This document shows positions 1-64,000 of a stretch of DNA of 64,000 nucleotides, in pieces. This stretch comes from an uncultured Prevotellaceae bacterium (GTDB lineage: Bacteria; Bacteroidota; Bacteroidia; Bacteroidales; Bacteroidaceae): NCBI GenBank assembly GCA_946185285.1, contig CAMHIS010000002.1, forward strand, positions 1 to 64,000, given 5' to 3'. A program made the translations under genes and the position numbers. Numbering within the stretch: the first letter of the stretch is position 1; each line of letters opens with the position of its first letter. The notes beneath the pieces were generated by a model that saw only the letters and a program-made list of their open reading frames with translations, was not told the DNA's origin and made no database searches.

Positions 1-563
1 TAGAAGGTGTCGCTGGGGTGGCAGCACCAGTCGCGGATGGCCTCCGAGCAGGCGTCGCTCAGCGTCATATTACCCGTGCGAACTGGATGCACTTCAGCGC
101 CCAGCATCTTCATGCGTTCCACGTTCGTGTGCTGGCGCTCCACGTCGGTGGCCCCCATGAAGACCTCGCACTTCATGCCCATCAGCGCACAGACAGTAGC
201 CGTGGCCACACCGTGCTGTCCGGCTCCCGTCTCGGCAATGATGCGCGTCTTGCCCATCTTTCTCGCCAGCAGTATCTGTCCGATGGTGTTGTTGATTTTG
301 TGAGCACCCGTGTGGTTCAGGTCCTCGCGCTTCAGGTACAGCTGGCAGCCGTACTTCTCACTCATTCTTTTGGCATAGTACAGTGGCGATGGCCTTCCTA
401 CATAGTCACGCAACAGGGCGTGGTACTCGTCCTTGAACTCCTGGCTTTCCACAATCGGCTGGTACTGCTCCTGCAGGTTCTTCACCGTGGCGTAGAGAAT
501 CTCGGGCACGTATGCTCCGCCAAACTCTCCGTAAAATCCATTCTCGTCTACTTGATAATTCAT
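1..563 (-). CDS. trpB: Tryptophan synthase beta chain, N-terminal part (cut by window edge)
   Basis: TrpB condenses indole with serine to give tryptophan using pyridoxal phosphate, as the beta subunit of the TrpAB complex in the cytoplasm. The reverse strand reads [20 protein letters not shown] and later a [16 protein letters not shown] segment, which carries the PLP lysine of the family, then [10 protein letters not shown]. The ATG is at 563. About 187 codons are present and the C-terminal half lies outside the window. The gene follows a promoter, a Trp-rich leader peptide and an intrinsic terminator, so it is probably the first gene of a trp operon controlled by attenuation. Identification is secure; the operon order beyond the edge is not visible. 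Confidence 0.95.
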
Positions 564-604
564 ATTTTATTTGTTTGTGTGGTTGTTTTTTTCTGTCTTT
601 CTAT

Positions 605-623
605 GCTGCAACACTGTTGCAGC
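605..623. other. Perfect 7-bp inverted repeat between trp attenuator and trpB
   Basis: GCTGCAA and TTGCAGC flank a five-base centre (CACTG on the plus strand). It lies between the attenuator terminator and the trpB start codon, so it would be in the 5' leader of any read-through trp mRNA. Its role is unknown; it could be an RNA stem near the translation start or a protein-binding site. Confidence 0.4.
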
Positions 624-647
624 CCAGTTGAGCATTGTTATTATAGC

Positions 648-685
648 TAAAAGAAAGAGACCCGTCGCAAGAACGACAGGCCTCT
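648..685 (-). terminator. Intrinsic terminator of the trp attenuator
   Basis: On the minus strand the RNA would form AGAGGCCTGTCG / CGACGGGTCTCT, a 12-bp stem including G-U pairs around a short loop, directly followed by TTTCTTTT. It sits between the Trp-rich leader peptide (stop at 729) and trpB (start at 563). That is the position expected of an attenuator terminator. I could not identify the competing antiterminator helix by eye. Confidence 0.8.
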
Positions 686-728
686 TTATATCTTTTGCTC
701 CCTATTTAGTAGGTATGCGGCTATCTTC

Positions 729-788
729 TCACGATTGTCCGAATCTTGAGCTGCACCACCACCACCAATAGTTTGCTGTTCTCTTCAT
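729..788 (-). CDS. trpL: trp operon leader peptide with four tandem Trp codons
   Basis: A 19-residue peptide, MKRTANYWWWWCSSRFGQS, is encoded just downstream of a good Bacteroidetes promoter and just upstream of an intrinsic terminator and trpB. Four consecutive TGG codons are very unlikely by chance and match the design of ribosome-stalling leader peptides that sense charged tRNA-Trp. When tryptophan is scarce the ribosome should stall on the run and favour read-through into trpB. The track shows a longer ORF starting at 986, but the promoter at 819-849 lies inside it, so the ATG at 788 is the sensible start. There is no clear Shine-Dalgarno sequence, as is usual in this phylum. Confidence 0.88.
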   Translation of the reverse strand: MKRTANYWWWWCSSRFGQS

Positions 789-818
789 TTTCTGTTTGTT
801 TTTGTTTCTTTTCGGCTG

Positions 819-849
819 CAAAATTACTACTTTTCTTTTAATCCGCAAA
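819..849 (-). promoter_or_regulatory. Promoter of the trp leader/operon
   Basis: The minus strand carries TTTG (846-849), 19 nt, then TAATTTTG (819-826). This is an exact match to the Bacteroidetes housekeeping promoter pattern. Transcription would start near 812-815, about 25 nt before the leader-peptide ATG. Confidence 0.8.
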
Positions 850-888
850 CTTTTTGCCAACTTTTTTACTGTCAAAGTGATATTTTTG

Positions 889-1527
889 TCATTTTGAGGC
901 CAATTCATCGTACAACCGTTCAAATTCCTTTCGCAACAGGGCTGGATGGGCGATGACGGCACGCAGCTCCTTGAGCCGCTGCTCATTGGGCGAACCGGGA
1001 ATCCACAGACGTATGTAGCCGTTGACGGAATATTTCTCGTCCATGTGCTGACTGAAGCGCTGCCAGTGGTGCTCGCGGTCTAACTCGGGGTAGTTGGCGA
1101 GACCGAACTCAACGGTGCGGCGGAAAACCACCTCGGGCATGATGTCGCGGTCTGCCTCGGCAATGATTTTGCCGTAGAGCGAGCGGGGCGCATGGCTGGC
1201 CGAAGCGCGGTGGTCCTCGACGGCCTCGCGCATGACCCTGATTTGCTCAGTCGAGAACCACCGCTTGAGCCGTGCATCGGCAGCAAGAATCTTGCCGCCC
1301 GTCAGATGGTGGACGGCGCGCGGTCCCGACATGCCCAGGTCATGGTAGGCGGCAATGGCATAGACCATGTTGATGTCGGCACCGGTGATGCGCACTAAGT
1401 TGAGAGCGTTGCGGATGACACGTGTGACGTGTTCCAGGTTATGGGCAGGGTCGAACTGCGCGTACTGCGGCAGGATGTTTGTCTCCACAAATTCCACCAG
1501 GTCGAGGCTTGGGCTATTGGTAATCAT
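889..1527 (-). CDS. HD-domain hydrolase
   Basis: A 212-aa cytoplasmic protein of the HD superfamily (metal-dependent phosphohydrolases). It shows HNLEHVTRVIRNA near residue 29 (first metal-binding His), AAYHDLGMSG near residue 60 (the HD pair) and EDHRAS / AEADRDI further on, in the order expected of this fold. Substrate cannot be deduced; relatives are often annotated only as HD proteins. Its stop lies about 40 nt before the trp promoter on the same strand, so it is a separate upstream unit. The ATG at 1527 faces menA across a short divergent intergenic region; a possible -7 box (TACATTTG, 1551-1558) precedes it. Confidence 0.8.
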   Translation of the reverse strand: MITNSPSLDLVEFVETNILPQYAQFDPAHNLEHVTRVIRNALNLVRITGADINMVYAIAAYHDLGMSGPRAVHHLTGGKILAADARLKRWFSTEQIRVMREAVEDHRASASHAPRSLYGKIIAEADRDIMPEVVFRRTVEFGLANYPELDREHHWQRFSQHMDEKYSVNGYIRLWIPGSPNEQRLKELRAVIAHPALLRKEFERLYDELASK

Positions 1528-1546
1528 ACAAAAAAGTGTGAATATT

Positions 1547-1578
1547 TTTGCAAATGTACGAAATTCTGTTTACTTTTG
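1547..1578 (+). promoter_or_regulatory. Promoter of menA
   Basis: TTTG (1547-1550), 20 nt, then TACTTTTG (1571-1578), matching the Bacteroidetes promoter pattern. It lies about 20 nt before the menA ATG at 1599 and supports choosing that start over the longer ORF beginning at 1548. Confidence 0.75.
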
Positions 1579-1598
1579 CAAGCAAAACAGCAAAAAAA

Positions 1599-2510
1599 AT
1601 GAACTCGACGTCAATTATTCGTACCGACAGCCCTCGGGCTTGGCTGTTGGCCGCCCGCCCAAAGACACTTTCGGGAGCAGCCGTCCCCGTCGTAATAGGT
1701 GTTGCGCTGGCGTGGACCGATGCCTCACAGTACGGCTCGGGAGCCTTCAGCTGGACGGCAGCCGTACTGTGTCTTCTCTTTGCCTTCATTATGCAGGTAG
1801 ACGCAAACTTCATCAACGACTTCTTCGACTGCGTAGGCGGAAACGACGATACCGCCACCCGGCTTGGTCCGCAGCGTGCCTGTACGCTGGGATGGGTCCG
1901 TCTCGACTCCATGAAGCGTGCCATCGCCCTGACCACCTGTCTGGCCTGTGTTTGCGGGTTGCCGCTCGTCTGGTATGGCGGGTTTGAGATGATTCTGATC
2001 GGCTTGATCTGTGTCGTCTTCTGCTTTCTCTATACCACCCACCTGTCTTATCTCGGACTGGGCGACTTGCTGGTCATCGTGTTTTTCGGCATCGTCCCAG
2101 TCTGCATCAGCTACTATGTACAGCTGCACACCTATACGTGGCAGGTCTTTATTGCCTCCATTGCCTGCGGACTGGTCATTGACGCGCTGTTGCTAGTCAA
2201 CAACTTCCGCGACCGCGAAGGCGACCGCGCCGTCGGCAAGAACACACTTGTGGTGATGGTAGGCCCCAATGCTGCTCTGGCGCTTTTCCTCGGGGTTGGT
2301 GTGGCAGCCTGCCTATTAGGAATCGTCTTCTGGATCAACGGCCACGTGCTGGCCTTCATACTTCCGCTGCTCTACCTTGCGCTTCATCTGTTTACATACT
2401 TGAAGATGAAGCGCATCTGGGAGGGGAAGGCGCTTAACGAGTGCTTAGGCGAGACAGCCCGCAACATCTTGGTCTATGGCCTGACTGTTGCCGCCGGACT
2501 GCTGTTATAG
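1599..2510 (+). CDS. menA: 1,4-dihydroxy-2-naphthoate polyprenyltransferase
   Basis: MenA attaches the polyprenyl chain to 1,4-dihydroxy-2-naphthoate in the membrane, giving demethylmenaquinone, the respiratory quinone precursor. The 303-aa product is strongly hydrophobic with about eight membrane segments. It has the two Asp-rich prenyl-diphosphate motifs of the UbiA family: [15 protein letters not shown] near residue 68 and [15 protein letters not shown] near residue 202. The start [15 protein letters not shown] follows the promoter closely. The gene ends 6 nt inside the convergent hisC. No other men genes are in the window. UbiA membership is certain; menA is the best assignment by length and the second motif. 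Confidence 0.9.
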
Positions 2511-3545
2511 CTGCAGCTGGCGCAGGGCAGCAATGAGTTCATTGTTCTCGCTACGGGTGCCGACAGTGATGCGCAGGCAATCGCGGCACAGTTTGATGCG
2601 CGTGCGGTTGCGGACGATGATTCCTTGCTCGACGAGCCGGTCGTAGATGGTCTGTGCATCAGTCATCTTGGCTAGGAAGAAATTAGCCTCTGTGGGATAA
2701 ACCTTCTCGCAGATGGGCAGCAGGCGGAAGGCGTCAATCATACGGCTGCGCTCAAGATTAAGCATACGCACCCACTTGTCGACCTGGAACGGGTCAGCGA
2801 GTGCCTCAAGAGCCTGGCGCTGGGTGAGCAGGTTGACGTTATAGGGGTATTTCACCTTGTTGAACAAGCCGATAATGTCGGTCGACGCGAAGGCCATGCC
2901 CAAACGGATGGCAGCGCACCCCCATGCCTTCGACATGGTGTTGAGCACGATAAGGTTAGGATATTTGGCCAGTTCCGAGCGCAGCGTGGGCTGTGACGAG
3001 AAGTCGCTGTAAGCCTCGTCGACAATGACGATCCCCCCGAAAGCGTTGATGACGCTGATGATCTCGTCACGGACAAGGCAGTTGCCCGTGGGATTGTTGG
3101 GCGAGCAAAGCCAAATGAGCTTCGTCTTGTCGTCGCAGGCAGCCAGAAGCCGGTCGGCTGTTATCTGATAGTTCTCGTCGAGCAGCACGGGGCGGTATTC
3201 CACGTCGTTGATGTCGGCACACACCTTATACATGCCGTAAGTAGGCTCAATGGCCACGACATTGTCGACGCCTGGACGGCAGAAGCAGCGGTAGGGCAGG
3301 TCGATGGCCTCGTCGCTACCGTTGCCGAGGAAGATGTTCTCAGCGGGAACGCCCTTCACCTTTGAGAGCGCTGTCTTCACCTCCTGCTGCAGGGGGTCGG
3401 GATAGCGGTTGTGCGGGGTGTTGTAGGGGTTCTCGTTAGCGTCAAGGAATACGTGTGCCTCACGCCCGGCATATTCGTTGCGAGCCGAGCTATAGGGAGC
3501 CAGCGACCAGATGTTAGGTCGGACTAATTCTTGTAAAGGTTTCAT
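2505..3545 (-). CDS. hisC: Histidinol-phosphate aminotransferase
   Basis: HisC transaminates imidazole-acetol phosphate to histidinol phosphate with PLP, in histidine biosynthesis. The 346-aa protein shows the class I/II aminotransferase hallmarks: [10 protein letters not shown] near the N-terminus, [20 protein letters not shown] near residue 127, IVDEAYSDF, and the PLP lysine in [15 protein letters not shown]. Length fits the family. The start overlaps the hisD stop by 4 nt (ATGA), indicating translational coupling in a hisG-hisD-hisC operon. Confidence 0.96.
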
Positions 3546-4825
3546 TTTAAGCTGTTTATTCTGACAGTCATCGCGTTCTTGTGCGCATCCAGCTGCTCGG
3601 CTTCGGCCATGAGCTCAACGGCGCGACCGATGGCACGGACACCCTCTGGCGTAAGGTGCTGGAAGGTCACCTTGCGGCAGTAGCTGTCCAGGTTGACACC
3701 GTTATACGTCGTGGCATAGCCGTGGGTAGGCAGGGTGTGGTTGGTGCCGCTGGCGTAGTCACCGGCACTCTCGCAGGCGTAGCGCCCCAAGAACACGCTG
3801 CCTGCATTGACCACGCGCCCGGCCAGCTCCTCGTAGTCTTCCGTCTGGATGACGAGGTGCTCAGGGGCATAGGCGTTCGACAGGTCCATAGCCTCCTTCA
3901 TGTCGTTCACCAGGATGATGCGACTGTTCTCCAACGAGCGCTGGGCAATCTCCTTACGTGGCAACTGCCGCAACTGGCGTTCCACCTCCTGCAGCACGCT
4001 GTCAATGAGCTTGTGCGACGTGGTTATGAGTATCACCTGCGAGTCGGCACCGTGCTCAGCCTGCGACAGCAGGTCGGCAGCCACAAACTCGGGACTGGCC
4101 ATCTCGTCGGCAATGACGCACACCTCAGAGGGTCCCGCCGGCATGTCGATGGCTACATCGTGCAGGCTGACCTGCTGCTTGGCTGCCATGACGTACTGGT
4201 TGCCGGGGCCGAATATCTTGTAAACCTTGGGCACGCTCTCCGTGCCGTAGGCCATAGCGCCGACGGCCTGTACGCCGCCGATCTTGAAAATCCTGCTGAC
4301 GCCGGCAACGCGGGCAGCCACCAGGATGGCCGGGTTGACACGCCCCTGGCGGTCGGGTGGTGTGCAGAGTACTATCTCGCTGCAACCAGCAATCTTTGCC
4401 GGGGTGGCCAGCATGAGGACGGTCGAGAACAGGGGTGCCGTGCCGCCGGGGATGTAGAGTCCTACCTTCTCGATGGGTATGCTCTTCTGCCAGCAGACGA
4501 CGCCGGGCTGCGTCTCCACCTTCTTTGTGCGGAAGCGCTGCGACTCGTGGAATTTCAAGATGTTCTCGTGGGCCAGTTCAATGGCTTTGCGCAAAGGCTT
4601 CGAGACCAGGTTCTCGGCCTCTTCCATTTCTGCCTCGCTGACGGCTAGTTCGTCCAAGTCAATGTGGTCGAACTTCAGTTCATAGCCCTTCACGGCTTCG
4701 TCGCCACGGGTTTTGACATCAGCCAGCACGTTGGCTACGGTTTGGTTGAGTTCTGCCACGTCGAGGTGCGGACGCTCAACAATGCTTGCCCATTCCTCGC
4801 GGGCAGGATATTTGACGATGTTCAC
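3542..4825 (-). CDS. hisD: Histidinol dehydrogenase
   Basis: HisD oxidises histidinol to histidine in two NAD-dependent steps and binds zinc. The 427-aa protein is of normal length. It carries [41 protein letters not shown] and [11 protein letters not shown], which contain the glycine-rich, zinc-ligand and catalytic-His segments of the family. It is the middle gene of the hisG-hisD-hisC run, 27 nt after hisG and overlapping hisC by 4 nt. The long antisense ORF at 3581-4648 is only a shadow. Confidence 0.97.
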
Positions 4826-4852
4826 CTTATTATATATAAGCAGTTACAGTAT

Positions 4853-5704
4853 TCAAAGTATCATCTTCTCGATAGGAGTGACCAGGATGCCCTGGGCACC
4901 CATCTCCTTCAGCTTGCCGATGATTTCCCAGAAGCGTTTCTGGTCGAGCACGGTGTGAACCGAGCACCATTCGTGGTCGGCCAGCGGAATGATGGTAGGA
5001 CTCTTCAGGCCAGGCAGCACGCTGATAATCTCGTCGAGACGGGCCTTCGGGGCGTTCATGCGGACGTATTTCTTGTCCTCGGCGTCCTTCACAGCCTTGA
5101 AGCGGAACAGCATCTCTTCCAGGGTGGCACGCTTGGCTGCGTCCATGCCCTTGTGACCGATGAGCAGGGCCTCGCTCTGCATGACCACCTCAACCTCGCG
5201 CAGGTTGTTGCTCACCAGTGTTGAGCCGCTGCTGACGATGTCGAAGATGCCGTCGGCGAGTCCGATGCCCGGGCTGATTTCCACCGAGCCGGTGATGACG
5301 TGGATTTCGGCATTGATGCCATGCAGCTGCATGAACTGGCGCAGTATGTTGGGGTAGGAGGTGGCAATCTTCTTGCCGTCGAACCACTCCACACCAGTAT
5401 AGTTCACCTCCTTGGGGATGGCCAGAGACAAGCGGCATTTCGAGAAGCCCAGGCGCGAGATGATTTCAGCATCCTCACCACGCTCGACAAATTCGTTCTC
5501 GCCCACCACTCCGATGTCGGCCACGCCCGAAGCGACGCTCTGCGGTATGTCGTCGTCGCGCAGATAGAGCACTTCGAGCGGGAAATTGCTCGATTGAACA
5601 AGCAGTGTGCGCTTCGTTGCACTCACCTTGATGTCTGCCTCGCTGAGCAGATTCATTGTGTCGTCAAACAGACGTCCTTTTGATTGAACTGCGATTCTTA
5701 ACAT
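4853..5704 (-). CDS. hisG: ATP phosphoribosyltransferase (long form)
   Basis: HisG couples ATP and PRPP, the first and feedback-controlled step of histidine synthesis. The protein begins MLRIAVQSKGRLFDDTM and contains GLADGIFDIVSSGSTLVSNN, the PRPP-binding loop region. At 283 aa it is the long, hexameric form with a C-terminal regulatory domain, so it should not need HisZ. The track extends the ORF to 5821, but the promoter box at 5738-5745 lies inside that extension, so the ATG at 5704 is preferred. It is the first gene of the operon. No His-rich leader peptide is visible upstream. Confidence 0.96.
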   Translation of the reverse strand: MLRIAVQSKGRLFDDTMNLLSEADIKVSATKRTLLVQSSNFPLEVLYLRDDDIPQSVASGVADIGVVGENEFVERGEDAEIISRLGFSKCRLSLAIPKEVNYTGVEWFDGKKIATSYPNILRQFMQLHGINAEIHVITGSVEISPGIGLADGIFDIVSSGSTLVSNNLREVEVVMQSEALLIGHKGMDAAKRATLEEMLFRFKAVKDAEDKKYVRMNAPKARLDEIISVLPGLKSPTIIPLADHEWCSVHTVLDQKRFWEIIGKLKEMGAQGILVTPIEKMIL

Positions 5705-5737
5705 GTATAAAAGCCTAATTATCTTGAAAAAGTGCTG

Positions 5738-5769
5738 CAAAAGTACACAAAAAATTCCGATTGTGCAAT
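5738..5769 (-). promoter_or_regulatory. Promoter of hisG-hisD-hisC
   Basis: The minus strand shows ATTG (5766-5769), 20 nt, then TACTTTTG (5738-5745). The -33 element deviates at one base from TTTG. It lies just ahead of the hisG ATG and partly overlaps the promoter region of the divergent transglycosylase gene (a TAATTTTG box at 5778-5785). Confidence 0.65.
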
Positions 5770-5804
5770 TAAATATGTAATTTTGCACACAAAACAGAGC
5801 AAAA

Positions 5805-6923
5805 TTGAAGTTAAAAGTCATTTATATCGGAATATTTGCCGCTTTTCTGGCCGCTTGTCAAGAAAAGAAGCAGGACGACAAGGTGGTCGCACCATGGGGT
5901 GTGGTCGTTGATTCCATTGATACCGACGACGACTTCGACCTGGAGGAAATCCAGGGCAGTGGCGAGATGATACTGCTCACGCTGACCGGACCAGAATACT
6001 ACTACGACTACCACGGCCGTCACCTCGGCACACAATACCTGCTGGCAGAGAAGTTTGCAGCACGCATCGGCGTCAGGCTGCGCATCGAGGTGTGCCGCGA
6101 CTCCGTCGAGATGGCCGAACGTCTGGAGGCCGACGAGGGAGACATCATGGCCTGTACACAGGTAGGCCGGCTCAAGGCCAGTCCTGCCAAGGACGACCTG
6201 GAGAAGGAGTTGCTGGCGTGGTATAAGCCGGAAATCCTCGACGAGGTGCGCCGGCAGGAGGCCTACCTGCTCAGCAGCCGCAGCGTGAAGCGTCGCGTGT
6301 TCTCGCCCATGCTCGACCGCAAGGGCGGCGTCATCTCCCACTACGACGGACTCTTCCAGCAGTACTGCCGGCCCATACGCTGGGACTGGCGGCTCATGGC
6401 CGCACAGGCCTACCAGGAGTCGACCTTCGACCCGAAGGCTACCTCATGGGCCGGTGCGAAGGGTCTCATGCAGATCATGCCCGCAACGGCCGATCACCTT
6501 GGACTGCCCCGCGACCAGATGTACGACCCCGAGAAGAGCATTGCCGCCGCAGCCAAATACCTCGGCGAGCTCGAGCAGGCGTTCAGCGACATACACGACC
6601 GACGCGAGCGCACCAACTTCGTACTGGCAGCCTACAACGGCGGCAGTCACCACATACGCGACGCCATGGCTCTCTGCCAGCGCGAAGGCCGCAACGCCCA
6701 CCAGTGGTCAGAGGTCTCGGAGTTTGTCCTGAAGCTCGCACTGCCGCAGTACTATAACGACCCCATCGTGAAGAACGGCTACATGCGTGGCTCCGAGACG
6801 GCCGACTACGTAGCCAAGATCAACCAGCGCTGGGAGGGCTACCGCGCAGTCAAGACACCCCGCCAGGGCTTCACGCAGTCACCCCGCAAGTCAACTCGTA
6901 CAACCAACAAGTTCAACATCTGA
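5805..6923 (+). CDS. Membrane-bound lytic transglycosylase lipoprotein, MltF-like
   Basis: This enzyme family cleaves peptidoglycan glycan strands to 1,6-anhydro products in the periplasm. The 372-aa product starts with a lipoprotein signal whose lipobox is AFLAAC. It then has a solute-binding-like N-terminal region (about 45-200) and a C-terminal SLT domain (about 210-350) with catalytic Glu in AQAYQESTFDP, GLMQIMPATA and VLAAYNGGSHH. This two-part layout is that of MltF. No in-frame ATG precedes the signal peptide. A stop at 5778 forces the start into 5781 or later, so the TTG at 5805 is the likely start, about 20 nt after a TAATTTTG box. Confidence 0.88.
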   Translation: MKLKVIYIGIFAAFLAACQEKKQDDKVVAPWGVVVDSIDTDDDFDLEEIQGSGEMILLTLTGPEYYYDYHGRHLGTQYLLAEKFAARIGVRLRIEVCRDSVEMAERLEADEGDIMACTQVGRLKASPAKDDLEKELLAWYKPEILDEVRRQEAYLLSSRSVKRRVFSPMLDRKGGVISHYDGLFQQYCRPIRWDWRLMAAQAYQESTFDPKATSWAGAKGLMQIMPATADHLGLPRDQMYDPEKSIAAAAKYLGELEQAFSDIHDRRERTNFVLAAYNGGSHHIRDAMALCQREGRNAHQWSEVSEFVLKLALPQYYNDPIVKNGYMRGSETADYVAKINQRWEGYRAVKTPRQGFTQSPRKSTRTTNKFNI

Positions 6924-6924
6924 A

Positions 6925-7220
6925 TGTTTCAACCACACGGTTTTAATCCGTCAATCCGTCACCTTCGTCCTATCTGTCCCATGCTGAGCGTGTTACGTGG
7001 TGACGGATGATGGTGACGGGTGACGGATGGCTATATGCTCCGACGGCTGTAATGAGTCACGTGCGGAGAATCATCGTTCACCGCACGTGAACAATTGGCA
7101 CTGAGGCTTGGCGTATGGGAATGCGCAATGCATCCGTCACCCGCCACCACCATCCGTCATCACGTATCCGATTGATTGTCTGTTAATTACGTGGTTGTGA
7201 CGGCTGTGACGGAATTTTTA
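6925..7220. repeat. Dispersed palindromic intergenic element, copy 1 (shortened)
   Basis: This stretch matches the two 358-bp elements at 41020-41377 and 56413-56770 over its whole length. It lacks their first ~35 and last ~50 bases. It contains the GTGACGGATGATGGTGACGG arm and its inverted counterpart near 7130-7170, plus a decayed hairpin core (…TTCACCGCACGTGAA…). It begins right after the transglycosylase stop codon. No reading frame is conserved between copies. Confidence 0.85.
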
Positions 7221-7439
7221 CTACCCATTTCTTCCAGGGGCGAATCATTTATATAGTTAAGCCAAAGACCCCGCAAAGTCACCCCATCACCACCTGCGAC
7301 ATCGAGAACGCAGACGTCGAAACCGGCCCGAGCCCGCCCCGGAGCCTTAAACAGACTTGTGGATTGAGGAACGGAAAGCGGAGCCCCCAGGACAATGTTG
7401 TCCGGGCGGCTTCGGTGTGTGCGTTATTTGCGTTTTTAT
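7221..7439. other. Intergenic stretch without a recognisable gene
   Basis: About 220 bases between the palindromic element and the DUF4494 promoter. Short overlapping ORFs on both strands show no family resemblance. A weak inverted repeat (GGACAA/TTGTCC near 7390-7403) is the only structure noticed. Confidence 0.5.
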
Positions 7440-7470
7440 TTTGGGATTTCGAAATAAAGTTGTAACTTTG
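7440..7470 (+). promoter_or_regulatory. Promoter of the DUF4494-yggS pair
   Basis: TTTG (7440-7443), 19 nt, then TAACTTTG (7463-7470): an exact Bacteroidetes promoter. The leader to the ATG at 7520 would be about 45 nt. Confidence 0.75.
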
Positions 7471-7519
7471 CGGGCTGAAAACGGAAAAATAAGGAAACAT
7501 AAAAATACGAATGACAACA

Positions 7520-8002
7520 ATGAGATCAAGAACAGCTATCTGGTTTGAATGTAAAATCCAGTACGAGAAGACGATGGAGGACGGCCTCCAGAAGAAAGTG
7601 ACAGAGACCTATACCACCGACGCGCTGAGCTTCACCGAGGCCGAGCAGCGCATTATGGAGGAGATGTCGTCGTACATCAGCGGCGAGTTCGACATCAAGG
7701 ACATCAAGATAGCCCCCTACAAGGAGATTTTCTTCAGCGACGCAGACTCGGCCGACCGCTGGTACAAGGCGAAGCTGCAGTTTATCACCATCGACGAGAA
7801 GACTGCCAAGGAGAAGCGCTCGAGCGTGAACTATCTGGTGAACGCCGGCACGCTGAACGGAGCGGTGAAGAACATCGACGAGGTGATGGGCGGCACGATG
7901 ATTGATTACGTCATCGCCTCTGTGGCCGAGACGCAGATCATGGACGTCTACGAATACGGCAAGGACAAACAGACGGACGAGAAACCTGAATACGAACAGT
8001 AA
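7520..8002 (+). CDS. DUF4494 domain protein
   Basis: A 160-aa soluble protein of a Bacteroidetes-restricted family of unknown function. The start MRSRTAIWFECKIQYEKTME is the conserved beginning of the family, so the ATG at 7520 is preferred to the one at 7511. Later segments such as ALSFTEAEQRIMEEM and KDIKIAPYKEIFF are also typical. It has no signal peptide or membrane segment. The next gene, yggS, starts 1 nt after this stop, so the two are very probably co-transcribed; this suggests but does not prove a shared role. Confidence 0.8.
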   Translation: MRSRTAIWFECKIQYEKTMEDGLQKKVTETYTTDALSFTEAEQRIMEEMSSYISGEFDIKDIKIAPYKEIFFSDADSADRWYKAKLQFITIDEKTAKEKRSSVNYLVNAGTLNGAVKNIDEVMGGTMIDYVIASVAETQIMDVYEYGKDKQTDEKPEYEQ

Positions 8003-8003
8003 T

Positions 8004-8675
8004 ATGTACGACGTTAAGGAAAACCTGCACCGTGTGCTCGACACGCTGCCCGAGGGTGTCAGGCTGGTGGCCATCAGCAAGTATCACCCCAATGAATACA
8101 TCGAGGCCGCTTACGAGGAGGGCCAGCGGGTGTTCGGCGAGAGCCACGAGCAGGAGCTGAAGGTGAAGCACGAGACGCTGCCGAAGGACATCGTCTGGCA
8201 CTTCATAGGCCACCTGCAGACGAACAAGGTGAAGTATATAGCACCTTATATAAATATGGTGGAGGCCGTCGACTCGCTGAAGCTGCTGAAGGAGATTGAC
8301 AAGCAGGCCGCCAAGTGCGGGCGGGTCATCGACGTGCTGCTGGAACTGCACATTGCCGAGGAGGCCACGAAGTACGGACTGACGCTCGACGACTGCCGGC
8401 AGCTGCTGGCCGACGGCGAGTGGCGCCAGTTGGAGCATGTGCGCATTTGCGGACTGATGATGATGGCATCGCTGACCGACGACCGCGAGCAGATTCGCCG
8501 TGAGTTCACAACGGCTGCCGACTTCTTCGACGAGGTGAAACAGCAGTACTTCCAGGATGCTCCCTGGTTCTGTGAGCGTTCGTGGGGCATGAGCGACGAC
8601 TACACGATAGCCGTTGAATGCCGCTCAACGATGGTGCGCATCGGTACGAGCATCTTCGGGCCGAGGGTGTATTAA
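8004..8675 (+). CDS. yggS: YggS/PROSC-family pyridoxal phosphate homeostasis protein
   Basis: YggS proteins bind PLP without known catalysis and keep vitamin B6 and amino acid pools in balance. The 223-aa product shows LVAISKYHPNEYI (the PLP lysine), VFGESHEQEL, WHFIGHLQTNKVK near residue 70, and SWGMSDDYTIAVECRSTMVRIGTSIFG at the C-terminus, all hallmark segments. The ATG at 8004 directly follows the DUF4494 stop; the longer track ORF from 7902 is out of the upstream gene's frame and not needed. The stop codon is the first unit of a tandem hexamer array. Confidence 0.94.
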   Translation: MYDVKENLHRVLDTLPEGVRLVAISKYHPNEYIEAAYEEGQRVFGESHEQELKVKHETLPKDIVWHFIGHLQTNKVKYIAPYINMVEAVDSLKLLKEIDKQAAKCGRVIDVLLELHIAEEATKYGLTLDDCRQLLADGEWRQLEHVRICGLMMMASLTDDREQIRREFTTAADFFDEVKQQYFQDAPWFCERSWGMSDDYTIAVECRSTMVRIGTSIFGPRVY

Positions 8676-8726
8676 CGCTAACGATAACGTTAACGCTAAC
8701 CTTAACGATAACGCTAACGTAAACGA
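8673..8726. repeat. Tandem hexamer array (TAACGN, nine units)
   Basis: Nine successive six-base units: TAACGC, TAACGA, TAACGT, TAACGC, TAACCT, TAACGA, TAACGC, TAACGT, AAACGA. The first TAA is the stop codon of yggS, and the array fills nearly the whole spacer to the end of convergent hisB (8733). The function is unknown; each unit carries a stop in the yggS frame. Confidence 0.85.
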
Positions 8727-8732
8727 TAAGCT

Positions 8733-9809
8733 TTAGAGGGTGCCTTTGGTAGATGGCAGTTCGTAGTGATAGACGTCGCGACGGACTGCCATTTTCAGCG
8801 AACGGGCCAAAGCCTTGAAGATGCCCTCTATCTTGTGGTGCTCGTTCTGCCCTTCGGCCTTGATGTTGAGGTTCATGCGGGCAGCGTCGCTCAGGCTCTT
8901 GAAGAAGTGCAGGAACATTTCGGTAGGCATTTCGCCTACCTTCTCGCGCTTGAAGTCGGCGTCCCATACCAGCCACGGGCGTCCGCCGAAGTCGAGGGCC
9001 ACCTGGCACAGACAGTCGTCCATAGGCAGGTAGTAGCCGTAGCGCTCAATGCCGCGCTTGTCGCCAAGAGCCTTCAGCAGACATTCGCCGAGAGCCAGTG
9101 CCGTGTCCTCGATGGTGTGGTGCTCGTCGACCTCGAGGTCGCCCTTGGTGTGAATGGTGAGGTCCATCATGCCGTGCTTGCCTATCTGCTCGAGCATGTG
9201 GTCGAAGAATCCCAGTCCGGTCTCGATGTCACACTTACCCGAGCCGTCGAGGTTCACCTTAATATAGATGTCGGTCTCCTTCGTCGTGCGCCGCACCTCA
9301 GCGGTGCGTTCTCCGGCAAACAGCAGTTCGGCAATCTTGGCCCAGGTCATGCCGTCGCGGCCCAGGATGAGGGCCTTGCAGCCGATGTTGCGGGCCAGCT
9401 GCTCGTCGGTCTCACGGTCGCCTATAACATACGAGTTTTCAATGTCATACGCCTGATTATTCATGTACTTCTCGACCATCCCCGTGCCTGGTTTGCGGGT
9501 GGGGGCGTTGTCCTCGGGGAAGTGGCGGTCGATGAGTTGTTCGTCGAACGTGATGCCCTCGTCCTCAAGTGCCTGGAGGATGAAGTTATGAACCGGCCAG
9601 AACGTGTCCTCGGGGAAGGCGTCTGTGCCGAGCCCGTCCTGGTTGCTGACCATCACGAAGCGGAAGTCCAGATTGCGGCGTATGAAGCCTAAGTGCTGGA
9701 ACATGCCCTCGGTGAAGCGCAGTTTCTCGAACGAGTCGATCTGCTCGTCTTCGGGTTCGCGTATGAGCGTCCCGTCACGGTCAATGAAGAGTATTTTTTG
9801 CTGTTTCAT
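8733..9809 (-). CDS. hisB: Bifunctional histidinol-phosphatase / imidazoleglycerol-phosphate dehydratase
   Basis: It catalyses two histidine-pathway steps. The N-terminal HAD phosphatase shows [15 protein letters not shown] (nucleophile Asp), [10 protein letters not shown] and [12 protein letters not shown]. The C-terminal dehydratase (from about residue 165) shows [28 protein letters not shown] and [16 protein letters not shown], which supply the metal-binding His pairs. At 358 aa it is a normal fused HisB. The ATG at 9809 is chosen because the phosphatase motif begins at once. It lies apart from hisGDC and overlaps the end of an upstream membrane-protein gene by 29 nt. Confidence 0.96.
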
Positions 9810-10725
9810 TTCTCTGTATTTCTTGCTGTTCGATTGATCCGGCCATGTAGTATGCGGGGAAGTGGATGGCCAGAATGACATAGACCTGTATGAACCCCGA
9901 CAATGTGAACACGACCAGCGACACCCAGTTCATGTACGCCGGCATGTCAAGTGGGTCGCCCGTAGCAGCTCCCATCTGCGACTTCATATTGGCCATGATG
10001 AGTATGAATGCGGGGAGCATGGTAACGGTCAGGGCGACGGTCAATAACAGCATCATGACGAACAGGACGGTGAAGATATACCCCCAGTGGCGCATACCCT
10101 GGCCATAGCCTAAGCGCAGCAGTTCGAAGAAATGCGTATCGCGAGTAGTGAGATAGCGCATGTGCGAATAGACGAAGGGCAGCAGCAACAGCACGGCAAT
10201 GAGCAGTATGACAAAGGCCAGGCACAGAAGCGTAACCGACTGGCGGAAGATGCCGAGATAGATGAAGACACCGAAGATGCCGCCAACGACGACCTGCGTC
10301 ACGAACCAGACGATGGCCGAGGCCACCGTGCGCGTCAGACTGTGACTGTCGGGCAGCGACCACCAGCGGGGAGGGTAGGGGATGGCCCCCTCAAGGCGGT
10401 GGCTGGCCAGCAGTGAGAACACGTATGACATCAGCACGACTGTGAAGACGGCATCGAGAAACGTCAGCCCCGACTGTACCAGATACTGCTGGGGCAGTGA
10501 CGGCGCAGAGGCCAGCATCTGGATACCGGCTACCTGTATAATCTGGCTCATGGCCGTGATAATGGTTTTCGTGGCGAAGGCACTAACCAGTGCACAAACC
10601 AGCGCGGGTAGCCACGTAGCCCTGAAAATACGGCGGAAATTGTCGGTGTAGAGTCGTATGCCAGCTGCCACGGTGGCCCTGGCAGAGCGTATCTTCAACG
10701 GGTGTTCTTCGTTCTTTGTTTCCAT
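9781..10725 (-). CDS. Uncharacterised multi-pass membrane protein
   Basis: A 314-aa protein with about six hydrophobic segments, after a short charged N-terminus ([19 protein letters not shown]) that resembles the cytoplasmic lead of permease-like proteins. I do not recognise a family. The start at 10725 is preferred over 10758 because a TACCTTTG box lies at 10756-10763 on this strand. The gene overlaps the hisB start by 29 nt, so both are probably on one mRNA; nothing in the sequence ties it to histidine, and the link may be only transcriptional. Confidence 0.7.
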
Positions 10726-10814
10726 AAAAATTGTTATCATTTTGTTTTCAGATGGCAAAGGTACTGACTTTTTTCGTAACTTTGCACCGTTTAAGCAGAA
10801 AATTAAAACATTTT

Positions 10815-11798
10815 ATGAAGATTCTGAACTGGGGTTTCATTGGTTGCGGCGAGGTCACCGAGAAGAAGAGTGGCCCTGCCTTCAGCGAGGTCGAGGGCTC
10901 GGGCGTCGGAGCCGTCATGTGCCGACACGAGGACAGGGCACGTACCTACGCCATCACCCGAGGCATACCTAAATGGTACACCGATGCCCAGCAGTTAATC
11001 GACGACCCTGATGTGAACGCCGTCTACGTAGCCACCCCGCCGTCGAGCCATGCCACCTACGCTATCATGGCCATGAAGGCGGGAAAACCCGTCTACGTGG
11101 AGAAGCCCCTGGCCGCCTCCTACGAGGACTGTGCCCGCATCAACAGCATCTCCGAGCGTACGGGCGTGCCGTGTTTCGTAGCTTACTACCGCCGCTATCT
11201 GCCCTATTTCCTGCGTGTCAAGCAGATTGTAGACGACGGCGGCATCGGGCGCATCCTCAATGTCCATGTGCGTTTTGCCGTCCCGCCCCGCGAGCTTGAC
11301 TATAGCCATCCAGAGACCCTGCCGTGGCGACTGCAGCCCGAGATTTCGGGCGGCGGCTATTTCTACGACTTGGCACCACACCAGCTCGACCTGCTGCAGA
11401 CCATGTTCGGCGTCATCCTCGATGCAGAGGGCATCAGCACCAACCGCGGCCACTTCTACCAGGCCGAGGACACGGTATCGGCCTGTTTCCGCTTCGAGAA
11501 CGGCCTGTCAGGCAGCGGCTCCTGGTGCTTCGTAGCCCACGAGTCGGCCCGCGAAGACAGCATCGAGATTATCGGCGACCGGGGAAAGCTCATCTTCTCG
11601 GTCTTCGACTATACACCCATCCAGCTCCATACCAGCGAGGGTGTGCAGCAGATGGCAGTTCCTAACCCTCCCTACGTCCAGTTCCCCCTTATCAAGAATG
11701 TCATTGAGCACCTGCAGGGACTGGCCGTCTGTACGTGTACCAGCGTGTCGGCCACTCCGGTGAACTGGGCCATGGACCGTATCTTGGGGAAAATATGA
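10815..11798 (+). CDS. Gfo/Idh/MocA-family oxidoreductase
   Basis: An NAD(P)-dependent sugar or cyclitol dehydrogenase-type protein, 327 aa. The Rossmann domain starts ILNWGFIGCGEVTEKKSGPA, then AVYVATPPSSH and GKPVYVEKPLA carry the EKP catalytic lysine. GGGYFYDLAPHQLDLL in the second domain holds the usual D…H pair. The exact substrate is unknown. The ATG at 10815 lies about 30 nt after a TAACTTTG box (10777-10784). Its stop overlaps the next start (ATGA), beginning a three-gene coupled run. Confidence 0.9.
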   Translation: MKILNWGFIGCGEVTEKKSGPAFSEVEGSGVGAVMCRHEDRARTYAITRGIPKWYTDAQQLIDDPDVNAVYVATPPSSHATYAIMAMKAGKPVYVEKPLAASYEDCARINSISERTGVPCFVAYYRRYLPYFLRVKQIVDDGGIGRILNVHVRFAVPPRELDYSHPETLPWRLQPEISGGGYFYDLAPHQLDLLQTMFGVILDAEGISTNRGHFYQAEDTVSACFRFENGLSGSGSWCFVAHESAREDSIEIIGDRGKLIFSVFDYTPIQLHTSEGVQQMAVPNPPYVQFPLIKNVIEHLQGLAVCTCTSVSATPVNWAMDRILGKI

Positions 11799-12925
11799 CA
11801 GGCGAGATGAAGACCGAACGACTGCTACTGATTATGGTGCTGCTGCTGACGATGGCTGTAGGCGCGGCCAAGGCCGACGAAACGGATGTCGCCGATACGG
11901 ACTCGCTGTCGCCCGACGGCAAGCCGTTGCACAAGATGCAGCAGAAAATCAAGTACACGGTCCGGGGCTTTGACCGATTGGAGGACGAGTATATAGAGCC
12001 GCAGCACTATGAATGGTCGGTCATGCTGCAGGCCACGCGTAACTTCGAGGAGTTCATTCTCAGCAGCAACGGGCAGAGCATCATGTTCTCACCCGACCAG
12101 CGCATCAAGTTGGGGCCGTACTTCGGCTGGCGCTGGTTCTTCCTCGGCTGGACCTTCGACTTGAAGAACCTCGACATCTTCAGCCATACCGACAAACGCG
12201 AGATTGACTTCAGTATCTACTCATCACAGATAGGCGTCGACTTATTCTACCGACGTACGGGCAGCGACTACCAGCTGCGCCAGGTGCGCATGGGCTACGG
12301 CATCGACGGCACTCGATTCGAGGACACGCCCTTCAGCGGCATTTCAGTCGGCATCACCGGCGTCAACGCCTACTACATCTTCAACCACGGACGATTTTCC
12401 TATCCGGCAGCCTTCAGTCAGAGCACATGCCAGAAGATCAGCTGCGGCTCGTGGATGGCCGGAGCAGGCTTCTACAAGAACACGCTCGACCTCGACTTCG
12501 AGCAACTGCGCAGCCTGCTGGAGGACAAGATGGGGGCTAACGAGGCCGTGAAACTCGACAGCGGACTGATGTTCGACCGAATCAAGTACTACGACTACAG
12601 CCTCTCGGGAGGCTATGCATATAACTGGGTATTCGCCAAGAACTGGCTCTTCTGCTCAAGCGGTCAGGTGGCTCTGGCCTACAAGACGGGACACGGCGAC
12701 ACAGCTGATGACTACGACGGCTTCAGCATCAAGAAATTGAACCTGGACGGCATAGGCCGCTTCGCGCTGGTTTATAACAACACGCGCTGGTATGCCGGAG
12801 CCACCGCGATACTGCGCACCAACAACTACCGAACGGAGCGATTCTCGGCTATCAACATCTTTGGCAGCTTCAACACTTTCGTTGGTTACAACTTCGGTCT
12901 TAAGAAAAGATACAGACAAAAATGA
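11795..12925 (+). CDS. DUF4421-family secreted/outer-membrane protein
   Basis: A 376-aa protein with an N-terminal signal peptide (KTERLLLIMVLLLTMAVGAAKA) and then aromatic-rich, alternating segments such as FGWRWFFLGWTFDL and SGGYAYNWVFAKNWLF, which look like outer-membrane beta strands. It resembles the Bacteroidetes DUF4421 family of unknown function. The first ATG (11795) overlaps the upstream stop by 4 nt; an ATG at 11807 is an alternative and leaves the signal peptide intact. Its stop overlaps the next gene by 4 nt. Confidence 0.75.
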   Translation: MTGEMKTERLLLIMVLLLTMAVGAAKADETDVADTDSLSPDGKPLHKMQQKIKYTVRGFDRLEDEYIEPQHYEWSVMLQATRNFEEFILSSNGQSIMFSPDQRIKLGPYFGWRWFFLGWTFDLKNLDIFSHTDKREIDFSIYSSQIGVDLFYRRTGSDYQLRQVRMGYGIDGTRFEDTPFSGISVGITGVNAYYIFNHGRFSYPAAFSQSTCQKISCGSWMAGAGFYKNTLDLDFEQLRSLLEDKMGANEAVKLDSGLMFDRIKYYDYSLSGGYAYNWVFAKNWLFCSSGQVALAYKTGHGDTADDYDGFSIKKLNLDGIGRFALVYNNTRWYAGATAILRTNNYRTERFSAINIFGSFNTFVGYNFGLKKRYRQK

Positions 12926-13776
12926 AAAGACTCGGTATTATAATAATAGGTATAGCAATGGCCGTATGTGCCAGCGCACAAAAGGTACACTACACGCGGG
13001 CCGACAGTACGTTCGTGACGCAGCTGCTGACCGAAGCCCGTAGTCTGCCACAAACCACGAACCTGCCCCTCTACTTCGCAAGGAAGTTCATCGGTCGGCC
13101 TTACGTGGGTTTTACATTGGAGGTATGCGACCCTGAACGGCTGGTCGTCAACACACGGCAGCTCGACTGCACCACACTGGTCGAGAATGTTACGGCGCTG
13201 ACGCTCTGCATCAACAGCAAGCACTATTGCTGGCGTGACTTCCTTAATGCCCTTTCCCGAATACGCTACCGCGATGGCCGTCTCGACGGCTATACCAGTC
13301 GTCTGCACTATTTCACCGACTGGATTGTCGATAACACCGTCAAAGGTGTGGTCAGCGAGGTACAGCAGCAGTCGGCACCCTTTACTGCCGTGCAGACAAT
13401 CAACGTCAGCTACATGAGCAGTCACCCCGAGTCGTATAAGGCTCTGAAGGCTCATCAGCAGATGGTGCCCGTCATCAAGAAGCAGGAAGAGAAGCTAAAC
13501 GGCCGCAAGTTCCGCTATATACCCAAGAATGCTGTCGGCAATACCAAAGCCATGCGCGATGCCGTCCACGACGGCGACATCATCGCCATCACCTGCAACA
13601 AGGCCGGTCTCGACATTGCCCACCTCGGGTTTGCCGTGTGGCGCAAGGACGGTCTTCACCTGCTCAATGCCTCGCAGTTGCACAAGAAGGTGGTCGAGGA
13701 GCCGATGACGCTCGGCCAATATCTGTCAAAGCACCCGTCACACACGGGAATCCGCATCGTCCGGATTGAAAAGTGA
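12922..13776 (+). CDS. DUF1460 amidase-like secreted protein
   Basis: A 284-aa exported protein with signal peptide ending at AVCASAQ. The family (DUF1460) has an NlpC/P60-like fold and characterised members act as N-acetylmuramoyl-L-alanine amidases on cell-wall fragments. TRQLDCTTLVENVTAL near residue 77 carries the likely catalytic Cys, and LDIAHLGFAVWRKDGLHLLNAS near residue 230 the His. It is the third gene of a translationally coupled run (ATGA overlap with DUF4421), which hints at a shared cell-envelope or sugar-recycling role. Confidence 0.85.
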   Translation: MKRLGIIIIGIAMAVCASAQKVHYTRADSTFVTQLLTEARSLPQTTNLPLYFARKFIGRPYVGFTLEVCDPERLVVNTRQLDCTTLVENVTALTLCINSKHYCWRDFLNALSRIRYRDGRLDGYTSRLHYFTDWIVDNTVKGVVSEVQQQSAPFTAVQTINVSYMSSHPESYKALKAHQQMVPVIKKQEEKLNGRKFRYIPKNAVGNTKAMRDAVHDGDIIAITCNKAGLDIAHLGFAVWRKDGLHLLNASQLHKKVVEEPMTLGQYLSKHPSHTGIRIVRIEK

Positions 13777-13831
13777 AGAAGAAGAAATGTTAAAACGTAA
13801 ATCGAAAATAAATCAATCGTAAATTAGCAAG

Positions 13832-14215
13832 ATGGAGTTACCTGATTTCATGAGTTATGCCAACAAATTCTCGCAAAGCGAGTTTGTTGAGAAGATTTCA
13901 CGCATTGCCAAACGGGCTGGCGCCAAGTTAGTGTATGCAGCACTCATCCTGTTCTACACCCTGCAGAGCGACAAAATCAGTACCAAGGACAAGGCCATCA
14001 TCATTGGTGCCCTGGGCTACATGATTAGTCCGCTCGACGTAGTACCCGACGCCATTCCCATTGTCGGACTGAGCGACGACCTCGCCGTATTGCTCTATGT
14101 GCTGAAGAAGGTGTGGACCGACATAGACCCCGAAATCAAGAGCCGCGCCCGCGAGAAGCTGTCAAAATGGTTCGATGAAGACGAGATTAGCGAAATCGAT
14201 AATCTTTTCGATTAG
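13832..14215 (+). CDS. YkvA/DUF1232 small membrane protein
   Basis: A 127-aa protein with the DUF1232 core KDKAIIIGALGYMISPLDVVPDAIPIVGLSDDLAVL, in which two hydrophobic stretches flank the PxDxxPD segment seen throughout the family. Function is unknown; a homologous stretch occurs in diverse bacteria. It starts 55 nt after DUF1460 and may belong to the same transcript. Its stop overlaps the convergent MBL hydrolase gene by 4 nt. Confidence 0.85.
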   Translation: MELPDFMSYANKFSQSEFVEKISRIAKRAGAKLVYAALILFYTLQSDKISTKDKAIIIGALGYMISPLDVVPDAIPIVGLSDDLAVLLYVLKKVWTDIDPEIKSRAREKLSKWFDEDEISEIDNLFD

Positions 14216-14853
14216 CGCATATAGGGATTATATTGCAACTCCTCGCCGATGGTGGTAGACTCGCCGTGGCCTGGGTAGACCTTGGTGTCGGCGGGCAGCT
14301 TTGCCAGCACCTGCGTCAGGCTATGGATCATCTCCGTCCAGCTGCCTCCCTCGAAGTCGGTGCGCCCAATACTCATGCGGAACAACGTGTCGCCAGTAAA
14401 CGCCACGTGCTCGGCCTCGCAGTAGAACGTAACGGAGCCGCGCGAGTGTCCCGGTGTAGGCAGGATGATGAAACGATGATTGCCGAACTCGATAACGTCG
14501 TCGGCACCAAGCAGCCGCCCCGTGGGAGCTTGTTCGGTATCAATGTCCGTTCCCATCATCATTCTCATCTGCCGACGGATGTCCATCAGTCCCTCGTCCT
14601 CGGCAGCCACCTCGGGCTTTAAGCCATGTGTCTGCCAGATGAAGGCATTGCCGAAGTTATGGTCGAAATGTCCGTGGGTACACAGTAGTCTGACGGGGGT
14701 CAGATGGTGTTGAGTGATGTAGTTTGACAATGCCTGCCGTTCCTCGTCGTAGTACGCGCCGCAATCGATGATGACGGCCTCCTGCGTCTCGTCGCTCACT
14801 ACGTAGCAGTTCTCCTGCAGCATATTGCAAACAAATCTCCTTACTTGTATCAT
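14212..14853 (-). CDS. MBL-fold metallo-hydrolase (glyoxalase II-like)
   Basis: A 213-aa cytoplasmic metallo-beta-lactamase-fold hydrolase. It shows LLCTHGHFDHNFG (HxHxDH metal site) near residue 56, LPTPGHSRGSVTFY, FTGDTLFRMSIGRTD, and VYPGHGESTTIGEE with the final His. This order is typical of the glyoxalase II/YcbL group that hydrolyses thioesters, but the substrate is not proven. The ATG at 14853 overlaps the rsmG stop by 4 nt, so it is the last gene of the minus-strand run from relA; the track start at 14889 is not needed. Confidence 0.88.
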   Translation of the reverse strand: MIQVRRFVCNMLQENCYVVSDETQEAVIIDCGAYYDEERQALSNYITQHHLTPVRLLCTHGHFDHNFGNAFIWQTHGLKPEVAAEDEGLMDIRRQMRMMMGTDIDTEQAPTGRLLGADDVIEFGNHRFIILPTPGHSRGSVTFYCEAEHVAFTGDTLFRMSIGRTDFEGGSWTEMIHSLTQVLAKLPADTKVYPGHGESTTIGEELQYNPYMR

Positions 14854-15476
14854 AACGGTAAATAAACAACGTTTTTGCCCTTGAACCACTCCTCGTCGAA
14901 CCAGTTGCTGATAGGGCTGATTTCCACTTGTTTCTTATATAGACGAACTTCGGACTCCAGTTCGCCGCCTTTCAGACAGATAACGCCGTTGGCCGAGGCG
15001 TTGCGCTGCGTCTTGCTGATGTTTTTGCGCACAATCTTGACCAAGTCGGGTAGGGGCATCACCGCACGGCTCACCACGAATTCGTAGCGTCCTCGCTCGT
15101 CCTCGCCCCGCAGGTGCGCTGCCTGACAGTTCTTCAGTCCGATGGCTGTTGCCACCTCCTGGGCTACGTGTATCTTCTTTCCTGTGCCGTCAATCAGTTT
15201 GAAGCGACACTCTGGAAACAGAATGGCCAGTGGAATGCCCGGGAAGCCTCCTCCCGTGCCGAAGTCCAGAATCTCCGTACCTGGACGGAAATTTATCATC
15301 TTGGCAATGGCCATCGAGTGCAGCACGTGGTGCTCATACAGGTTGTCGATGTCCTTGCGCGAGATGACGTTTATCTTTGCGTTCCATTCGTGGTACAGCC
15401 CGTCAAGTTGTTCCAGCTGACGCAGTTGCTCGTCAGTCAGATTCTTGAAGTATTTCCTTACATTCTCCATAGTCAA
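14850..15476 (-). CDS. rsmG: 16S rRNA (guanine527-N7)-methyltransferase
   Basis: RsmG adds the m7G527 modification of 16S rRNA using S-adenosylmethionine. The 208-aa protein shows NVISRKDIDNLYEHHVLHS and ILDFGTGGGFPGIPLAILFP, the SAM-binding loop of the family, followed by KLIDGTGKKIHV and EFVVSRAV. An in-frame ATG two codons later (15470) is an alternative start. The gene overlaps the end of the DUF3298 gene by 44 nt and the MBL gene by 4 nt. Confidence 0.95.
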   Translation of the reverse strand: MTMENVRKYFKNLTDEQLRQLEQLDGLYHEWNAKINVISRKDIDNLYEHHVLHSMAIAKMINFRPGTEILDFGTGGGFPGIPLAILFPECRFKLIDGTGKKIHVAQEVATAIGLKNCQAAHLRGEDERGRYEFVVSRAVMPLPDLVKIVRKNISKTQRNASANGVICLKGGELESEVRLYKKQVEISPISNWFDEEWFKGKNVVYLPL

Positions 15477-16230
15477 TATTCAGTTCAATGATGCCTTGCT
15501 CGTATGGTGCAATCTCGTATGCGTTATAAATAAAGGTTATGCCGTCCTTGTCAAGTACGAAGTTCTCCGTGGGAAACATATCCATCGAGTAGAGAATTCC
15601 CTTCTGTCGCAGTTCATCCACATTCTTCGTATCGGTCTTCTCCAGCAGCTTCGCCGTCAGCAGCAAACTCAGAGGCTGTTCATAGCCGGCTGCGAAGACG
15701 TCGGCCAGCCTCAGCAGCCGTCCCGTCTCGTTGTCGAAATTCATCACGATGCGCTGGTTCACACCGTGTGCGCCACCCTCATAATAGTCAACGGTTGCCC
15801 TATACACCGTCACTCCGCACCGACCGTTACTGACCTCACTTGTCACGTTGTAGTGGTATTCATACCATTTACGCTTCCTGGGGTCGCCGCTGTCCTCACG
15901 ATAGAGTGGGGCGAAGTTACGCTGGTAGCTCTTTGTATAGGCGTTGGCAAATGAGTCGGCAGCCGTCCGCAGGCTTGCGCTTTCCACGTCGAGCAGTCTC
16001 ATGGCAACAGCCTCATTCACCGCTTCTGCTCGCTCTCCCTGACTCTCCACGGCCGAAGCTATCTCTATCTGCACCTTGCATTGCGGCGCACCCTGTTCCG
16101 ACGTTATGCTGACAGTCTTCTCAGCACTGACGGTCTCGAATTCTATCGGTCCTCCTTTCCCGTCATTCCCACAGCCTACGCATAGCATTATCGTGCCTAA
16201 CACTACAGCCGTTGCCAGTATGTTCCTCAT
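15433..16230 (-). CDS. DUF3298/RsiV-like lipoprotein
   Basis: A 265-aa exported lipoprotein with lipobox TIMLCVGC. The C-terminal half (VTVYRATVDYYEGGAHGVNQRIVMNFD, then a segment ending EIAPYEQGIIELNIDY) is the DUF3298 domain found in RsiV and related envelope proteins. The GGAHG and YEIAPYEQG segments are diagnostic. In RsiV the domain binds lysozyme, but that cannot be assumed here because no anti-sigma region or sigma gene is nearby. Start overlaps the HIT gene's stop by 1 nt. Confidence 0.8.
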   Translation of the reverse strand: MRNILATAVVLGTIMLCVGCGNDGKGGPIEFETVSAEKTVSITSEQGAPQCKVQIEIASAVESQGERAEAVNEAVAMRLLDVESASLRTAADSFANAYTKSYQRNFAPLYREDSGDPRKRKWYEYHYNVTSEVSNGRCGVTVYRATVDYYEGGAHGVNQRIVMNFDNETGRLLRLADVFAAGYEQPLSLLLTAKLLEKTDTKNVDELRQKGILYSMDMFPTENFVLDKDGITFIYNAYEIAPYEQGIIELNIDYGECKEILQESD

Positions 16231-16655
16231 TATAATTCTTTCTTAATGCTCTCAATCATTTCTTGATACTCTGAGTCTGTGAGGTATACCTTGCCTGGGT
16301 TCATCTGGAAGGTACCGCCATAGTCAGGGCCGTCAACATACTTAGGAGCCAGGTGGAAATGAAGGTGCGACAGTTTGTCGCTGTATGCTCCGTAGTTGAT
16401 TTTCTCTGGGTTGAAAGCGCGTTGCATGGCGCGGGTCACACGAGTAACGTCGGCCATAAAAGCATTACGGTCGTCATCTGACAACTCGTTCAAGTCGTTG
16501 ACGTGGTCTTTGTATGCCACGAGGCAACGGCCACGATAGGTCTGCTCCTTGAAAAGAAACACACGAGACACGTTGAGCTCGCAAATCTCAATCATCAGAT
16601 CGCTAAGCGTCTGGTTGTTGGTGCAGTAGAGGCACTGTTTTGGATTACTATACAT
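16230..16655 (-). CDS. HIT-family nucleotide hydrolase
   Basis: A 141-aa histidine-triad protein; such enzymes hydrolyse nucleoside phosphoramidates or dinucleoside polyphosphates. LSHLHFHLAPKY near residue 100 holds the HxHxH triad. CLYCTNNQTLSDLM near the N-terminus resembles the Cys pair seen in some HIT proteins. The ATG at 16655 is preferred over the track start at 16679 because the sequence from MYSNPKQCLYC is family-like. It lies 51 nt after the relA-like gene in the same run. Confidence 0.88.
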   Translation of the reverse strand: MYSNPKQCLYCTNNQTLSDLMIEICELNVSRVFLFKEQTYRGRCLVAYKDHVNDLNELSDDDRNAFMADVTRVTRAMQRAFNPEKINYGAYSDKLSHLHFHLAPKYVDGPDYGGTFQMNPGKVYLTDSEYQEMIESIKKEL

Positions 16656-16706
16656 AATGTTACATTTTTTATTTATCATAATGCCGATTGTGCGGTTTTT
16701 TGGTTT

Positions 16707-18917
16707 TTATATTCTTTCGACTTGTTTGACACCCTTTACATTCCTTAGTTTTTTGATGAGCGATTCAAGTTTAGTATTGTTATCAATCATGATGACAAGA
16801 TTACCGCGAAACAGTCCGTCGTGTGAATCGATATTGATACTGCGCAGAACCAGTTTCTCCTCTTTAGAAATGATGCTCGTCAAGTTGTTCACGATACCAA
16901 TGTCATCGACACCGATAACACGTAGCGTGATGCTGTATTGAGAGGATCCTTTTCCTGACCATTTTGCACGAACAATGCGATAGCCGAAACGACGACGCAG
17001 TTCAGGTGCATTCGGACAGTCGGTACGATGAATCTTGATGCCACCGCTGACGGTGACAAAGCCAAAGACATCATCGCCATATATGGGATTACAGCAACGG
17101 GCTAACTGATAATCAATGCCTTTCAGGTTTCGGTCGATTATCAATACGTCATCGCTCTGTGACACTTGTGACAGCTGTTGCTCGTCAAAGACAAAATCCT
17201 CAGCGCTGCGTGCCTGATTGTCGCCTGTAGCAGCCTTTTCACCTTGCTGTATCTCTAAGTATTTATCTATCAATGTATTTATATCAAGTGTACCATCTGC
17301 CACTTGACGATAGAAATCGCTTACTTCCTTGAAGTGCAGCTTCTTGACAAGCTGCTGCATAACCGACTCCTCGAACTCAATCTTGCGATTCTTGAACTTA
17401 CGCTCAATCATCTCCTTGGCGAACAATCCCTCCTTCACCAGAGTCTCTTTCAATGCGAGGCGTATCTTGGCCTTTGCTCGCGAAGTCTTCACCACGTTGA
17501 GCCACTCTTGTTTGGGCTTCTGGTTTGAGGCTGTCAGGATTTCAACCTGGTCGCCTGAATGCAGTACATATCTGAACGTTACCACCTTATTATTAACGCG
17601 CGCACCTACGCATGTAGAACCAATCTTCGAGTGGATATGGTAAGCCATGTCAAGCACGGTGGCACCGCTGGGGAACTTCAACAAATCGCCTCGAGGCGTG
17701 AACACGAAGACCTCATCCTCGTAGAGATCCATCTTGAACTGGTCCATAGCCTCACGTCCATCGCTCGTCTCCAGCATCTGTCGGATGCTTGTCAGCCATT
17801 CGTCGAGTCCGCTCTCACCCTTAATGCCCTTGTAACGCCAATGAGCAGCCACGCCACGTTCAGCTACCTCGTCCATGCGTTCGGTTCTAATCTGAATCTC
17901 CACCCATCTCTGCTCAGGTCCCAAAACCGTAATATGAAGGCTCTCATAACCGTTGGACTTGGGTACTGAGAGCCAGTCGCGCAGACGCTTTGGATTAGGC
18001 TGGTACATGTCGGTGACGATAGAATAAACCTGCCAGCATTGTATTTTCTCTTTCTCTATTGGACAATCAATGATGATGCGAATTGCGAAAAGGTCGTAAA
18101 CGCCCTCAAAGCCGCACTTTTGCTTTTTCATTTTCTGCCATATACTGTGAATTGACTTTGTACGACCTTTGATATGAAAAGACAAGCCGGAAGCTCGTAA
18201 CTTTTGTTCAATAGGCGCAATAAAACGTTCAATATAAGCATCGCGGCTTTTCTTTGTCTCACTCAGTTTGTCTTTTATCAAGTAATAGGCATCATGTTCC
18301 AGATATTTGAGCGATTGGTCTTCTAACTCGCTCTTCAACTTGTAAAGACCGAGCTTATGAGCCAGTGGAGCATACAAATATGAAGCCTCCAGACTAACCT
18401 CCCTACGAGCTTCTTCGTTGGTAGTATCGCGTATCTGGCGCATCAAGTTCACACGGTCGGCTATCATAATGAGGATGACTCGCATATCCTCAGCAAAAGA
18501 GAGCAACAGATTGCGGAAATTCTCGCTTTCGATGACAGGTTTTTTCTTGTACAAATCTTGAATACGGTGCAACCCATGAAGAATACGGCACACGGATTCG
18601 CCAAAGTCCCGTTCCACGTCATAAAGCGACAACTGGCCACAGTCAACGCTGTAACGCAACAGGATGGCCAGCACGGAGTCACGCTTCAAACCAGTTTCTT
18701 CAACCATCAAACGTGCTGTCTGAAATCCCAAAAGCATCGGATTTAGGTCGAAGACGTCGCGTTGAAGACCCTCCCCTATCATCAACTTGCCTATATGATG
18801 ACGCATTTTGGGCTCGTCACCCTCCTCCAGTGAACTTCCTATCTGCTCCTTCAGCCACTGGTATAGCTGCATCATTTCATTGCGCTCATTTAGCGTAAAA
18901 ACAATCCTTTCTGTCAT
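16707..18917 (-). CDS. relA: RelA-type (p)ppGpp synthetase with degenerate hydrolase domain
   Basis: A 736-aa RelA/SpoT homologue that makes the stringent-response alarmone from GTP or GDP and ATP. The synthetase (about 220-350) is intact in appearance: VYDLFAIRIII, PKSNGYESLHITVLGPE, VEIQIRTERMDE and GVAAHWRYKG. TGS (from VFVFTPRGDLLKFPSGAT) and a C-terminal ACT domain follow. The N-terminal hydrolase lacks the usual HD pair: the place of LLHDVVEDT reads LLRYSVDCG, and the HP motif reads NP, although ADR is kept. It is therefore likely synthetase-only. The ATG at 18917 replaces the track's 19028; a TATCTTTG box lies at 18937-18944. Confidence 0.9.
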   Translation of the reverse strand: MTERIVFTLNERNEMMQLYQWLKEQIGSSLEEGDEPKMRHHIGKLMIGEGLQRDVFDLNPMLLGFQTARLMVEETGLKRDSVLAILLRYSVDCGQLSLYDVERDFGESVCRILHGLHRIQDLYKKKPVIESENFRNLLLSFAEDMRVILIMIADRVNLMRQIRDTTNEEARREVSLEASYLYAPLAHKLGLYKLKSELEDQSLKYLEHDAYYLIKDKLSETKKSRDAYIERFIAPIEQKLRASGLSFHIKGRTKSIHSIWQKMKKQKCGFEGVYDLFAIRIIIDCPIEKEKIQCWQVYSIVTDMYQPNPKRLRDWLSVPKSNGYESLHITVLGPEQRWVEIQIRTERMDEVAERGVAAHWRYKGIKGESGLDEWLTSIRQMLETSDGREAMDQFKMDLYEDEVFVFTPRGDLLKFPSGATVLDMAYHIHSKIGSTCVGARVNNKVVTFRYVLHSGDQVEILTASNQKPKQEWLNVVKTSRAKAKIRLALKETLVKEGLFAKEMIERKFKNRKIEFEESVMQQLVKKLHFKEVSDFYRQVADGTLDINTLIDKYLEIQQGEKAATGDNQARSAEDFVFDEQQLSQVSQSDDVLIIDRNLKGIDYQLARCCNPIYGDDVFGFVTVSGGIKIHRTDCPNAPELRRRFGYRIVRAKWSGKGSSQYSITLRVIGVDDIGIVNNLTSIISKEEKLVLRSINIDSHDGLFRGNLVIMIDNNTKLESLIKKLRNVKGVKQVERI

Positions 18918-18965
18918 CAGTTCACTTTTTTTAGTGCAAAGATAGCAAAAAGTTTTCGTTTTTTC

Positions 18966-18996
18966 ATTGCAATTCAAGAAAAAATATGTAAATTTG
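18966..18996 (+). promoter_or_regulatory. Promoter of the DUF4301 gene
   Basis: ATTG (18966-18969), 19 nt, then TAAATTTG (18989-18996). It is about 40 nt before the ATG at 19035 and sits back to back with the relA-like gene's TATCTTTG box (minus, 18937-18944). Confidence 0.65.
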
Positions 18997-19034
18997 CCGT
19001 TGGAATTAAAAAACAAACCAAAACACAAATTATT

Positions 19035-20549
19035 ATGCTAACAGAACAAGACCTGAAACAAATTGCCGCCAAAGGTATTAGCGAAGAAAAAATCAACGAA
19101 CAGTTGGATGAGTTTAAGACCGGTTTCCCCTTTTTGAGGTTAAAGGCTGCAGCCAGTATTGACGATGGCATTGTAGCTACAGGTGAACACGATAAGAAGG
19201 CCTACATAGAAGCCTGGGACAAATATAAGCAGCAAGGACACAAGATCGTAAAGTTCGTGCCTGCCAGTGGTGCTGCCAGCCGTATGTTCAAGGATATGTT
19301 TGCTTTCCTTGATGCTGATTACGACGTGCCCACCACCCCATTCGAGAAACTGTATTTCGACAATATCGGGAAATTCGCATTCTATGAAGCCCTCGATGCC
19401 GTCTGTCGCAAGAACGAGGGGAAAAGCATCAAGTACCTCATTCAGGAAGGACAGTACAAGAAGGTAGTTGCCAATATGCTGTTCGAAAAGGGACTGAATT
19501 ACGGACAACTACCTAAGGGCATGCTACTTTTCCACAAGTATCCGGAGGGTGCACGAACGCCCTTGGAGGAACATCTCGTCGAAGGTGCACTCTACGCTGC
19601 ATCCAATGGGGAAGCCCGGGTACACTTCACCGTTTCCCACGAACACATGGACATGTTCAAAAAGAAGGTAGTCGCAAAGTCAGACGACTATGCCAAGAAG
19701 TACGGCGTAAAATACGACATTAGTTTCTCTGAGCAGAAACCTTCTACCGACACTATTGCTGCCAATCCTGACAATACACCATTCCGTAACGAAGACGGTT
19801 CGCTACTGTTCCGTCCTGGTGGCCACGGCGCACTCATCGAGAACCTCAATGAAATTGATGCCGATATCATTTTCATCAAGAACATAGACAACGTCGTGCC
19901 TGACAGACTGAAGCAAGAGACCGTTGACTATAAGCAGATTATTGCTGGCGTATTGGTTAATCTTCAGAAGCTGAGTTTCAAATACTTGGAACTTTTGGAT
20001 AAAGGAACGCCAGAACATGAGAAGCTGCGCGAGATACAACACTTTGTCGAACATGCCTTCTGTCGTCGTTCCGACATATCCACACTCAACGACCAAGAGC
20101 TGGCAGACTATCTCCGCAGAAAGCTCAATCGCCCGATGCGCGTCTGTGGTGTCGTCAAGAATGTAGGAGAACCAGGAGGCGGTCCATTCCTCACCTATAA
20201 CCAGGACGGAACAATCTCACTACAGATTCTCGAGTCGTCCCAGATAGACAAGAATAACAAAGAGTATATGGAAATGTTCACGCATGGAACCCATTTCAAT
20301 CCCGTTGACCTTGTCTGTGCGGTGAAGGACTATCAGGGGAAGCCTTTTGACCTTCCTCGGTTCGTAGACCGCACAACGGGCTTCATCAGCTCCAAGTCTA
20401 AGAACGGCAAGGAACTTAAGGCGCTTGAACTGCCTGGTCTTTGGAATGGTGCCATGAGTGACTGGAATACAGTCTTTGTTGAAGTGCCACTTGGCACATT
20501 CAACCCTGTGAAGACCGTCAACGACCTACTTCGTCCGCAGCACCAATAG
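19035..20549 (+). CDS. DUF4301 family protein
   Basis: A 504-aa soluble protein of a Bacteroidetes family of unknown function. The segments KFVPASGAASRMFKDMF, FRPGGHGALIENLNEID and DIIFIKNIDNVVPD look like nucleotidyltransferase-type sugar-nucleotide binding loops, and the family is sometimes grouped near such enzymes, but this is inference. There is no signal peptide. It ends 6 nt before the HD-domain gene, so the two are likely co-transcribed. Confidence 0.8.
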   Translation: MLTEQDLKQIAAKGISEEKINEQLDEFKTGFPFLRLKAAASIDDGIVATGEHDKKAYIEAWDKYKQQGHKIVKFVPASGAASRMFKDMFAFLDADYDVPTTPFEKLYFDNIGKFAFYEALDAVCRKNEGKSIKYLIQEGQYKKVVANMLFEKGLNYGQLPKGMLLFHKYPEGARTPLEEHLVEGALYAASNGEARVHFTVSHEHMDMFKKKVVAKSDDYAKKYGVKYDISFSEQKPSTDTIAANPDNTPFRNEDGSLLFRPGGHGALIENLNEIDADIIFIKNIDNVVPDRLKQETVDYKQIIAGVLVNLQKLSFKYLELLDKGTPEHEKLREIQHFVEHAFCRRSDISTLNDQELADYLRRKLNRPMRVCGVVKNVGEPGGGPFLTYNQDGTISLQILESSQIDKNNKEYMEMFTHGTHFNPVDLVCAVKDYQGKPFDLPRFVDRTTGFISSKSKNGKELKALELPGLWNGAMSDWNTVFVEVPLGTFNPVKTVNDLLRPQHQ

Positions 20550-20555
20550 GCCGCA

Positions 20556-21782
20556 ATGAACGACCATAAAATCATCAACGACCCAGTATTCGGGTTCATC
20601 AAGATTCCACGCGGATTGCTGTACGATGTCGTACAGCATCCGCTTATGCAACGTTTGAACCGCATCAACCAATTGGGACTGGCCTCTGTGGTCTATCCCG
20701 GTGCCCGTCACACGCGGTTTCAGCACTCATTGGGTGCCTTCCACTTAACGAGTGAAGCCATTTTGTCGTTACAACAGAAGGGTAATTTCATTTTCGATTC
20801 AGAGGCAGAGGCGGTACAGGCGGCTATACTTATGCACGACATCGGCCACGGACCTTTTTCGCATGTATTGGAGCACACGCTTATCAGCGGTATATCTCAC
20901 GAAGACATCTCGCTACTAATGATGGAGCGCATCAACCGGCAGACAGGCGGACAACTGAACCTGGCCATCAGTATTTTCAAGAGCGAATATCCAAAGCAAT
21001 TTCTGCATCAGCTGATATCGAGCCAGCTGGATATGGATCGTCTGGACTATCTGCGGCGAGATTCGTTTTTCACGGGTGTGACCGAGGGCAACATTGGGTC
21101 AGCGCGCATAATCAAGATGTTAAACGTGGTTAACGATTCTCTGGCTGTTGAGTCGAAAGGTATCTATTCTCTTGAAAATTTCTTAACAACTCGCAGACTG
21201 ATGTATTGGCAGGTTTACCTACATAAGACGGCTGTGGCTTGTGAAAAAGTCCTGGTCAATACGCTGATGAGAGCGAAGACGTTGACCCGCGAGGGGAAGA
21301 ATCTGTTTGCCTCGCCATCATTGAAGTATTTTCTGCAGAACGAGGTCGACAAGGCGTGGTTCGCCAGTCATGAGGAGACATTGGATATGTACAGTGACCT
21401 TGATGACAGCGACATCTGGAGTGCGCTTAAAGCATGGAAATACAATGACGACAAGATACTGGCGACCCTGGCTGCCGACATTCTGAACAGGCATCTATTC
21501 AAGGTGGAGGTCAGCGAGACTCCCGCCAATGAAGCCTACATCGGAGAACTTGCCCAAGGGATAGCTCAAAAAATGGGAATCAGTGCCGACGATGCTCGAC
21601 AGTATATGATGAGCATCAATACAATACAAAAAGACATGTACAACACGGAGGACGACAGTATCACTATTCTTTACAAAGATGGTTCTACGAAGGATATTTC
21701 CGAAGCTTCCGAATTGCTAAATGTGCAGTTACTTTCTAAAAAAATAAGAAAATATTACCTCTGTTATCAGCGTTTCGGATAA
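20556..21782 (+). CDS. HD-domain phosphohydrolase, dGTPase/SAMHD1-like
   Basis: A 408-aa protein with an HD domain in its first half: GARHTRFQHSLGAFHL near residue 51, AAILMHDIGHGPFSHVLEH near residue 90 (the HD pair), ISHEDIS and SQLDMDRLDYLRRDS (final Asp). This arrangement matches dGTP triphosphohydrolase-like proteins related to SAMHD1, which hydrolyse dNTPs; the natural substrate here is unproven. It follows DUF4301 closely and precedes the lpx genes, which have their own -7 box. Confidence 0.88.
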   Translation: MNDHKIINDPVFGFIKIPRGLLYDVVQHPLMQRLNRINQLGLASVVYPGARHTRFQHSLGAFHLTSEAILSLQQKGNFIFDSEAEAVQAAILMHDIGHGPFSHVLEHTLISGISHEDISLLMMERINRQTGGQLNLAISIFKSEYPKQFLHQLISSQLDMDRLDYLRRDSFFTGVTEGNIGSARIIKMLNVVNDSLAVESKGIYSLENFLTTRRLMYWQVYLHKTAVACEKVLVNTLMRAKTLTREGKNLFASPSLKYFLQNEVDKAWFASHEETLDMYSDLDDSDIWSALKAWKYNDDKILATLAADILNRHLFKVEVSETPANEAYIGELAQGIAQKMGISADDARQYMMSINTIQKDMYNTEDDSITILYKDGSTKDISEASELLNVQLLSKKIRKYYLCYQRFG

Positions 21783-21789
21783 TTTTTGC

Positions 21790-21797
21790 TACCTTTG
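21790..21797 (+). promoter_or_regulatory. Candidate -7 box before lpxD
   Basis: TACCTTTG at 21790-21797, directly after the HD gene stop and 24 nt before the lpxD ATG. A clear TTTG upstream at the right spacing was not found, so only the -7 half is supported. Confidence 0.5.
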
Positions 21798-21821
21798 CAA
21801 ACAAATTCAGAAACAACCTAT

Positions 21822-22802
21822 ATGGAATTTACAGCAAAACAGATTGCAGAGCTAATTGAAGGACGTATAGAAGGCAACGAAAATGCCATAGTCAACACCT
21901 TCACCAAGATTGAAGAAGGCCGTGAGGGAGCCATCTCATTCCTCTCGAACCCCAAGTACACTCATTACCTGTACGACACGAAGTCGTCTGTCGTGCTGAT
22001 TAACGAAGACATAGAATTGGAAAAGCCCGTCTCCCCCACCCTCATACGCGTTAAGAACGCCTATGAGAGTGTGGCACGGCTTTTGCAGTTATATGAGTCG
22101 ATGAAACCTAAGAAAACGGGGGTCGACACACTGGCGTTTGTTTCATCCTCGGCAAAAATCGGCAAGGACGTCTATGTCGGGCCGTTCTGCTATATTGGCG
22201 AAGGTGTGGTGATTGGTGACGGCACACGCATTTATCCCAACGTGACAATCTACGATGGCTGCCGCATCGGACAGCGCGTGACCATCCACGCCGGTGCTGT
22301 TATCGGAGCTGATGGTTTTGGTTTTGCCCCTAACGCCGAGGGCTACGAGAAGATTCCACAGATAGGCATTGTCGTCATTGAAGACGATGTTGAGATAGGT
22401 GCCAATACCTGCATTGACCGTTCCACAATGGGGCAGACAATTATCCGCCGCGGCGTCAAATTGGACAACCTGATACAGGTGGCGCACAACTGTGAGATAG
22501 GCGAAAACACAGTCATGTCTGCACAGGTTGGCATGGCCGGCTCTACGAAAATTGGCGCTTGGTGCATGGTGGGAGGCCAGGCGGGGTTCTCTGGTCATAT
22601 CACCGTTGCTGACCATACCATCGTAGGTGCGCAAAGTGGTGTCATCGGCAATACCAAGGGTAACGGTCAGCAACTCATCGGCGCACCGGCCATCGACCCG
22701 AAGGTATTTTTCAAGGCTCAGGCCGTAATGAAACGCCTCCCCGACATGTATCGTGAGTTAAGCGCACTGCGTAAGGAAGTAGAAGAACTTAAGAGAAAAT
22801 AA
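21822..22802 (+). CDS. lpxD: UDP-3-O-acylglucosamine N-acyltransferase
   Basis: LpxD adds the second hydroxyacyl chain to UDP-3-O-acyl-glucosamine in lipid A synthesis, using acyl-ACP. The 326-aa protein has the N-terminal uridine-binding domain ([19 protein letters not shown]) and then many left-handed beta-helix hexapeptides, including [17 protein letters not shown] and [18 protein letters not shown] with the catalytic His. The ATG at 21822 is used instead of the track's 21786, which lies upstream of or inside the promoter box. It heads the lpxD-lpxC/fabZ-lpxA run. Confidence 0.96.
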
Positions 22803-22822
22803 ATCAAAAGCACGCAATAAAA

Positions 22823-24208
22823 ATGAAACAAAAAACATTAAAGGGAAGTTTCTCTCTGTGTGGCAAAGGTCTGCATACCGGACTGAGCCTGACAGTGACC
22901 TTCAATCCCGCTCCGGAAAACAGTGGTTACAAAATACAGCGCATTGACATGGAAGGTATGCCTACCATCGATGCCATTGCTGAAAATGTAGTCGACACAC
23001 AGCGTGGTACTGTGTTGGGTAAAGGCGAAGACTTTCGCGTATCAACAGTTGAACATGCTTTGTCAGCCCTTTACGCATCAGGCATTGACAACTGTCTGAT
23101 TCAGGTTAACGGTCCGGAGTTCCCCATCCTCGATGGTTCGGCCATCAAGTACGTGGAAAAGATTAGCGAGATTGGCGTCGAGGAGCAGAATGCGCCCAAA
23201 GACTGGTATGTTATCCGCAAGAAGATTGAGGTGAAGGACGAGCAGACAGGCTCATGCATCACCATCCTGCCCGATGAGGACTTCTCGATAACGGCCATGT
23301 GCTCGTTCGAGTCGAAGTTCATCAACTCACAGTTTGCCACGCTCGACAATCCGCAAGATTATGCCACAGAGATAGCCAGCGCACGCACTTTCGTATTTGT
23401 ACGCGATATTGAGCCGTTGCTCCAGGCTAACCTTATCAAGGGCGGAGACCTGGACAACGCCATCGTCATTTATGAGCGCCAGACCACCCAGGAACGTCTT
23501 GACAAGCTGGCTGACATGCTCCACGTTGAACACCGCGACGCCACGGACTTGGGGTACATTCAGCACAAGCCGTTACAATGGGAGAACGAGTGTACGCGCC
23601 ATAAGCTGCTCGACGTCATCGGCGACATGGCTCTTATAGGTCGTCCCATCAAGGGCCGCATCATAGCCACCCGTCCCGGACATACTGTCAACAACAAGTT
23701 TGCCCGACTGATTCGCAAGGAAATCCGTCTGCACGAAGTACAGGCTCCCATCTACGATCCGAACGAGGAGCCAATCATGGACGTGAACCGCATCCGCGAA
23801 CTCCTACCCCACCGCTATCCGATGCAGCTAGTCGACAAGGTGGTGGCCCTCGGAGCCATGAGCATCGTCGGCGTGAAGAACGTCACATCCAATGAGCCAT
23901 TTTTCCAGGGACACTTTCCTCAGGAGCCAGTCATGCCAGGCGTACTCCAGGTAGAAGCTATGGCCCAGTGTGGTGGTCTGTTGGTACTCAACACACTTGA
24001 AGAGCCAGAGCGCTGGTCAACCTACTTTATGAAGATTGACAATGTAAAGTTCCGCCAGAAGGTGGTTCCAGGCGATACACTTGTGTTCAAGGTCGACTTA
24101 TTAGCTCCCGTCCGTCACGGTGTATCATCGATGAAAGGTTACGTCTTTGTAGGTGACCATATTGTGACCGAAGCCAGTTTCACCGCACAAATAGTCAAGA
24201 ACAAATGA
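22823..24208 (+). CDS. lpxC/fabZ: LpxC-FabZ fusion: UDP-acyl-GlcNAc deacetylase / 3-hydroxyacyl-ACP dehydratase
   Basis: A 461-aa bifunctional protein, a fusion characteristic of Bacteroidetes. The N-terminal part (about 1-300) is LpxC, the committed zinc deacetylase of lipid A synthesis: SLCGKGLHTGLSLTVTF, VSTVEHALSALYASGID (zinc His) and HKLLDVIGDMALIG. The C-terminal part (about 320-461) is FabZ of fatty-acid elongation: ELLPHRYPMQLVDKV, QGHFPQEPVMPGVLQVEAMAQ with the catalytic His and Glu. It lies 20 nt after lpxD and overlaps lpxA by 4 nt, coupling hydroxyacyl supply to its consumers. Confidence 0.97.
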   Translation: MKQKTLKGSFSLCGKGLHTGLSLTVTFNPAPENSGYKIQRIDMEGMPTIDAIAENVVDTQRGTVLGKGEDFRVSTVEHALSALYASGIDNCLIQVNGPEFPILDGSAIKYVEKISEIGVEEQNAPKDWYVIRKKIEVKDEQTGSCITILPDEDFSITAMCSFESKFINSQFATLDNPQDYATEIASARTFVFVRDIEPLLQANLIKGGDLDNAIVIYERQTTQERLDKLADMLHVEHRDATDLGYIQHKPLQWENECTRHKLLDVIGDMALIGRPIKGRIIATRPGHTVNNKFARLIRKEIRLHEVQAPIYDPNEEPIMDVNRIRELLPHRYPMQLVDKVVALGAMSIVGVKNVTSNEPFFQGHFPQEPVMPGVLQVEAMAQCGGLLVLNTLEEPERWSTYFMKIDNVKFRQKVVPGDTLVFKVDLLAPVRHGVSSMKGYVFVGDHIVTEASFTAQIVKNK

Positions 24209-24978
24209 TCAACCAGATACATCCAATGGCAATTGTCGACCCAGAGGCAAAGCTGGGCGATAACAATATAATAGGACCGTTTTGCGTGATTGACAAGAAC
24301 GTTGTCATCGGCGATAACAATAAGTTTCTGAACAACGTCACCATCCATTATGGGGCCCGCATTGGCAACAACAATGAGTTCTTTCCCGGCGCAAGCATTG
24401 CCACTAAGCCCCAAGATTTGAAGTTCCAGGGCGAGGATACCACCTGCGAGATAGGCGACAACAACTCCATCCGCGAGAACGTCACCATCAGCCGCGGTAC
24501 AGCCTCTAAGGGTAAGACTGTTGTGGGTAACGGCAATCTGCTGATGGAGAATATGCACGTGGCTCATGACTGCGTCATAGGCAACGGTTGCATCATCGGC
24601 AACTCCACGAAGTTTGCTGGCGAAGTGATTGTCGAGGATTATGCTATTATCTCAGCCACCTGCCTGTTCCACCAGTTCTGTCGTGTAGGCAGTTACATTA
24701 TGTTCCAGGGTGGTTCACGCACCAGTCAGGACATTCCACCCTACGTCATTGCCGGCAAGGAGCCAGTTCGCTATGCTGGCGTCAACCTGATAGGATTGCG
24801 CCGTCGTGGTTTCGACAATGCAACGATAGAAGCCATCCATGATGCGTACCGTATTATATATGCCCAAGGCGTATTAAAGGACGGTATTGCCGAGGCTCGT
24901 GCCAAGTATCCAGACAATAAGGAGGTAGAATACATCTGCTCGTTCATCGAGAACTCCAAGCGCGGCGTCATTCGCTAA
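24205..24978 (+). CDS. lpxA: Acyl-ACP--UDP-N-acetylglucosamine O-acyltransferase
   Basis: LpxA carries out the first acylation of UDP-GlcNAc in lipid A synthesis. The 257-aa protein consists of hexapeptide repeats from IHPMAIVDPEAKLGDNN onward, with MHVAHDCVIGNGCIIGNS holding the catalytic His region and YVIAGKEPVRYAGVNLIGLRR in the C-terminal helical part. Normal family length. Overlaps the lpxC/fabZ stop by 4 nt. Confidence 0.97.
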   Translation: MINQIHPMAIVDPEAKLGDNNIIGPFCVIDKNVVIGDNNKFLNNVTIHYGARIGNNNEFFPGASIATKPQDLKFQGEDTTCEIGDNNSIRENVTISRGTASKGKTVVGNGNLLMENMHVAHDCVIGNGCIIGNSTKFAGEVIVEDYAIISATCLFHQFCRVGSYIMFQGGSRTSQDIPPYVIAGKEPVRYAGVNLIGLRRRGFDNATIEAIHDAYRIIYAQGVLKDGIAEARAKYPDNKEVEYICSFIENSKRGVIR

Positions 24979-24999
24979 ACGAAGTGGTGGAGTAAGGAT

Positions 25000-25893
25000 T
25001 TGAGTACTAAGCAACTGATAGTAATTACGGGGCCTACAGCCGTCGGCAAAACCGACCTCTGCATACAGATAGCCCAGAGGCTCGGCATTCCTATTATCAA
25101 TGCCGACTCACGTCAGTTGTTCCGCGAGTTGAAAATTGGCACAGCCTCTCCTACTGCCGAACAGCAGCAGAGGGTTAAGCATTATTTTGTGGGAACGCTC
25201 AGCATCGGTGACTACTATAGTGCCTCAATGTACGAACAGGAAGTAACAGGCCTTTTAAAGGAACTGTTTAAGAACAGCGACTACGCTTTGCTTTCAGGCG
25301 GTTCCATGATGTATGTCGATGCCGTATGCAATGGCATTGACGATATCCCTACCGTCGATGATGTGACACGCGCCACCTTGAAACGCCGCTTGGCTGAAGA
25401 GGGACTGGAGGCGTTGGTTGCAGAGCTGAAGCAACTGGACCCTGAGCATTACGAAGTGGTTGACCGTCAGAATCCGCGTCGCGTTGTTCACGCCCTCGAG
25501 ATTTGCCACATGACTGGCAAAACCTACACCTCGTTTCGCAAGGCCGTCAAGCGGCAGCATCCATTCCGCATTGTCAAGATAGGACTCAATCGTGAGCGCG
25601 AGGAACTCTATCATCGTATCAACCTTCGCGTAGAGCAGATGATGAAAGAAGGGCTGATTGAAGAGGCCAAGTCCATGTTGCCATATAGAAATGAGAATGC
25701 CTTAAATACTGTAGGTTACAAAGAACTGTTCAACTATTTTGATGGCATTTGGGACTTGGAAGAAGCCGTTGAGCGCATCAAGGGAAACACCCGCCGTTAT
25801 GCCCGCAAGCAACTGACATGGTTTAAGCGCGACGAACAGATGAGGTGGTTTCATCCCGACAACCAAGAATCAATAATGAACTACATATTCTAA
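25000..25893 (+). CDS. miaA: tRNA dimethylallyltransferase
   Basis: MiaA transfers a dimethylallyl group to A37 of tRNAs reading codons that start with U. The 297-aa protein shows [14 protein letters not shown] (P-loop), [36 protein letters not shown] and the later [14 protein letters not shown] segment, all characteristic. There is no in-frame ATG before the P-loop; the TTG at 25000 is the probable start, preceded by AGTAAGGA, a modest purine-rich stretch. It lies 21 nt after lpxA and 1 nt before the PBP gene. Confidence 0.95.
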
Positions 25894-25894
25894 T

Positions 25895-28423
25895 ATGAGT
25901 AAAGAAGGAAAGAGAATCCTGACCAGCCCATGGCGAGGCTTGAAGGGAATCGTCAACTGGTATATCAGCATCTTCAAGGGGCGGCCCTGGTATATCAAAA
26001 TAGTATCAACCGTCGCCTCAGCCATTGTCATATTTGTACTCTACCTGTTGGCCGTCAATTTCAACTTTCTGTGGCTCTTCGGCAAGTCGCCGTCCATGCA
26101 GACCATCAAGGACAAACGGCCAGCACAGGCATCAGAAATCTACAGCGCCGACGGACAGCAGATAGGAAAGTTCTTCAGCGAGAATCGCACTCCCGTCAAC
26201 TACGAAGATGTTAATCCCGTATTTTGGCAGGCGCTTATCGATACCGAGGACGAGCGGTTCTACTCGCATCATGGTATTGACTTTACAGCCTTTGGTGCCG
26301 CCTTGAAGGACTACCTGCTGCATAACGATGCCCGCGGAGCATCGACCATCACGCAGCAGTTGGCCAAGAACCTGTTCCGCGTGCGCACGGAGTATTCCAC
26401 GGGACTGCTTGGCAGAATTCCCGGCTTGAAGATTCTCATCATGAAGAATAAGGAGTGGATAACGGCCTACAAGTTAGAGTACTTCTTCACTAAGGAGGAA
26501 ATACTGACACAATATGCCAACACCGTCGACTTCGGCTCCAACGCCTTTGGCATCAAAACGGCTGCCAAGACCTACTTTGGCATCACCCCCAAAGAGCTGA
26601 CCGCTGAACAATCGGCCGTGCTCGTGGGTATGCTCAAGGCCACCACCTTCTATAATCCCCGCATCCATCCCGACAATGCCGTCAAGCGCCGCAATGTCGT
26701 GCTCGACAACATGGTGAAGCACAACCACCTGACACAAGCCGCCTTCGACTCCCTGAAGACCACCGAGATAGAGCTTGATTTTAGTGTTGAGAACGCCTAC
26801 GACGGCAAGGCCAACTACTTCCGCGAGGCCGTGGCCAACGAACTAAGGGAGTGGTGCCGTGACAATGGATACGACCTCTACACCGATGGTCTGAAAATCT
26901 ACACTACCCTCGATACCCGTATGCAGCGCTACGCCGAGACTGCTGCCATTAAGCAGATGAAGCAGGTTCAGAAGAACTTCAACCAGCATTGGGGAAAGAC
27001 CAATCCCTGGCAGGACGAGCGTCATCAGGAGATAGCAGGTTTTGTCGAGGACATAGCCAAACGACAGCCCTACTATAAAGTGCTGGCTAAGAAGTTTCCA
27101 AACCAGCCTGACAGCATCACCTATTACCTGAACAAGCCTCACTCGGTGAAGCTCTTCGACTACGAGAACGGAACCATCGAGCGCGAGATGTCAACCCTCG
27201 ACAGCATACGCTATATGGTGCGCTTCATGCATTGCGGCTTCGTAGCCATCGAGCCTAACACCGGCCATGTAAAGGCGTGGGTGGGCGACATAGACTTTAA
27301 CTCGTGGAAATACGATAAGGTAACGGCCATGCGCCAGCCCGGTTCCACGTTCAAGCTCTTTGTCTATACCGAGGCTATGAACCAAGGACTGACCCCCTGC
27401 GACCGCCGTCAGGATTCCTATTTTGCGATGAAGGTATGGGACCCCGCCAAGAAGAAAGAGGTGACCTGGGCCCCCCACAATGCCAACGGCTACTTTACTG
27501 GTGCCAACATGCCACTTCGTGCAGCCTTCGCCCAGAGCATCAACTCTGTGGCCGTCAAGTTAGGTCAGGAAGTGGGCATCAAGAATATCGCCAACACAGC
27601 CCACGCCATGGGCATCAAGAGCGAACTCGACCCTACACCTGCACTCGCATTGGGATCCAGCGACGTCAATCTGTTGGAGTTGGTCAACGGCTATTCTACA
27701 GTCATCAACGACGGTAAGATGCACGAGGCCGTTCTCGTCACTCGCATCCTTGACCGCGACGGCAACGAGATTTACGTTGCTCCCACAGAGCAGCGGCAGG
27801 CCATCCCTTACCGCAGCGCCTTCCTCGTCCAACAGCTGTTACAGGGCGGCTTACGTGAACGCGGCGGTACGTCTATGAGTCTCTGGGGCTATGTAGGGAA
27901 ATACAACGACACAGAGTTCGGCGGCAAGACGGGAACATCCAATAATCATTCCGATGCGTGGTTCGTCGGCGTATCGCCGAAACTTGTCTGCGGCGCATGG
28001 GTAGGCGGCGAATACCGCTGCATACATTTCCGCACAGGACAGCTCGGACAAGGTTCGCGCACAGCCCTTCCCATCTGTGGCTACTTCTTTGAATCCGTTT
28101 TAGGCGACCCTGCCTTCAAGCATTATCACGGTAAGTTTGACAAGGCCAAAGAACCAGACATCACGCCGGACATGTACGAGAACTGCCAGTACACTTACTC
28201 CTATAATTTCAACGACAGCACCGACCTCGACAGTCTCGGTTATGAAGGCTATGAGGAAATAGAACAGGAAGTTGAACTTGACGAAGATGGGAACCCCATG
28301 GTAAAACCACAGGAGACGAACGAAACCGAGCCGGAAGTCTCGAAACCCAAAGAGGGGACGCCCGCCGAGGCAACTGAGCAGAAAAAGAATGCCCAGCCTC
28401 AATATGAAGACGTGTATTTTTAG
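25895..28423 (+). CDS. Class A penicillin-binding protein (PBP1A type)
   Basis: A bifunctional peptidoglycan synthase anchored in the inner membrane. After a short cytoplasmic part there is one membrane segment (IKIVSTVASAIVIFVLYLLAV). The glycosyltransferase 51 domain follows: DTEDERFYSHHGID, GASTITQQLAKNLF and KEEILTQYANTVDFG. The transpeptidase domain has RQPGSTFKLFVYTEA (active Ser and Lys), AQSINSVAVK and GGKTGTSNNHSDA. At 842 aa it is normal, with an acidic, Glu-rich C-terminal tail of about 60 residues. Starts 1 nt after miaA in the cell-envelope run. Confidence 0.96.
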   Translation: MSKEGKRILTSPWRGLKGIVNWYISIFKGRPWYIKIVSTVASAIVIFVLYLLAVNFNFLWLFGKSPSMQTIKDKRPAQASEIYSADGQQIGKFFSENRTPVNYEDVNPVFWQALIDTEDERFYSHHGIDFTAFGAALKDYLLHNDARGASTITQQLAKNLFRVRTEYSTGLLGRIPGLKILIMKNKEWITAYKLEYFFTKEEILTQYANTVDFGSNAFGIKTAAKTYFGITPKELTAEQSAVLVGMLKATTFYNPRIHPDNAVKRRNVVLDNMVKHNHLTQAAFDSLKTTEIELDFSVENAYDGKANYFREAVANELREWCRDNGYDLYTDGLKIYTTLDTRMQRYAETAAIKQMKQVQKNFNQHWGKTNPWQDERHQEIAGFVEDIAKRQPYYKVLAKKFPNQPDSITYYLNKPHSVKLFDYENGTIEREMSTLDSIRYMVRFMHCGFVAIEPNTGHVKAWVGDIDFNSWKYDKVTAMRQPGSTFKLFVYTEAMNQGLTPCDRRQDSYFAMKVWDPAKKKEVTWAPHNANGYFTGANMPLRAAFAQSINSVAVKLGQEVGIKNIANTAHAMGIKSELDPTPALALGSSDVNLLELVNGYSTVINDGKMHEAVLVTRILDRDGNEIYVAPTEQRQAIPYRSAFLVQQLLQGGLRERGGTSMSLWGYVGKYNDTEFGGKTGTSNNHSDAWFVGVSPKLVCGAWVGGEYRCIHFRTGQLGQGSRTALPICGYFFESVLGDPAFKHYHGKFDKAKEPDITPDMYENCQYTYSYNFNDSTDLDSLGYEGYEEIEQEVELDEDGNPMVKPQETNETEPEVSKPKEGTPAEATEQKKNAQPQYEDVYF

Positions 28424-28429
28424 TGAATA

Positions 28430-30139
28430 GTGGAGCTGGATTTAGACAATAAGGAGTGGCAGGACGCGCTGCAGATTGTGAACTACACCCGACGCTCGCT
28501 CTTTCTTACGGGAAAGGCAGGAACGGGAAAGTCCACATTTCTGCGCTATGTAGCTGAAAATTCCAAGAAGAAGAATGTCATTCTGGCACCGACCGGCATT
28601 GCTGCCATCAATGCCGGCGGCTCGACACTGCACAGTTTTTTCCGTCTGCCTTTCCATCCTTTGCTGCCCAACGATTCGCGATACAACCGCCGCAACATCA
28701 AGGAGACGCTGAAATACACCTCGGCACAGCGGAAGCTGTTGCGCGAGGTGGAATTGATTATCATCGACGAGATATCGATGGTACGTGCCGACATCATCGA
28801 CTTTATAGATAAGGTACTGCGCGTGTACACGCGCAGCTACGAACCCTTCGGCGGCAAGCAGCTACTGCTTGTAGGTGACATTTTCCAGTTGGAGCCGGTT
28901 GTCAAAGAGGAAGACCGCCAGTTGCTGCAACCGTTCTATCCTTCTGCCTATTTTTTCAACGCCAGGGTTTGGCAGCAGATGCCCATCGTCTCGATAGAAT
29001 TGCGCAAGGTGTACCGCCAGACTGACGGTCACTTCATCGGCATTCTCGACCGCATACGCACCAACACGGCTACTGATGGCGACCTAAGCCTTCTCAATGC
29101 GCGTGTTGACAAGTCAGTTACCGAGAGTACGTCATTGAATATTATCCTCGCCGCTCGCCGCGATGTCGTTGACTACACTAACGAGCAACGGTTGGCTGCT
29201 CTCGACGGCCAGCCGACAGTCTTCTATGGCATCATAAAGGGTGATTTTCCCGAATCATCACTCCCCACGCCAATGGAGTTGCAATTGAAACCCGGCGCCC
29301 AAGTCATTTTTATCAAGAACGACAAGGAGAAGCGATGGGTCAATGGTACGCTGGGCACTATCATTGCCATCGGCGAAGAAGACGGTATCGTCACCGTCAG
29401 CACCGACGAAGGACAAGAATTCGATGTTGAACGCGAAGTGTGGGAGAACATGCGGTACACATTTAATGAAAAGGAGCAGAAGATAGAAGAGCAGCAATTA
29501 GGCACCTATACTCAGTTCCCCCTCCGGCTGGCATGGGCCATCACCGTTCATAAGAGCCAGGGACTCACGTTCTCACAGGTGACCATTGACTTTACAGGAG
29601 GTGTCTTTGCCGGTGGTCAGACATACGTGGCTCTCAGCCGCTGCCGCTCGTTAGAGGGTATCAAGCTGAGAGAGCCTCTACGGCCTTCCGACATCTTCGT
29701 GCGCAACGAGGTTGTACAATTCTCACGACGCTACAACAACCCGCAGCTTATCAGTCAGGCCATGCAAGAGGGCAAAGCCGACCGTGAATATCATGAAGCA
29801 GCCGTTGCCTTCGACCAAGGGCACTTTGACCGTTTCCTCGAAGCATTCTTCAAGGCCATCCACAGTCGCTACGACATAGAGAAGCCCGCTGCCCAGCGTT
29901 TTATACGCCGTAAGTTGGGCATTATCAATCGCCAGAAGTCCGAGATTGCCGAGTTGCAGGCGACACTTGCCGAGAAGCAAGAACTGCTGAAACGCCTTGC
30001 AGCAGAATACACCCTCATGGGACGCGAGTGTGAGCGTGAGCACATGACCGACGCCGCCATCCGCAATTACGAGAAAGCGCTCGAACTGTATCCCGACGCC
30101 GGCGATGCCTTGCGGCGTCTGAAGAAACTACGTAAATGA
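28430..30139 (+). CDS. Pif1/RecD-like superfamily 1 helicase with C-terminal TPR-like tail
   Basis: A 569-aa ATP-dependent DNA helicase. Motif I is LFLTGKAGTGKSTFLR near residue 26, motif II IIIDEISMVRAD, motif III LLVGDIFQLEPVV, and a late motif AITVHKSQGLTF, as in Pif1/TraA-type enzymes. After about residue 480 there is a coiled-coil-like stretch and MTDAAIRNYEKALELYPDAGDALRRL, which resembles a TPR unit. The start is a GTG at 28430, giving (M)ELDLDNKEW, 6 nt after the PBP stop. The cellular role is probably in replication or repair; the tail could mediate protein contacts. Confidence 0.88.
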   Translation: MELDLDNKEWQDALQIVNYTRRSLFLTGKAGTGKSTFLRYVAENSKKKNVILAPTGIAAINAGGSTLHSFFRLPFHPLLPNDSRYNRRNIKETLKYTSAQRKLLREVELIIIDEISMVRADIIDFIDKVLRVYTRSYEPFGGKQLLLVGDIFQLEPVVKEEDRQLLQPFYPSAYFFNARVWQQMPIVSIELRKVYRQTDGHFIGILDRIRTNTATDGDLSLLNARVDKSVTESTSLNIILAARRDVVDYTNEQRLAALDGQPTVFYGIIKGDFPESSLPTPMELQLKPGAQVIFIKNDKEKRWVNGTLGTIIAIGEEDGIVTVSTDEGQEFDVEREVWENMRYTFNEKEQKIEEQQLGTYTQFPLRLAWAITVHKSQGLTFSQVTIDFTGGVFAGGQTYVALSRCRSLEGIKLREPLRPSDIFVRNEVVQFSRRYNNPQLISQAMQEGKADREYHEAAVAFDQGHFDRFLEAFFKAIHSRYDIEKPAAQRFIRRKLGIINRQKSEIAELQATLAEKQELLKRLAAEYTLMGRECEREHMTDAAIRNYEKALELYPDAGDALRRLKKLRK

Positions 30140-30164
30140 GCTAGCAGGGATTATCCCCAACCTC

Positions 30165-31436
30165 TCAATCCTTAAACCTTTCTCCCCAAAAGCTGACCAT
30201 GCGTTCATAGAGTTTCTGCTCAGCAGGCGAGTGCTGTGCATGCCACAGACGTTCACCGACAAGTGCGTCGGGCATGTATTGTTGGGGTGTAAAATTCCCC
30301 GGGAAGTCATGAGGATACTTATAGCCGTCGTGATAGCCCAAATCCTTCATCAGCTTTGTCGGAGCATTACGTATTGGCAGCGGTACGGGCTGGTTACCTG
30401 TCCGGCGTACCAAGTCGAGAGCAGTATCGATGCCAAGATAGGCCGAGTTGCTCTTCGGCGACGTAGCTAAGTAGACCGTAGCCTCAGCCAGGGGTATGCG
30501 TCCTTCCGGCCATCCTATCTTCTGTATAACGTCGATGGCCGTGTTTGCCAGCAGCAGCGCATTGGGATTAGCAAGCCCGATATCCTCAGCAGCCGAGATG
30601 ACCAGTCGGCGGGCAATGAATTTAGGGTCTTCCCCACCTTCTATCATACGCGCCAGCCAGTAGAGGGCCGCATCAGGGTCGCTTCCACGTATTGACTTGA
30701 TGAACGCCGAGATAATGTCGTAGTGCATCTCGCCGTCCTTGTCGTAGGCCAGCGGGTTCTGCTGCAGGCGTGCCACCACCAGTTCGTCGGTTATCGTCAC
30801 ATCGCCCGACTCGGCCTCCACCACCAGTTCCAGTATGTTCAGCAACTTTCGGGCGTCGCCACCGCTGAAACGAAGTATAGCGTCGGTCTCCTTCAACTCA
30901 ATATGCCGTTCTTTCAGAATGATGTCGGTCGTAATGGCACGCTCAAGTAGTTGCAGTAAGTCCTCTTTCTCCAACGACTTCAGCACGTAGAGTTGACAGC
31001 GCGACAGCAACGGACGAATCACTTCAAACGACGGGTTCTCAGTCGTGGCACCTATGAGCGTCACGATGCCCCGCTCCACAGCTCCTAACAGCGAGTCCTG
31101 CTGCGACTTCGAGAAACGGTGGATCTCGTCGATGAACAGAATAGGTGAAGCCTCGTTGAAGAACCTACCCTTCTGCGCCTTCTCTATCACGTCGCGCACA
31201 TCCTTCACTCCGCTGGTAACGGCCGACAAAGTATAGAACGGCGTCTCCAGACGGTTGGCAATAATCTGGGCCAGTGTCGTCTTACCCACACCTGGAGGTC
31301 CCCATAGAATAAAAGAGGAAACACGTCCCGCGTCAATCATTCGACGCAGGACAGCCCCCTCCCCCACCAAATGGCGCTGCCCGATGTAGTCGTCGAGCGT
31401 GCGGGGTCTCATTCTCTCAGCTAACGGTTTTGACAT
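30165..31436 (-). CDS. rarA: Replication-associated recombination protein A (AAA+ ATPase)
   Basis: RarA/MgsA is a clamp-loader-like ATPase acting at stalled replication forks. The protein (423 aa from the preferred start) shows LDDYIGQRHLVGEG, ILWGPPGVGKTTLAQIIA (Walker A), SPILFIDEIHRFSKSQQD (Walker B) and LIGATTENPSFEV (sensor 1). The C-terminal region with GSDPDAALYWLARMIEGGEDP is the family oligomerisation part. The ATG at 31436 is preferred to the TTG at 31448, which lies in the -7 box itself; the mRNA leader would be only a few bases long. Confidence 0.95.
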   Translation of the reverse strand: MSKPLAERMRPRTLDDYIGQRHLVGEGAVLRRMIDAGRVSSFILWGPPGVGKTTLAQIIANRLETPFYTLSAVTSGVKDVRDVIEKAQKGRFFNEASPILFIDEIHRFSKSQQDSLLGAVERGIVTLIGATTENPSFEVIRPLLSRCQLYVLKSLEKEDLLQLLERAITTDIILKERHIELKETDAILRFSGGDARKLLNILELVVEAESGDVTITDELVVARLQQNPLAYDKDGEMHYDIISAFIKSIRGSDPDAALYWLARMIEGGEDPKFIARRLVISAAEDIGLANPNALLLANTAIDVIQKIGWPEGRIPLAEATVYLATSPKSNSAYLGIDTALDLVRRTGNQPVPLPIRNAPTKLMKDLGYHDGYKYPHDFPGNFTPQQYMPDALVGERLWHAQHSPAEQKLYERMVSFWGERFKD

Positions 31437-31445
31437 AATCGTCGG

Positions 31446-31477
31446 CAAAGTTACGAAAAAAAGTGCGAACTACCAAA
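31446..31477 (-). promoter_or_regulatory. Promoter of rarA
   Basis: On the minus strand TTTG (31474-31477), 20 nt, then TAACTTTG (31446-31453). The ATG at 31436 is so close that the transcript would be nearly leaderless. Confidence 0.75.
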
Positions 31478-31513
31478 CAAATGCAACAGAGAAACTATCT
31501 GTACCGTTCCGAA

Positions 31514-32176
31514 TCACGCTCTCCGCATCTCTTCTAATAACTGACGCTGGCGGGCACTAAGTGCCGTGGGCAGCGTTACCTGATAGGTGATGATGAGGTC
31601 TCCCCCACCCTGTCCCTTGCCGCGCAGACGGACTTTGGTGCCAGGCTGCGTGCCGGGCTTGATTTTCATCTTAAGTTTCGACGTGCCCACCTGTATCATG
31701 ACCTCGCCACCGAGCAGGGCAGTGTACATATCGATGTTGACAGTAGCCTGCGACTCCTGCGGCCCTTGCTGACGGCTAAAGCCGCCAAAGCCTGACGTGC
31801 CGCGACCAGCACCGCCAAACAGGCTCTCGAAGAACGACGAGAAACCGCCGCCACCGCCTCCTTTGGTGAAACTTGAGAAGTCGAAACCATCGAACGGCGA
31901 GCCGCCACCCTGGCCACCGAAGCCGCCAAAGCCGCCGCCCATCTGGTCGGCCTGTTTCCATTGCTCGCCATACTGGTCGTACTTCTTGCGCTTCTCCGGG
32001 TCGCTGATGACGTCGTACGCCTCGTTCAACGCCTGGAACTTGGCCTTTGCCTTCGGGTCGTCTGGATGCAGGTCGGGGTGGAACTGCTTGGCCCGTTTCA
32101 GGTAAGCCTTCTTCACGTCCTTCTGCGGTATCGACTTGTCGACACCTAAAATTTTGTAGTAGTCAATGAATGCCAT
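31514..32176 (-). CDS. DnaJ/CbpA-like J-domain protein lacking the zinc finger
   Basis: A 220-aa co-chaperone-like protein. The J domain (1-70) is complete, with [14 protein letters not shown] carrying the HPD motif that stimulates DnaK. A Gly/Phe-rich linker (about 78-140: [13 protein letters not shown]) follows, then a single C-terminal substrate-binding domain ending at [16 protein letters not shown]. The CxxCxGxG zinc repeats of DnaJ are absent, as in CbpA, but the protein is shorter than CbpA (about 300 aa). The start has a strong Shine-Dalgarno sequence. Confidence 0.88.
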
Positions 32177-32184
32177 AATACTTT

Positions 32185-32190
32185 CCTCCT
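32185..32190 (-). promoter_or_regulatory. Canonical Shine-Dalgarno site of the J-domain gene
   Basis: AGGAGG on the minus strand, 8 nt before the ATG at 32176. Most genes in this window lack such a site, so its presence here is unusual. Confidence 0.7.
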
Positions 32191-32289
32191 ATTATATTTT
32201 AATCTTTAAAACTTATAGCAAAAAGTGTACCAAACACACATTACGGTAAAGAAAAATCTCCCGAAACTGCGGTAGTAGCAAACCGCCGT

Positions 32290-32353
32290 CTACCCGGCGG
32301 GTAAAGCCGCTCTACCCGCCGGTTACAGGCCCGCTACCCGGCGGGTAGCGGGC
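32290..32353. repeat. Cluster of GC-rich TACCCG/CGGGTA palindromes
   Basis: Three related units of TACCCGGCGGGTA type lie in about 65 bases. The last, at 32329-32353, is a 12-bp-armed palindrome (GCCCGCTACCCG with its complement around one base). It lies in the 289-base divergent spacer between the J-domain gene and the 5'-nucleotidase-like gene. The remainder of this spacer is AT-rich, with a -7 box TAACTTTG at 32435-32442. Confidence 0.75.
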
Positions 32354-32434
32354 AACGTCACCAAGGCTGTCGATATGAAGCGTTAAAGTTACGTAAAAGT
32401 TCAGCAGCAAGAATGTCGTGTCCAATTTATTTAG

Positions 32435-32442
32435 TAACTTTG
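32435..32442 (+). promoter_or_regulatory. Candidate -7 box of the phosphatase-nudC pair
   Basis: TAACTTTG 24 nt before the ATG at 32466. No clear TTTG at the expected upstream spacing, so only the -7 half is supported. It lies about 80 nt downstream of the GC-rich palindromes. Confidence 0.55.
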
Positions 32443-32465
32443 CAATCAACGAAAGAGCGAACGAG

Positions 32466-34229
32466 ATGAAGAGACACTGTCTGACCACCCTTGCCATCAT
32501 GACCCTGACACTAACAGCACAAGCGCAGACGCAGAAGACCGTCCGCCTGAAAGTTATTGAGACAAGCGATGTTCACGGCCACTTCTTCCCCTATGACTTC
32601 ATGGAGAAGAAGCCGCTGAAGGGGACGCTCTCGCGGGCCAATACATATATCACCCGTGAGCGGCAGAAGTACGGCGACCGCCTGCTGCTCATCGACAACG
32701 GTGACATACTGCAGGGGCAGCCCTGTGTTTACTGGTCGAACTATGTCATGCCCGAGAATGAGAACCTGGCGGCTCAGGTCGTCAATTACATGAAGTACGA
32801 TGCCGAGACCGTTGGCAACCACGACATAGAACCTGGCCACAAGGTGTACGACAAATGGATTCGCGAGGTGCGCTGTCCGTTGCTGGGAGCCAACATCGTC
32901 AAGGAGGAGTACAAGAACGGCGAGGCCAATCCGCAAAGCGTTTACACGGGCCTGAAGCCCTACTCCGTTCACTACCTGGACGGCGTGAAGATTGTTGTCT
33001 TAGGCATGTTGACACCCGCCATTCCCAACTGGCTGAATAAATCGGTGTGGAAAGGTATGGAGTTTGAGGAGATGACCTCATGTGCCAGGAAGTGGATAAA
33101 ATACATCAAGGAGACAGAGCGTCCCGACCTAATCTTTGGCCTGTTCCACTCAGGACTCAGCGGCGGCATCAAGACCGACGAGTACGAGGAGGATGCCACC
33201 GAGTCAGTAGCCCGCGAGGTGCCTGGCTTCGACATCATCTTCTTCGGCCACGACCATCAGGTTCACAATGAGTGGATTCCAAGCAAGGACGGCCATCGCG
33301 TGCTCTGCATCGACCCCAGCTGTTATGTCAGCAACGTGGCCGAAGCTGAGATTGAACTGACCTATGTTGACGGTAGACTGACGAAGAAGGACATCAAGGG
33401 AAATATCGTCAGCGTTCGCGACGAGGAGGTGGACCAGCGGATGGTCAGTCACTTCCAGCCACAGATAGACCAGATCAAGCAATACGTCGACCGGCGCATC
33501 GGACGCTTCGAGCACTCCATCTATACCCGCGAGAGCTTCTTTGGAAATGCGGCCTTTACCGACCTCATCCACAACCTGCAATTGCAGATTTCGAAGGCCG
33601 ATATCTCGCTGAACGCCCCCTTGTCGTTCAATGCCGTTATCAACGCCGGCGACGTTACCCAGGGCGATATGTTCAAGCTCTACCGTTTCGAGAACCTGCT
33701 CTTCGTGCTTCGCATGACGGGTGAGGAAATCCGCAAGCACCTGGAGTTCAGTTACGATATGTGGACGAACACGATGAAGTCAGCAGACGACCACGCCCTG
33801 CGCCTGAACGACGCCTCCAAGAATGACCAGCAGCGTACCGGATTCCAGAACTACACTTTCAACTTCGACTCTGCCTGCGGCATCGACTACGAAGTCGACC
33901 TCACCAAGCCCGACGGTCAGAAAGTGCGCATTCTGCAGATGTCAGACGGACAACCATTCGACGAGAAGCGATGGTACAAGGTGGTGATGAACAGCTACCG
34001 TGCCAACGGTGGCGGCGAACTTCTCACCCGTGGTGCCGGCATACCCAAGGACTCTCTTGAAGGGCGTGTGCTTTTCCACACGGAACTTGACCAGCGCCAC
34101 TACCTGACACAGGAGATAGAGCGCATGGGTGTCGTTGACCCGCAACCTAACCACAACTGGCGTTTCGTGCCCGAGGAATGGGTGAAGCCCGCCCTGAAGC
34201 GCGACAGCCTATTATTGTTTGGAAGATGA
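32466..34229 (+). CDS. Secreted bifunctional metallophosphatase / 5'-nucleotidase (UshA-like)
   Basis: A 587-aa exported protein with signal peptide (CLTTLAIMTLTLTAQAQ). The N-terminal calcineurin-like domain shows IETSDVHGHFFP, LLIDNGDILQGQP, ETVGNHDIEPG and FDIIFFGHDHQVHN, the full two-metal site. The C-terminal 5'-nucleotidase domain has SFFGNAAFTDLIHNLQLQ, AVINAGDVTQGD and VVMNSYRANGGGELL. Members hydrolyse extracellular nucleotides or 2',3'-cyclic nucleotides. The ATG at 32466 starts the signal peptide. The stop overlaps nudC by 4 nt, so outer phosphatase and inner pyrophosphatase are co-expressed. Confidence 0.93.
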   Translation: MKRHCLTTLAIMTLTLTAQAQTQKTVRLKVIETSDVHGHFFPYDFMEKKPLKGTLSRANTYITRERQKYGDRLLLIDNGDILQGQPCVYWSNYVMPENENLAAQVVNYMKYDAETVGNHDIEPGHKVYDKWIREVRCPLLGANIVKEEYKNGEANPQSVYTGLKPYSVHYLDGVKIVVLGMLTPAIPNWLNKSVWKGMEFEEMTSCARKWIKYIKETERPDLIFGLFHSGLSGGIKTDEYEEDATESVAREVPGFDIIFFGHDHQVHNEWIPSKDGHRVLCIDPSCYVSNVAEAEIELTYVDGRLTKKDIKGNIVSVRDEEVDQRMVSHFQPQIDQIKQYVDRRIGRFEHSIYTRESFFGNAAFTDLIHNLQLQISKADISLNAPLSFNAVINAGDVTQGDMFKLYRFENLLFVLRMTGEEIRKHLEFSYDMWTNTMKSADDHALRLNDASKNDQQRTGFQNYTFNFDSACGIDYEVDLTKPDGQKVRILQMSDGQPFDEKRWYKVVMNSYRANGGGELLTRGAGIPKDSLEGRVLFHTELDQRHYLTQEIERMGVVDPQPNHNWRFVPEEWVKPALKRDSLLLFGR

Positions 34230-35053
34230 AAAAGTACTATTTCGTATTCTGCAAGGACGACCTGCTGCTACAGCCGTTAGCAGACGGCTGCTACACCATA
34301 CCGCTCCAGGAGGAGCCGCCCACCGTGGTAAAGCCTTGGACTCACCTGATGGCCATCACGCCGATGGACGACGGCACCCCCGTCATCGCCTACCGCATCG
34401 ATTCCCCGCCCGTTGTTTCCCCCGTCGGTTCCCTTGCCGATTCGTCTGTTGGCTGTACTGCGGCGGTGCCGCAGCCCCCACTTCTTCAGCCCTTTCCCCT
34501 TCGCCAGAGTTACTACAAGCTCCCCCGTCCCCTTTACCTGAAGGCCGGCAAGTGCCAGGAGCTGCTCTACTGGGATCAGAACACAAAGTTCTGCGGCGTC
34601 TGCGGCGCACCCATGCGCATGGACACCGACATCTCGAAAAAGTGTACCGAATGTGGAAAGGAGGTATGGCCTCAGTTAGCCACCGCCGTCATTGTACTCA
34701 TCCATCGCGGCGACGAAGTGCTGTTAGTGCGTGCCAAGAACTTCCGTACCGACTTCTATGGTCTCGTTGCCGGTTTCGTTGAGACTGGCGAGACGCTCGA
34801 GGAAGCCGTAGCACGCGAGGCTATGGAGGAAACAGGCGTTACTATTAACAACATCCGTTACTTCGCCTCGCAGCCCTGGCCTTACCCTTGCGGACTGATG
34901 GTTGGCTTCCATGCCGACTACGTCAGCGGCGAAATCTGTCTGCAGCGCAGCGAGATTGCCAAGGGCGGCTGGTTCCGTCGCGACAATCTGCCCACCATAC
35001 CTGAAAAGCTCTCTATAGCCCGGATGCTCTTAGACGACTGGCTACTCCACTAA
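34226..35053 (+). CDS. nudC: NADH pyrophosphatase / NAD-cap hydrolase
   Basis: NudC cleaves NAD(H) to NMN(H) and AMP and can remove NAD caps from RNA. The 275-aa protein has the zinc ribbon FCGVCGAPM…KKCTECGKEVWP, the Nudix box GFVETGETLEEAVAREAMEE and the diagnostic SQPWPYPCG segment. Between residues 58 and 92 there is an extra Pro/Ser-rich stretch (DSPPVVSPVGSLADS…) relative to what I expect of the family. It encodes a 25-nt palindromic repeat also found in the TonB receptor gene. Convergent overlap of 12 nt with the DUF4139 gene. Confidence 0.94.
   Translation: MKKYYFVFCKDDLLLQPLADGCYTIPLQEEPPTVVKPWTHLMAITPMDDGTPVIAYRIDSPPVVSPVGSLADSSVGCTAAVPQPPLLQPFPLRQSYYKLPRPLYLKAGKCQELLYWDQNTKFCGVCGAPMRMDTDISKKCTECGKEVWPQLATAVIVLIHRGDEVLLVRAKNFRTDFYGLVAGFVETGETLEEAVAREAMEETGVTINNIRYFASQPWPYPCGLMVGFHADYVSGEICLQRSEIAKGGWFRRDNLPTIPEKLSIARMLLDDWLLH
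34452..34476. repeat. 25-nt palindromic repeat inside nudC
   Basis: Contains CTGCGGCGGTGCCGCAG (7-bp arms, 3-base centre). The whole 25 nt recurs with one mismatch at 56006-56030 in the TonB receptor gene, read there in another frame. It falls within the Pro/Ser-rich stretch that looks inserted in NudC. Confidence 0.85.
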
Positions 35054-36679
35054 GAGCCGTTCGTTCTTGGGGTACTTCACCTTGTACTGCAACAGCAGTT
35101 CCTGCTTTCCGCCGCTATCCAGGTCCAGCGTCCAAGTGACGATGCCCGTATCCTTGTTGCGCTGTCCGCCACTCAGTTCCTCCACCGTCACGTTGATATC
35201 CGAGTTGCGGGCTATTGGCGTCTGGTCGTAGACGTTCAACTTGACGGCCTCGCGCCGAGTATTTGTCACCTTGATGTTCCAGGTGACGGTCTGTTCCTGA
35301 TTAGAACCCAAGAAGCGGCGTGTCGACTTCTCGTTCACCTTCGTGCGCTCAACGCGGATGCTTGGGTCGCGCCCAAGTGAGAGCAGCAGGGTGTCGGTGG
35401 CCGACGAGGTGTTCAGCCGGCTCTTTCCCACGTAGGAATTCTCATAGAAAACATTGGCGTCGCCCTCCAGGAGGTTCAGCTTCTGCCATTCGGTAACCTC
35501 GGCCACGAGAAACGCCTCCTTGTCCTTCTTAGGATATGCCTTGTAAATATAGGTGGCCGGCAGCTGGTAGCGCGCAATCTCGGTGGCAATGGCTTTCGTC
35601 GACGACGGTAGCGACAGCGGCTGACCGATGGTGAACTCATAGCCGAAGAGCGACTGCTGTTGCCGCACTTCTATCAGCTCGCTCTCGGGCTCCTCGTCTA
35701 AGTCCTCCACTCCTGCCCCCTGCAGGGCCTCTTCAACAGTTCTTTCCAGCGCCATCGGCTCGGCGGCAGCAGCTCTGCCATAGGCTTTCCTATATAGGCG
35801 TTTCACCGCGACGGGTTTCTCGAAGTCGAGCCAGTATGTGCCCAGTGTGGGAGCGGTGTTCGAACGATTGGGATTGGCCGACGAAAGAGTAATGTTGGCC
35901 TGCTGCCAGTCCTCCTTCGTGTTCTGCACGATGTTCACCTTGTACGACATGTCCACCGGCTTGTTGATGCCTGTCGAATAGATGTCGTAGGAAGGATACC
36001 AACTGGCATTGGTCACATAGTAGCTGATGCTGAAGGCAGCCTGTGCAGCCTGCGCGGCACTCACCTTCACGTCGACGTCATACACCTCCTTGGGTTTCAC
36101 GCGTTGTAGCGAGTCGAGGGTCTTCTTGGTGCGGTTTTTCTCCTTTTCCAGGTCTTTCAGCTGGTCGGCCAGCGTCTGACTGCGCTTTTTCAGCGTGAGC
36201 AGTTCCTGAGCATAGTAGTTGTTCAGCTCTTTGATGTTGGCCAATGGTGTGGCTACGGTACGTCCCGCAACCGAGCAGTTGGCCTTCACCATCTCAGCCT
36301 GGGCTTCCACCACCTGCTGCTCGTCTTGCACCTGCTGTATCCTGTGCTCCACGCTGGCAACGGCCTGTTCGGCCAGGGTCAGTTTGCGGGCCTGTGCCAG
36401 ACTGTCGCTGATGGTGCGGCGGTGGCTCACGCCCAGCACGGTAAGCCGTCCGTTGGCCCTCACCTGCAGGCTCTTGGTGTCCATATAGGGCGAGAAGCCC
36501 GTGAAGGTCACCGTCTGCTCGCCAGGTTTCAAGGCCACGGTCTTGGTTCTTTTCACCTGTGCGCCATTGGTAAAGATGGTCACACTTTCCAGCTTGGCAG
36601 TCTGTTTCTCCTGCTCTGCGCGGGCATCTGTCGTCATCATGGCGATACAAGCCAACAAAATAGTGCAAGTCTGTTTCAT
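35042..36679 (-). CDS. DUF4139 (mucoidy inhibitor A-like) secreted protein
   Basis: A 545-aa exported protein with a signal peptide (TCTILLACIAMMTTDARA). The N-terminal part (ESVTIFTNGAQVKRTKTVAL) is the DUF4140 module. A coiled coil of about 90 residues follows (EHRIQQVQDEQQVVEAQ onward), then the DUF4139 beta-rich domain from VYDVDVKVSAAQAAQAAFSI to the C-terminus (TWTLDLDSGGKQELLLQYKV). The family is widespread and poorly characterised. It lies 4 nt after the lipoprotein gene in the rfbC-ugd run. Confidence 0.87.
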   Translation of the reverse strand: MKQTCTILLACIAMMTTDARAEQEKQTAKLESVTIFTNGAQVKRTKTVALKPGEQTVTFTGFSPYMDTKSLQVRANGRLTVLGVSHRRTISDSLAQARKLTLAEQAVASVEHRIQQVQDEQQVVEAQAEMVKANCSVAGRTVATPLANIKELNNYYAQELLTLKKRSQTLADQLKDLEKEKNRTKKTLDSLQRVKPKEVYDVDVKVSAAQAAQAAFSISYYVTNASWYPSYDIYSTGINKPVDMSYKVNIVQNTKEDWQQANITLSSANPNRSNTAPTLGTYWLDFEKPVAVKRLYRKAYGRAAAAEPMALERTVEEALQGAGVEDLDEEPESELIEVRQQQSLFGYEFTIGQPLSLPSSTKAIATEIARYQLPATYIYKAYPKKDKEAFLVAEVTEWQKLNLLEGDANVFYENSYVGKSRLNTSSATDTLLLSLGRDPSIRVERTKVNEKSTRRFLGSNQEQTVTWNIKVTNTRREAVKLNVYDQTPIARNSDINVTVEELSGGQRNKDTGIVTWTLDLDSGGKQELLLQYKVKYPKNERLLVE

Positions 36680-36683
36680 CCGA

Positions 36684-37499
36684 TTAGTATTCTATAAGCG
36701 TTGTTGTCAACTTTCCGTCAAACGAAATCGTGTTCTCAGCCTTGTAGCAGGCGGCCCCGTCGGGTATGCAAATGGTTGCCACGAAATGGAAGCCCTGCGT
36801 GTCGACCTTTGTAAACTCCATGTTGCTGAGCACGGACTGGTCGAGGAACTCCTGTGGAATCTTCGAGGCGAAGAGCTGCTTCTTGAAGTCGGTTGAGAAC
36901 ATTTTCTGTGCTCCCTGGAACACGCTGACGTGCATGATGTTGTCGTAGTAGACGTTGTCAACCTCTACGCCGTCTTCGTTGTATGACGTGGTGTGAACCT
37001 TGTACTTCGTAGGATTGATGACCAGATACCAATGGTAGCGTGCTCCGTTGTAGTGGACCACCGAGTCGGTCTTCACCACCTCGGTATATGTTTGCACACG
37101 GGGCTGGTCACGAACGAAGGCAAAAGCGTGAATGGGGTCGTTGCTCTTCTGAAGTCTGACCTCGTCGCCGTTCTGATTCTTGATGCAGAACCAGTTTGCC
37201 GACTGCTTGACGATGGGGTATTTGGCCCCGACGTCCACCAACACCAGCGAATCCTTCACGATGCGGAACAGCGTAGGCTGGCTGATGGTGTCGGGATAGA
37301 AAATGGTGTCGCCGGCTGCACGGAAGGACACTTCGCCCGTCTCGTCGTCGACCCAGATGCCCTGAAGCAGCTTCTTGGCCTCCAGGCTCTCCTTCTCCTC
37401 CTCGGCCTCGCGCTGTTTCGGGGAATCGGACTTCGACGAGCACGCGACGAACAGTACCAGCGTCGTCAGCGTACAGAACGTGATGAGCAGTTTTCTCAT
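36684..37499 (-). CDS. Uncharacterised lipoprotein, DUF4738-like
   Basis: A 271-aa exported lipoprotein with lipobox TLVLFVACSS, followed by a charged Glu/Lys linker (QREAEEEKESLEAKKLL) and a beta-rich domain beginning LQGIWVDDETGEVSFRAAGD. The overall layout recalls Bacteroidetes DUF4738 proteins, but that name is given from memory and is uncertain. Its start overlaps the ugd stop by 4 nt (ATGA). Confidence 0.7.
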   Translation of the reverse strand: MRKLLITFCTLTTLVLFVACSSKSDSPKQREAEEEKESLEAKKLLQGIWVDDETGEVSFRAAGDTIFYPDTISQPTLFRIVKDSLVLVDVGAKYPIVKQSANWFCIKNQNGDEVRLQKSNDPIHAFAFVRDQPRVQTYTEVVKTDSVVHYNGARYHWYLVINPTKYKVHTTSYNEDGVEVDNVYYDNIMHVSVFQGAQKMFSTDFKKQLFASKIPQEFLDQSVLSNMEFTKVDTQGFHFVATICIPDGAACYKAENTISFDGKLTTTLIEY

Positions 37500-38818
37500 G
37501 AGCGGCCTATACAGTAATATTCGAAATTATTCTCCTGTAGTTCCTCTGCATCGAAGATGTTACGGCCGTCGATAACCAGCGGACGCTTCATCGCCTTGTG
37601 GATGACGCCCCAGGTGGGCAGGCGGAACTCCTTCCACTCCGTCAGCAGCAGCAGGGCGTCGGCATCGAGCACGGCATCGTACTTGTCGCGGCAATAGACG
37701 ACGCGGTCGCCGACACGACGGCGGCACTCGTCCATGGCCACAGGGTCGTAGACGCGTACGTTACAGCCAGCCTGCAACAGCTTGTCAATCATGACAAGGG
37801 CCGTCGACTCGCGCATGTCGTCGGTCTCGGGCTTGAACGACAGACCCCAGAGGGCAATGGTGAGTCCGCTGAGCGACTGTCCCCCGAAGGCCTTCTCCAG
37901 CTTCCTGTAGAGAACGCCTTTCTGATGCTCGTTCACGCGCTCCACAGCTTTCAGCACCTCCATCGAATAGCCGTTCTGGTCGGCAGTCTTGATGAGGGCC
38001 TTCACGTCCTTGGGGAAGCACGAACCGCCGTAGCCGCAACCGGCATAGAGGAACTTTCGGCCGATACGGGTGTCGGAGCCAATTCCCGCGCGAACCATAT
38101 TTATATCAGCCCCCACCAGCTCGCAGAGATTTGCCATGTCGTTCATGAATGAGATGCGGGTGGCCAGCATGGAGTTGGCCGCATATTTGGTCATCTCAGC
38201 CGACGGAATGTCCATGAAGATGACGCGGAAGTTATTGATGAGGAAGGGCTTGTACAGACGTGTCAGTACCTTTTTGGCACGCTCGCTCTCTGTACCTACG
38301 ACCACACGGTCGGGCGACATGAAATCCTTGATAGCATTACCCTCCTTGAGGAATTCCGGGTTCGAGGCCACGTCGAAGGTCACGTCCTCGCAGCCACGCT
38401 TCTGCAGTTCCTCCTCGATGGCCTTTCGGACTTTGGCGGCAGTACCTACGGGAACAGTCGACTTGGTGACTACCACGACGTAGTGGTTCAGGTGCTGGCC
38501 AATGGTTCGCGCAACCTGCAGCACATATTTCAGATCGGCCGACCCGTCTTCGTCGGGAGGCGTACCGACAGCCGAGAACACAATCTCAACATCGTCGAGC
38601 ACCGAAGCCAGGTCAGTGGCAAACTTCAAGCGGCCGGCAGCCACGTTCTTCTTCACCAGTTCGTCGAGTCCTGGCTCATAGATGGGAATCTCGCCGTGCT
38701 GCAAACGGTCTATCTTGACGGCATCTACATCGACGCAGGTAACCGTTGCGCCTGTGTCGGCAAAACACGTGCCCGACACCAGACCGACATATCCCGTTCC
38801 TACGATTGCAATATTCAT
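37496..38818 (-). CDS. ugd: UDP-glucose 6-dehydrogenase
   Basis: Ugd oxidises UDP-glucose to UDP-glucuronate in two NAD-dependent steps, supplying acidic sugars for surface polysaccharide. The 440-aa protein starts MNIAIVGTGYVGLVSGTCFAD (Rossmann NAD site). It has VVVTKSTVPVGTAAKV, ASNPEFLKEGNAIKDF and YAGCGYGGSCFPKDVKAL with the catalytic Cys. It starts 29 nt after rfbC, suggesting an operon for nucleotide-sugar supply. Confidence 0.96.
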   Translation of the reverse strand: MNIAIVGTGYVGLVSGTCFADTGATVTCVDVDAVKIDRLQHGEIPIYEPGLDELVKKNVAAGRLKFATDLASVLDDVEIVFSAVGTPPDEDGSADLKYVLQVARTIGQHLNHYVVVVTKSTVPVGTAAKVRKAIEEELQKRGCEDVTFDVASNPEFLKEGNAIKDFMSPDRVVVGTESERAKKVLTRLYKPFLINNFRVIFMDIPSAEMTKYAANSMLATRISFMNDMANLCELVGADINMVRAGIGSDTRIGRKFLYAGCGYGGSCFPKDVKALIKTADQNGYSMEVLKAVERVNEHQKGVLYRKLEKAFGGQSLSGLTIALWGLSFKPETDDMRESTALVMIDKLLQAGCNVRVYDPVAMDECRRRVGDRVVYCRDKYDAVLDADALLLLTEWKEFRLPTWGVIHKAMKRPLVIDGRNIFDAEELQENNFEYYCIGRS

Positions 38819-38847
38819 CTCTATATCAAATATTTAATGGCTATGAC

Positions 38848-39396
38848 TTAATCAAACAGTTCAGCATCCTTCAGCAGTGGCTGCTTCAGGTCCTTCTCGC
38901 TGGTGAGCACGTCCTTAGGGTCGATGGGCCACTCAATACCTAATTGCGGGTCGTTCCATCGGATACCGGCATCCTGCTGAGGGGCATAGGCATTGTCAAC
39001 CTTATACATGAAGATGGCTTCGTCGCTGAGCACCAGGAATCCGTGGGCGAAACCGCGGGGAATGAAGAACTGACGCTTGTTGTCCTCGCTCAGTTCAACC
39101 ATGACGTGCTGGCCAAAGGTCGGCGAACTCTTGCGTATGTCAACAGCCACGTCAACAACCCTGCCCTTGATGACCCGCACCAGCTTGGCCTGCGAACAGT
39201 CGCCCTTCTGGTAGTGCAGGCCGCGCAGCACACCGTAGCTGGACTTCGACTCGTTGTCCTGGATAAAGTGTACCGGCCCGACGTGCTCTTCAAACTCTGC
39301 CTGCTTCCAGGCCTCCATAAAATAACCACGGGCATCGTTGAACACACGCGGCTCAATGATGTAGACGCCTTCGATTTCTGTTTCTATATACTCCAT
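38848..39396 (-). CDS. rfbC: dTDP-4-dehydrorhamnose 3,5-epimerase
   Basis: RfbC (RmlC) epimerises dTDP-4-keto-6-deoxyglucose, the third step of dTDP-rhamnose synthesis. The 182-aa cupin protein shows NESKSSYGVLRGLHYQKG with the catalytic His, VVDVAVDIRKSSPTFG and FFIPRGFAHGFLVLSD. No rfbA, rfbB or rfbD lies in the window. A TATCTTTG box is at 39414-39421 on the minus strand. It is the first gene of the rfbC-ugd-lipoprotein-DUF4139 run. Confidence 0.96.
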   Translation of the reverse strand: MEYIETEIEGVYIIEPRVFNDARGYFMEAWKQAEFEEHVGPVHFIQDNESKSSYGVLRGLHYQKGDCSQAKLVRVIKGRVVDVAVDIRKSSPTFGQHVMVELSEDNKRQFFIPRGFAHGFLVLSDEAIFMYKVDNAYAPQQDAGIRWNDPQLGIEWPIDPKDVLTSEKDLKQPLLKDAELFD

Positions 39397-39462
39397 TTAT
39401 GTCGATTTTTGTGCAAAGATACAGCTTTTTTTTTATTCTGCGCTCATTTTAAGTTTCTTTTA

Positions 39463-39494
39463 TTTGGAAATATCATAAAAAAGCCGTACTTTTG
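39463..39494 (+). promoter_or_regulatory. Promoter of the HU/SPOR gene (apparent leaderless start)
   Basis: TTTG (39463-39466), 20 nt, TACTTTTG (39487-39494). The GTG start codon is at 39500, about where transcription should begin. Confidence 0.78.
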
Positions 39495-39499
39495 CAGTC

Positions 39500-40507
39500 G
39501 TGATAGAACTTGAAAGGCATATTGAGATTCTTTTGCTGAGCAATGACTGCGTCATCGTTCCCGATTTAGGCGGGTTTATGGCGCATCACATTGAGGCACG
39601 CTACGACGAGGAGGACAAGATGTTTCTGCCGCCGCAGCGCACTTTGGGCTTTAATCCGCAGCTCAAGCTTAACGACTCGTTGCTGGCGCAGTCCTATGTC
39701 GAGGCCTACGACATCAGCTACCCCGAGGCCATCCGCCGGATTGAGGCTGAGGTCGTCGAGCTGAGGCAGCATCTTGAAAACGAAGGTTGCTATGAACTGA
39801 ACGACATCGGGCTGTTGAAGGTCAACGACGAGGGGAAGCTGGAGTTCACCCCCTGCGAGGCAGGCATACTGACCCCAGAACTCTATGGACTGAGTTCGTT
39901 CGAGATGAAGCCCATCAAGGAAACTGCCAAGCCCGCCGTTATGGTTCGCATCAAAGAGGATGAGCCGTCCGAGGAGCGTGCCATCACCGTCAAGATGTCG
40001 TGGATTCGCAACACCGTGGCAGTCGCCGCAGCGCTTCTCGCCTTCTTCCTGATGACCAAGCCAGTCAGCAACAGCGAGCAGCAGGGCGTGATGATGAGCC
40101 AGATAAACCTGCCCATCATGCCGAAGGAGCAAACCAAGGTTACCGTCAAACTGGAGCGGAATACCCCAGCGCAAAACTTGCATAAGAATGATGTCGCCCC
40201 AGAAGCGCCGGCAGTTAAAGAAGCACTGGCAGAGCCCGAGCCTCAAGCCGTCGCTCCTGTTGAGCCTGTCGTAAAGGCCAACTACTGCATCGTCGTGGCC
40301 AGCCAGGTATCACAGAAGGGTGCCGACGCGTTTGTCAACCAGCTCAGGAAGAAAGGCTTCGACGACGCGCGCGTGTACATTTATAATAATATACGCCGGG
40401 TTGTCTGCGGTTCATTCCAGACCGAGGGCGAGGCTTACCGCAGACTCCAGTCAGTCCATCAGGACGCAGAATTGGCTGAGGCATGGGTTTTCAAGATTAA
40501 GCATTGA
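39500..40507 (+). CDS. HU-CCDC81 / SPOR domain membrane protein
   Basis: A 335-aa single-pass protein. The N-terminal two HU-like CCDC81 modules (MIELERHIEILLLSND… and …YELNDIGLLKVNDEG) are followed by a membrane segment (TVAVAAALLAFFLM, near 173-190). A Pro/Glu-rich linker leads to a C-terminal SPOR domain (NYCIVVASQVSQKGADAFVN…) that binds denuded septal peptidoglycan. It may link an interior nucleoid-like module to the division-site cell wall. The start is a GTG 6 nt after the -7 box, implying a leaderless mRNA. The FHA gene follows 4 nt later. Confidence 0.85.
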   Translation: MIELERHIEILLLSNDCVIVPDLGGFMAHHIEARYDEEDKMFLPPQRTLGFNPQLKLNDSLLAQSYVEAYDISYPEAIRRIEAEVVELRQHLENEGCYELNDIGLLKVNDEGKLEFTPCEAGILTPELYGLSSFEMKPIKETAKPAVMVRIKEDEPSEERAITVKMSWIRNTVAVAAALLAFFLMTKPVSNSEQQGVMMSQINLPIMPKEQTKVTVKLERNTPAQNLHKNDVAPEAPAVKEALAEPEPQAVAPVEPVVKANYCIVVASQVSQKGADAFVNQLRKKGFDDARVYIYNNIRRVVCGSFQTEGEAYRRLQSVHQDAELAEAWVFKIKH

Positions 40508-40511
40508 CCTG

Positions 40512-41015
40512 ATGAAGCGAGTACGGTGTCCGAAGTGCGACCATTACATCATTTTCGATGAGACCAAATACAGCGAAGGCCAGTCGCTTGTCTTCCAATG
40601 TGATGAGTGCGGTAAGCAGTTCGGCATTCGCATCACTTCAAAAACGCCCCCTAAGCAGGGGGAGAATGAGGAAGACTTCGGCTCCATCGTCGTCATCGAG
40701 AACGTGTTCCATTACAAGCAGGTCATTCCCCTCCAGATGGGCGACAACGTCATCGGTCGCTACCAGAAAGGCAACCCCATCAACACCCCCTTCGAGACCG
40801 TGGACCCCAGCGTCGACCTCAACCATTGTACCATCAACGTCAGCCGTGACAAGCACGGCCAACTGCGCTACACCTTGGCCGACAACAACAGTAACACCGG
40901 TACCTTCGTCGACAACGTAGAAGTCAAGCAGCGTGAGCGTCGCATCATCGAAGACGGCACACTCTTCACCATCGGTGCCACCAGTATCATCCTGCGCGCG
41001 GCTGACAGTCAATAA
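40512..41015 (+). CDS. Zinc-ribbon / FHA domain protein
   Basis: A 167-aa cytoplasmic protein. The first 45 residues form a zinc ribbon (VRCPKCDHYIIFD … FQCDECGKQFG). The rest is a forkhead-associated domain: DNVIGRYQKGN (Gly-Arg), VDLNHCTINVSRD and LADNNSNTGTFVDNVEV (Asn-Gly), which bind phosphothreonine peptides. It is co-transcribed with the HU/SPOR gene, suggesting a partner regulated by Ser/Thr phosphorylation; no kinase gene is in the window. The ATG at 40512 fits the CPKC start. Confidence 0.87.
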   Translation: MKRVRCPKCDHYIIFDETKYSEGQSLVFQCDECGKQFGIRITSKTPPKQGENEEDFGSIVVIENVFHYKQVIPLQMGDNVIGRYQKGNPINTPFETVDPSVDLNHCTINVSRDKHGQLRYTLADNNSNTGTFVDNVEVKQRERRIIEDGTLFTIGATSIILRAADSQ

Positions 41016-41019
41016 TCCC

Positions 41020-41377
41020 AAATCGGTCATTAGAAGTCTTTGGCACGGAAAAACACTGTTCAACACGGTTTTTATCCGTCAATCCGTCATCTTAGCCCTA
41101 TCTACCACATACTGAGCATGTTACGTGGTGACGGATGATGGTGACGGGTGACGGATGGCTATATGCTCCGACGGCTGTAATGATTCACGGGCGGTGAACG
41201 ATGATTCACCGCACGTGAACATTTGGCACTTTGGCTTGGCGCACGGGAATGCGCCGTGCATCCGTCATCCGCCACCATCATCCGTCATCACGTATCCGCT
41301 TGATTGTCTGTTGTTTGCGTGGATGTGACGGATGTGACGGATTTAGAATTCTCTTATTTGTGAAATTGACGGCAGAT
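41020..41377. repeat. Dispersed palindromic intergenic element, copy 2
   Basis: A 358-bp element between convergent genes. It starts AATCGGTCATTAGA and ends ATTGACGGCAGAT, the same ends as copy 3. It has nested inverted repeats: outer arms rich in ATCCGTC/GACGGAT, inner arms (TTACGTGGTGACGGATGATG and its complement) and a 15-bp hairpin core at 41184-41219. The six-base loop of the core reads CGATGA, the complement of TCATCG in copy 3, so the core looks inverted. No conserved ORF. Confidence 0.88.
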
Positions 41378-41403
41378 CCGAGCGCATTGGACTTATATTC
41401 ACC

Positions 41404-41871
41404 TCACACAATCTTAAAACGCACGCGAAAGGAATGCTCATGCTCGTCCCAGTTGGTGCCTAGCATCTCGAACCGGCCAATCTGGCTTGTCGACCTGACA
41501 TGCTTGCCGTTGCAGGCGCAGACATCGTAGTCGCCGATACGGACGAGCCTGATGGTGTCAGGGGCATCCTCCGGCAACCGTTCCGTCGACACCTCCTCAG
41601 GGAGTTCGTCACGACTCACCAGCTCAAACGTGACGGGCAGGTCTTCATCTATCAGGGCGTTCATTCGACGCTCTATCTCCTTCTCCTCCTGCCTGGTTGG
41701 CTTATGGTCGAGGTGGAAGCTCATCTTGCTTTTCTTCCGTTCCACATGTGCATTGAACGAACGCCCACAGCCGAACAGCCTGATCATTGTCTGATTCAGC
41801 AGGTGCTCAGCCGTATGTGCCGGCGGGAACGACACGTCCCTTTCTTCGTAATTCAGTAAATCATTATCCAT
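41404..41871 (-). CDS. AlaX-like trans-editing domain protein (tRNA misacylation)
   Basis: A 155-aa protein resembling the second additional domain of alanyl- and threonyl-tRNA synthetases. FPPAHTAEHLLNQTM supplies the HxxxH zinc pair and VCACNGKHVRSTSQIG the Cys-x3-His pair. Stand-alone proteins of this type deacylate mischarged tRNA-Ala (Ser or Gly). It is short for AlaX and close to the AlaXs form; specificity is not proven. It lies between the palindromic element and the GH13 gene. Confidence 0.82.
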   Translation of the reverse strand: MDNDLLNYEERDVSFPPAHTAEHLLNQTMIRLFGCGRSFNAHVERKKSKMSFHLDHKPTRQEEKEIERRMNALIDEDLPVTFELVSRDELPEEVSTERLPEDAPDTIRLVRIGDYDVCACNGKHVRSTSQIGRFEMLGTNWDEHEHSFRVRFKIV

Positions 41872-41892
41872 AATCGTATTCTGTGATAGACG

Positions 41893-43539
41893 TCATTTCA
41901 GTTTGTAGACAACGGCTGAACGAGATGGAACCTCGACAGTGACGGGACGGTCGGAACAGAGGTTGAGGGTAGTCTCGCTGCCACTGAGGAGGTCGGTGGC
42001 ACGGTATGCCTTCTCACGCATGGAAAGGTACTCGAAAGCATGGGAAGGAACACAAACGCCAACGCTAACGTCAACATCATCGAAGTTAGCTACAACGAGC
42101 AGGCGGGCGGTCTTTGTAGCCCTAAGGAAGATGTACTGACGGTGACAATGCCGGTTGACGTACATAAGGTCGAAGCTGAGTCCCTCAGCCACGGCCTTCT
42201 CTTTGCGGGCGATGTTCAGCACCTTGTTATAGATGCACGCCAACTGCTGCTCGTCGGGGGTGAGCTTCTTCTTGGCAGCCCTGCACAACGTGTCAATGCT
42301 CCAGTAATCGAAGATGGTAGTTCGGCCATCGTGTCCGCTGAAGCCCTCGCAGTCCATGCCTCGCTCGCCATACTCCTGCCCTGCATAGAGCATGAAAGGG
42401 TTCTGCTGCATCAGGGCATTGACCACCAAGGCAGGAACAGCCTTGCGGCCATTGGCAGCAAAGAAGTCGCTGGCAATGCGCAGCTCGTCGTGGTTCTCAA
42501 GGAAATAGAGCATGTGCTGGCGTATGTCGTCCGTCTGCTGCCACACGCCTGTGATGGTCTGTGTAGACTGATGACCGCGGATAATCTGGAACATCGCATC
42601 GTACATGCCCACCTTGTCGTAGAGATAGTCGAAACCGCTGGCAATATAGCGGCGATACTCCTGGGGATTGTAGACCTCACCGATGAACACCAGTCCAGGA
42701 TAGCTCTCCTTGACCTGTTTCGTGGCAAAGCCCCAGAACTCGGCAGGCACCATCTCAGCCATATCGCAACGGAAGCCATCGATACCCTTTGCCGCCCAGA
42801 ACAACAGGATGTCGGTCATCTTTCTCCACGTATCGGGAATGGGGTCGAAGTGGCCTGTGCGGCCAGCGTAGTAGTCAACGCCGTAGTTCAGCTTCACAGT
42901 CTCATACCAGTCGTTTTGGCCTGGCGCGTTGTGGAAGCAGTCGTTTCCGGTAGCCTTGGCCGGTTCTTCAATATATGGCTCTGTTTCACCATGATAGAGG
43001 TCAAAGTATGGAGTAAACCTTTGGCCTGGACAATAGTAGAAATTGTTCTGAGGGTCGAAGCCCGACTCTGGGTTGTCATCCCCGCCCAGGTCTTTCACGC
43101 CACGGGGTTTGCAGATACTCTTGTACTGACGGGCCACATGGTTGGGCACAAAGTCGATGACGACCTTCATGCCGGCTTTATGGGTGCGCTCCACCAACTG
43201 CTCAAACTCCGCCATGCGCTGGTTTACGTCAACGGCCAGGTCAGGGTCGACATCGTAGTAGTCAGTGATGGCATAAGGTGACCCTGCCCTGCCCTTCACC
43301 ACTGCGGGATGCTGGCGCGGTATGCCGTAGTGGTTGTAATCAGTCATCGTGGCATGGCGTATGATGCCTGTGTACCACACGTGGCTCACGCCCATTCCCT
43401 TGATTTGTTTCAGCACTGCCGGTGTGAAGTCGTTAAACTTACCACAGCCGTTCTCTTCGATGGAACCGCCGGGCTTCCGAGTCTCATTTCTGTTGCCGTA
43501 AAGGCGGGTAAAGATTTGATATATGATAGTCTTTTCCAT
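41893..43539 (-). CDS. GH13 alpha-amylase family glycoside hydrolase
   Basis: A 548-aa protein with the alpha-amylase barrel. VVIDFVPNHVARQ is conserved region I, GIDGFRCDMAEMVP region II with the nucleophile Asp, LVFIGEVYNP region III with the acid/base Glu, and FLENHDELR region IV. No signal peptide is seen from the chosen ATG (MEKTIIYQIFTRLYGNR), so it probably acts on cytoplasmic alpha-glucans. The track start (43578) lies upstream of the promoter box and is rejected. Confidence 0.92.
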   Translation of the reverse strand: MEKTIIYQIFTRLYGNRNETRKPGGSIEENGCGKFNDFTPAVLKQIKGMGVSHVWYTGIIRHATMTDYNHYGIPRQHPAVVKGRAGSPYAITDYYDVDPDLAVDVNQRMAEFEQLVERTHKAGMKVVIDFVPNHVARQYKSICKPRGVKDLGGDDNPESGFDPQNNFYYCPGQRFTPYFDLYHGETEPYIEEPAKATGNDCFHNAPGQNDWYETVKLNYGVDYYAGRTGHFDPIPDTWRKMTDILLFWAAKGIDGFRCDMAEMVPAEFWGFATKQVKESYPGLVFIGEVYNPQEYRRYIASGFDYLYDKVGMYDAMFQIIRGHQSTQTITGVWQQTDDIRQHMLYFLENHDELRIASDFFAANGRKAVPALVVNALMQQNPFMLYAGQEYGERGMDCEGFSGHDGRTTIFDYWSIDTLCRAAKKKLTPDEQQLACIYNKVLNIARKEKAVAEGLSFDLMYVNRHCHRQYIFLRATKTARLLVVANFDDVDVSVGVCVPSHAFEYLSMREKAYRATDLLSGSETTLNLCSDRPVTVEVPSRSAVVYKLK

Positions 43540-43548
43540 AAGCAGCCG

Positions 43549-43579
43549 CAAAGATACAGAGAAAAACTGAAACGGCAAA
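43549..43579 (-). promoter_or_regulatory. Promoter of the GH13 gene
   Basis: On the minus strand TTTG (43576-43579), 19 nt, TATCTTTG (43549-43556), about 10 nt before the ATG at 43539. It shows that the amylase gene is transcribed separately from the ccsBA run. Confidence 0.78.
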
Positions 43580-43622
43580 ACGAATTTGGAAGTTTCTTCT
43601 GTTTACTCTGCTATGAAGACTG

Positions 43623-45566
43623 CTAATTGCCTGCGTAGCTGTGCATTCCTCCCAGCAGGTAGTTGACACCGAAATAGGTGACGAGGACGGCAAGGAATGC
43701 ACTCACCATGTAGATATGGTAAAAGCGCGGATTGCTGAATATGCCGAGAGAAGCTTTGTGCAGCGGAACGGCATAGACCATCAGCGTGATGAGCGCCCAC
43801 GACTCCTTGGGGTCCCACGACCAGTAGTTGCCCCACGACACGTTGGCCCAGACCGCTCCGAGGAAGATGCCGGTGGTGAGCAGGAAGACGGCGGGATAGA
43901 GCAATAGTTGCGACAGGGCCGTAGTTCTGTCAAGTGAATGGTGGAAAGTGTCAGGCGAAGAGTTGTTCCTCTTTATCAGTATCAGGGCCTGGATGCCCAG
44001 CAGCATCTGCATGAAGAAGAGCGCATAGGCACACATGACCGTCATCACGTGGACGGAAAGCAGCGGCGACTGCAGCACGGGCATGAGCGGCGTAATCTCA
44101 GAGCCGCTGCCTGTCATCATAGCCACCAGCAAGCAGCACAAGGCCGCCAGTGGCCCGATCCACAGGATGAAGCGGAAGCGGCGGAAAAGGATGACGGTCA
44201 GCAAGAGCAGCAGCCAGGCCATGAAGAGCATCGTCTCGTAGCCGTTGCTGAGGGGAATGTGACCGCTGAGCCACCAACGCAAGCCGAGTTGCGCCGTGAT
44301 GAGAACCGGAAACTTCACGCTGCGCAACTTGTTGTAGAAGATTTCTGCCTTCGTCTTGGTCTCACTGGGCAGCACTTCGCCTATCATGCTGCGCTGGAAG
44401 AGCTTTATCTTCGCAATAATTTCAACGGCACGGTCATGCTGGCCCGTGACGATGCTCTCAGTGAGGAAATCCATGGACTGCTTGATGAAGAACTGCTCCT
44501 TGACGGGGATTTCCCTTGGCAGCACCTGACCGCCAGGGGAATACCAGCTGACTTGGTTGCCAAGGCAATAAGGGAATATCTTTGTAAACTGTCCGTTATA
44601 GAACATCTCCGCCACGGCAGCACGGTCAGCAGCGCCTTTCCGCTTGCTGTTGTTCAGAAGCTCCTTTTCCCACGGCGAGTAGTATATCATCCAGCTGAAG
44701 AATATCTCGTCGGCAGAATAGCCATGCCACGAAGCGCTGCCAGTCATCTTGATAGCGAAGTCGGTGGCCACGGTGTTGAGCGGACAGATGCGGTTGTTGT
44801 AGAGCACATGGATGGTACCCATGCGGCGGGCAATGTCCTTATCGACGGCAGGAAGCCGGTCGCCGGCACTGGCACTGACGCTCGTCAAGACCAGCACCGT
44901 CGTCAGCATGGTCTTCCGATAGAGCGAGCGCATCTGAGTCTTGCGAGATAGTAGTGTGGCTATCATGCCAACCAGGAGCATGAGATAGCCAGCATAGGTG
45001 ATAGCAATGCCGTATGGGTCGTAGCTGACGCCCAGCGTCACCCCTTCGCCATCCGAGTCGTAGCTCTTCTGAAATAGTCGATAGCCGTCAATATAGCCAA
45101 TGTGGTTCATCGAGACAAGCACCTCCTCGTCGCCATGACGAATGACGCTCTGGTAGTCGAGCGGAGCGTCAGTGCCTGGATAGTTGACAATGCGAAACTC
45201 CTCCAGCATCAGCGTGAAGGGCAGCTGTTCCACCTTGTTATCCTTGTCGACGAACGTCATCTCGGCGGCATTTGCCCTGAGCCTGACCGTGCCCCGACGG
45301 GCAAAGAGGTGGGTGGTCAGTGCACCAGCCAGTATCACCACGAACGAGATGTGCAACAGCATGACGGCTGCACGCTTGTGCAGCCGTTGCTTCATGATAT
45401 AAGCCAAGGCGACGAGCGTAAGCACCGCCCACAGCGCCGAAAACCACCAAGCACCGTAGATGTGCTCACTTACAAACGCGGTGCCACGGTATTTCTCAAT
45501 GACAGTGGCCAGCCCTATACACGCCACGATGAGCGTGTATAGGGCTATGATGAGTTTCTTGGTCAC
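43623..45566 (-). CDS. ccsBA: Cytochrome c biogenesis CcsB-CcsA fusion protein
   Basis: System II cytochrome c maturation protein that carries haem across the membrane and joins it to CxxCH apocytochromes. The 647-aa protein has ResB/CcsB-type membrane segments and a periplasmic region in its first half. The CcsA half holds the Trp-rich haem motif ANVSWGNYWSWDPKESWALI near residue 580. Conserved His residues occur in SVHVMTVMCAYALFF and near AVPLHKAS. It lies 9 nt after the di-haem oxidoreductase gene, its likely client. Confidence 0.92.
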   Translation of the reverse strand: MTKKLIIALYTLIVACIGLATVIEKYRGTAFVSEHIYGAWWFSALWAVLTLVALAYIMKQRLHKRAAVMLLHISFVVILAGALTTHLFARRGTVRLRANAAEMTFVDKDNKVEQLPFTLMLEEFRIVNYPGTDAPLDYQSVIRHGDEEVLVSMNHIGYIDGYRLFQKSYDSDGEGVTLGVSYDPYGIAITYAGYLMLLVGMIATLLSRKTQMRSLYRKTMLTTVLVLTSVSASAGDRLPAVDKDIARRMGTIHVLYNNRICPLNTVATDFAIKMTGSASWHGYSADEIFFSWMIYYSPWEKELLNNSKRKGAADRAAVAEMFYNGQFTKIFPYCLGNQVSWYSPGGQVLPREIPVKEQFFIKQSMDFLTESIVTGQHDRAVEIIAKIKLFQRSMIGEVLPSETKTKAEIFYNKLRSVKFPVLITAQLGLRWWLSGHIPLSNGYETMLFMAWLLLLLTVILFRRFRFILWIGPLAALCCLLVAMMTGSGSEITPLMPVLQSPLLSVHVMTVMCAYALFFMQMLLGIQALILIKRNNSSPDTFHHSLDRTTALSQLLLYPAVFLLTTGIFLGAVWANVSWGNYWSWDPKESWALITLMVYAVPLHKASLGIFSNPRFYHIYMVSAFLAVLVTYFGVNYLLGGMHSYAGN

Positions 45567-45575
45567 AAGTGTAAA

Positions 45576-47285
45576 TCAGATGGATTCAATGAAGTAGATG
45601 ACTTGGTCACGTTCTTTTTTCGTCAGGTTTCGGAACTTCACCACTGTGCTGTAGGCATCGCTCTGTCCGCCCTCATTCTTACAGCCGTGCCACATGATGG
45701 CCTCCATCACGTTGCGGGCACGACAGTCGTGCAGACGCTCCACACCACTGCCAGTCTTTCCGGCCAGGCCACGGCCCCAGAGTGGCGTGGTGCGGCACCA
45801 GCCGGTACGTATGTCGTTCTTCATCCAAAGGCGATGCTGCACGAAGTCGGTATAGGGCCAAATCTTCTGATGAGGATAGCGGGGCATGTCGCTGTCAGAC
45901 TTGAAGAACCTGGCAGGGTCCTGAATGTGGTCGTCGCCAGTCTGCCACGAGGGGCGGTGACAGGCGGCACAGCCTATCTGCGTGAAGAGTTCCTTGCCTT
46001 TCTTGAAGTCCTCGGTGGTGGTGTTGCGGGCGGCGGGAACGGCCAGTCCTCGGTGCCAGATCATGAGGTTCTTATACTGTGCATCAGTCATCTCGGCATC
46101 GAGCTGCTTGCTTGTCAAGTAGGTATAGATGTCCTGCTCCAGATTGCCTGTATGCCACTCAGGATGAGCCCACGTGGGGTCTATGCGGTTGATGTACTCC
46201 GTGAATCCCGCCTGCACCTCGGGGTCTTGCGACGACTTCCTGGCATAATAGATACCGGCCAGGTCGAGGTAGTGGTAGCGGCGGTCGGAGCGTGTGACAT
46301 TGGTGATGTTCCAGATGGCGTTGGCACCGGCAGCATCGAGTATGGGGCCACGCGACAAAGCGTAGGTGTAGCGGCGCACATACTTCGTGCCGTCACCCTG
46401 CAGTGAATTGCTGTAATAGCTGTTCCACGTGTTGGTGGACTGGTTCCACATGGCCGGGTTCAGTGCGTCTGTGCGCCCGATGCTGTTGAAGTACTTGCTC
46501 TCCGACTCCCACTGTGCCGTGATGTCCTCGTCGGGGATGGCATCGGTAAGACCTGTGCCGTAGATGCCGATGGTCGATTCCAGCAGCACACCTATATCAT
46601 TATTATACTGCGACTCGTCCAAAGTTACGTCTGTACCGCCGCGAGCCACCACGACGGGGGCGTAATAGGCACTGTAGGGAATTGTCACTTCGGGATAAAT
46701 CAGTGAGTAGGTCTCGCCGTCGGGGAACTTGTTGCCCCACTCGTCGGTGTAGTCTTTCCAGGCAATCTTGATTTGGGTCTCGTCAATAGGCGCCTTGAAT
46801 GGCTTTACCGCTCCTGTCTGCGGCATACCGGCCACGCTGCGGATATAGGCATTGGTGGTCTTGTCGTAAACCACGAGCAGGTAGCCGTTACGATGGGTAT
46901 CAGCCCTGTATTCGGTCTGACGGGCACCATGGCCATAGCCGGGGTGACAGTAGAGACAGCCGCGACGCACATAGACGGGTCCGAGTCCGTGGAAGGCACC
47001 GTCGGTGTTGGTATTGTAGTCTTTCTCAAACAGATACTCGCCTTCGTTGAAGGCGGTCATCATGCCTGCCGTCTCAACGGCTTTCGATGGCTGCTTGAAA
47101 GCGGTTGAGGAGTTCTCGGCAGTTGTGCCAAGCCGTCCGCCCGCATAGTAGTCTTCGGGGTAGTCGGTAGCTGCAGGGGCGCCTATTTCCCAGGTGGTGG
47201 GATTAACGGTATCATCACTGTCGGAACAACCAACAGTGATGAGTGTACCTAACAGCATGCTACCAATAATAGATAGTCTGTTCAT
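45576..47285 (-). CDS. Di-haem oxidoreductase (DHOR/COG3488-like) lipoprotein
   Basis: A 569-aa exported lipoprotein (lipobox LITVGC) with two c-type haem sites, RRGCLYCHPGYG near residue 108 and QIGCAACHRPSW near residue 440. The layout and the intervening WNITNVTRSDRRYHYLDLAG segments match the COG3488 'thiol oxidoreductase' family, related to di-haem peroxidases. Members are often next to imelysin genes, as here. Maturation would need the adjacent ccsBA. It follows the imelysin gene by 6 nt. Confidence 0.88.
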   Translation of the reverse strand: MNRLSIIGSMLLGTLITVGCSDSDDTVNPTTWEIGAPAATDYPEDYYAGGRLGTTAENSSTAFKQPSKAVETAGMMTAFNEGEYLFEKDYNTNTDGAFHGLGPVYVRRGCLYCHPGYGHGARQTEYRADTHRNGYLLVVYDKTTNAYIRSVAGMPQTGAVKPFKAPIDETQIKIAWKDYTDEWGNKFPDGETYSLIYPEVTIPYSAYYAPVVVARGGTDVTLDESQYNNDIGVLLESTIGIYGTGLTDAIPDEDITAQWESESKYFNSIGRTDALNPAMWNQSTNTWNSYYSNSLQGDGTKYVRRYTYALSRGPILDAAGANAIWNITNVTRSDRRYHYLDLAGIYYARKSSQDPEVQAGFTEYINRIDPTWAHPEWHTGNLEQDIYTYLTSKQLDAEMTDAQYKNLMIWHRGLAVPAARNTTTEDFKKGKELFTQIGCAACHRPSWQTGDDHIQDPARFFKSDSDMPRYPHQKIWPYTDFVQHRLWMKNDIRTGWCRTTPLWGRGLAGKTGSGVERLHDCRARNVMEAIMWHGCKNEGGQSDAYSTVVKFRNLTKKERDQVIYFIESI

Positions 47286-47291
47286 AGCGGT

Positions 47292-48487
47292 TTATTTTTT
47301 TATGTTCACGATTGACTGGTAGAGCTTCTGTGCGTTGTCGGCCAGCGTGCGGTAGGTGGCCACGACGACATTATCGACGTAGTTCTCGTTGATGACCTTA
47401 CACTGGGTCTCAACCGTTTCGTTGCCGGCATAGCCTTTCAGCGTCTCAGCCATATCGCCAAGTGCATCATCCAGTTCACCCAAGGCGTCGATGGCCGTCT
47501 TGCTGGAGGCATCGCTGTAGTAGAGGGCAAAAGGAGCCTTCATGGCCTTGATCTTGGCCAATGCAGCGTCGAGCTTAGTCTGTACAGCCTTGGCCTGGGC
47601 TGCGAGTGTGGCGTTGCCTGCATTCAGACAGAAATATACAAGCGACTTCTCGTTGGGCGACGTAGCTCCCATCGCACCGTAGAGGGCATTCTTGCATGAG
47701 ACGATGTTGTCGTAGAAGTCGGTGATGGAGTTGTAGGCGTATGGAGACTCAATATAGGTGGCGTCCTCACCCGTATAGGGCAGTCCGTTTTCGAGTCACC
47801 CACCTCGCCGATAATGTCCTGACAGCCGGAGATAATCTCCAGTGTGGCATCGAGAGCCGTCTCCCAGTCGCCGGTACCGGGGCTCTTGAAGGCCTTGCCG
47901 AAATTCTGGAATCCGTCCAGCGCACCTTCTTGGTTGCCGTCGTCATCGATGGCCAGGTGTGTGGCAACATACTCCTTGGCTATCTTCTGGCGCTCGGCAT
48001 TGCTCTCCTTCGAGTCCCAGGCAGCCTCCAGTGTAGATGTGGCGTTGTAGAGGTCCTTGGCCACGGCGCAGATGTAGTTGTACTCCAGCGTGGTAATCTG
48101 GTCAATCTTGCGCGGCTGCCCCTGACGGAACAATACGTATTCTAAGCCGTGATAGCCCAGGATGCCTGAGTTGGCCGTCTTGATGAAGTTGTCAAGACTG
48201 GACATGGCTTTTTCGTCGCGCAGCACGTCGGCCAGGTCGTTGGCAGCCACCGGCCATGTGTCGGTGTGCGGGTCGATGGAATAGACATCGGCAGCGCCAA
48301 AGAGGAATGCCTCGGTGTTCTCCCAGTTGGCGCGTGCCACCTTCCAGTCGTTGCAAGCCAGGTCGAGGGCAGCCTGTGAACCGTTAACTACAGTGTTGTC
48401 TGCATCGTCATCGCTTGAGCATGAAGCGAAGCCGGTGGAAAGTGCGGCAGCCAGTGCTGCCATTTTAAAAAGATTCTTACTCTTCAT
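47292..48487 (-). pseudogene. Imelysin-family (IrpA-like) lipoprotein, frameshifted
   Basis: Imelysin proteins are periplasmic or surface proteins linked to iron uptake. The first frame (48487 to about 47790) has a lipobox (STGFASCSS), the NWENTEAFLFGAADVYSIDP segment with the family's GxHxxE-like follow-up ILGYHGLEYVLF. After IGEVGDSK the frame runs into unrelated residues. The adjacent frame supplies YTGEDATYIESPYAYNS and the rest of the domain to 47292. One extra A in the AAAA run at 47788-47791 restores a continuous protein of about 398 aa. It is either a real inactivating indel or a sequencing error. Confidence 0.85.
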
Positions 48488-48573
48488 TTTTCTATTTTAT
48501 TATTACATTACTATTTTATTATTTCTCTCTTTTCCTCTTTTCCTCACTAATCATAATTCTCAATCCTCCATTC
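48488..48573. other. AT-rich spacer with degenerate 7-base periodicity
   Basis: The spacer between porin and imelysin genes holds T-rich stretches (TTTTATTATTACATTACTA) and then CATAATTCTCAATCCTCCAT, which resembles a decayed version of the CAATTCT heptamer array seen in the TonB receptor gene. No gene or clear terminator. Confidence 0.4.
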
Positions 48574-49986
48574 TCAAAGCAGTCTCCCACAGTACGTCAC
48601 GCCAATGCTCACGCTCGGTTCGTTGTTGTAGGGCTGCTTATAGAGCGGACTGTCTGAGGCGAGGCCGTTGTTGTCGGGCTTCTCAAAGAAGCGGTACGAG
48701 TACTCACCCTTGATGGTTATCTGCTTCACGGGCGAATAGTTCACGCCAAAAGCACAGCGGTATTTCTTGGTGTACTTATACATCGACTGATACGTGCCCG
48801 AGGCCATTGTGTTGTAGTGCTCGAAGCGGCCGAACAGGTACAGCTTCTCGTCTTTCACCCTGGGCATCTGCGAAAACACGTTGTAGCCCGCCTCAATAGC
48901 GTAGGCCACCGCATTGCTGCCTATGTTACTATAGTGGTGGGGGTTGCCGTCCTGGTATTTATGGTGGGTCCAGTTGGCCTGGTTGTAGGCTGATATTTCG
49001 TCGGCATCGCTGAAGTGAGCATAGTCCACGTTGCCCCTCACAATCCAGTTCCAGCGGTTCAGCGAGAAGTCGAGGGCTACTATGCCTAATGCACCCGTCA
49101 CGTCGTCATACTTCGCGCCGGGCGTACGCAGGGTGTTGCGGAAGGTGTAGCCGTAGTAGCCGCTCAGTCCTACGCGCAGCCAATGCGCCCGTTGGTTCTC
49201 CGACGGAGCGTAATAGTCTATGCGCAGGGCACCGGCGTAGTTGTTGGCCACCTTGAACTCATATGGGCTGGTGGCGCCGTAGTGTACAAAGTTCTCTGCC
49301 GTGAAACTCTCGGAGTTCAAGCCTGAGAGCAGCTGGGCCTCATAGCGCCAGTCCTTCAGCCGCCCCCACACGGAGACACCCGTCTGGTGCCATGTGTTTG
49401 GCATGATGGTGGCCTCGCCCTCAGGACGATAGACGGTGAAGAACTGGTTGGGCTCATGGTGTGCGTTCGAATAGCCCACGGGCACGATAATCTCGCCGGC
49501 CTTGACGTTCAGCCTGCCGTCCAGGAAAGCCTTGTTCACCCAGAACTGCTCAAGGTTCACCTCGCCGCCCTTCTCCACCTCGGCCTCGTATTCGCCAGCC
49601 TCCTCGGCCTCTATCTCCACGGCTGTACCGTTGCCGCCATGCTCAAACTCTATCTCAGAACCAAACGTCCAGCCCTTGCCGAAGTCATAGCCCAAGTTCA
49701 GGCACACGTGCGGCAGGTCGACGCGTCCGTGGCTCTTGTCGCCGGCATAGTTCTCCGGCTTCTTATAGCGGTTGAAACTCTGACTGTAGAAGTTGCGGGT
49801 CATCACGGCCTCGCCGTAGCCTCCTATATACAGGCGCGACATAACACCGTCGTTCTGTTTCTCTGTCCTCGCAGGCTGTCGTGTGGCACCCGTAGTAGCA
49901 TCCACGTTACGGTAGGTTGCTTCTTGAGCCTCCATGCAAAGGGGCAACATGCTTGCAACAACTATCACATTCAATAAGCTTTTCAT
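48574..49986 (-). CDS. Outer-membrane porin (phosphate-selective porin O/P-like)
   Basis: A 470-aa exported beta-barrel protein. The signal peptide is KSLLNVIVVASMLPLCMEAQ. Segments such as LNLGYDFGKGWTFGSEIEFEHGG, VNKAFLDGRLNVKAGEIIVPVGY and NTWHQTGVSVWGRLKDWRYEA are typical of the OprP/OprO-like porins of Bacteroidetes. It is the first gene of the porin-imelysin-DHOR-CcsBA run and may admit the ion handled by that system. The ATG at 49986 follows the promoter; the longer track ORF is rejected. Confidence 0.85.
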   Translation of the reverse strand: MKSLLNVIVVASMLPLCMEAQEATYRNVDATTGATRQPARTEKQNDGVMSRLYIGGYGEAVMTRNFYSQSFNRYKKPENYAGDKSHGRVDLPHVCLNLGYDFGKGWTFGSEIEFEHGGNGTAVEIEAEEAGEYEAEVEKGGEVNLEQFWVNKAFLDGRLNVKAGEIIVPVGYSNAHHEPNQFFTVYRPEGEATIMPNTWHQTGVSVWGRLKDWRYEAQLLSGLNSESFTAENFVHYGATSPYEFKVANNYAGALRIDYYAPSENQRAHWLRVGLSGYYGYTFRNTLRTPGAKYDDVTGALGIVALDFSLNRWNWIVRGNVDYAHFSDADEISAYNQANWTHHKYQDGNPHHYSNIGSNAVAYAIEAGYNVFSQMPRVKDEKLYLFGRFEHYNTMASGTYQSMYKYTKKYRCAFGVNYSPVKQITIKGEYSYRFFEKPDNNGLASDSPLYKQPYNNEPSVSIGVTYCGRLL

Positions 49987-50010
49987 CTTAACAATCTTCA
50001 AAATCGGGTG

Positions 50011-50042
50011 CAAAGGTAATGGTTTTGCACCGTCAATGCAAT
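50011..50042 (-). promoter_or_regulatory. Promoter of the porin-imelysin-DHOR-ccsBA run
   Basis: On the minus strand ATTG (50039-50042), 20 nt, TACCTTTG (50011-50018), about 25 nt before the porin ATG. Confidence 0.7.
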
Positions 50043-50110
50043 ACCTAAAAATTATGAAATACCTCCTTTTTACTCTTCTCTCATCTCTTTTCACCCCCAA
50101 AATACCTAAA
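50040..50110. promoter_or_regulatory. Direct repeats in the divergent regulatory region
   Basis: AATACCTAAA occurs at 50040-50049 and 50101-50110, and AATACCT again at 50058-50064, between the two divergent promoters. They are candidates for the binding sites of the adjacent hemerythrin-LuxR regulator; this is inference from position only. Confidence 0.4.
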
Positions 50111-50117
50111 TGTAATT

Positions 50118-50149
50118 ATTGTGCATATCGGAATAAATGACTACCTTTG
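50118..50149 (+). promoter_or_regulatory. Promoter of the hemerythrin-LuxR regulator
   Basis: ATTG (50118-50121), 20 nt, TACCTTTG (50142-50149), about 30 nt before the ATG at 50180. Confidence 0.7.
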
Positions 50150-50179
50150 CACCCTGTAATCATTATTAGGGAAAGGAAG

Positions 50180-51142
50180 ATGAAAAATCAGAAATTGTAT
50201 GAGGCCGACGACAAGATGATTTCGCTGATTCGCGATAATTACGACCTGTTGCAGATGCTGGGAAGTTTTGGCATAAGCCTCGGCTTTGGGGACCAGACGG
50301 TCAAGGACACGTGTGAGAACAACGATGTGGACACATACACTTTCTTGGCAGTTGTCAACTTCACTACCAACGGCTACGGCGAGTTTGAGGGAGACGAACA
50401 GCTGTCGGTACCTACGCTGTTGCATTACTTAGAGGCCAGCCATGCTTACTTTCTTGACTTTCAGTTACCTTATATTCGACGTGAATTGCAGGAGTCGCTC
50501 GACGAGAGCGAGTCGCTTGCCAAGCTCATCCTTCGCTTCTACGACGAATATGCCCACGAGATTCGCCGCCACATGAAGTATGAGCAGAAGACGCTGTTCC
50601 CTTACGTTCAGTCACTGACTGAGGGACAACCTGCCAGCGACTACAACGTGGAAACCTTCTCCAAGCACCACAGTGCTGCCGATAAGAAACTGCGCGAACT
50701 AAAACTGCTTATCATCAAATACCTGCCACAAGACGGTCTCCACAACAACCAACTCACTGCCACCCTCCACGACATTTATGAGAATGAGGTATGGCTTCGC
50801 CAGCACGCGATGGTCGAGGACCACATCTTCGTACCTGCCATCCGACGCCTGGAGCAACAGGCGAAACAGAGCGACGTGGCGCGCAATATATCAGACATGG
50901 TATTCAAGGCTGGAGGCGGGCAGAATCCTGATGCCCTCAGCGACCGCGAAAAGGACGTGATTATCTCATTGGTACAAGGCATGTCAAACAAGGAGATTGC
51001 CGACCATCTCTGCATCTCTGTGAACACGGTTATCACGCACCGTCGTAACATCGCCCGCAAGTTACAGATACACAGCCCCGCAGGTCTCACCATCTACGCT
51101 ATCATCAACAACCTCGTAGACATTTCAAGTGTAAAACTGTAA
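50180..51142 (+). CDS. Hemerythrin-like / LuxR-type HTH transcription regulator
   Basis: A 320-aa protein. Residues about 1-70 resemble the N-terminal region of ScdA/RIC proteins. Residues about 80-225 form a hemerythrin-like four-helix region with spaced metal ligands (LLHYLEASHAYFLD, HEIRRHMKYEQKTLFPY, FSKHHSAAD, HAMVEDHIFVP). The C-terminal 65 residues are a GerE/LuxR HTH (LSDREKDVIISLVQGMSNKEIADHLCISVNTV). A di-iron sensor of oxygen, NO or redox state controlling DNA binding is the natural reading. It is transcribed divergently from the porin-imelysin-DHOR run, its likely target. ATG at 50180 follows GGGAAAGGAAG. Confidence 0.87.
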   Translation: MKNQKLYEADDKMISLIRDNYDLLQMLGSFGISLGFGDQTVKDTCENNDVDTYTFLAVVNFTTNGYGEFEGDEQLSVPTLLHYLEASHAYFLDFQLPYIRRELQESLDESESLAKLILRFYDEYAHEIRRHMKYEQKTLFPYVQSLTEGQPASDYNVETFSKHHSAADKKLRELKLLIIKYLPQDGLHNNQLTATLHDIYENEVWLRQHAMVEDHIFVPAIRRLEQQAKQSDVARNISDMVFKAGGGQNPDALSDREKDVIISLVQGMSNKEIADHLCISVNTVITHRRNIARKLQIHSPAGLTIYAIINNLVDISSVKL

Positions 51143-51178
51143 AACCGCCTCCTGTCATGCCGCAACCTCCCCGCAGCC

Positions 51179-54013
51179 TCACTTCGAATACAACAGGCGT
51201 CCGTCGGGGGTAACTCCGGCGGCGCTCATTTTTATGCGCGTCTCCTTGCCGTTGTTGTAGAAGGTAGCCGTGAAGCGGCCGTCCTCGTCGCTGCGGGCGT
51301 TGGGGTTCCAGTAGAGCGTGCGGCGGTAGTCGGCGGGGGCCTCGCCCGTCTGGCGGCGGCTGTAGTCGGGCTGGTAGAACGCGGCGGGCTCGTTCATGCC
51401 GTGGAAATAGATGCGGCGGTCGCGGTAGACTACCTGCTTGCCGTCGTCTGGTATAGGCACCATCTCCACCGTGACGTCGGCCAGTACGGTACTCACCACC
51501 ATCGTCGAGTCCTCGTTGCGCGGCTCATAGTCGCTGAACACGCGGATGTCCTGAAGCCGGCTCAGCTTCAGGTTGTTGAAGACGGCAGCTGCCGCGCGGG
51601 TCTTCTCGCTGGCCTGTATGGCGTCGGCCATGTCAGCCTCCATATTAGCCGTGGAGTCGTAGTTGCGCCAGTAGGTCTGGCCGTTCAGTCGCCCGTCGAC
51701 GTTAAAGTGTACGGGGCGCCCCATATTGCCATAGAGGAACTTCGCCACCTGCAACGGGAACTGGCGCATGTCGAACTTACCGAACGACAGGCCGTAGTCG
51801 GTCAGGTCGTTGTAAAGGTCGTAGGCATCGCGCACGATGGCCGGCTTGTTCCAGTCGACGGCGCGGCGCCCGTGACGGCGACCGCTGACGGTGACGTTCT
51901 GCAACAGGTGGACGTCGTTCTCCATCGACAGTTCCGAGAGCGTGTCCTCGTCGATGGTCACATCCCACTCGGGGGCGTGGTTCTCGTAGTAGTTGTACTT
52001 ATGGGTGAAGACGGGGTAAGGCATGTCGCGCTTCACGTAGAAGTCGGCAAAGGCATCCTCACGATAGACGGTGGCATCCTTGCGCGAGGCGATGGCCTTG
52101 TCGAGCGAGTCTTTCTCCTTATAGGCTTTCAGAGTGAGGTAGGTAACGCCGTAGAAAGGCGGTATCTGGAACGAGAACTGCCCGCCGTCGTGCGTCTTCT
52201 GCACGCCACCGGCCACCTCGTTGCCCATCAGCAGCTCAGCCTCCACCAGCACCTCCTTCTTCAGTCCGCCGTGGTTGACGCCCAACTGGTCGTTGGCGTT
52301 CTCAATGCCTCCAAAATCGACCGAGGTGACAATCTGGTCACCCATATCAGCCCACGACTCATTACTCGAAATGATGGGATTCTCGTCGGTGCTCTCCTCG
52401 GCCCACGGGTCTTCTTGGTCACTGGTCAGCGAGGGTGACTTCGTCCCCACCATGCCCACGCCGTTCTGCCACGACGGAATCTCGATAAGCTCCACATCGT
52501 TGATGCTCAGCATCTTGTACACGCTGCCGCTGACGGTCATCGTCTGCTCAGGCTCGTAGCGCATCTGGCGCGCCGTGTCGCTCAGTTCCTGCCACTTGTA
52601 CTTACGCCAGCCCTGCACCATCATCAGCAGGTCGAGGTTGTCGCGATGCTGCTTGTCGTCCTTCTCAAAATAGTAGGCGGGCTTGGCAATGAAGCCGCGC
52701 AGCTCGCTTGAGAGCAACAGGTCGGTCATCACGTTGCCGTCGTTGTAGGTGGGCTCGTCGGTGCCCGTGTCGCGGATGGCTATCGAGAAAGTGGTCTCCG
52801 GCGTTAGTTGCACGCCGACGCTAATCTGCTCATAAGGCTGGTAAGTCGTCGTGGGCTTAATGGGCTCTATCGGTACAATGGGCGCCTCTTCATAAAGCCC
52901 ATTCCCCCTACAGAAGAACAACCGGTCGGCCAGCACGCGCCCCTCGTCGTCAAACACCGTCACGTTGTTCACGCCGACGGGCAGTTCATCAACAGGCAGC
53001 TGGACGCTGACCTTGCCGCTATTCACCGGTTCGAGGGCTGCGAAGTGCTTCAGCACACCGCGACAAAGCACCGAGACGCCGTACTCACGGTCCGGCGCCA
53101 GGCCCCGGGCGGCAATGGTGGCACGACCGCCTTCGTCGAGTCGCAGCACTACCCCGCTCTTCTCGGCCTTGGGCAACTGGAACGTGTAGTCCTTGCCGCG
53201 CCAACGGAACCGGGCTTTCAGGCGCTTCTCGCCTGGCGTCACGGTGAACGTGCCGCGCCCTTGATGGGTGGTGGCGATGGAGCCTACCTGACGGTCGCCC
53301 TCCATCAGCGTACCCTTGATGTCGACGGCCTCCGTCAGCTGGTCCTCGACGGCAAAGGCCACGCGGCTCTCAAGTCCCTCGACCAGCGAGCCGCCCTCGG
53401 GATAGAACGTGACGAAGAGTTCCTCCTTCTTCGGCTTCTGGATACGCGTCTTGGGGCGCTGGTACATGCGGCGGGCAGCGTAGTCGCCAGCCGTCTCGGG
53501 CTTGCTATAGACAGGGAACACGCGTGAGTACAGCCCGTCCCACAGACGGTAGTAGTCGGCACACATTTGGCGGTTGAAGAACTTCCACGTCTCCTGTACC
53601 GTATATTTGTGACGCGACACGTTGAAGTTCAGCATCCAGCGGGTATAGGCACGCAACTCGTAATAGCCTGAATAGAGCGAGTCGGTCAGTACGAACTGTC
53701 CGCAGGTATAGTTGTCGGGCGCCACGATAATCTGCTGGCGCTCCACGAGCACGCCGTCGGGCGACAGCAGCTCGACATACAAGATGCGGCTCATGTCGGT
53801 AGGCTGCAGGTTGTCGGCACGCACGACATAGGCCTTATACCACAGCGTGTCGCCCACGAAGTAGCACTGGTTGTCGGTATGGACATATACTTTCTCCTGG
53901 ACTTGTGACACCGACGACTTCTCAAGAGCCTGACGGATATCGTCAAGGGAACCTGCCTGCACGCCTTGCACAGACAGCAGGGAAAACAAGAACAGACGTA
54001 GTATGGTCTTCAT
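51179..54013 (-). CDS. Large secreted MG2-type protein with plug-like C-terminal region
   Basis: A 944-aa exported protein (signal peptide MKTILRLFLFSLLSVQGVQA). The first module has QEKVYVHTDNQCYFVGDTLW, an MG2/alpha-2-macroglobulin-type domain common in Bacteroidetes surface proteins. Several beta-sandwich regions follow. Near residue 710 the segment LLQNVTVSGRRHGRR and later GRPVHFNVDGRL resemble a TonB-receptor plug. The exact role is unknown; it is divergent from a TonB-dependent receptor and may work with it. The TTG at 54022 in the track is rejected in favour of ATG at 54013. Confidence 0.75.
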   Translation of the reverse strand: MKTILRLFLFSLLSVQGVQAGSLDDIRQALEKSSVSQVQEKVYVHTDNQCYFVGDTLWYKAYVVRADNLQPTDMSRILYVELLSPDGVLVERQQIIVAPDNYTCGQFVLTDSLYSGYYELRAYTRWMLNFNVSRHKYTVQETWKFFNRQMCADYYRLWDGLYSRVFPVYSKPETAGDYAARRMYQRPKTRIQKPKKEELFVTFYPEGGSLVEGLESRVAFAVEDQLTEAVDIKGTLMEGDRQVGSIATTHQGRGTFTVTPGEKRLKARFRWRGKDYTFQLPKAEKSGVVLRLDEGGRATIAARGLAPDREYGVSVLCRGVLKHFAALEPVNSGKVSVQLPVDELPVGVNNVTVFDDEGRVLADRLFFCRGNGLYEEAPIVPIEPIKPTTTYQPYEQISVGVQLTPETTFSIAIRDTGTDEPTYNDGNVMTDLLLSSELRGFIAKPAYYFEKDDKQHRDNLDLLMMVQGWRKYKWQELSDTARQMRYEPEQTMTVSGSVYKMLSINDVELIEIPSWQNGVGMVGTKSPSLTSDQEDPWAEESTDENPIISSNESWADMGDQIVTSVDFGGIENANDQLGVNHGGLKKEVLVEAELLMGNEVAGGVQKTHDGGQFSFQIPPFYGVTYLTLKAYKEKDSLDKAIASRKDATVYREDAFADFYVKRDMPYPVFTHKYNYYENHAPEWDVTIDEDTLSELSMENDVHLLQNVTVSGRRHGRRAVDWNKPAIVRDAYDLYNDLTDYGLSFGKFDMRQFPLQVAKFLYGNMGRPVHFNVDGRLNGQTYWRNYDSTANMEADMADAIQASEKTRAAAAVFNNLKLSRLQDIRVFSDYEPRNEDSTMVVSTVLADVTVEMVPIPDDGKQVVYRDRRIYFHGMNEPAAFYQPDYSRRQTGEAPADYRRTLYWNPNARSDEDGRFTATFYNNGKETRIKMSAAGVTPDGRLLYSK

Positions 54014-54105
54014 CTTTTGCAAAAGTTTAGTATCTTTTTGACGCGAAAACCTTGCGAAAGTTTAAATTTCCGGGATATTTCTGGTGATTTCTTTTCAAAA
54101 AGCAT

Positions 54106-54113
54106 TACCTTTG
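54106..54113 (+). promoter_or_regulatory. Candidate -7 box of the TonB receptor gene
   Basis: TACCTTTG at 54106-54113. No convincing TTTG at the expected spacing. Transcription would begin just before the heptamer array, placing that array in the 5' untranslated region. Confidence 0.55.
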
Positions 54114-54124
54114 CAGCCGTTTAG

Positions 54125-54152
54125 CCTAAACACTAAACTCTAAACATTAAAC
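54125..54152. repeat. Heptamer array upstream of the TonB receptor start
   Basis: Four seven-base units: CCTAAAC, ACTAAAC, TCTAAAC, ATTAAAC. The array ends 5 bases before the ATG at 54158 and probably lies in the untranslated leader, where copy-number changes could alter translation. Confidence 0.8.
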
Positions 54153-54157
54153 AAAAA

Positions 54158-56281
54158 ATGTACAAACCACTGTTCAACAAGCGCCGCGTGCTCGTGTTCC
54201 ATCAGTTCGGGAACAAGGGTTGGTCGCTCTTCAGCTGCTTAGGCCGCGAGGTGGTCTGCTCCGTCCTCTCCGTGTCGACGCTCACTTATGCGTCGGCCGA
54301 GAGTGTCAGCACCCATCCCGTCGTCACCGACTCAGCGGCTGTCAGCACCCCACGCGAGCTGCTGCTCGACGAGGTGAGCGTCACCGGAAGCCGAGCACCC
54401 CTGACGCGTAGTCAGGCTGCGAGAATGGTCACTGTACTGGAGCGTGCCGACATTCAGCAGGCCCCGGTGCAAAGTATTAACGATTTGCTGAAACTGGCCG
54501 TAGGCGTCGATGTCCGCCAGCGCAGTCCCATTGGCGCGCAGACCGACATCTCAGTCCGAGGCGGCACACAGGAGCAAATCATCGTCCTGCTCAACGGCAT
54601 CAATATCTGCGACCCGCAGACCGGCCACAACACCCTCGACCTGCCCTGCGACTTCAGCGACATCCAGCGCATCGAGGTTCTCGAAGGCCCAGCCGCCCGC
54701 ATCTACGGCACATCGTCACTCGTCGGCGCCATCAATATTGTGACAAAAGATGACCCCTCCCCTGCCTCCCCTGAAGGGGAGGAGCTATTGCTCCTGCGCG
54801 CCGAGGGCGGCTCCCACGGTTACGCCAACGCCGCAGCACGGATACTGCTCCCTCCCTATAGGGAGGGCCGGGTTGGGTCTTCCCTTTCCGCCTCCTACGC
54901 CCGCTCCGACGGCTACAGCCGCAGCAAGGCAGGCTCGCTGAACAGCGACTACAGCGGCGCGAAAGCCTTCTACCAAGGCCACTACGCCGCCAACGCCCTC
55001 AGCCTGAACTGGCACTTCGGCATAGCCGATAAGGGCTGGGGCTCCAGCACCGCCTACGCCTCGCCCAAGTGGCAGGCCGACGACCAGTACGAGCACACCA
55101 CCAAGCTCACCGCCGCCCTCCAAGCCAATGTCCAGTCTGGTGCAGTATCACTGCACCCCACCGTCTACTGGAACCAGCACCAAGACCGCTACGAGGGCTA
55201 CCGCAACCGCCCCGACCTCATGCCCTACAACTACAACCGCACCGACGTCTTCGGCCTCCAGCTCAACAGCCACTTCGACTGGTCGTTAGGCCGCACGGCT
55301 CTCGGTGCCGAGCTGCGCAATGAGAACCTCGTCAGCGGAAACCTCGGCGAGCCGCTCACCCGCCCCCACGCCATCTACGGCACCGACCGCGACTACACTC
55401 TCGGCCTGAACCGCACCAACATCAGCGCCTATGCCGAGCACAACGTGCTGCTCCAGAACCTCACCGTCTCGGCAGGCTTTGTCGTGGTAAAGAATACATG
55501 GGCCGACATGAATCCCACCATCTACCCGGGCATCGACGCCAGCCTGCGGCTCGGCAGCCACTGGAAGCTGCACGCCTCATACAACACATCGCTGCGTATG
55601 CCCTCGTTCACCGAGATGTACTACAAGCTGCAAGGCTACAAGGCCGACCCTCACCTAAAGCCCGAGGAGATGCGGGCCCTGGAGCTGGGCGCCAATTGTC
55701 AATTCTCAATTCTCAATTGTCAATTGTCTCTTTGGCACCACCACGGCCGCAACATGATTGACTGGATCATGGACACCCGCCAGGGCGACGAGGCCGCATG
55801 GCAGAGCGTCAACCACACCCGCCTGAACAGCATTGGACTGGAAACGTCGGCCCAACTCTCAATTCTCAATTCTCAATTGTCAATTAGCTACAGCTACATC
55901 CATCAGGAGAAGGACCTGGAGCCCGGCATCGTCTCGCAGTACGCCTTAGAGTACCTACGCCATAAACTGGTAGCCAACATCCACATCCCCCTGCTCCGCC
56001 AGTACGCTGTGCTGCGGCGGTGCCGCAGCCAAATCCCCTCCCGTCTCACCCTTGATGCAACCCTCCGCTACCAGGACCGCGCCGGACAGTACACCGACTT
56101 TGACGGGAGCGTCAACGACTACCGCCCTTACGCCCTCGTCGATGCCCGCCTGTCATGGCAACAGCGCGCCTACGAGCTATACCTGAAGGCCAACAACCTG
56201 CTGAACACCAGCTACCGCGACTACGGACTGGTGCCACAACCTGGCCGCTGGATCATCGCAGGGCTAAGCATCTACATATAA
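54158..56281 (+). CDS. TonB-dependent outer-membrane receptor (BtuB/FepA-like)
   Basis: A 707-aa receptor that imports a bound ligand across the outer membrane using TonB energy. The plug domain has LDEVSVTGSRAPLTRSQAAR, INDLLKLAVGVDVRQRSP, DISVRGGTQEQIIVLLNG and IERIEVLEGPA-like IQRIEVLEGPAARIYG. The barrel ends LYLKANNLLNTSYRDYGLVP…GLSIYI with the terminal aromatic strand. The ligand is unknown. The coding sequence contains five short repeat insertions in frame (see repeats), including two heptamer arrays. The divergent MG2-type gene may be its partner. The N-terminal segment MYKPLFNKRRVLVFHQFGNK is unusually long ahead of the signal-like region. Confidence 0.9.
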   Translation: MYKPLFNKRRVLVFHQFGNKGWSLFSCLGREVVCSVLSVSTLTYASAESVSTHPVVTDSAAVSTPRELLLDEVSVTGSRAPLTRSQAARMVTVLERADIQQAPVQSINDLLKLAVGVDVRQRSPIGAQTDISVRGGTQEQIIVLLNGINICDPQTGHNTLDLPCDFSDIQRIEVLEGPAARIYGTSSLVGAINIVTKDDPSPASPEGEELLLLRAEGGSHGYANAAARILLPPYREGRVGSSLSASYARSDGYSRSKAGSLNSDYSGAKAFYQGHYAANALSLNWHFGIADKGWGSSTAYASPKWQADDQYEHTTKLTAALQANVQSGAVSLHPTVYWNQHQDRYEGYRNRPDLMPYNYNRTDVFGLQLNSHFDWSLGRTALGAELRNENLVSGNLGEPLTRPHAIYGTDRDYTLGLNRTNISAYAEHNVLLQNLTVSAGFVVVKNTWADMNPTIYPGIDASLRLGSHWKLHASYNTSLRMPSFTEMYYKLQGYKADPHLKPEEMRALELGANCQFSILNCQLSLWHHHGRNMIDWIMDTRQGDEAAWQSVNHTRLNSIGLETSAQLSILNSQLSISYSYIHQEKDLEPGIVSQYALEYLRHKLVANIHIPLLRQYAVLRRCRSQIPSRLTLDATLRYQDRAGQYTDFDGSVNDYRPYALVDARLSWQQRAYELYLKANNLLNTSYRDYGLVPQPGRWIIAGLSIYI
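54750..54787. repeat. GC-rich palindromic insert in the TonB receptor gene
   Basis: CCTCCCCTGAAGGGGAGG (54765-54782, 7-bp arms, TGAA loop) preceded by ACCCCTCCCCTG. It encodes the acidic/Pro stretch DDPSPASPEGEE right after the plug (INIVTK), where family members usually continue directly. It resembles intergenic palindromes common in Bacteroidetes. Confidence 0.7.
54850..54867. repeat. Perfect 18-bp palindrome in the TonB receptor gene
   Basis: CCCTCCCTATAGGGAGGG is its own complement and is followed by CCGGGTTGGGTCTTCC. It encodes PPYREG in an early barrel loop. The style is that of an intergenic palindromic repeat placed in a coding region. Confidence 0.75.
55693..55727. repeat. Heptamer array (CAATTNT, five units) in the TonB receptor gene
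   Basis: Units CAATTGT, CAATTCT, CAATTCT, CAATTGT, CAATTGT. They encode NCQFSILNCQLS, which by chance has the alternating pattern of a beta strand. A change of one unit (7 bases) would shift the frame. Confidence 0.88.
55853..55887. repeat. Second heptamer array (CAATTNT-type, five units) in the TonB receptor gene
   Basis: Units CAACTCT, CAATTCT, CAATTCT, CAATTGT, CAATTAG, encoding AQLSILNSQLSI. It is read in the same frame phase as the first array 160 bases upstream, so both give similar peptides. Confidence 0.88.
56006..56030. repeat. 25-nt palindromic repeat inside the TonB receptor gene
   Basis: Same unit as at 34452-34476 in nudC, one mismatch, core CTGCGGCGGTGCCGCAG. Here it encodes AVLRRCRS; in nudC it encodes GCTAAVPQ, so the reading frames differ. 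Confidence 0.85.
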
Positions 56282-56412
56282 TATCTGGCGCGCGTACGTG
56301 CATGAATGAAGTCTGGTTACACATAGCACCCCCGACACTTAACCGCCTGACTGTCAGAGCTATTCTTTCTGAGGCTGACCGCACCTAAGGGCCATCTAAA
56401 TGAGATATAGAT

Positions 56413-56770
56413 CCAATCGGTCATTAGACGTCTTTGCACCGGAAAAAACTGTTCAACACGTTTTTTATCCGTCAATCCGTCACCTTCGTCCTATCTACCA
56501 CATGCTGAGCGTGTTACGTGGTGACGGATGATGGTGACGGGTGACGGATGACTATATGCTCCGACGGCTGTAATGATTCACGTGCGGTGAATCATCGTTC
56601 ACCGCACGTGAACAATTGGCACAGAGGCTTGGCGTACGGGAATGCGCCGTGCATCCGTCATCCGTCACCATCATCTGTCATCACGTATCCGCTTGATTGT
56701 CTGTTGTTTGCGTGGCTGTGACGGATGTGACGGATTTAAAACTCTCTTTTTTGTGAGATTGACGGCAGAT
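56413..56770. repeat. Dispersed palindromic intergenic element, copy 3
   Basis: A 358-bp element between the convergent TonB receptor and DUF3078 genes. Inner arms are at about 56515-56550 and 56652-56687 (nearly complementary over 36 bases). Outer arms lie near 56465-56482 and 56718-56737. The core TTCACGTGCGGTGAA / TTCACCGCACGTGAA (56577-56591, 56598-56612) is a perfect 15-bp inverted repeat with loop TCATCG. No conserved ORF; the best preserved of the three copies. Confidence 0.88.
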
Positions 56771-56813
56771 TTGGAGTTCTCTCGAGCTTAATGGCCCATT
56801 AGTCTCAAAAGGC

Positions 56814-56889
56814 CCCTAAATCTGCCATAAATCTTGCACAAATAGGAGAATCCGAAAGGATTTCTGTAAGATTTTGTGTAGATTTAGGG
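56814..56889. other. Nested inverted-repeat structure, possible structured RNA
   Basis: CCCTAAATCT (56814-56823) and AGATTTAGGG (56880-56889) are perfect 10-bp arms. Inside lie CACAAA/TTTGTG and a GAAA-loop hairpin AATCC/GGATT (56849-56862). It lies between palindromic element copy 3 and the terminator of the DUF3078 gene. The function is unknown. Confidence 0.55.
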
Positions 56890-56909
56890 TCCAATGACTT
56901 TACCGAATA

Positions 56910-56950
56910 AAGAAAAGGGCTACGCACAAATTCGGCGCAGCCCTTTTCTT
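56910..56950 (-). terminator. Intrinsic terminator after the DUF3078 gene
   Basis: AAGAAAAGGGCT and AGCCCTTTTCTT form a 12-bp stem around a 17-base loop that itself has GCGC/GCG complementarity. It starts 18 bases beyond the DUF3078 stop, with AT-rich flanks on both sides, so it could end transcription from either strand. Confidence 0.8.
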
Positions 56951-56968
56951 ATTTCCCAGTACTCATCA

Positions 56969-58177
56969 TTAGAACGAATAGGAGAGTCCGATGGACGTGT
57001 ACTCCTTAAACTGGAAGTAGCCGAGGTCGTCGTCATATACGTTGCCGTCGTCGAAACGCGGATAGAGGAAGATATTGGCCGTAATATACTTCGAAACCTT
57101 CAGCTGGAACGTATTCTCCCACTCCACCTCAGCACGGTGATAAGAGGTGAAGCCCCACAGGCGGCTCTTCCATGTCACCGTCTCGGACAACTTCCACTGT
57201 AAGTCGGCGGTCAGCTGCGAACCAGGATCGAGCAGATAGTGCTTGTCGGCATCGATGCCATGACGCGACGGGAACCAGCTGAAGTCCGTCGGGTTTGCCG
57301 TGTTCTGGTTAGGGAACAGCGTACGGCCGACATAGCGGTAGTTCAGCGCAATGGGCGACAAGTTGACAGTACCCGTCAGTTTCTTGTCGAATGCCTCCAC
57401 CTTGTAGTCCATACCGAGACCGACGTTCAGGTTGAAGGGAGAGAAGAAGTCGGAGTACGTGCGGTGGTCATTCGACTTCAGACCGCGAGCAAACTGTGTC
57501 CAGGCCAGCAGCTGCAGCGTATAGTACCAGCGCTTGGTGGCCTGCAGACCAACCTTCGACGTCAGACGTAGCAGGTCTTCGTTCGCCTTCCACTTGTGGA
57601 GCGAGTCGGAGCGGGCCGTCAGGAAACCAAGCTTGGCCTCTAACTTATTGTCCCACTTCCACTTACCCTTGTTGTCGTAATTGGCCTCCAAGGTCAGGCT
57701 GCCCAAAAGCGAATAGGTCGACTCACCACCCTTGTACCAGTTGCTGCTGACGTAGTTCTGCATGAACTGCAGGAATCCGTCGCCCTTTCTGGTCCAGAAC
57801 TTCGGCTTTGTCACCACCACCTCGGCAGGAGCAATCTCCGGCTCGTCGGGCTGCGGCGCGACGTGCTCCACCAGCTCCACTTTCTGCTCGATGGGCTGGT
57901 CGATATCCTGGCGCAGCGAACCGCTCTCCTCCAACTGTGTCTCCGTAGCCTCCACCAGGTCGGGGCGGTTCAGATAGACATTCATCAGGGCCTGGTCCAC
58001 GGCCTCATCGACGTCGCTCGATTCATTACTGAGTGCCAACATCCCAGCCGACACATTATGATAGAACGTCAGCGGAGCGAACAGCCTGTAGGCTGAACCG
58101 CTGACAGAGTCGTTTGGCTGTGCGGCGCTGGCGCTGAGCGCACAGCCTGCCGCGATAGAAATAAACAGTTTTCGCAT
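56969..58177 (-). CDS. DUF3078 outer-membrane-like protein
   Basis: A 402-aa exported protein with signal peptide RKLFISIAAGCALSASAA. A variable N-terminal region of about 130 residues leads to FWTRKGDGFLQFMQNYVSSNWYKGGEST, the start of the DUF3078 domain, whose remaining strands (WKWDNKLEAKLGF, YYTLQLLAWTQFARG, KYITANIFLYPRFDDG) look like a beta barrel ending in a terminal Phe (GLSYSF). Function unknown in Bacteroidetes. The ATG at 58177 is used because a TACCTTTG box is at 58188-58195 on this strand. Confidence 0.83.
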   Translation of the reverse strand: MRKLFISIAAGCALSASAAQPNDSVSGSAYRLFAPLTFYHNVSAGMLALSNESSDVDEAVDQALMNVYLNRPDLVEATETQLEESGSLRQDIDQPIEQKVELVEHVAPQPDEPEIAPAEVVVTKPKFWTRKGDGFLQFMQNYVSSNWYKGGESTYSLLGSLTLEANYDNKGKWKWDNKLEAKLGFLTARSDSLHKWKANEDLLRLTSKVGLQATKRWYYTLQLLAWTQFARGLKSNDHRTYSDFFSPFNLNVGLGMDYKVEAFDKKLTGTVNLSPIALNYRYVGRTLFPNQNTANPTDFSWFPSRHGIDADKHYLLDPGSQLTADLQWKLSETVTWKSRLWGFTSYHRAEVEWENTFQLKVSKYITANIFLYPRFDDGNVYDDDLGYFQFKEYTSIGLSYSF

Positions 58178-58196
58178 AATTCTGCTGCAAAGGTAA

Positions 58197-58275
58197 TAAA
58201 AAGTCAAAAAATAAAAAAGCAAAAAAGTAAAAAAGTAAATGGACTTCTCTCTTTTTTTACCTTTTTACTTTCTTA
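58197..58275. repeat. A-rich and T-rich low-complexity inverted stretch
   Basis: Repeating AAAAAAGT-type units are followed by TTTTTTTACCTTTTTACT, which is complementary to them. It lies in the divergent spacer between DUF3078 and yidC. It could fold as a hairpin or simply be low-complexity promoter DNA. Confidence 0.45.
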
Positions 58276-58291
58276 CCTTTAAAATTTTTCG

Positions 58292-58299
58292 TACCTTTG
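58292..58299 (+). promoter_or_regulatory. Candidate -7 box of yidC
   Basis: TACCTTTG, 41 nt before the yidC ATG. The upstream half was not identified with confidence. Confidence 0.55.
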
Positions 58300-58340
58300 C
58301 ACCTTGATTGATTATGAAACAATAAAAACGACCAAATAAA

Positions 58341-60212
58341 ATGAACAGAGACACCGTCATCGGATTTACATTGATTGCCCTGGTACTCATAGGTTTCAGC
58401 TGGTACAACCAACCTTCAGCCGAACAGATAGAAGCCCAGCGCAAGGAGGACAGCATCGCCGCTGTCATGAAGGATAACGCCAAAAGAAAACAGGCCGAGG
58501 AGGCTGCCCTGAAAGCAAAGGCCGACGAAGCTGCCAAAAACGACTCGTCGAGTCTTTTCTTCTCAGCACTCAGTGGTCAGGACAGCCCCGTGGTGCTGAA
58601 GAACGGAAAGGTAGAGCTGACACTCTCGACAAAGGGCGGCACACTGACAAAGGCCGTCATTAAGAACTTCGCCGACAAGGACGGCAATCCCGACGTAACC
58701 CTATACGACCTGAAGGACCAGCAGATGAACTTCCTCTTAGCTGGCAAGCAGGACAACATCATCACCCAGGACCTGTACTTCACCCCGTCGAACCAGAGCG
58801 ACTCGACCGTCACCATGACCGCACAGGCCACCGGCGGCGGCAGCATCGTACTCGACTACCGGCTCGGTCCTGACCACCTGCTTCACTTCTCGCTCACCGC
58901 CAATGGCCTGAGCGGTGTCTTTGCGCCTACCTACAAGGAGATGGACATCGAGTGGAACGGCCACAGCCGTCAGCAGGAGAAAGGTTTTTACTTTGAGAAC
59001 CGCTATACGGGCCTGTTCTATAAGGAGGCTCACAACGGCTCAACCGACAACCTGTCGGAGACTGCCGACAAAATGGAGACCATCGATGAGCAGCTCGACT
59101 GGGTAGCTTTCCGCAACCAGTTCTTCAGCCTGGCTCTTATCTCGAAGGACAACTTCGCCGGCGGTGCCACCCTCAGCAGTGTGCAGGACCAGAAGGAGTC
59201 GGGCTACCTGAAGCAGTTCGACGCCAAGCTGAAGACCGCCTTCGACCCTACAGGTCAGCAGCCGTCGGAGTTTGAGATGTACATCGGCCCCAATGACTTC
59301 CGACTGATTCAGGACGTCGAGCAGCAGAGCCAGTTCGGCAAGGACCTCGACCTGGAGCAGCTCGTTAACTTGGGCTGGTGGCTTTTCCGCCTGATTAACC
59401 GCTGGTTTACGCTATATGTCTTCGACTGGCTTGCTTCCTGGGGCTTCTCGATGGGCATCGTGCTGATTCTTATCACACTGATACTCAAGGCCATTACCTT
59501 CCCGATGGTAAAGAAAAGCTATATGTCGAGTGCCAAGATGCGCGTGCTGAAGCCGAAGTTCGAAGAGGCCACCAAGCAGTACGACAAGCCCGAGGATCAG
59601 ATGAAAAAGCAGCAGGCCATGATGCAGATGTACTCGCAGTACGGCGTATCGCCGCTCTCAGGCTGTCTGCCCATGCTCATCCAAATGCCCATCTGGATAG
59701 CCATGTTCTGGTTCGTGCCCAATGCCATCCAGCTGCGCGGTCAGTCGTTCCTGTGGATGGAGGACCTGGCCACCTACGACCCCATCGTTTCTTGGAGCAG
59801 CCACATTTGGGGCATCGGCGACCACCTGTCGCTGTCGTGCCTGCTGTTCTGCGGCTCCAATATACTTTATTCTTGGTTCACCATGCGCCAGCAGCGCGAC
59901 CAGATGGTGGGCGCACAAGCTGAGCAGATGAAGATGATGCAGTGGATGATGTACTTGATGCCGCTGATGTTCTTCTTCATGTTCAACGACTACTCAAGCG
60001 GCCTAAACTTCTACTACTTCGTTTCGCTGTTCTTCTCGTCAATCATCATGTTCGTACTCCGCAAGACCACCGACGACGAGAAGCTATTGGCCATTCTCGA
60101 GGCTCGCTACAAGGAGAATAAGAACAACCCGAAGAAAAAGAGCGGCCTCGCCGCACGACTCGAAGCCATGCAGAAGCAGGCCGAGGAACTGCAGAAGCAG
60201 CGCCAAAAATAA
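58341..60212 (+). CDS. yidC: Membrane protein insertase YidC
   Basis: YidC inserts proteins into the inner membrane, alone or with SecYEG. The 623-aa protein has an N-terminal membrane anchor (VIGFTLIALVLIGFSWYNQ), a large periplasmic domain (about 50-340) and a C-terminal five-segment core. Core landmarks are VLILITLILKAITFPMVKKSYMS and LSGCLPMLIQMPIWIAMFW. Length is normal for Gram-negative YidC, with a basic C-terminal tail. It is followed 10 nt later by the S9 peptidase gene. Confidence 0.97.
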   Translation: MNRDTVIGFTLIALVLIGFSWYNQPSAEQIEAQRKEDSIAAVMKDNAKRKQAEEAALKAKADEAAKNDSSSLFFSALSGQDSPVVLKNGKVELTLSTKGGTLTKAVIKNFADKDGNPDVTLYDLKDQQMNFLLAGKQDNIITQDLYFTPSNQSDSTVTMTAQATGGGSIVLDYRLGPDHLLHFSLTANGLSGVFAPTYKEMDIEWNGHSRQQEKGFYFENRYTGLFYKEAHNGSTDNLSETADKMETIDEQLDWVAFRNQFFSLALISKDNFAGGATLSSVQDQKESGYLKQFDAKLKTAFDPTGQQPSEFEMYIGPNDFRLIQDVEQQSQFGKDLDLEQLVNLGWWLFRLINRWFTLYVFDWLASWGFSMGIVLILITLILKAITFPMVKKSYMSSAKMRVLKPKFEEATKQYDKPEDQMKKQQAMMQMYSQYGVSPLSGCLPMLIQMPIWIAMFWFVPNAIQLRGQSFLWMEDLATYDPIVSWSSHIWGIGDHLSLSCLLFCGSNILYSWFTMRQQRDQMVGAQAEQMKMMQWMMYLMPLMFFFMFNDYSSGLNFYYFVSLFFSSIIMFVLRKTTDDEKLLAILEARYKENKNNPKKKSGLAARLEAMQKQAEELQKQRQK

Positions 60213-60222
60213 AGCTAAAGAT

Positions 60223-62436
60223 ATGAGAAAGATTATGACCATAGCAACAGCCGCCCTGATGCTGACGGCATGCAGCACACAGAAAGACGGCGACAAAGTG
60301 AACATCGAGAAGCAGACCGTCAAGCTGGAGAACGACCAGATGACACCAGAGGCTCTGTGGGCCATGAGTCGTATCGGCGGCTATCAGGCTTCGCCCGACG
60401 GCCAGCACGTAGTATTCCAGACGGGCTACTACAGCGTGGCAGAGAACGCCAGCCACCAGGTGCTCTGGATGATGAACGCCGACGGCAGCGGGCAGCGCCA
60501 GCTGACCACCGATGCCGACAACGAGACCGACGCCCAGTGGCTCGACAGCGAGACCATCGCCTTCATGCGTGGCGGCGAGGTGTGGAAGATGAACCTCGAC
60601 GGCGGCAGTCGCAAGCAGATCTCGGAGACCGAGGGCAAGGTGGAGGGCTTCATGTTCTCGCCCGACCGCAAGAAGGTCATCATCCTGCAGAGCATCCCCT
60701 TCAACGAGATTATCCAGAAGAACCCTGACGACCTGCCCAAGGCTACAGGCCGCAAGATTACTGACCTGATGTACCGCCACTGGGACCACTACGTAGAGAG
60801 CATCCAGCACCCCTTCGTCTACAGTGTGGGCGATGGTTTTGCCATCGCCGACGAGGGTAAGGACATCCTCGAGGGCGAGCCTTACGAGTGCCCCATGGAG
60901 CCCTTCGGCGGCATGGAGCAGCTGGCCTGGAGTCCCGATTCCAAGAACATCGCCTTCACCTGTCGTTGCAAGACTGGACTGTCTTACAGCGTCTCGACCG
61001 ATTCAGACATCTTTCTCTACGACGCAGAGAGCGGCGACATGGACAAAACCTGGAACCTCTGCAAGAACCATGAGTGGGGCGTGGTGTCCGACGGCACAGT
61101 TCCTTACGAGATTGACAACTTGCTCGACCCCACGAAGACGCTCAAGAACCAGTTCGTCAACACGAACCTGAAAGACATGAACGTGGGCTACGACACCAAC
61201 CCGAAGTTCTCGCCAGACGGCCGCTACGTGGCCTGGCTCTCGATGGAGCGCGACGGCTACGAGGCCGACCGCAACCGGCTCTGCATCTACGACCTGAAGG
61301 AGAGAACCAAGAACTACGTCACCGAGTCGTTCGACTCCAATGTCGATGACTACTGCTGGGCACCCGACTCGAAGACTATATATTATATAGGTGTATGGCA
61401 CGCCACCGAGAATCTCTACCGCACCAACCTCGAGGGTGAGGTGAAGCAGATGACAGACTATGAAGCTGACTTCGGTTCGCTGCAGATGCTGAACGACAAG
61501 CAGATTCTGGCCGAGAAGCACTCTTTCACCGAGCCTGCAGACCTCTATGTAGTGACGCCTGGCGATAGCATTGGCAATACAGCAGCGTCGCAGATTACCG
61601 AGGTCAACAAGGAGATTCTCGACCAGTTAGGAAAGCCTTCCGTTGAGAAATACTGGGTGAAGACAACCGACGGCAAGGAAATGCTCACATGGGTTATCCT
61701 ACCTCCTCATTTCGACAAGAACAAGAAGTACCCCACCCTGCTCTTCTGCGAGGGAGGCCCGCAGTCGCCAGTATCGCAGTTCTGGAGCTACCGCTGGAAC
61801 TTCTTCATCATGGCCTCGCAGGGATACGTCATTGTGGCTCCAAACCGTCGCGGTCTGCCCGGCTTCGGACAGGAATGGCTTGAAGAAATCAGCGGCGACT
61901 GGACTGGCCAATGCATGAAAGACTACCTGTCGGCGATAGACTTCGCCTGCGACAATCTGCCATACGTTGACCGTGACAAACTGGGTGCTGTCGGCGCCTC
62001 GTTCGGCGGTTTCTCTGTCTACTACCTCGCCGGCCACCACGACAAGCGCTTCAAGTGCTTCATTGCTCACGACGGCGCCTTCAACCTCGAGGCCATGTAC
62101 ACAGAGACCGAGGAGAACTGGTTCTCGAACTGGGAGTACGACGATGCATACTGGAACAAGGACCAGACGGCCCGCGCCCGCAAGACCTACGAGAACTCGC
62201 CCCACCGCTTCGTCGATAAGTGGGACACGCCCATCCTCTGCATTCACGGCGAGAAGGACTACCGTATCAACGCCACGCAGGGTATGTCGGCCTTCAACGC
62301 CGCCCGCATGCGCGGTATCGAGGCCGAGCTGCTCATCTTCCCCGACGAGAACCACTGGGTGCTGAAGCCCCAGAACGGCATCCTCTGGCAGCGCACCTAC
62401 TTCGAGTGGCTGGCCAAGTGGCTGAAAAAGAATTGA
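60223..62436 (+). CDS. S9-family prolyl oligopeptidase-like dipeptidyl peptidase (DPP5-like)
   Basis: A 737-aa exported lipoprotein (lipobox LMLTACSTQ). The N-terminal propeller has repeated SPDG…/WSPDSK units (for example ASPDGQHVVF, LAWSPDSKNIAF, FSPDGRYVAW). The C-terminal hydrolase has GAVGASFGGFSVYYLAG with the nucleophile Ser, DTPILCIHGEKDYR with Asp, and IFPDENHWVLKPQN with His. It resembles the periplasmic DPP5 of oral Bacteroidales, which releases dipeptides from extracellular peptides. Specificity is inferred. Confidence 0.9.
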   Translation: MRKIMTIATAALMLTACSTQKDGDKVNIEKQTVKLENDQMTPEALWAMSRIGGYQASPDGQHVVFQTGYYSVAENASHQVLWMMNADGSGQRQLTTDADNETDAQWLDSETIAFMRGGEVWKMNLDGGSRKQISETEGKVEGFMFSPDRKKVIILQSIPFNEIIQKNPDDLPKATGRKITDLMYRHWDHYVESIQHPFVYSVGDGFAIADEGKDILEGEPYECPMEPFGGMEQLAWSPDSKNIAFTCRCKTGLSYSVSTDSDIFLYDAESGDMDKTWNLCKNHEWGVVSDGTVPYEIDNLLDPTKTLKNQFVNTNLKDMNVGYDTNPKFSPDGRYVAWLSMERDGYEADRNRLCIYDLKERTKNYVTESFDSNVDDYCWAPDSKTIYYIGVWHATENLYRTNLEGEVKQMTDYEADFGSLQMLNDKQILAEKHSFTEPADLYVVTPGDSIGNTAASQITEVNKEILDQLGKPSVEKYWVKTTDGKEMLTWVILPPHFDKNKKYPTLLFCEGGPQSPVSQFWSYRWNFFIMASQGYVIVAPNRRGLPGFGQEWLEEISGDWTGQCMKDYLSAIDFACDNLPYVDRDKLGAVGASFGGFSVYYLAGHHDKRFKCFIAHDGAFNLEAMYTETEENWFSNWEYDDAYWNKDQTARARKTYENSPHRFVDKWDTPILCIHGEKDYRINATQGMSAFNAARMRGIEAELLIFPDENHWVLKPQNGILWQRTYFEWLAKWLKKN

Positions 62437-62459
62437 TAATTGAAAATTGATAATTGAAA
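62432..62459. repeat. Heptamer array between the S9 peptidase and MFS genes
   Basis: ATTGATA, ATTGAAA, ATTGATA, ATTGAAA: four seven-base units starting within the peptidase stop codon and ending 3 bases before the MFS ATG. It has the same AATT heart as the TonB receptor arrays, on the opposite strand. Confidence 0.82.
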
Positions 62460-62462
62460 ATT

Positions 62463-64000
62463 ATGTCACAAGCAATTCAAAAGACCCTTCGCGACAGCGC
62501 CGCCATGCGCTGGACCGCCCTGCTGCTCCTGGCGCTGGCCATGTTCTGCAGCTACATCTTCATGGACATCCTCTCACCCATCAAGGACCTGATGCAGGAG
62601 ACCCGAGGCTGGGACTCTACGGCCTTCGGCACGATGCAAGGCTCTGAGGTGTTTCTCAACGTGTTCGCATTCTTCCTCATCTTCGCCGGTATCATCCTCG
62701 ACAAGATGGGCGTTCGCTTCACCGCCGTTCTCTCGGCTGCCGTCATGCTCATCGGTGCCATTATCAAGTGGTACGCCGTGAGCGAGTCGTTCATGGGCAG
62801 CGGACTGGAGACGTGGTTCACCAACAACCTGAACTATATCCCACTGTTCGACGAGCTGGGTGTCAGCCCCTTCTATGAGGGCATGCCCGCTTCGGCCAAG
62901 TTTGCAGCCTGCGGCTTCATGATCTTCGGCTGCGGCTGCGAGATGGCTGGTATCACGGTGTCTCGCGGAATCGTGAAGTGGTTCAAGGGCCGCGAGATGG
63001 CACTGGCTATGGGCTCTGAAATGGCACTGGCCCGCCTCGGTGTCGCCACCTGCATGATTTTCTCGCCGTTCTTCGCCCGTCTCGGCGGTCAGGTCAGCGT
63101 CACCCGCTCGGTGGCCTTCGGCGTGGTACTCATGTGCATCGCCCTCATCATGACCATCGTCTACTTCGTCATGGATATGAAGCTCGACGCACAGACTGGC
63201 GAAGCCGAGGAGAAGGACGACCCGTTCAAGGTCAGCGATATCGGTAAGATTCTCAGCGACTCAGGCTTCTGGCTCGTCGCCCTGCTCTGCGTGCTCTACT
63301 ATTCGGCCATCTTCCCCTTCCAGAAGTACGCCGTCAACATGCTGCAGTGCAACCTGACACTCACGCCGCCCGCCGCCGACTCGTTCTGGGCACAGCCCGA
63401 CGTCACCATCGTCCAGTATGTCATCATGCTCGTCGTGGCTGCCGCCGGCTTCGCCTCCAATTTCCAAAAACAGAGCGTTAAGAGGTTTTCCCTCTTAACC
63501 CTCAGCATAGTTGCCCTCGTTGTCTATTGCTACATGGGCTACATGCGCCAGTCGGCTGAGTCTATCTTTGCCGTGTTCCCGCTCCTGGCCGTGCTTATCA
63601 CCCCGATTCTGGGCAGCTACCTTGACCACAACGGCAAGGCCGCCTCGATGCTCGTTCTCGGCTCGCTACTGCTTATCGCCTGCCACCTGACGTTCGCCTT
63701 CGTCCTGCCGATGTTCAAGGGCAGTGCAGTGGGCGGCATCATCGTTGCCTACGCCACTATCCTGGTGCTCGGAGCGTCGTTCTCGCTCGTCCCAGCAGCA
63801 CTGTGGCCCTCCGTGCCCAAGCTCGTCGATGCAAAGGTCATCGGCTCGGCCTACGCCCTCATCTTCTGGATTCAGAACATCGGTCTGTGGCTCTTTCCCC
63901 TACTCATCGGCAAGGTGCTCGACGCCACCAACCCAGGCGTGACCGACCCCACGCAGTTTGACTATACCGCCCCGCTCGTGATGCTGGCCTGCCTTGGCGT
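62463..64000 (+). CDS. MFS transporter, N-terminal part (cut by window edge)
   Basis: A multi-pass inner-membrane transporter of the major facilitator superfamily; about 512 codons are present. It begins MSQAIQKTLRDSAAMRWTAL. Hydrophobic segments alternate with MFS-type loops such as DKMGVRFTAV (loop 2-3) and KWFKGREMALAMGSEMALARLG, where the latter resembles the nitrate/oxalate-type motif. Substrate is unknown; following a peptidase gene by 26 nt, a peptide or amino acid product is possible but unproven. An internal palindrome (63477-63499) lies in a loop. The gene is not in the ORF track because it runs off the edge. Confidence 0.85.
   Translation, partial: MSQAIQKTLRDSAAMRWTALLLLALAMFCSYIFMDILSPIKDLMQETRGWDSTAFGTMQGSEVFLNVFAFFLIFAGIILDKMGVRFTAVLSAAVMLIGAIIKWYAVSESFMGSGLETWFTNNLNYIPLFDELGVSPFYEGMPASAKFAACGFMIFGCGCEMAGITVSRGIVKWFKGREMALAMGSEMALARLGVATCMIFSPFFARLGGQVSVTRSVAFGVVLMCIALIMTIVYFVMDMKLDAQTGEAEEKDDPFKVSDIGKILSDSGFWLVALLCVLYYSAIFPFQKYAVNMLQCNLTLTPPAADSFWAQPDVTIVQYVIMLVVAAAGFASNFQKQSVKRFSLLTLSIVALVVYCYMGYMRQSAESIFAVFPLLAVLITPILGSYLDHNGKAASMLVLGSLLLIACHLTFAFVLPMFKGSAVGGIIVAYATILVLGASFSLVPAALWPSVPKLVDAKVIGSAYALIFWIQNIGLWLFPLLIGKVLDATNPGVTDPTQFDYTAPLVMLACLG
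63477..63499. repeat. Palindrome inside the MFS gene
   Basis: GTTAAGAGG and CCTCTTAAC flank TTTTC, a perfect 9-bp inverted repeat encoding SVKRFSLLT in a loop after FASNFQKQ. It resembles the short palindromes inserted in nudC and the TonB receptor gene but differs in sequence. Confidence 0.6.

Follow-up and report, generated by a model that had tools for sequence, protein, structure and literature searches.

Short repeats are probably written into working genes again and again in the Prevotella group, since in relatives the matching turns of this protein hold repeats typical of the respective species. The window, i.e., the whole stretch of 64,000 nucleotides of a rumen Prevotella that was analysed, contains a gene for a BtuB-like TonB-dependent receptor with five such repeats, S1 to S5, all of which are in frame. 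The best explanation, which we regard as probable, is that genomic repeats have invaded tolerant turns in a near-neutral manner. Genomes would keep a pool of short repeats, consisting of species-specific 7-nt tandem arrays and small palindromes, and copies from this pool would be written repeatedly into protein genes. The survivors would be the frame-keeping copies at places where the protein tolerates change, which in the BtuB-like barrel may be the plug-barrel linker and the periplasmic turns.

Five In-Frame Repeats in a BtuB-Like Receptor Gene

The receptor gene has 707 codons without a stop. Its structure was taken from an AlphaFold model (44-sequence alignment, mean pLDDT 76, pTM 0.78), and the best solved-structure match of this model was E. 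coli BtuB (2gsk, E 1e-31, TMt 0.85). The predicted plug and 22-strand barrel, with BtuB as the top structural match, place the product in the BtuB-family fold. The receptor therefore resembles BtuB, the cobalamin TonB-dependent transporter, in fold and topology. However, it scored 124.1 bits against the TIGR01779 cut-off of 599.7 and 103.6 bits against the NF007926 cut-off of 836, and no Rfam match to a cobalamin riboswitch was obtained at the gathering score anywhere in the window. Because the sequence lies far under these curated B12-receptor thresholds, its name, given on sequence and predicted fold, is limited to "BtuB-like". A pseudogene was ruled out, because no stop interrupts the frame and the positions that do not vary in the alignment are retained. 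The named relatives belong to Prevotella and Xylanibacter, mostly from the rumen. The features of the gene are as follows:

54158..56281, + strand: BtuB-like TonB-dependent receptor gene, 707 aa, predicted plug and 22-strand barrel, Pfam plug and barrel above cut-off
54752..54784, + strand: S1, GC palindromic element in the predicted plug-barrel linker (aa ~199-209)
54785..54847, + strand: native gene between the inverted pair S1/S2, 63 nt, strands 1-2, conserved in repeat-bearing and repeat-free orthologues
54848..54879, + strand: S2, GC palindromic element in the first predicted periplasmic turn (aa ~231-241), inverted partner of S1
55693..55728, + strand: S3, (TCAATTN)n heptamer array of 5.1 units, predicted strand-turn-strand (turn aa 516-518)
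55853..55885, + strand: S4, (TCAATTN)n heptamer array of 4.7 units, predicted strand-turn-strand (turn aa 570-571)
56003..56044, + strand: S5, 42-nt in-frame insertion (14 aa) with the palindrome TGTGCTGCGGCGGTGCCGCAGCC, predicted periplasmic turn (aa 614-629)

S1 contains the palindrome CCTCCCCTGAAGGGGAGG (54765-54782). The palindrome of S2, CTCCCTATAGGGAGGGCCGGG (54852-54872), had 0 matches in 100 shuffles of the window, and that of S5, GCTGCGGCGGTGCCGCAGC (56011-56029), is expected 0.02 times by chance. The initial annotation had reported several repeats of an intergenic type inside this one open coding sequence, which agrees with our results, as all five keep the frame. It had also described the five as insertions; this is true of S5, an added segment of 42 nt, but not of S3 and S4, in which turn-flanking codons were replaced and the length is unchanged. 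The comparison with homologues that it proposed, looking for the same peptides encoded by unrelated DNA, revealed other peptides from other repeats in the relatives, and other repeats are also present there at the S1 site. A conserved peptide with incidental DNA repeats was ruled out, because the peptides vary among species.

Position of the Repeats on the Barrel

The orthologue set comprised 95 CDSs (30 loci from an initial search, to which 65 were added). A tandem-period scan of these orthologues detected 47 period-7 arrays and a single period-8 array, and periods 4, 5, 6, 9, 10, 11, and 13 gave none. All but one of the period-7 arrays (46/47) are in frame, and the remaining one is located upstream of the start codon. 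The in-frame arrays map to query residues 196-211, 228-245, 278-284, 323-334, 512-524, and 565-577, and on the model they occupy the plug-barrel linker (197-210) and five periplasmic turns (235-238, 279-280, 328-329, 516-518, and 570-571). None of the 46 falls in the eleven extracellular loops of the AlphaFold model of the query. Similarly, S1 to S5 are all predicted to face the periplasm, either in the linker or in periplasmic turns. The first strand following the plug begins in the periplasm in the standard topology of TonB receptors, and the periplasmic side was assigned on this basis. Besides the N-terminus, pLDDT values below 50 were found at 200-206 (S1) and 617-625 (S5), and S3 and S4 appear as strand-turn-strand in the model.

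The DNA identity of the S1 to S4 sites is 0.54-0.60 among similar pairs, showing that these sites evolve fast even without arrays. The orthologues carry 46 arrays in ~200 kb, compared with 17 in ~1.03 Mb of CDS sampled, which is ~14 times the average number per kb of CDS. The BtuB-like gene is clearly an array hotspot.

Repeats in Other Genes

Genomes were surveyed by sampled stretches and pattern searches, and array rates were calculated from unbiased stretches, leaving out L051-L080, which had been fetched by repeat pattern. The query genome contained 26 period-7 arrays in 464 kb, far more than chance would give, compared with 0-4 for periods 4, 5, 8, 10, 11, and 13. In the unbiased samples (1.13 Mb, three genomes) there were 77 period-7 arrays, 17 deep in ORFs and 60 outside or near the edge; in G091, the majority of the CTCGYAC arrays are located within genes. 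In-frame arrays were also observed in CDSs for M16 and U32 peptidases, MetH, TatD, RsmF, a RecD-like helicase, a PD40 protein, a metallo-beta-lactamase-fold protein, a PAD-like protein, a chorismate-binding enzyme, and others, and the U32-peptidase orthologues of G091 and G080 (L214, L223) carry arrays at a matching position. The array-bearing ORF of L216, which lacks a Pfam match and is possibly spurious, was excluded from the gene count. Thus the repeats, which had been called unusual within a single gene, do form a hotspot in the receptor, but they are not specific to it, since cytoplasmic enzymes bear in-frame arrays as well.

Two further observations concern repeats of these genomes. A 564-aa membrane-transporter-like ORF without a Pfam match (L226:258-1952) contains at least 4 CTCGYAC arrays in both orientations. 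The window holds three copies of a MITE-like element of ~260-310 bp (6930-7190, 41060-41360, and 56450-56760), one of them directly downstream of the receptor gene; its ends resemble ATCCGTCAATCCGTCAC / GTGACGGATGTGACGGAT, and it has a 15-bp palindrome inside.

S5 belongs to a family of which the query genome contains 58 copies when up to 3 mismatches are allowed, compared with 0 for the control pattern. The palindrome has no stop in any of the six frames, its conserved core is ~23-31 nt, and the family is located mostly within ORFs, where all three frames are used. Of the 36 unique copies that the fetched loci contained, 26 lie in sense orientation within ORFs, including 15 in phase 0 (VGCAAAVPQP), 10 in phase 1 (LCCGGAAA), and 1 in phase 2, which is the copy in the receptor gene. 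The phase 1 copies are chiefly found in N-terminal signal-peptide-like segments. LCCGGAAA N-termini of this kind occur near position 1501 in nine loci (L150, L156-L158, L161, L167, L169, L174, L175), and several LCCGGAAA loci are ORFs of 517-526 aa, putatively SusD-like in appearance. In addition, at least 5 tandem 42-nt units with the S5 palindrome are located within a 557-aa ORF (L146:1417-1607).

Species-Specific Units and Recent Turnover

The units at the same site vary by species, including TCAATTN, TCAATGN, TCACTCN, TCATTTC, AGGAGTC, CTCGTAC, and others. Sisters in the tree have unlike units (L093 and L097; L012 and L143), and the distant species L083 and L126 have a unit in common. Searches for CTCGYAC x3 gave 21 matches in G091 and 128 in G080, both of which have this unit in the receptor gene, 2 in G022, and 0 in 11 further congeners. 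AGGAGWC x3 had 8 matches in G031, 36 in G245, and 18 in G291, exactly the genomes with this unit in the receptor gene, and 0 in 11 other genomes, and AATTNTC x3 had 56 matches in the query genome compared with 1 for the control. The array units follow the genome and not the gene, each genome having its own "dialect", and these genome-wide counts point to the source of the in-gene units. The relatives are mostly metagenome assemblies; the isolates Prevotella sp. P6B1 (S3 array) and P. ruminicola KHT3 (S4 array) appear to be array-bearing according to the contig and position match. An element, GCTCGGCYTTGCCGCTTGGCTYGTCCAAGAAT, was observed nested in or abutting heptamer arrays in L096 (site S3) and L005 (site S1).

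Units have also been replaced between close relatives. L271 (89% identical) has S1 to S4 in common with the query. In L272 (86.5%) S4 is present, and the S3 site is ordinary sequence of equal length that is wholly different from that of the query and L271. S3 and S4 share an exact 26-mer, which has no third exact copy in the query genome (two copies being a lower bound, as this genome is ~71% complete) and 36 other matches there with one or two mismatches. As the S3 site of L272 is array-free and no exact copy of the 26-mer was found outside S3 and S4, the probable origin of S3 is a copy of S4, which is 160 bp distant and is read in another phase. The copying would postdate the split from L272, a dating that is carried by few close pairs, because the linker and turns evolve fast without arrays too. 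The S5 site holds the 42-nt palindrome insert in the query, another palindrome insert in L271, and a heptamer insert in L272, and it is empty in L081. S5 was absent from L081 and from 29/29 orthologues of the first comparisons, and inspection of filled and empty relatives revealed no clear target duplication.

S1 resembles the reverse complement of S2 within species far more than between species (z = 14); the corresponding value for the direct orientation is z = -0.3. A score of at least 12 for this inverted similarity was reached in 11 species. The inverted pair is also found in L271, L107, and L084, and one unit recurs at several sites within a single receptor gene. As the enclosed DNA is native, S1 and S2 did not arrive together in a single piece. 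An inverted pair of this kind would result from template switching on a folded strand. The purine-rich member comes first, as in inverted pairs of G080 and G091 that are 14-82 nt apart. Inverted heptamer pairs, purine-rich then pyrimidine-rich and 14-82 nt apart, were seen in L213, L214, L220, and L231, and intergenic pairs in the same order in L223, L224, L229, and L230. Several of the stretches enclosed by inverted heptamer pairs start with ATAGTT and end with GTAA.

Reading Frame and Origin of the Repeats

Because 7 = 1 mod 3, a stop-free 7-nt array yields an identical heptapeptide cycle whichever of the three frames is read, e.g., Q-L-S-I-L-N-S, so a heptamer array in its stop-free orientation can land in any frame. 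The 7-nt arrays are unusually easily accommodated in genes. Frame computation showed that TCAATTN arrays are open on one strand only and CTCGYAC arrays on both, and the strand choice of the arrays in genes follows from this openness.

The initial annotation suggested that the repeats may have diversified the receptor surface. On an adaptive reading of this kind, they would be retained for the variation that they bring to loops recognised by phages, antibodies, or ligands. The fast turnover and the high array density in the receptor gene would suit such selection. However, S1 to S5 and 46/46 in-frame orthologue arrays are periplasmic on the model, the extracellular loops are free of arrays although they are longer in total, and arrays of an identical kind are present in cytoplasmic enzymes. 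Surface diversification is thus ruled out by the topology on the model, and we consider it extremely improbable. A function at the RNA level, in which the S1/S2 pair would persist because it forms an mRNA hairpin with a stabilising or regulatory effect on the transcript, is very improbable too. The complementarity of S1 and S2 is maintained despite sequence change, but the pair is missing from most of the 95 orthologues, unrelated repeats occupy S1 and S2 in several relatives (L106, L276), and S3 to S5 have no such pairing.

Purely local replication slippage would let arrays grow in place from chance 7-nt duplications, with nothing copied in. It is consistent with the genome-wide dominance of period 7, with the degenerate array edges, and with heptanucleotide repeats being the commonest long class in many prokaryotes, as cited from Mrazek 2007 in PMC4679880. 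As the sole process it is refuted by the match of the array units to the genome's own dialect, and the recurrence of one unit at several sites of one gene and the 26-mer found exactly only at S3 and S4 also argue against it, which makes it unlikely; slippage may contribute to length tuning and unit homogenisation. Small elements with defined ends driven by a transposase (MITE-, REP/REPIN-, or RPE-like), with the inverted arrays as termini, are a possible but doubtful source. In their favour, the 42-nt insert S5 carries a palindrome that has many genomic copies, G080 and G091 commonly show inverted heptamer pairs that are purine-first and 14-82 nt apart, and MITE-like elements are present in the window. 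However, S3 and S4 replace sequence and add none, the DNA enclosed by S1/S2 is native gene, and no target duplication has been established.

Under the near-neutral invasion of tolerant turns, the copies may have been made by short-range template switching or ectopic gene conversion. More tentatively, and with less than even confidence, we propose that an active in-trans process in Prevotella spreads and homogenises the 7-nt dialect, rewriting arrays in core genes and intergenically, after which the frame-indifferent heptads would supply new turns, linkers, and signal-peptide cores. If so, heptad arrays would be a general source of such segments.

Our results describe how non-coding repeats can turn into protein sequence with the frame intact in many genes and species at once, with protein topology as the filter. 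As the repeats differ among species, recent events can be dated and tested. The results also give a warning that fast-changing receptor segments may reflect repeat turnover and not surface selection.

Comparison With Known Repeat Systems

In-frame selfish repeats are best known from Rickettsia. The Rickettsia palindromic elements (RPEs) are 105-146 bp in length and have terminal inverted repeats (Ogata et al. 2000, in PMC2229807). According to the account in PMC2229807, they are repeats of the genome that lie in frame in conserved protein genes and are apparently tolerated, similar to those of Prevotella, and S5 is likewise a multi-copy palindrome inserted in frame. However, the Prevotella units are ~30-nt palindromes and 7-nt arrays that differ among species and partly replace native codons; the S5 core of ~23-31 nt differs from RPEs in length and terminal repeats, and S3 and S4 are not palindromic.

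The long repeats of TAACTGA and other heptanucleotides are almost all intergenic and have been ascribed to regulation (MacGregor 2015, PMC4679880), and the translated TAACTGA repeat is predicted to be beta-rich (PMC4679880). They share with our arrays a tandem period of exactly 7, several units, a species-patchy distribution, and openness on one strand (PMC4679880). In contrast to them, Prevotella arrays also occur in frame within conserved genes, at recurrent structural positions. In the mainly open-access literature that was searched, no mention was found of heptamer arrays lying in frame in Prevotella genes. The many small palindromic copies, often in inverted pairs, are also similar to REP/REPIN and MITE elements (PMC3733652, PMC2229807). 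The Prevotella repeats differ from these in that coding placement is common.
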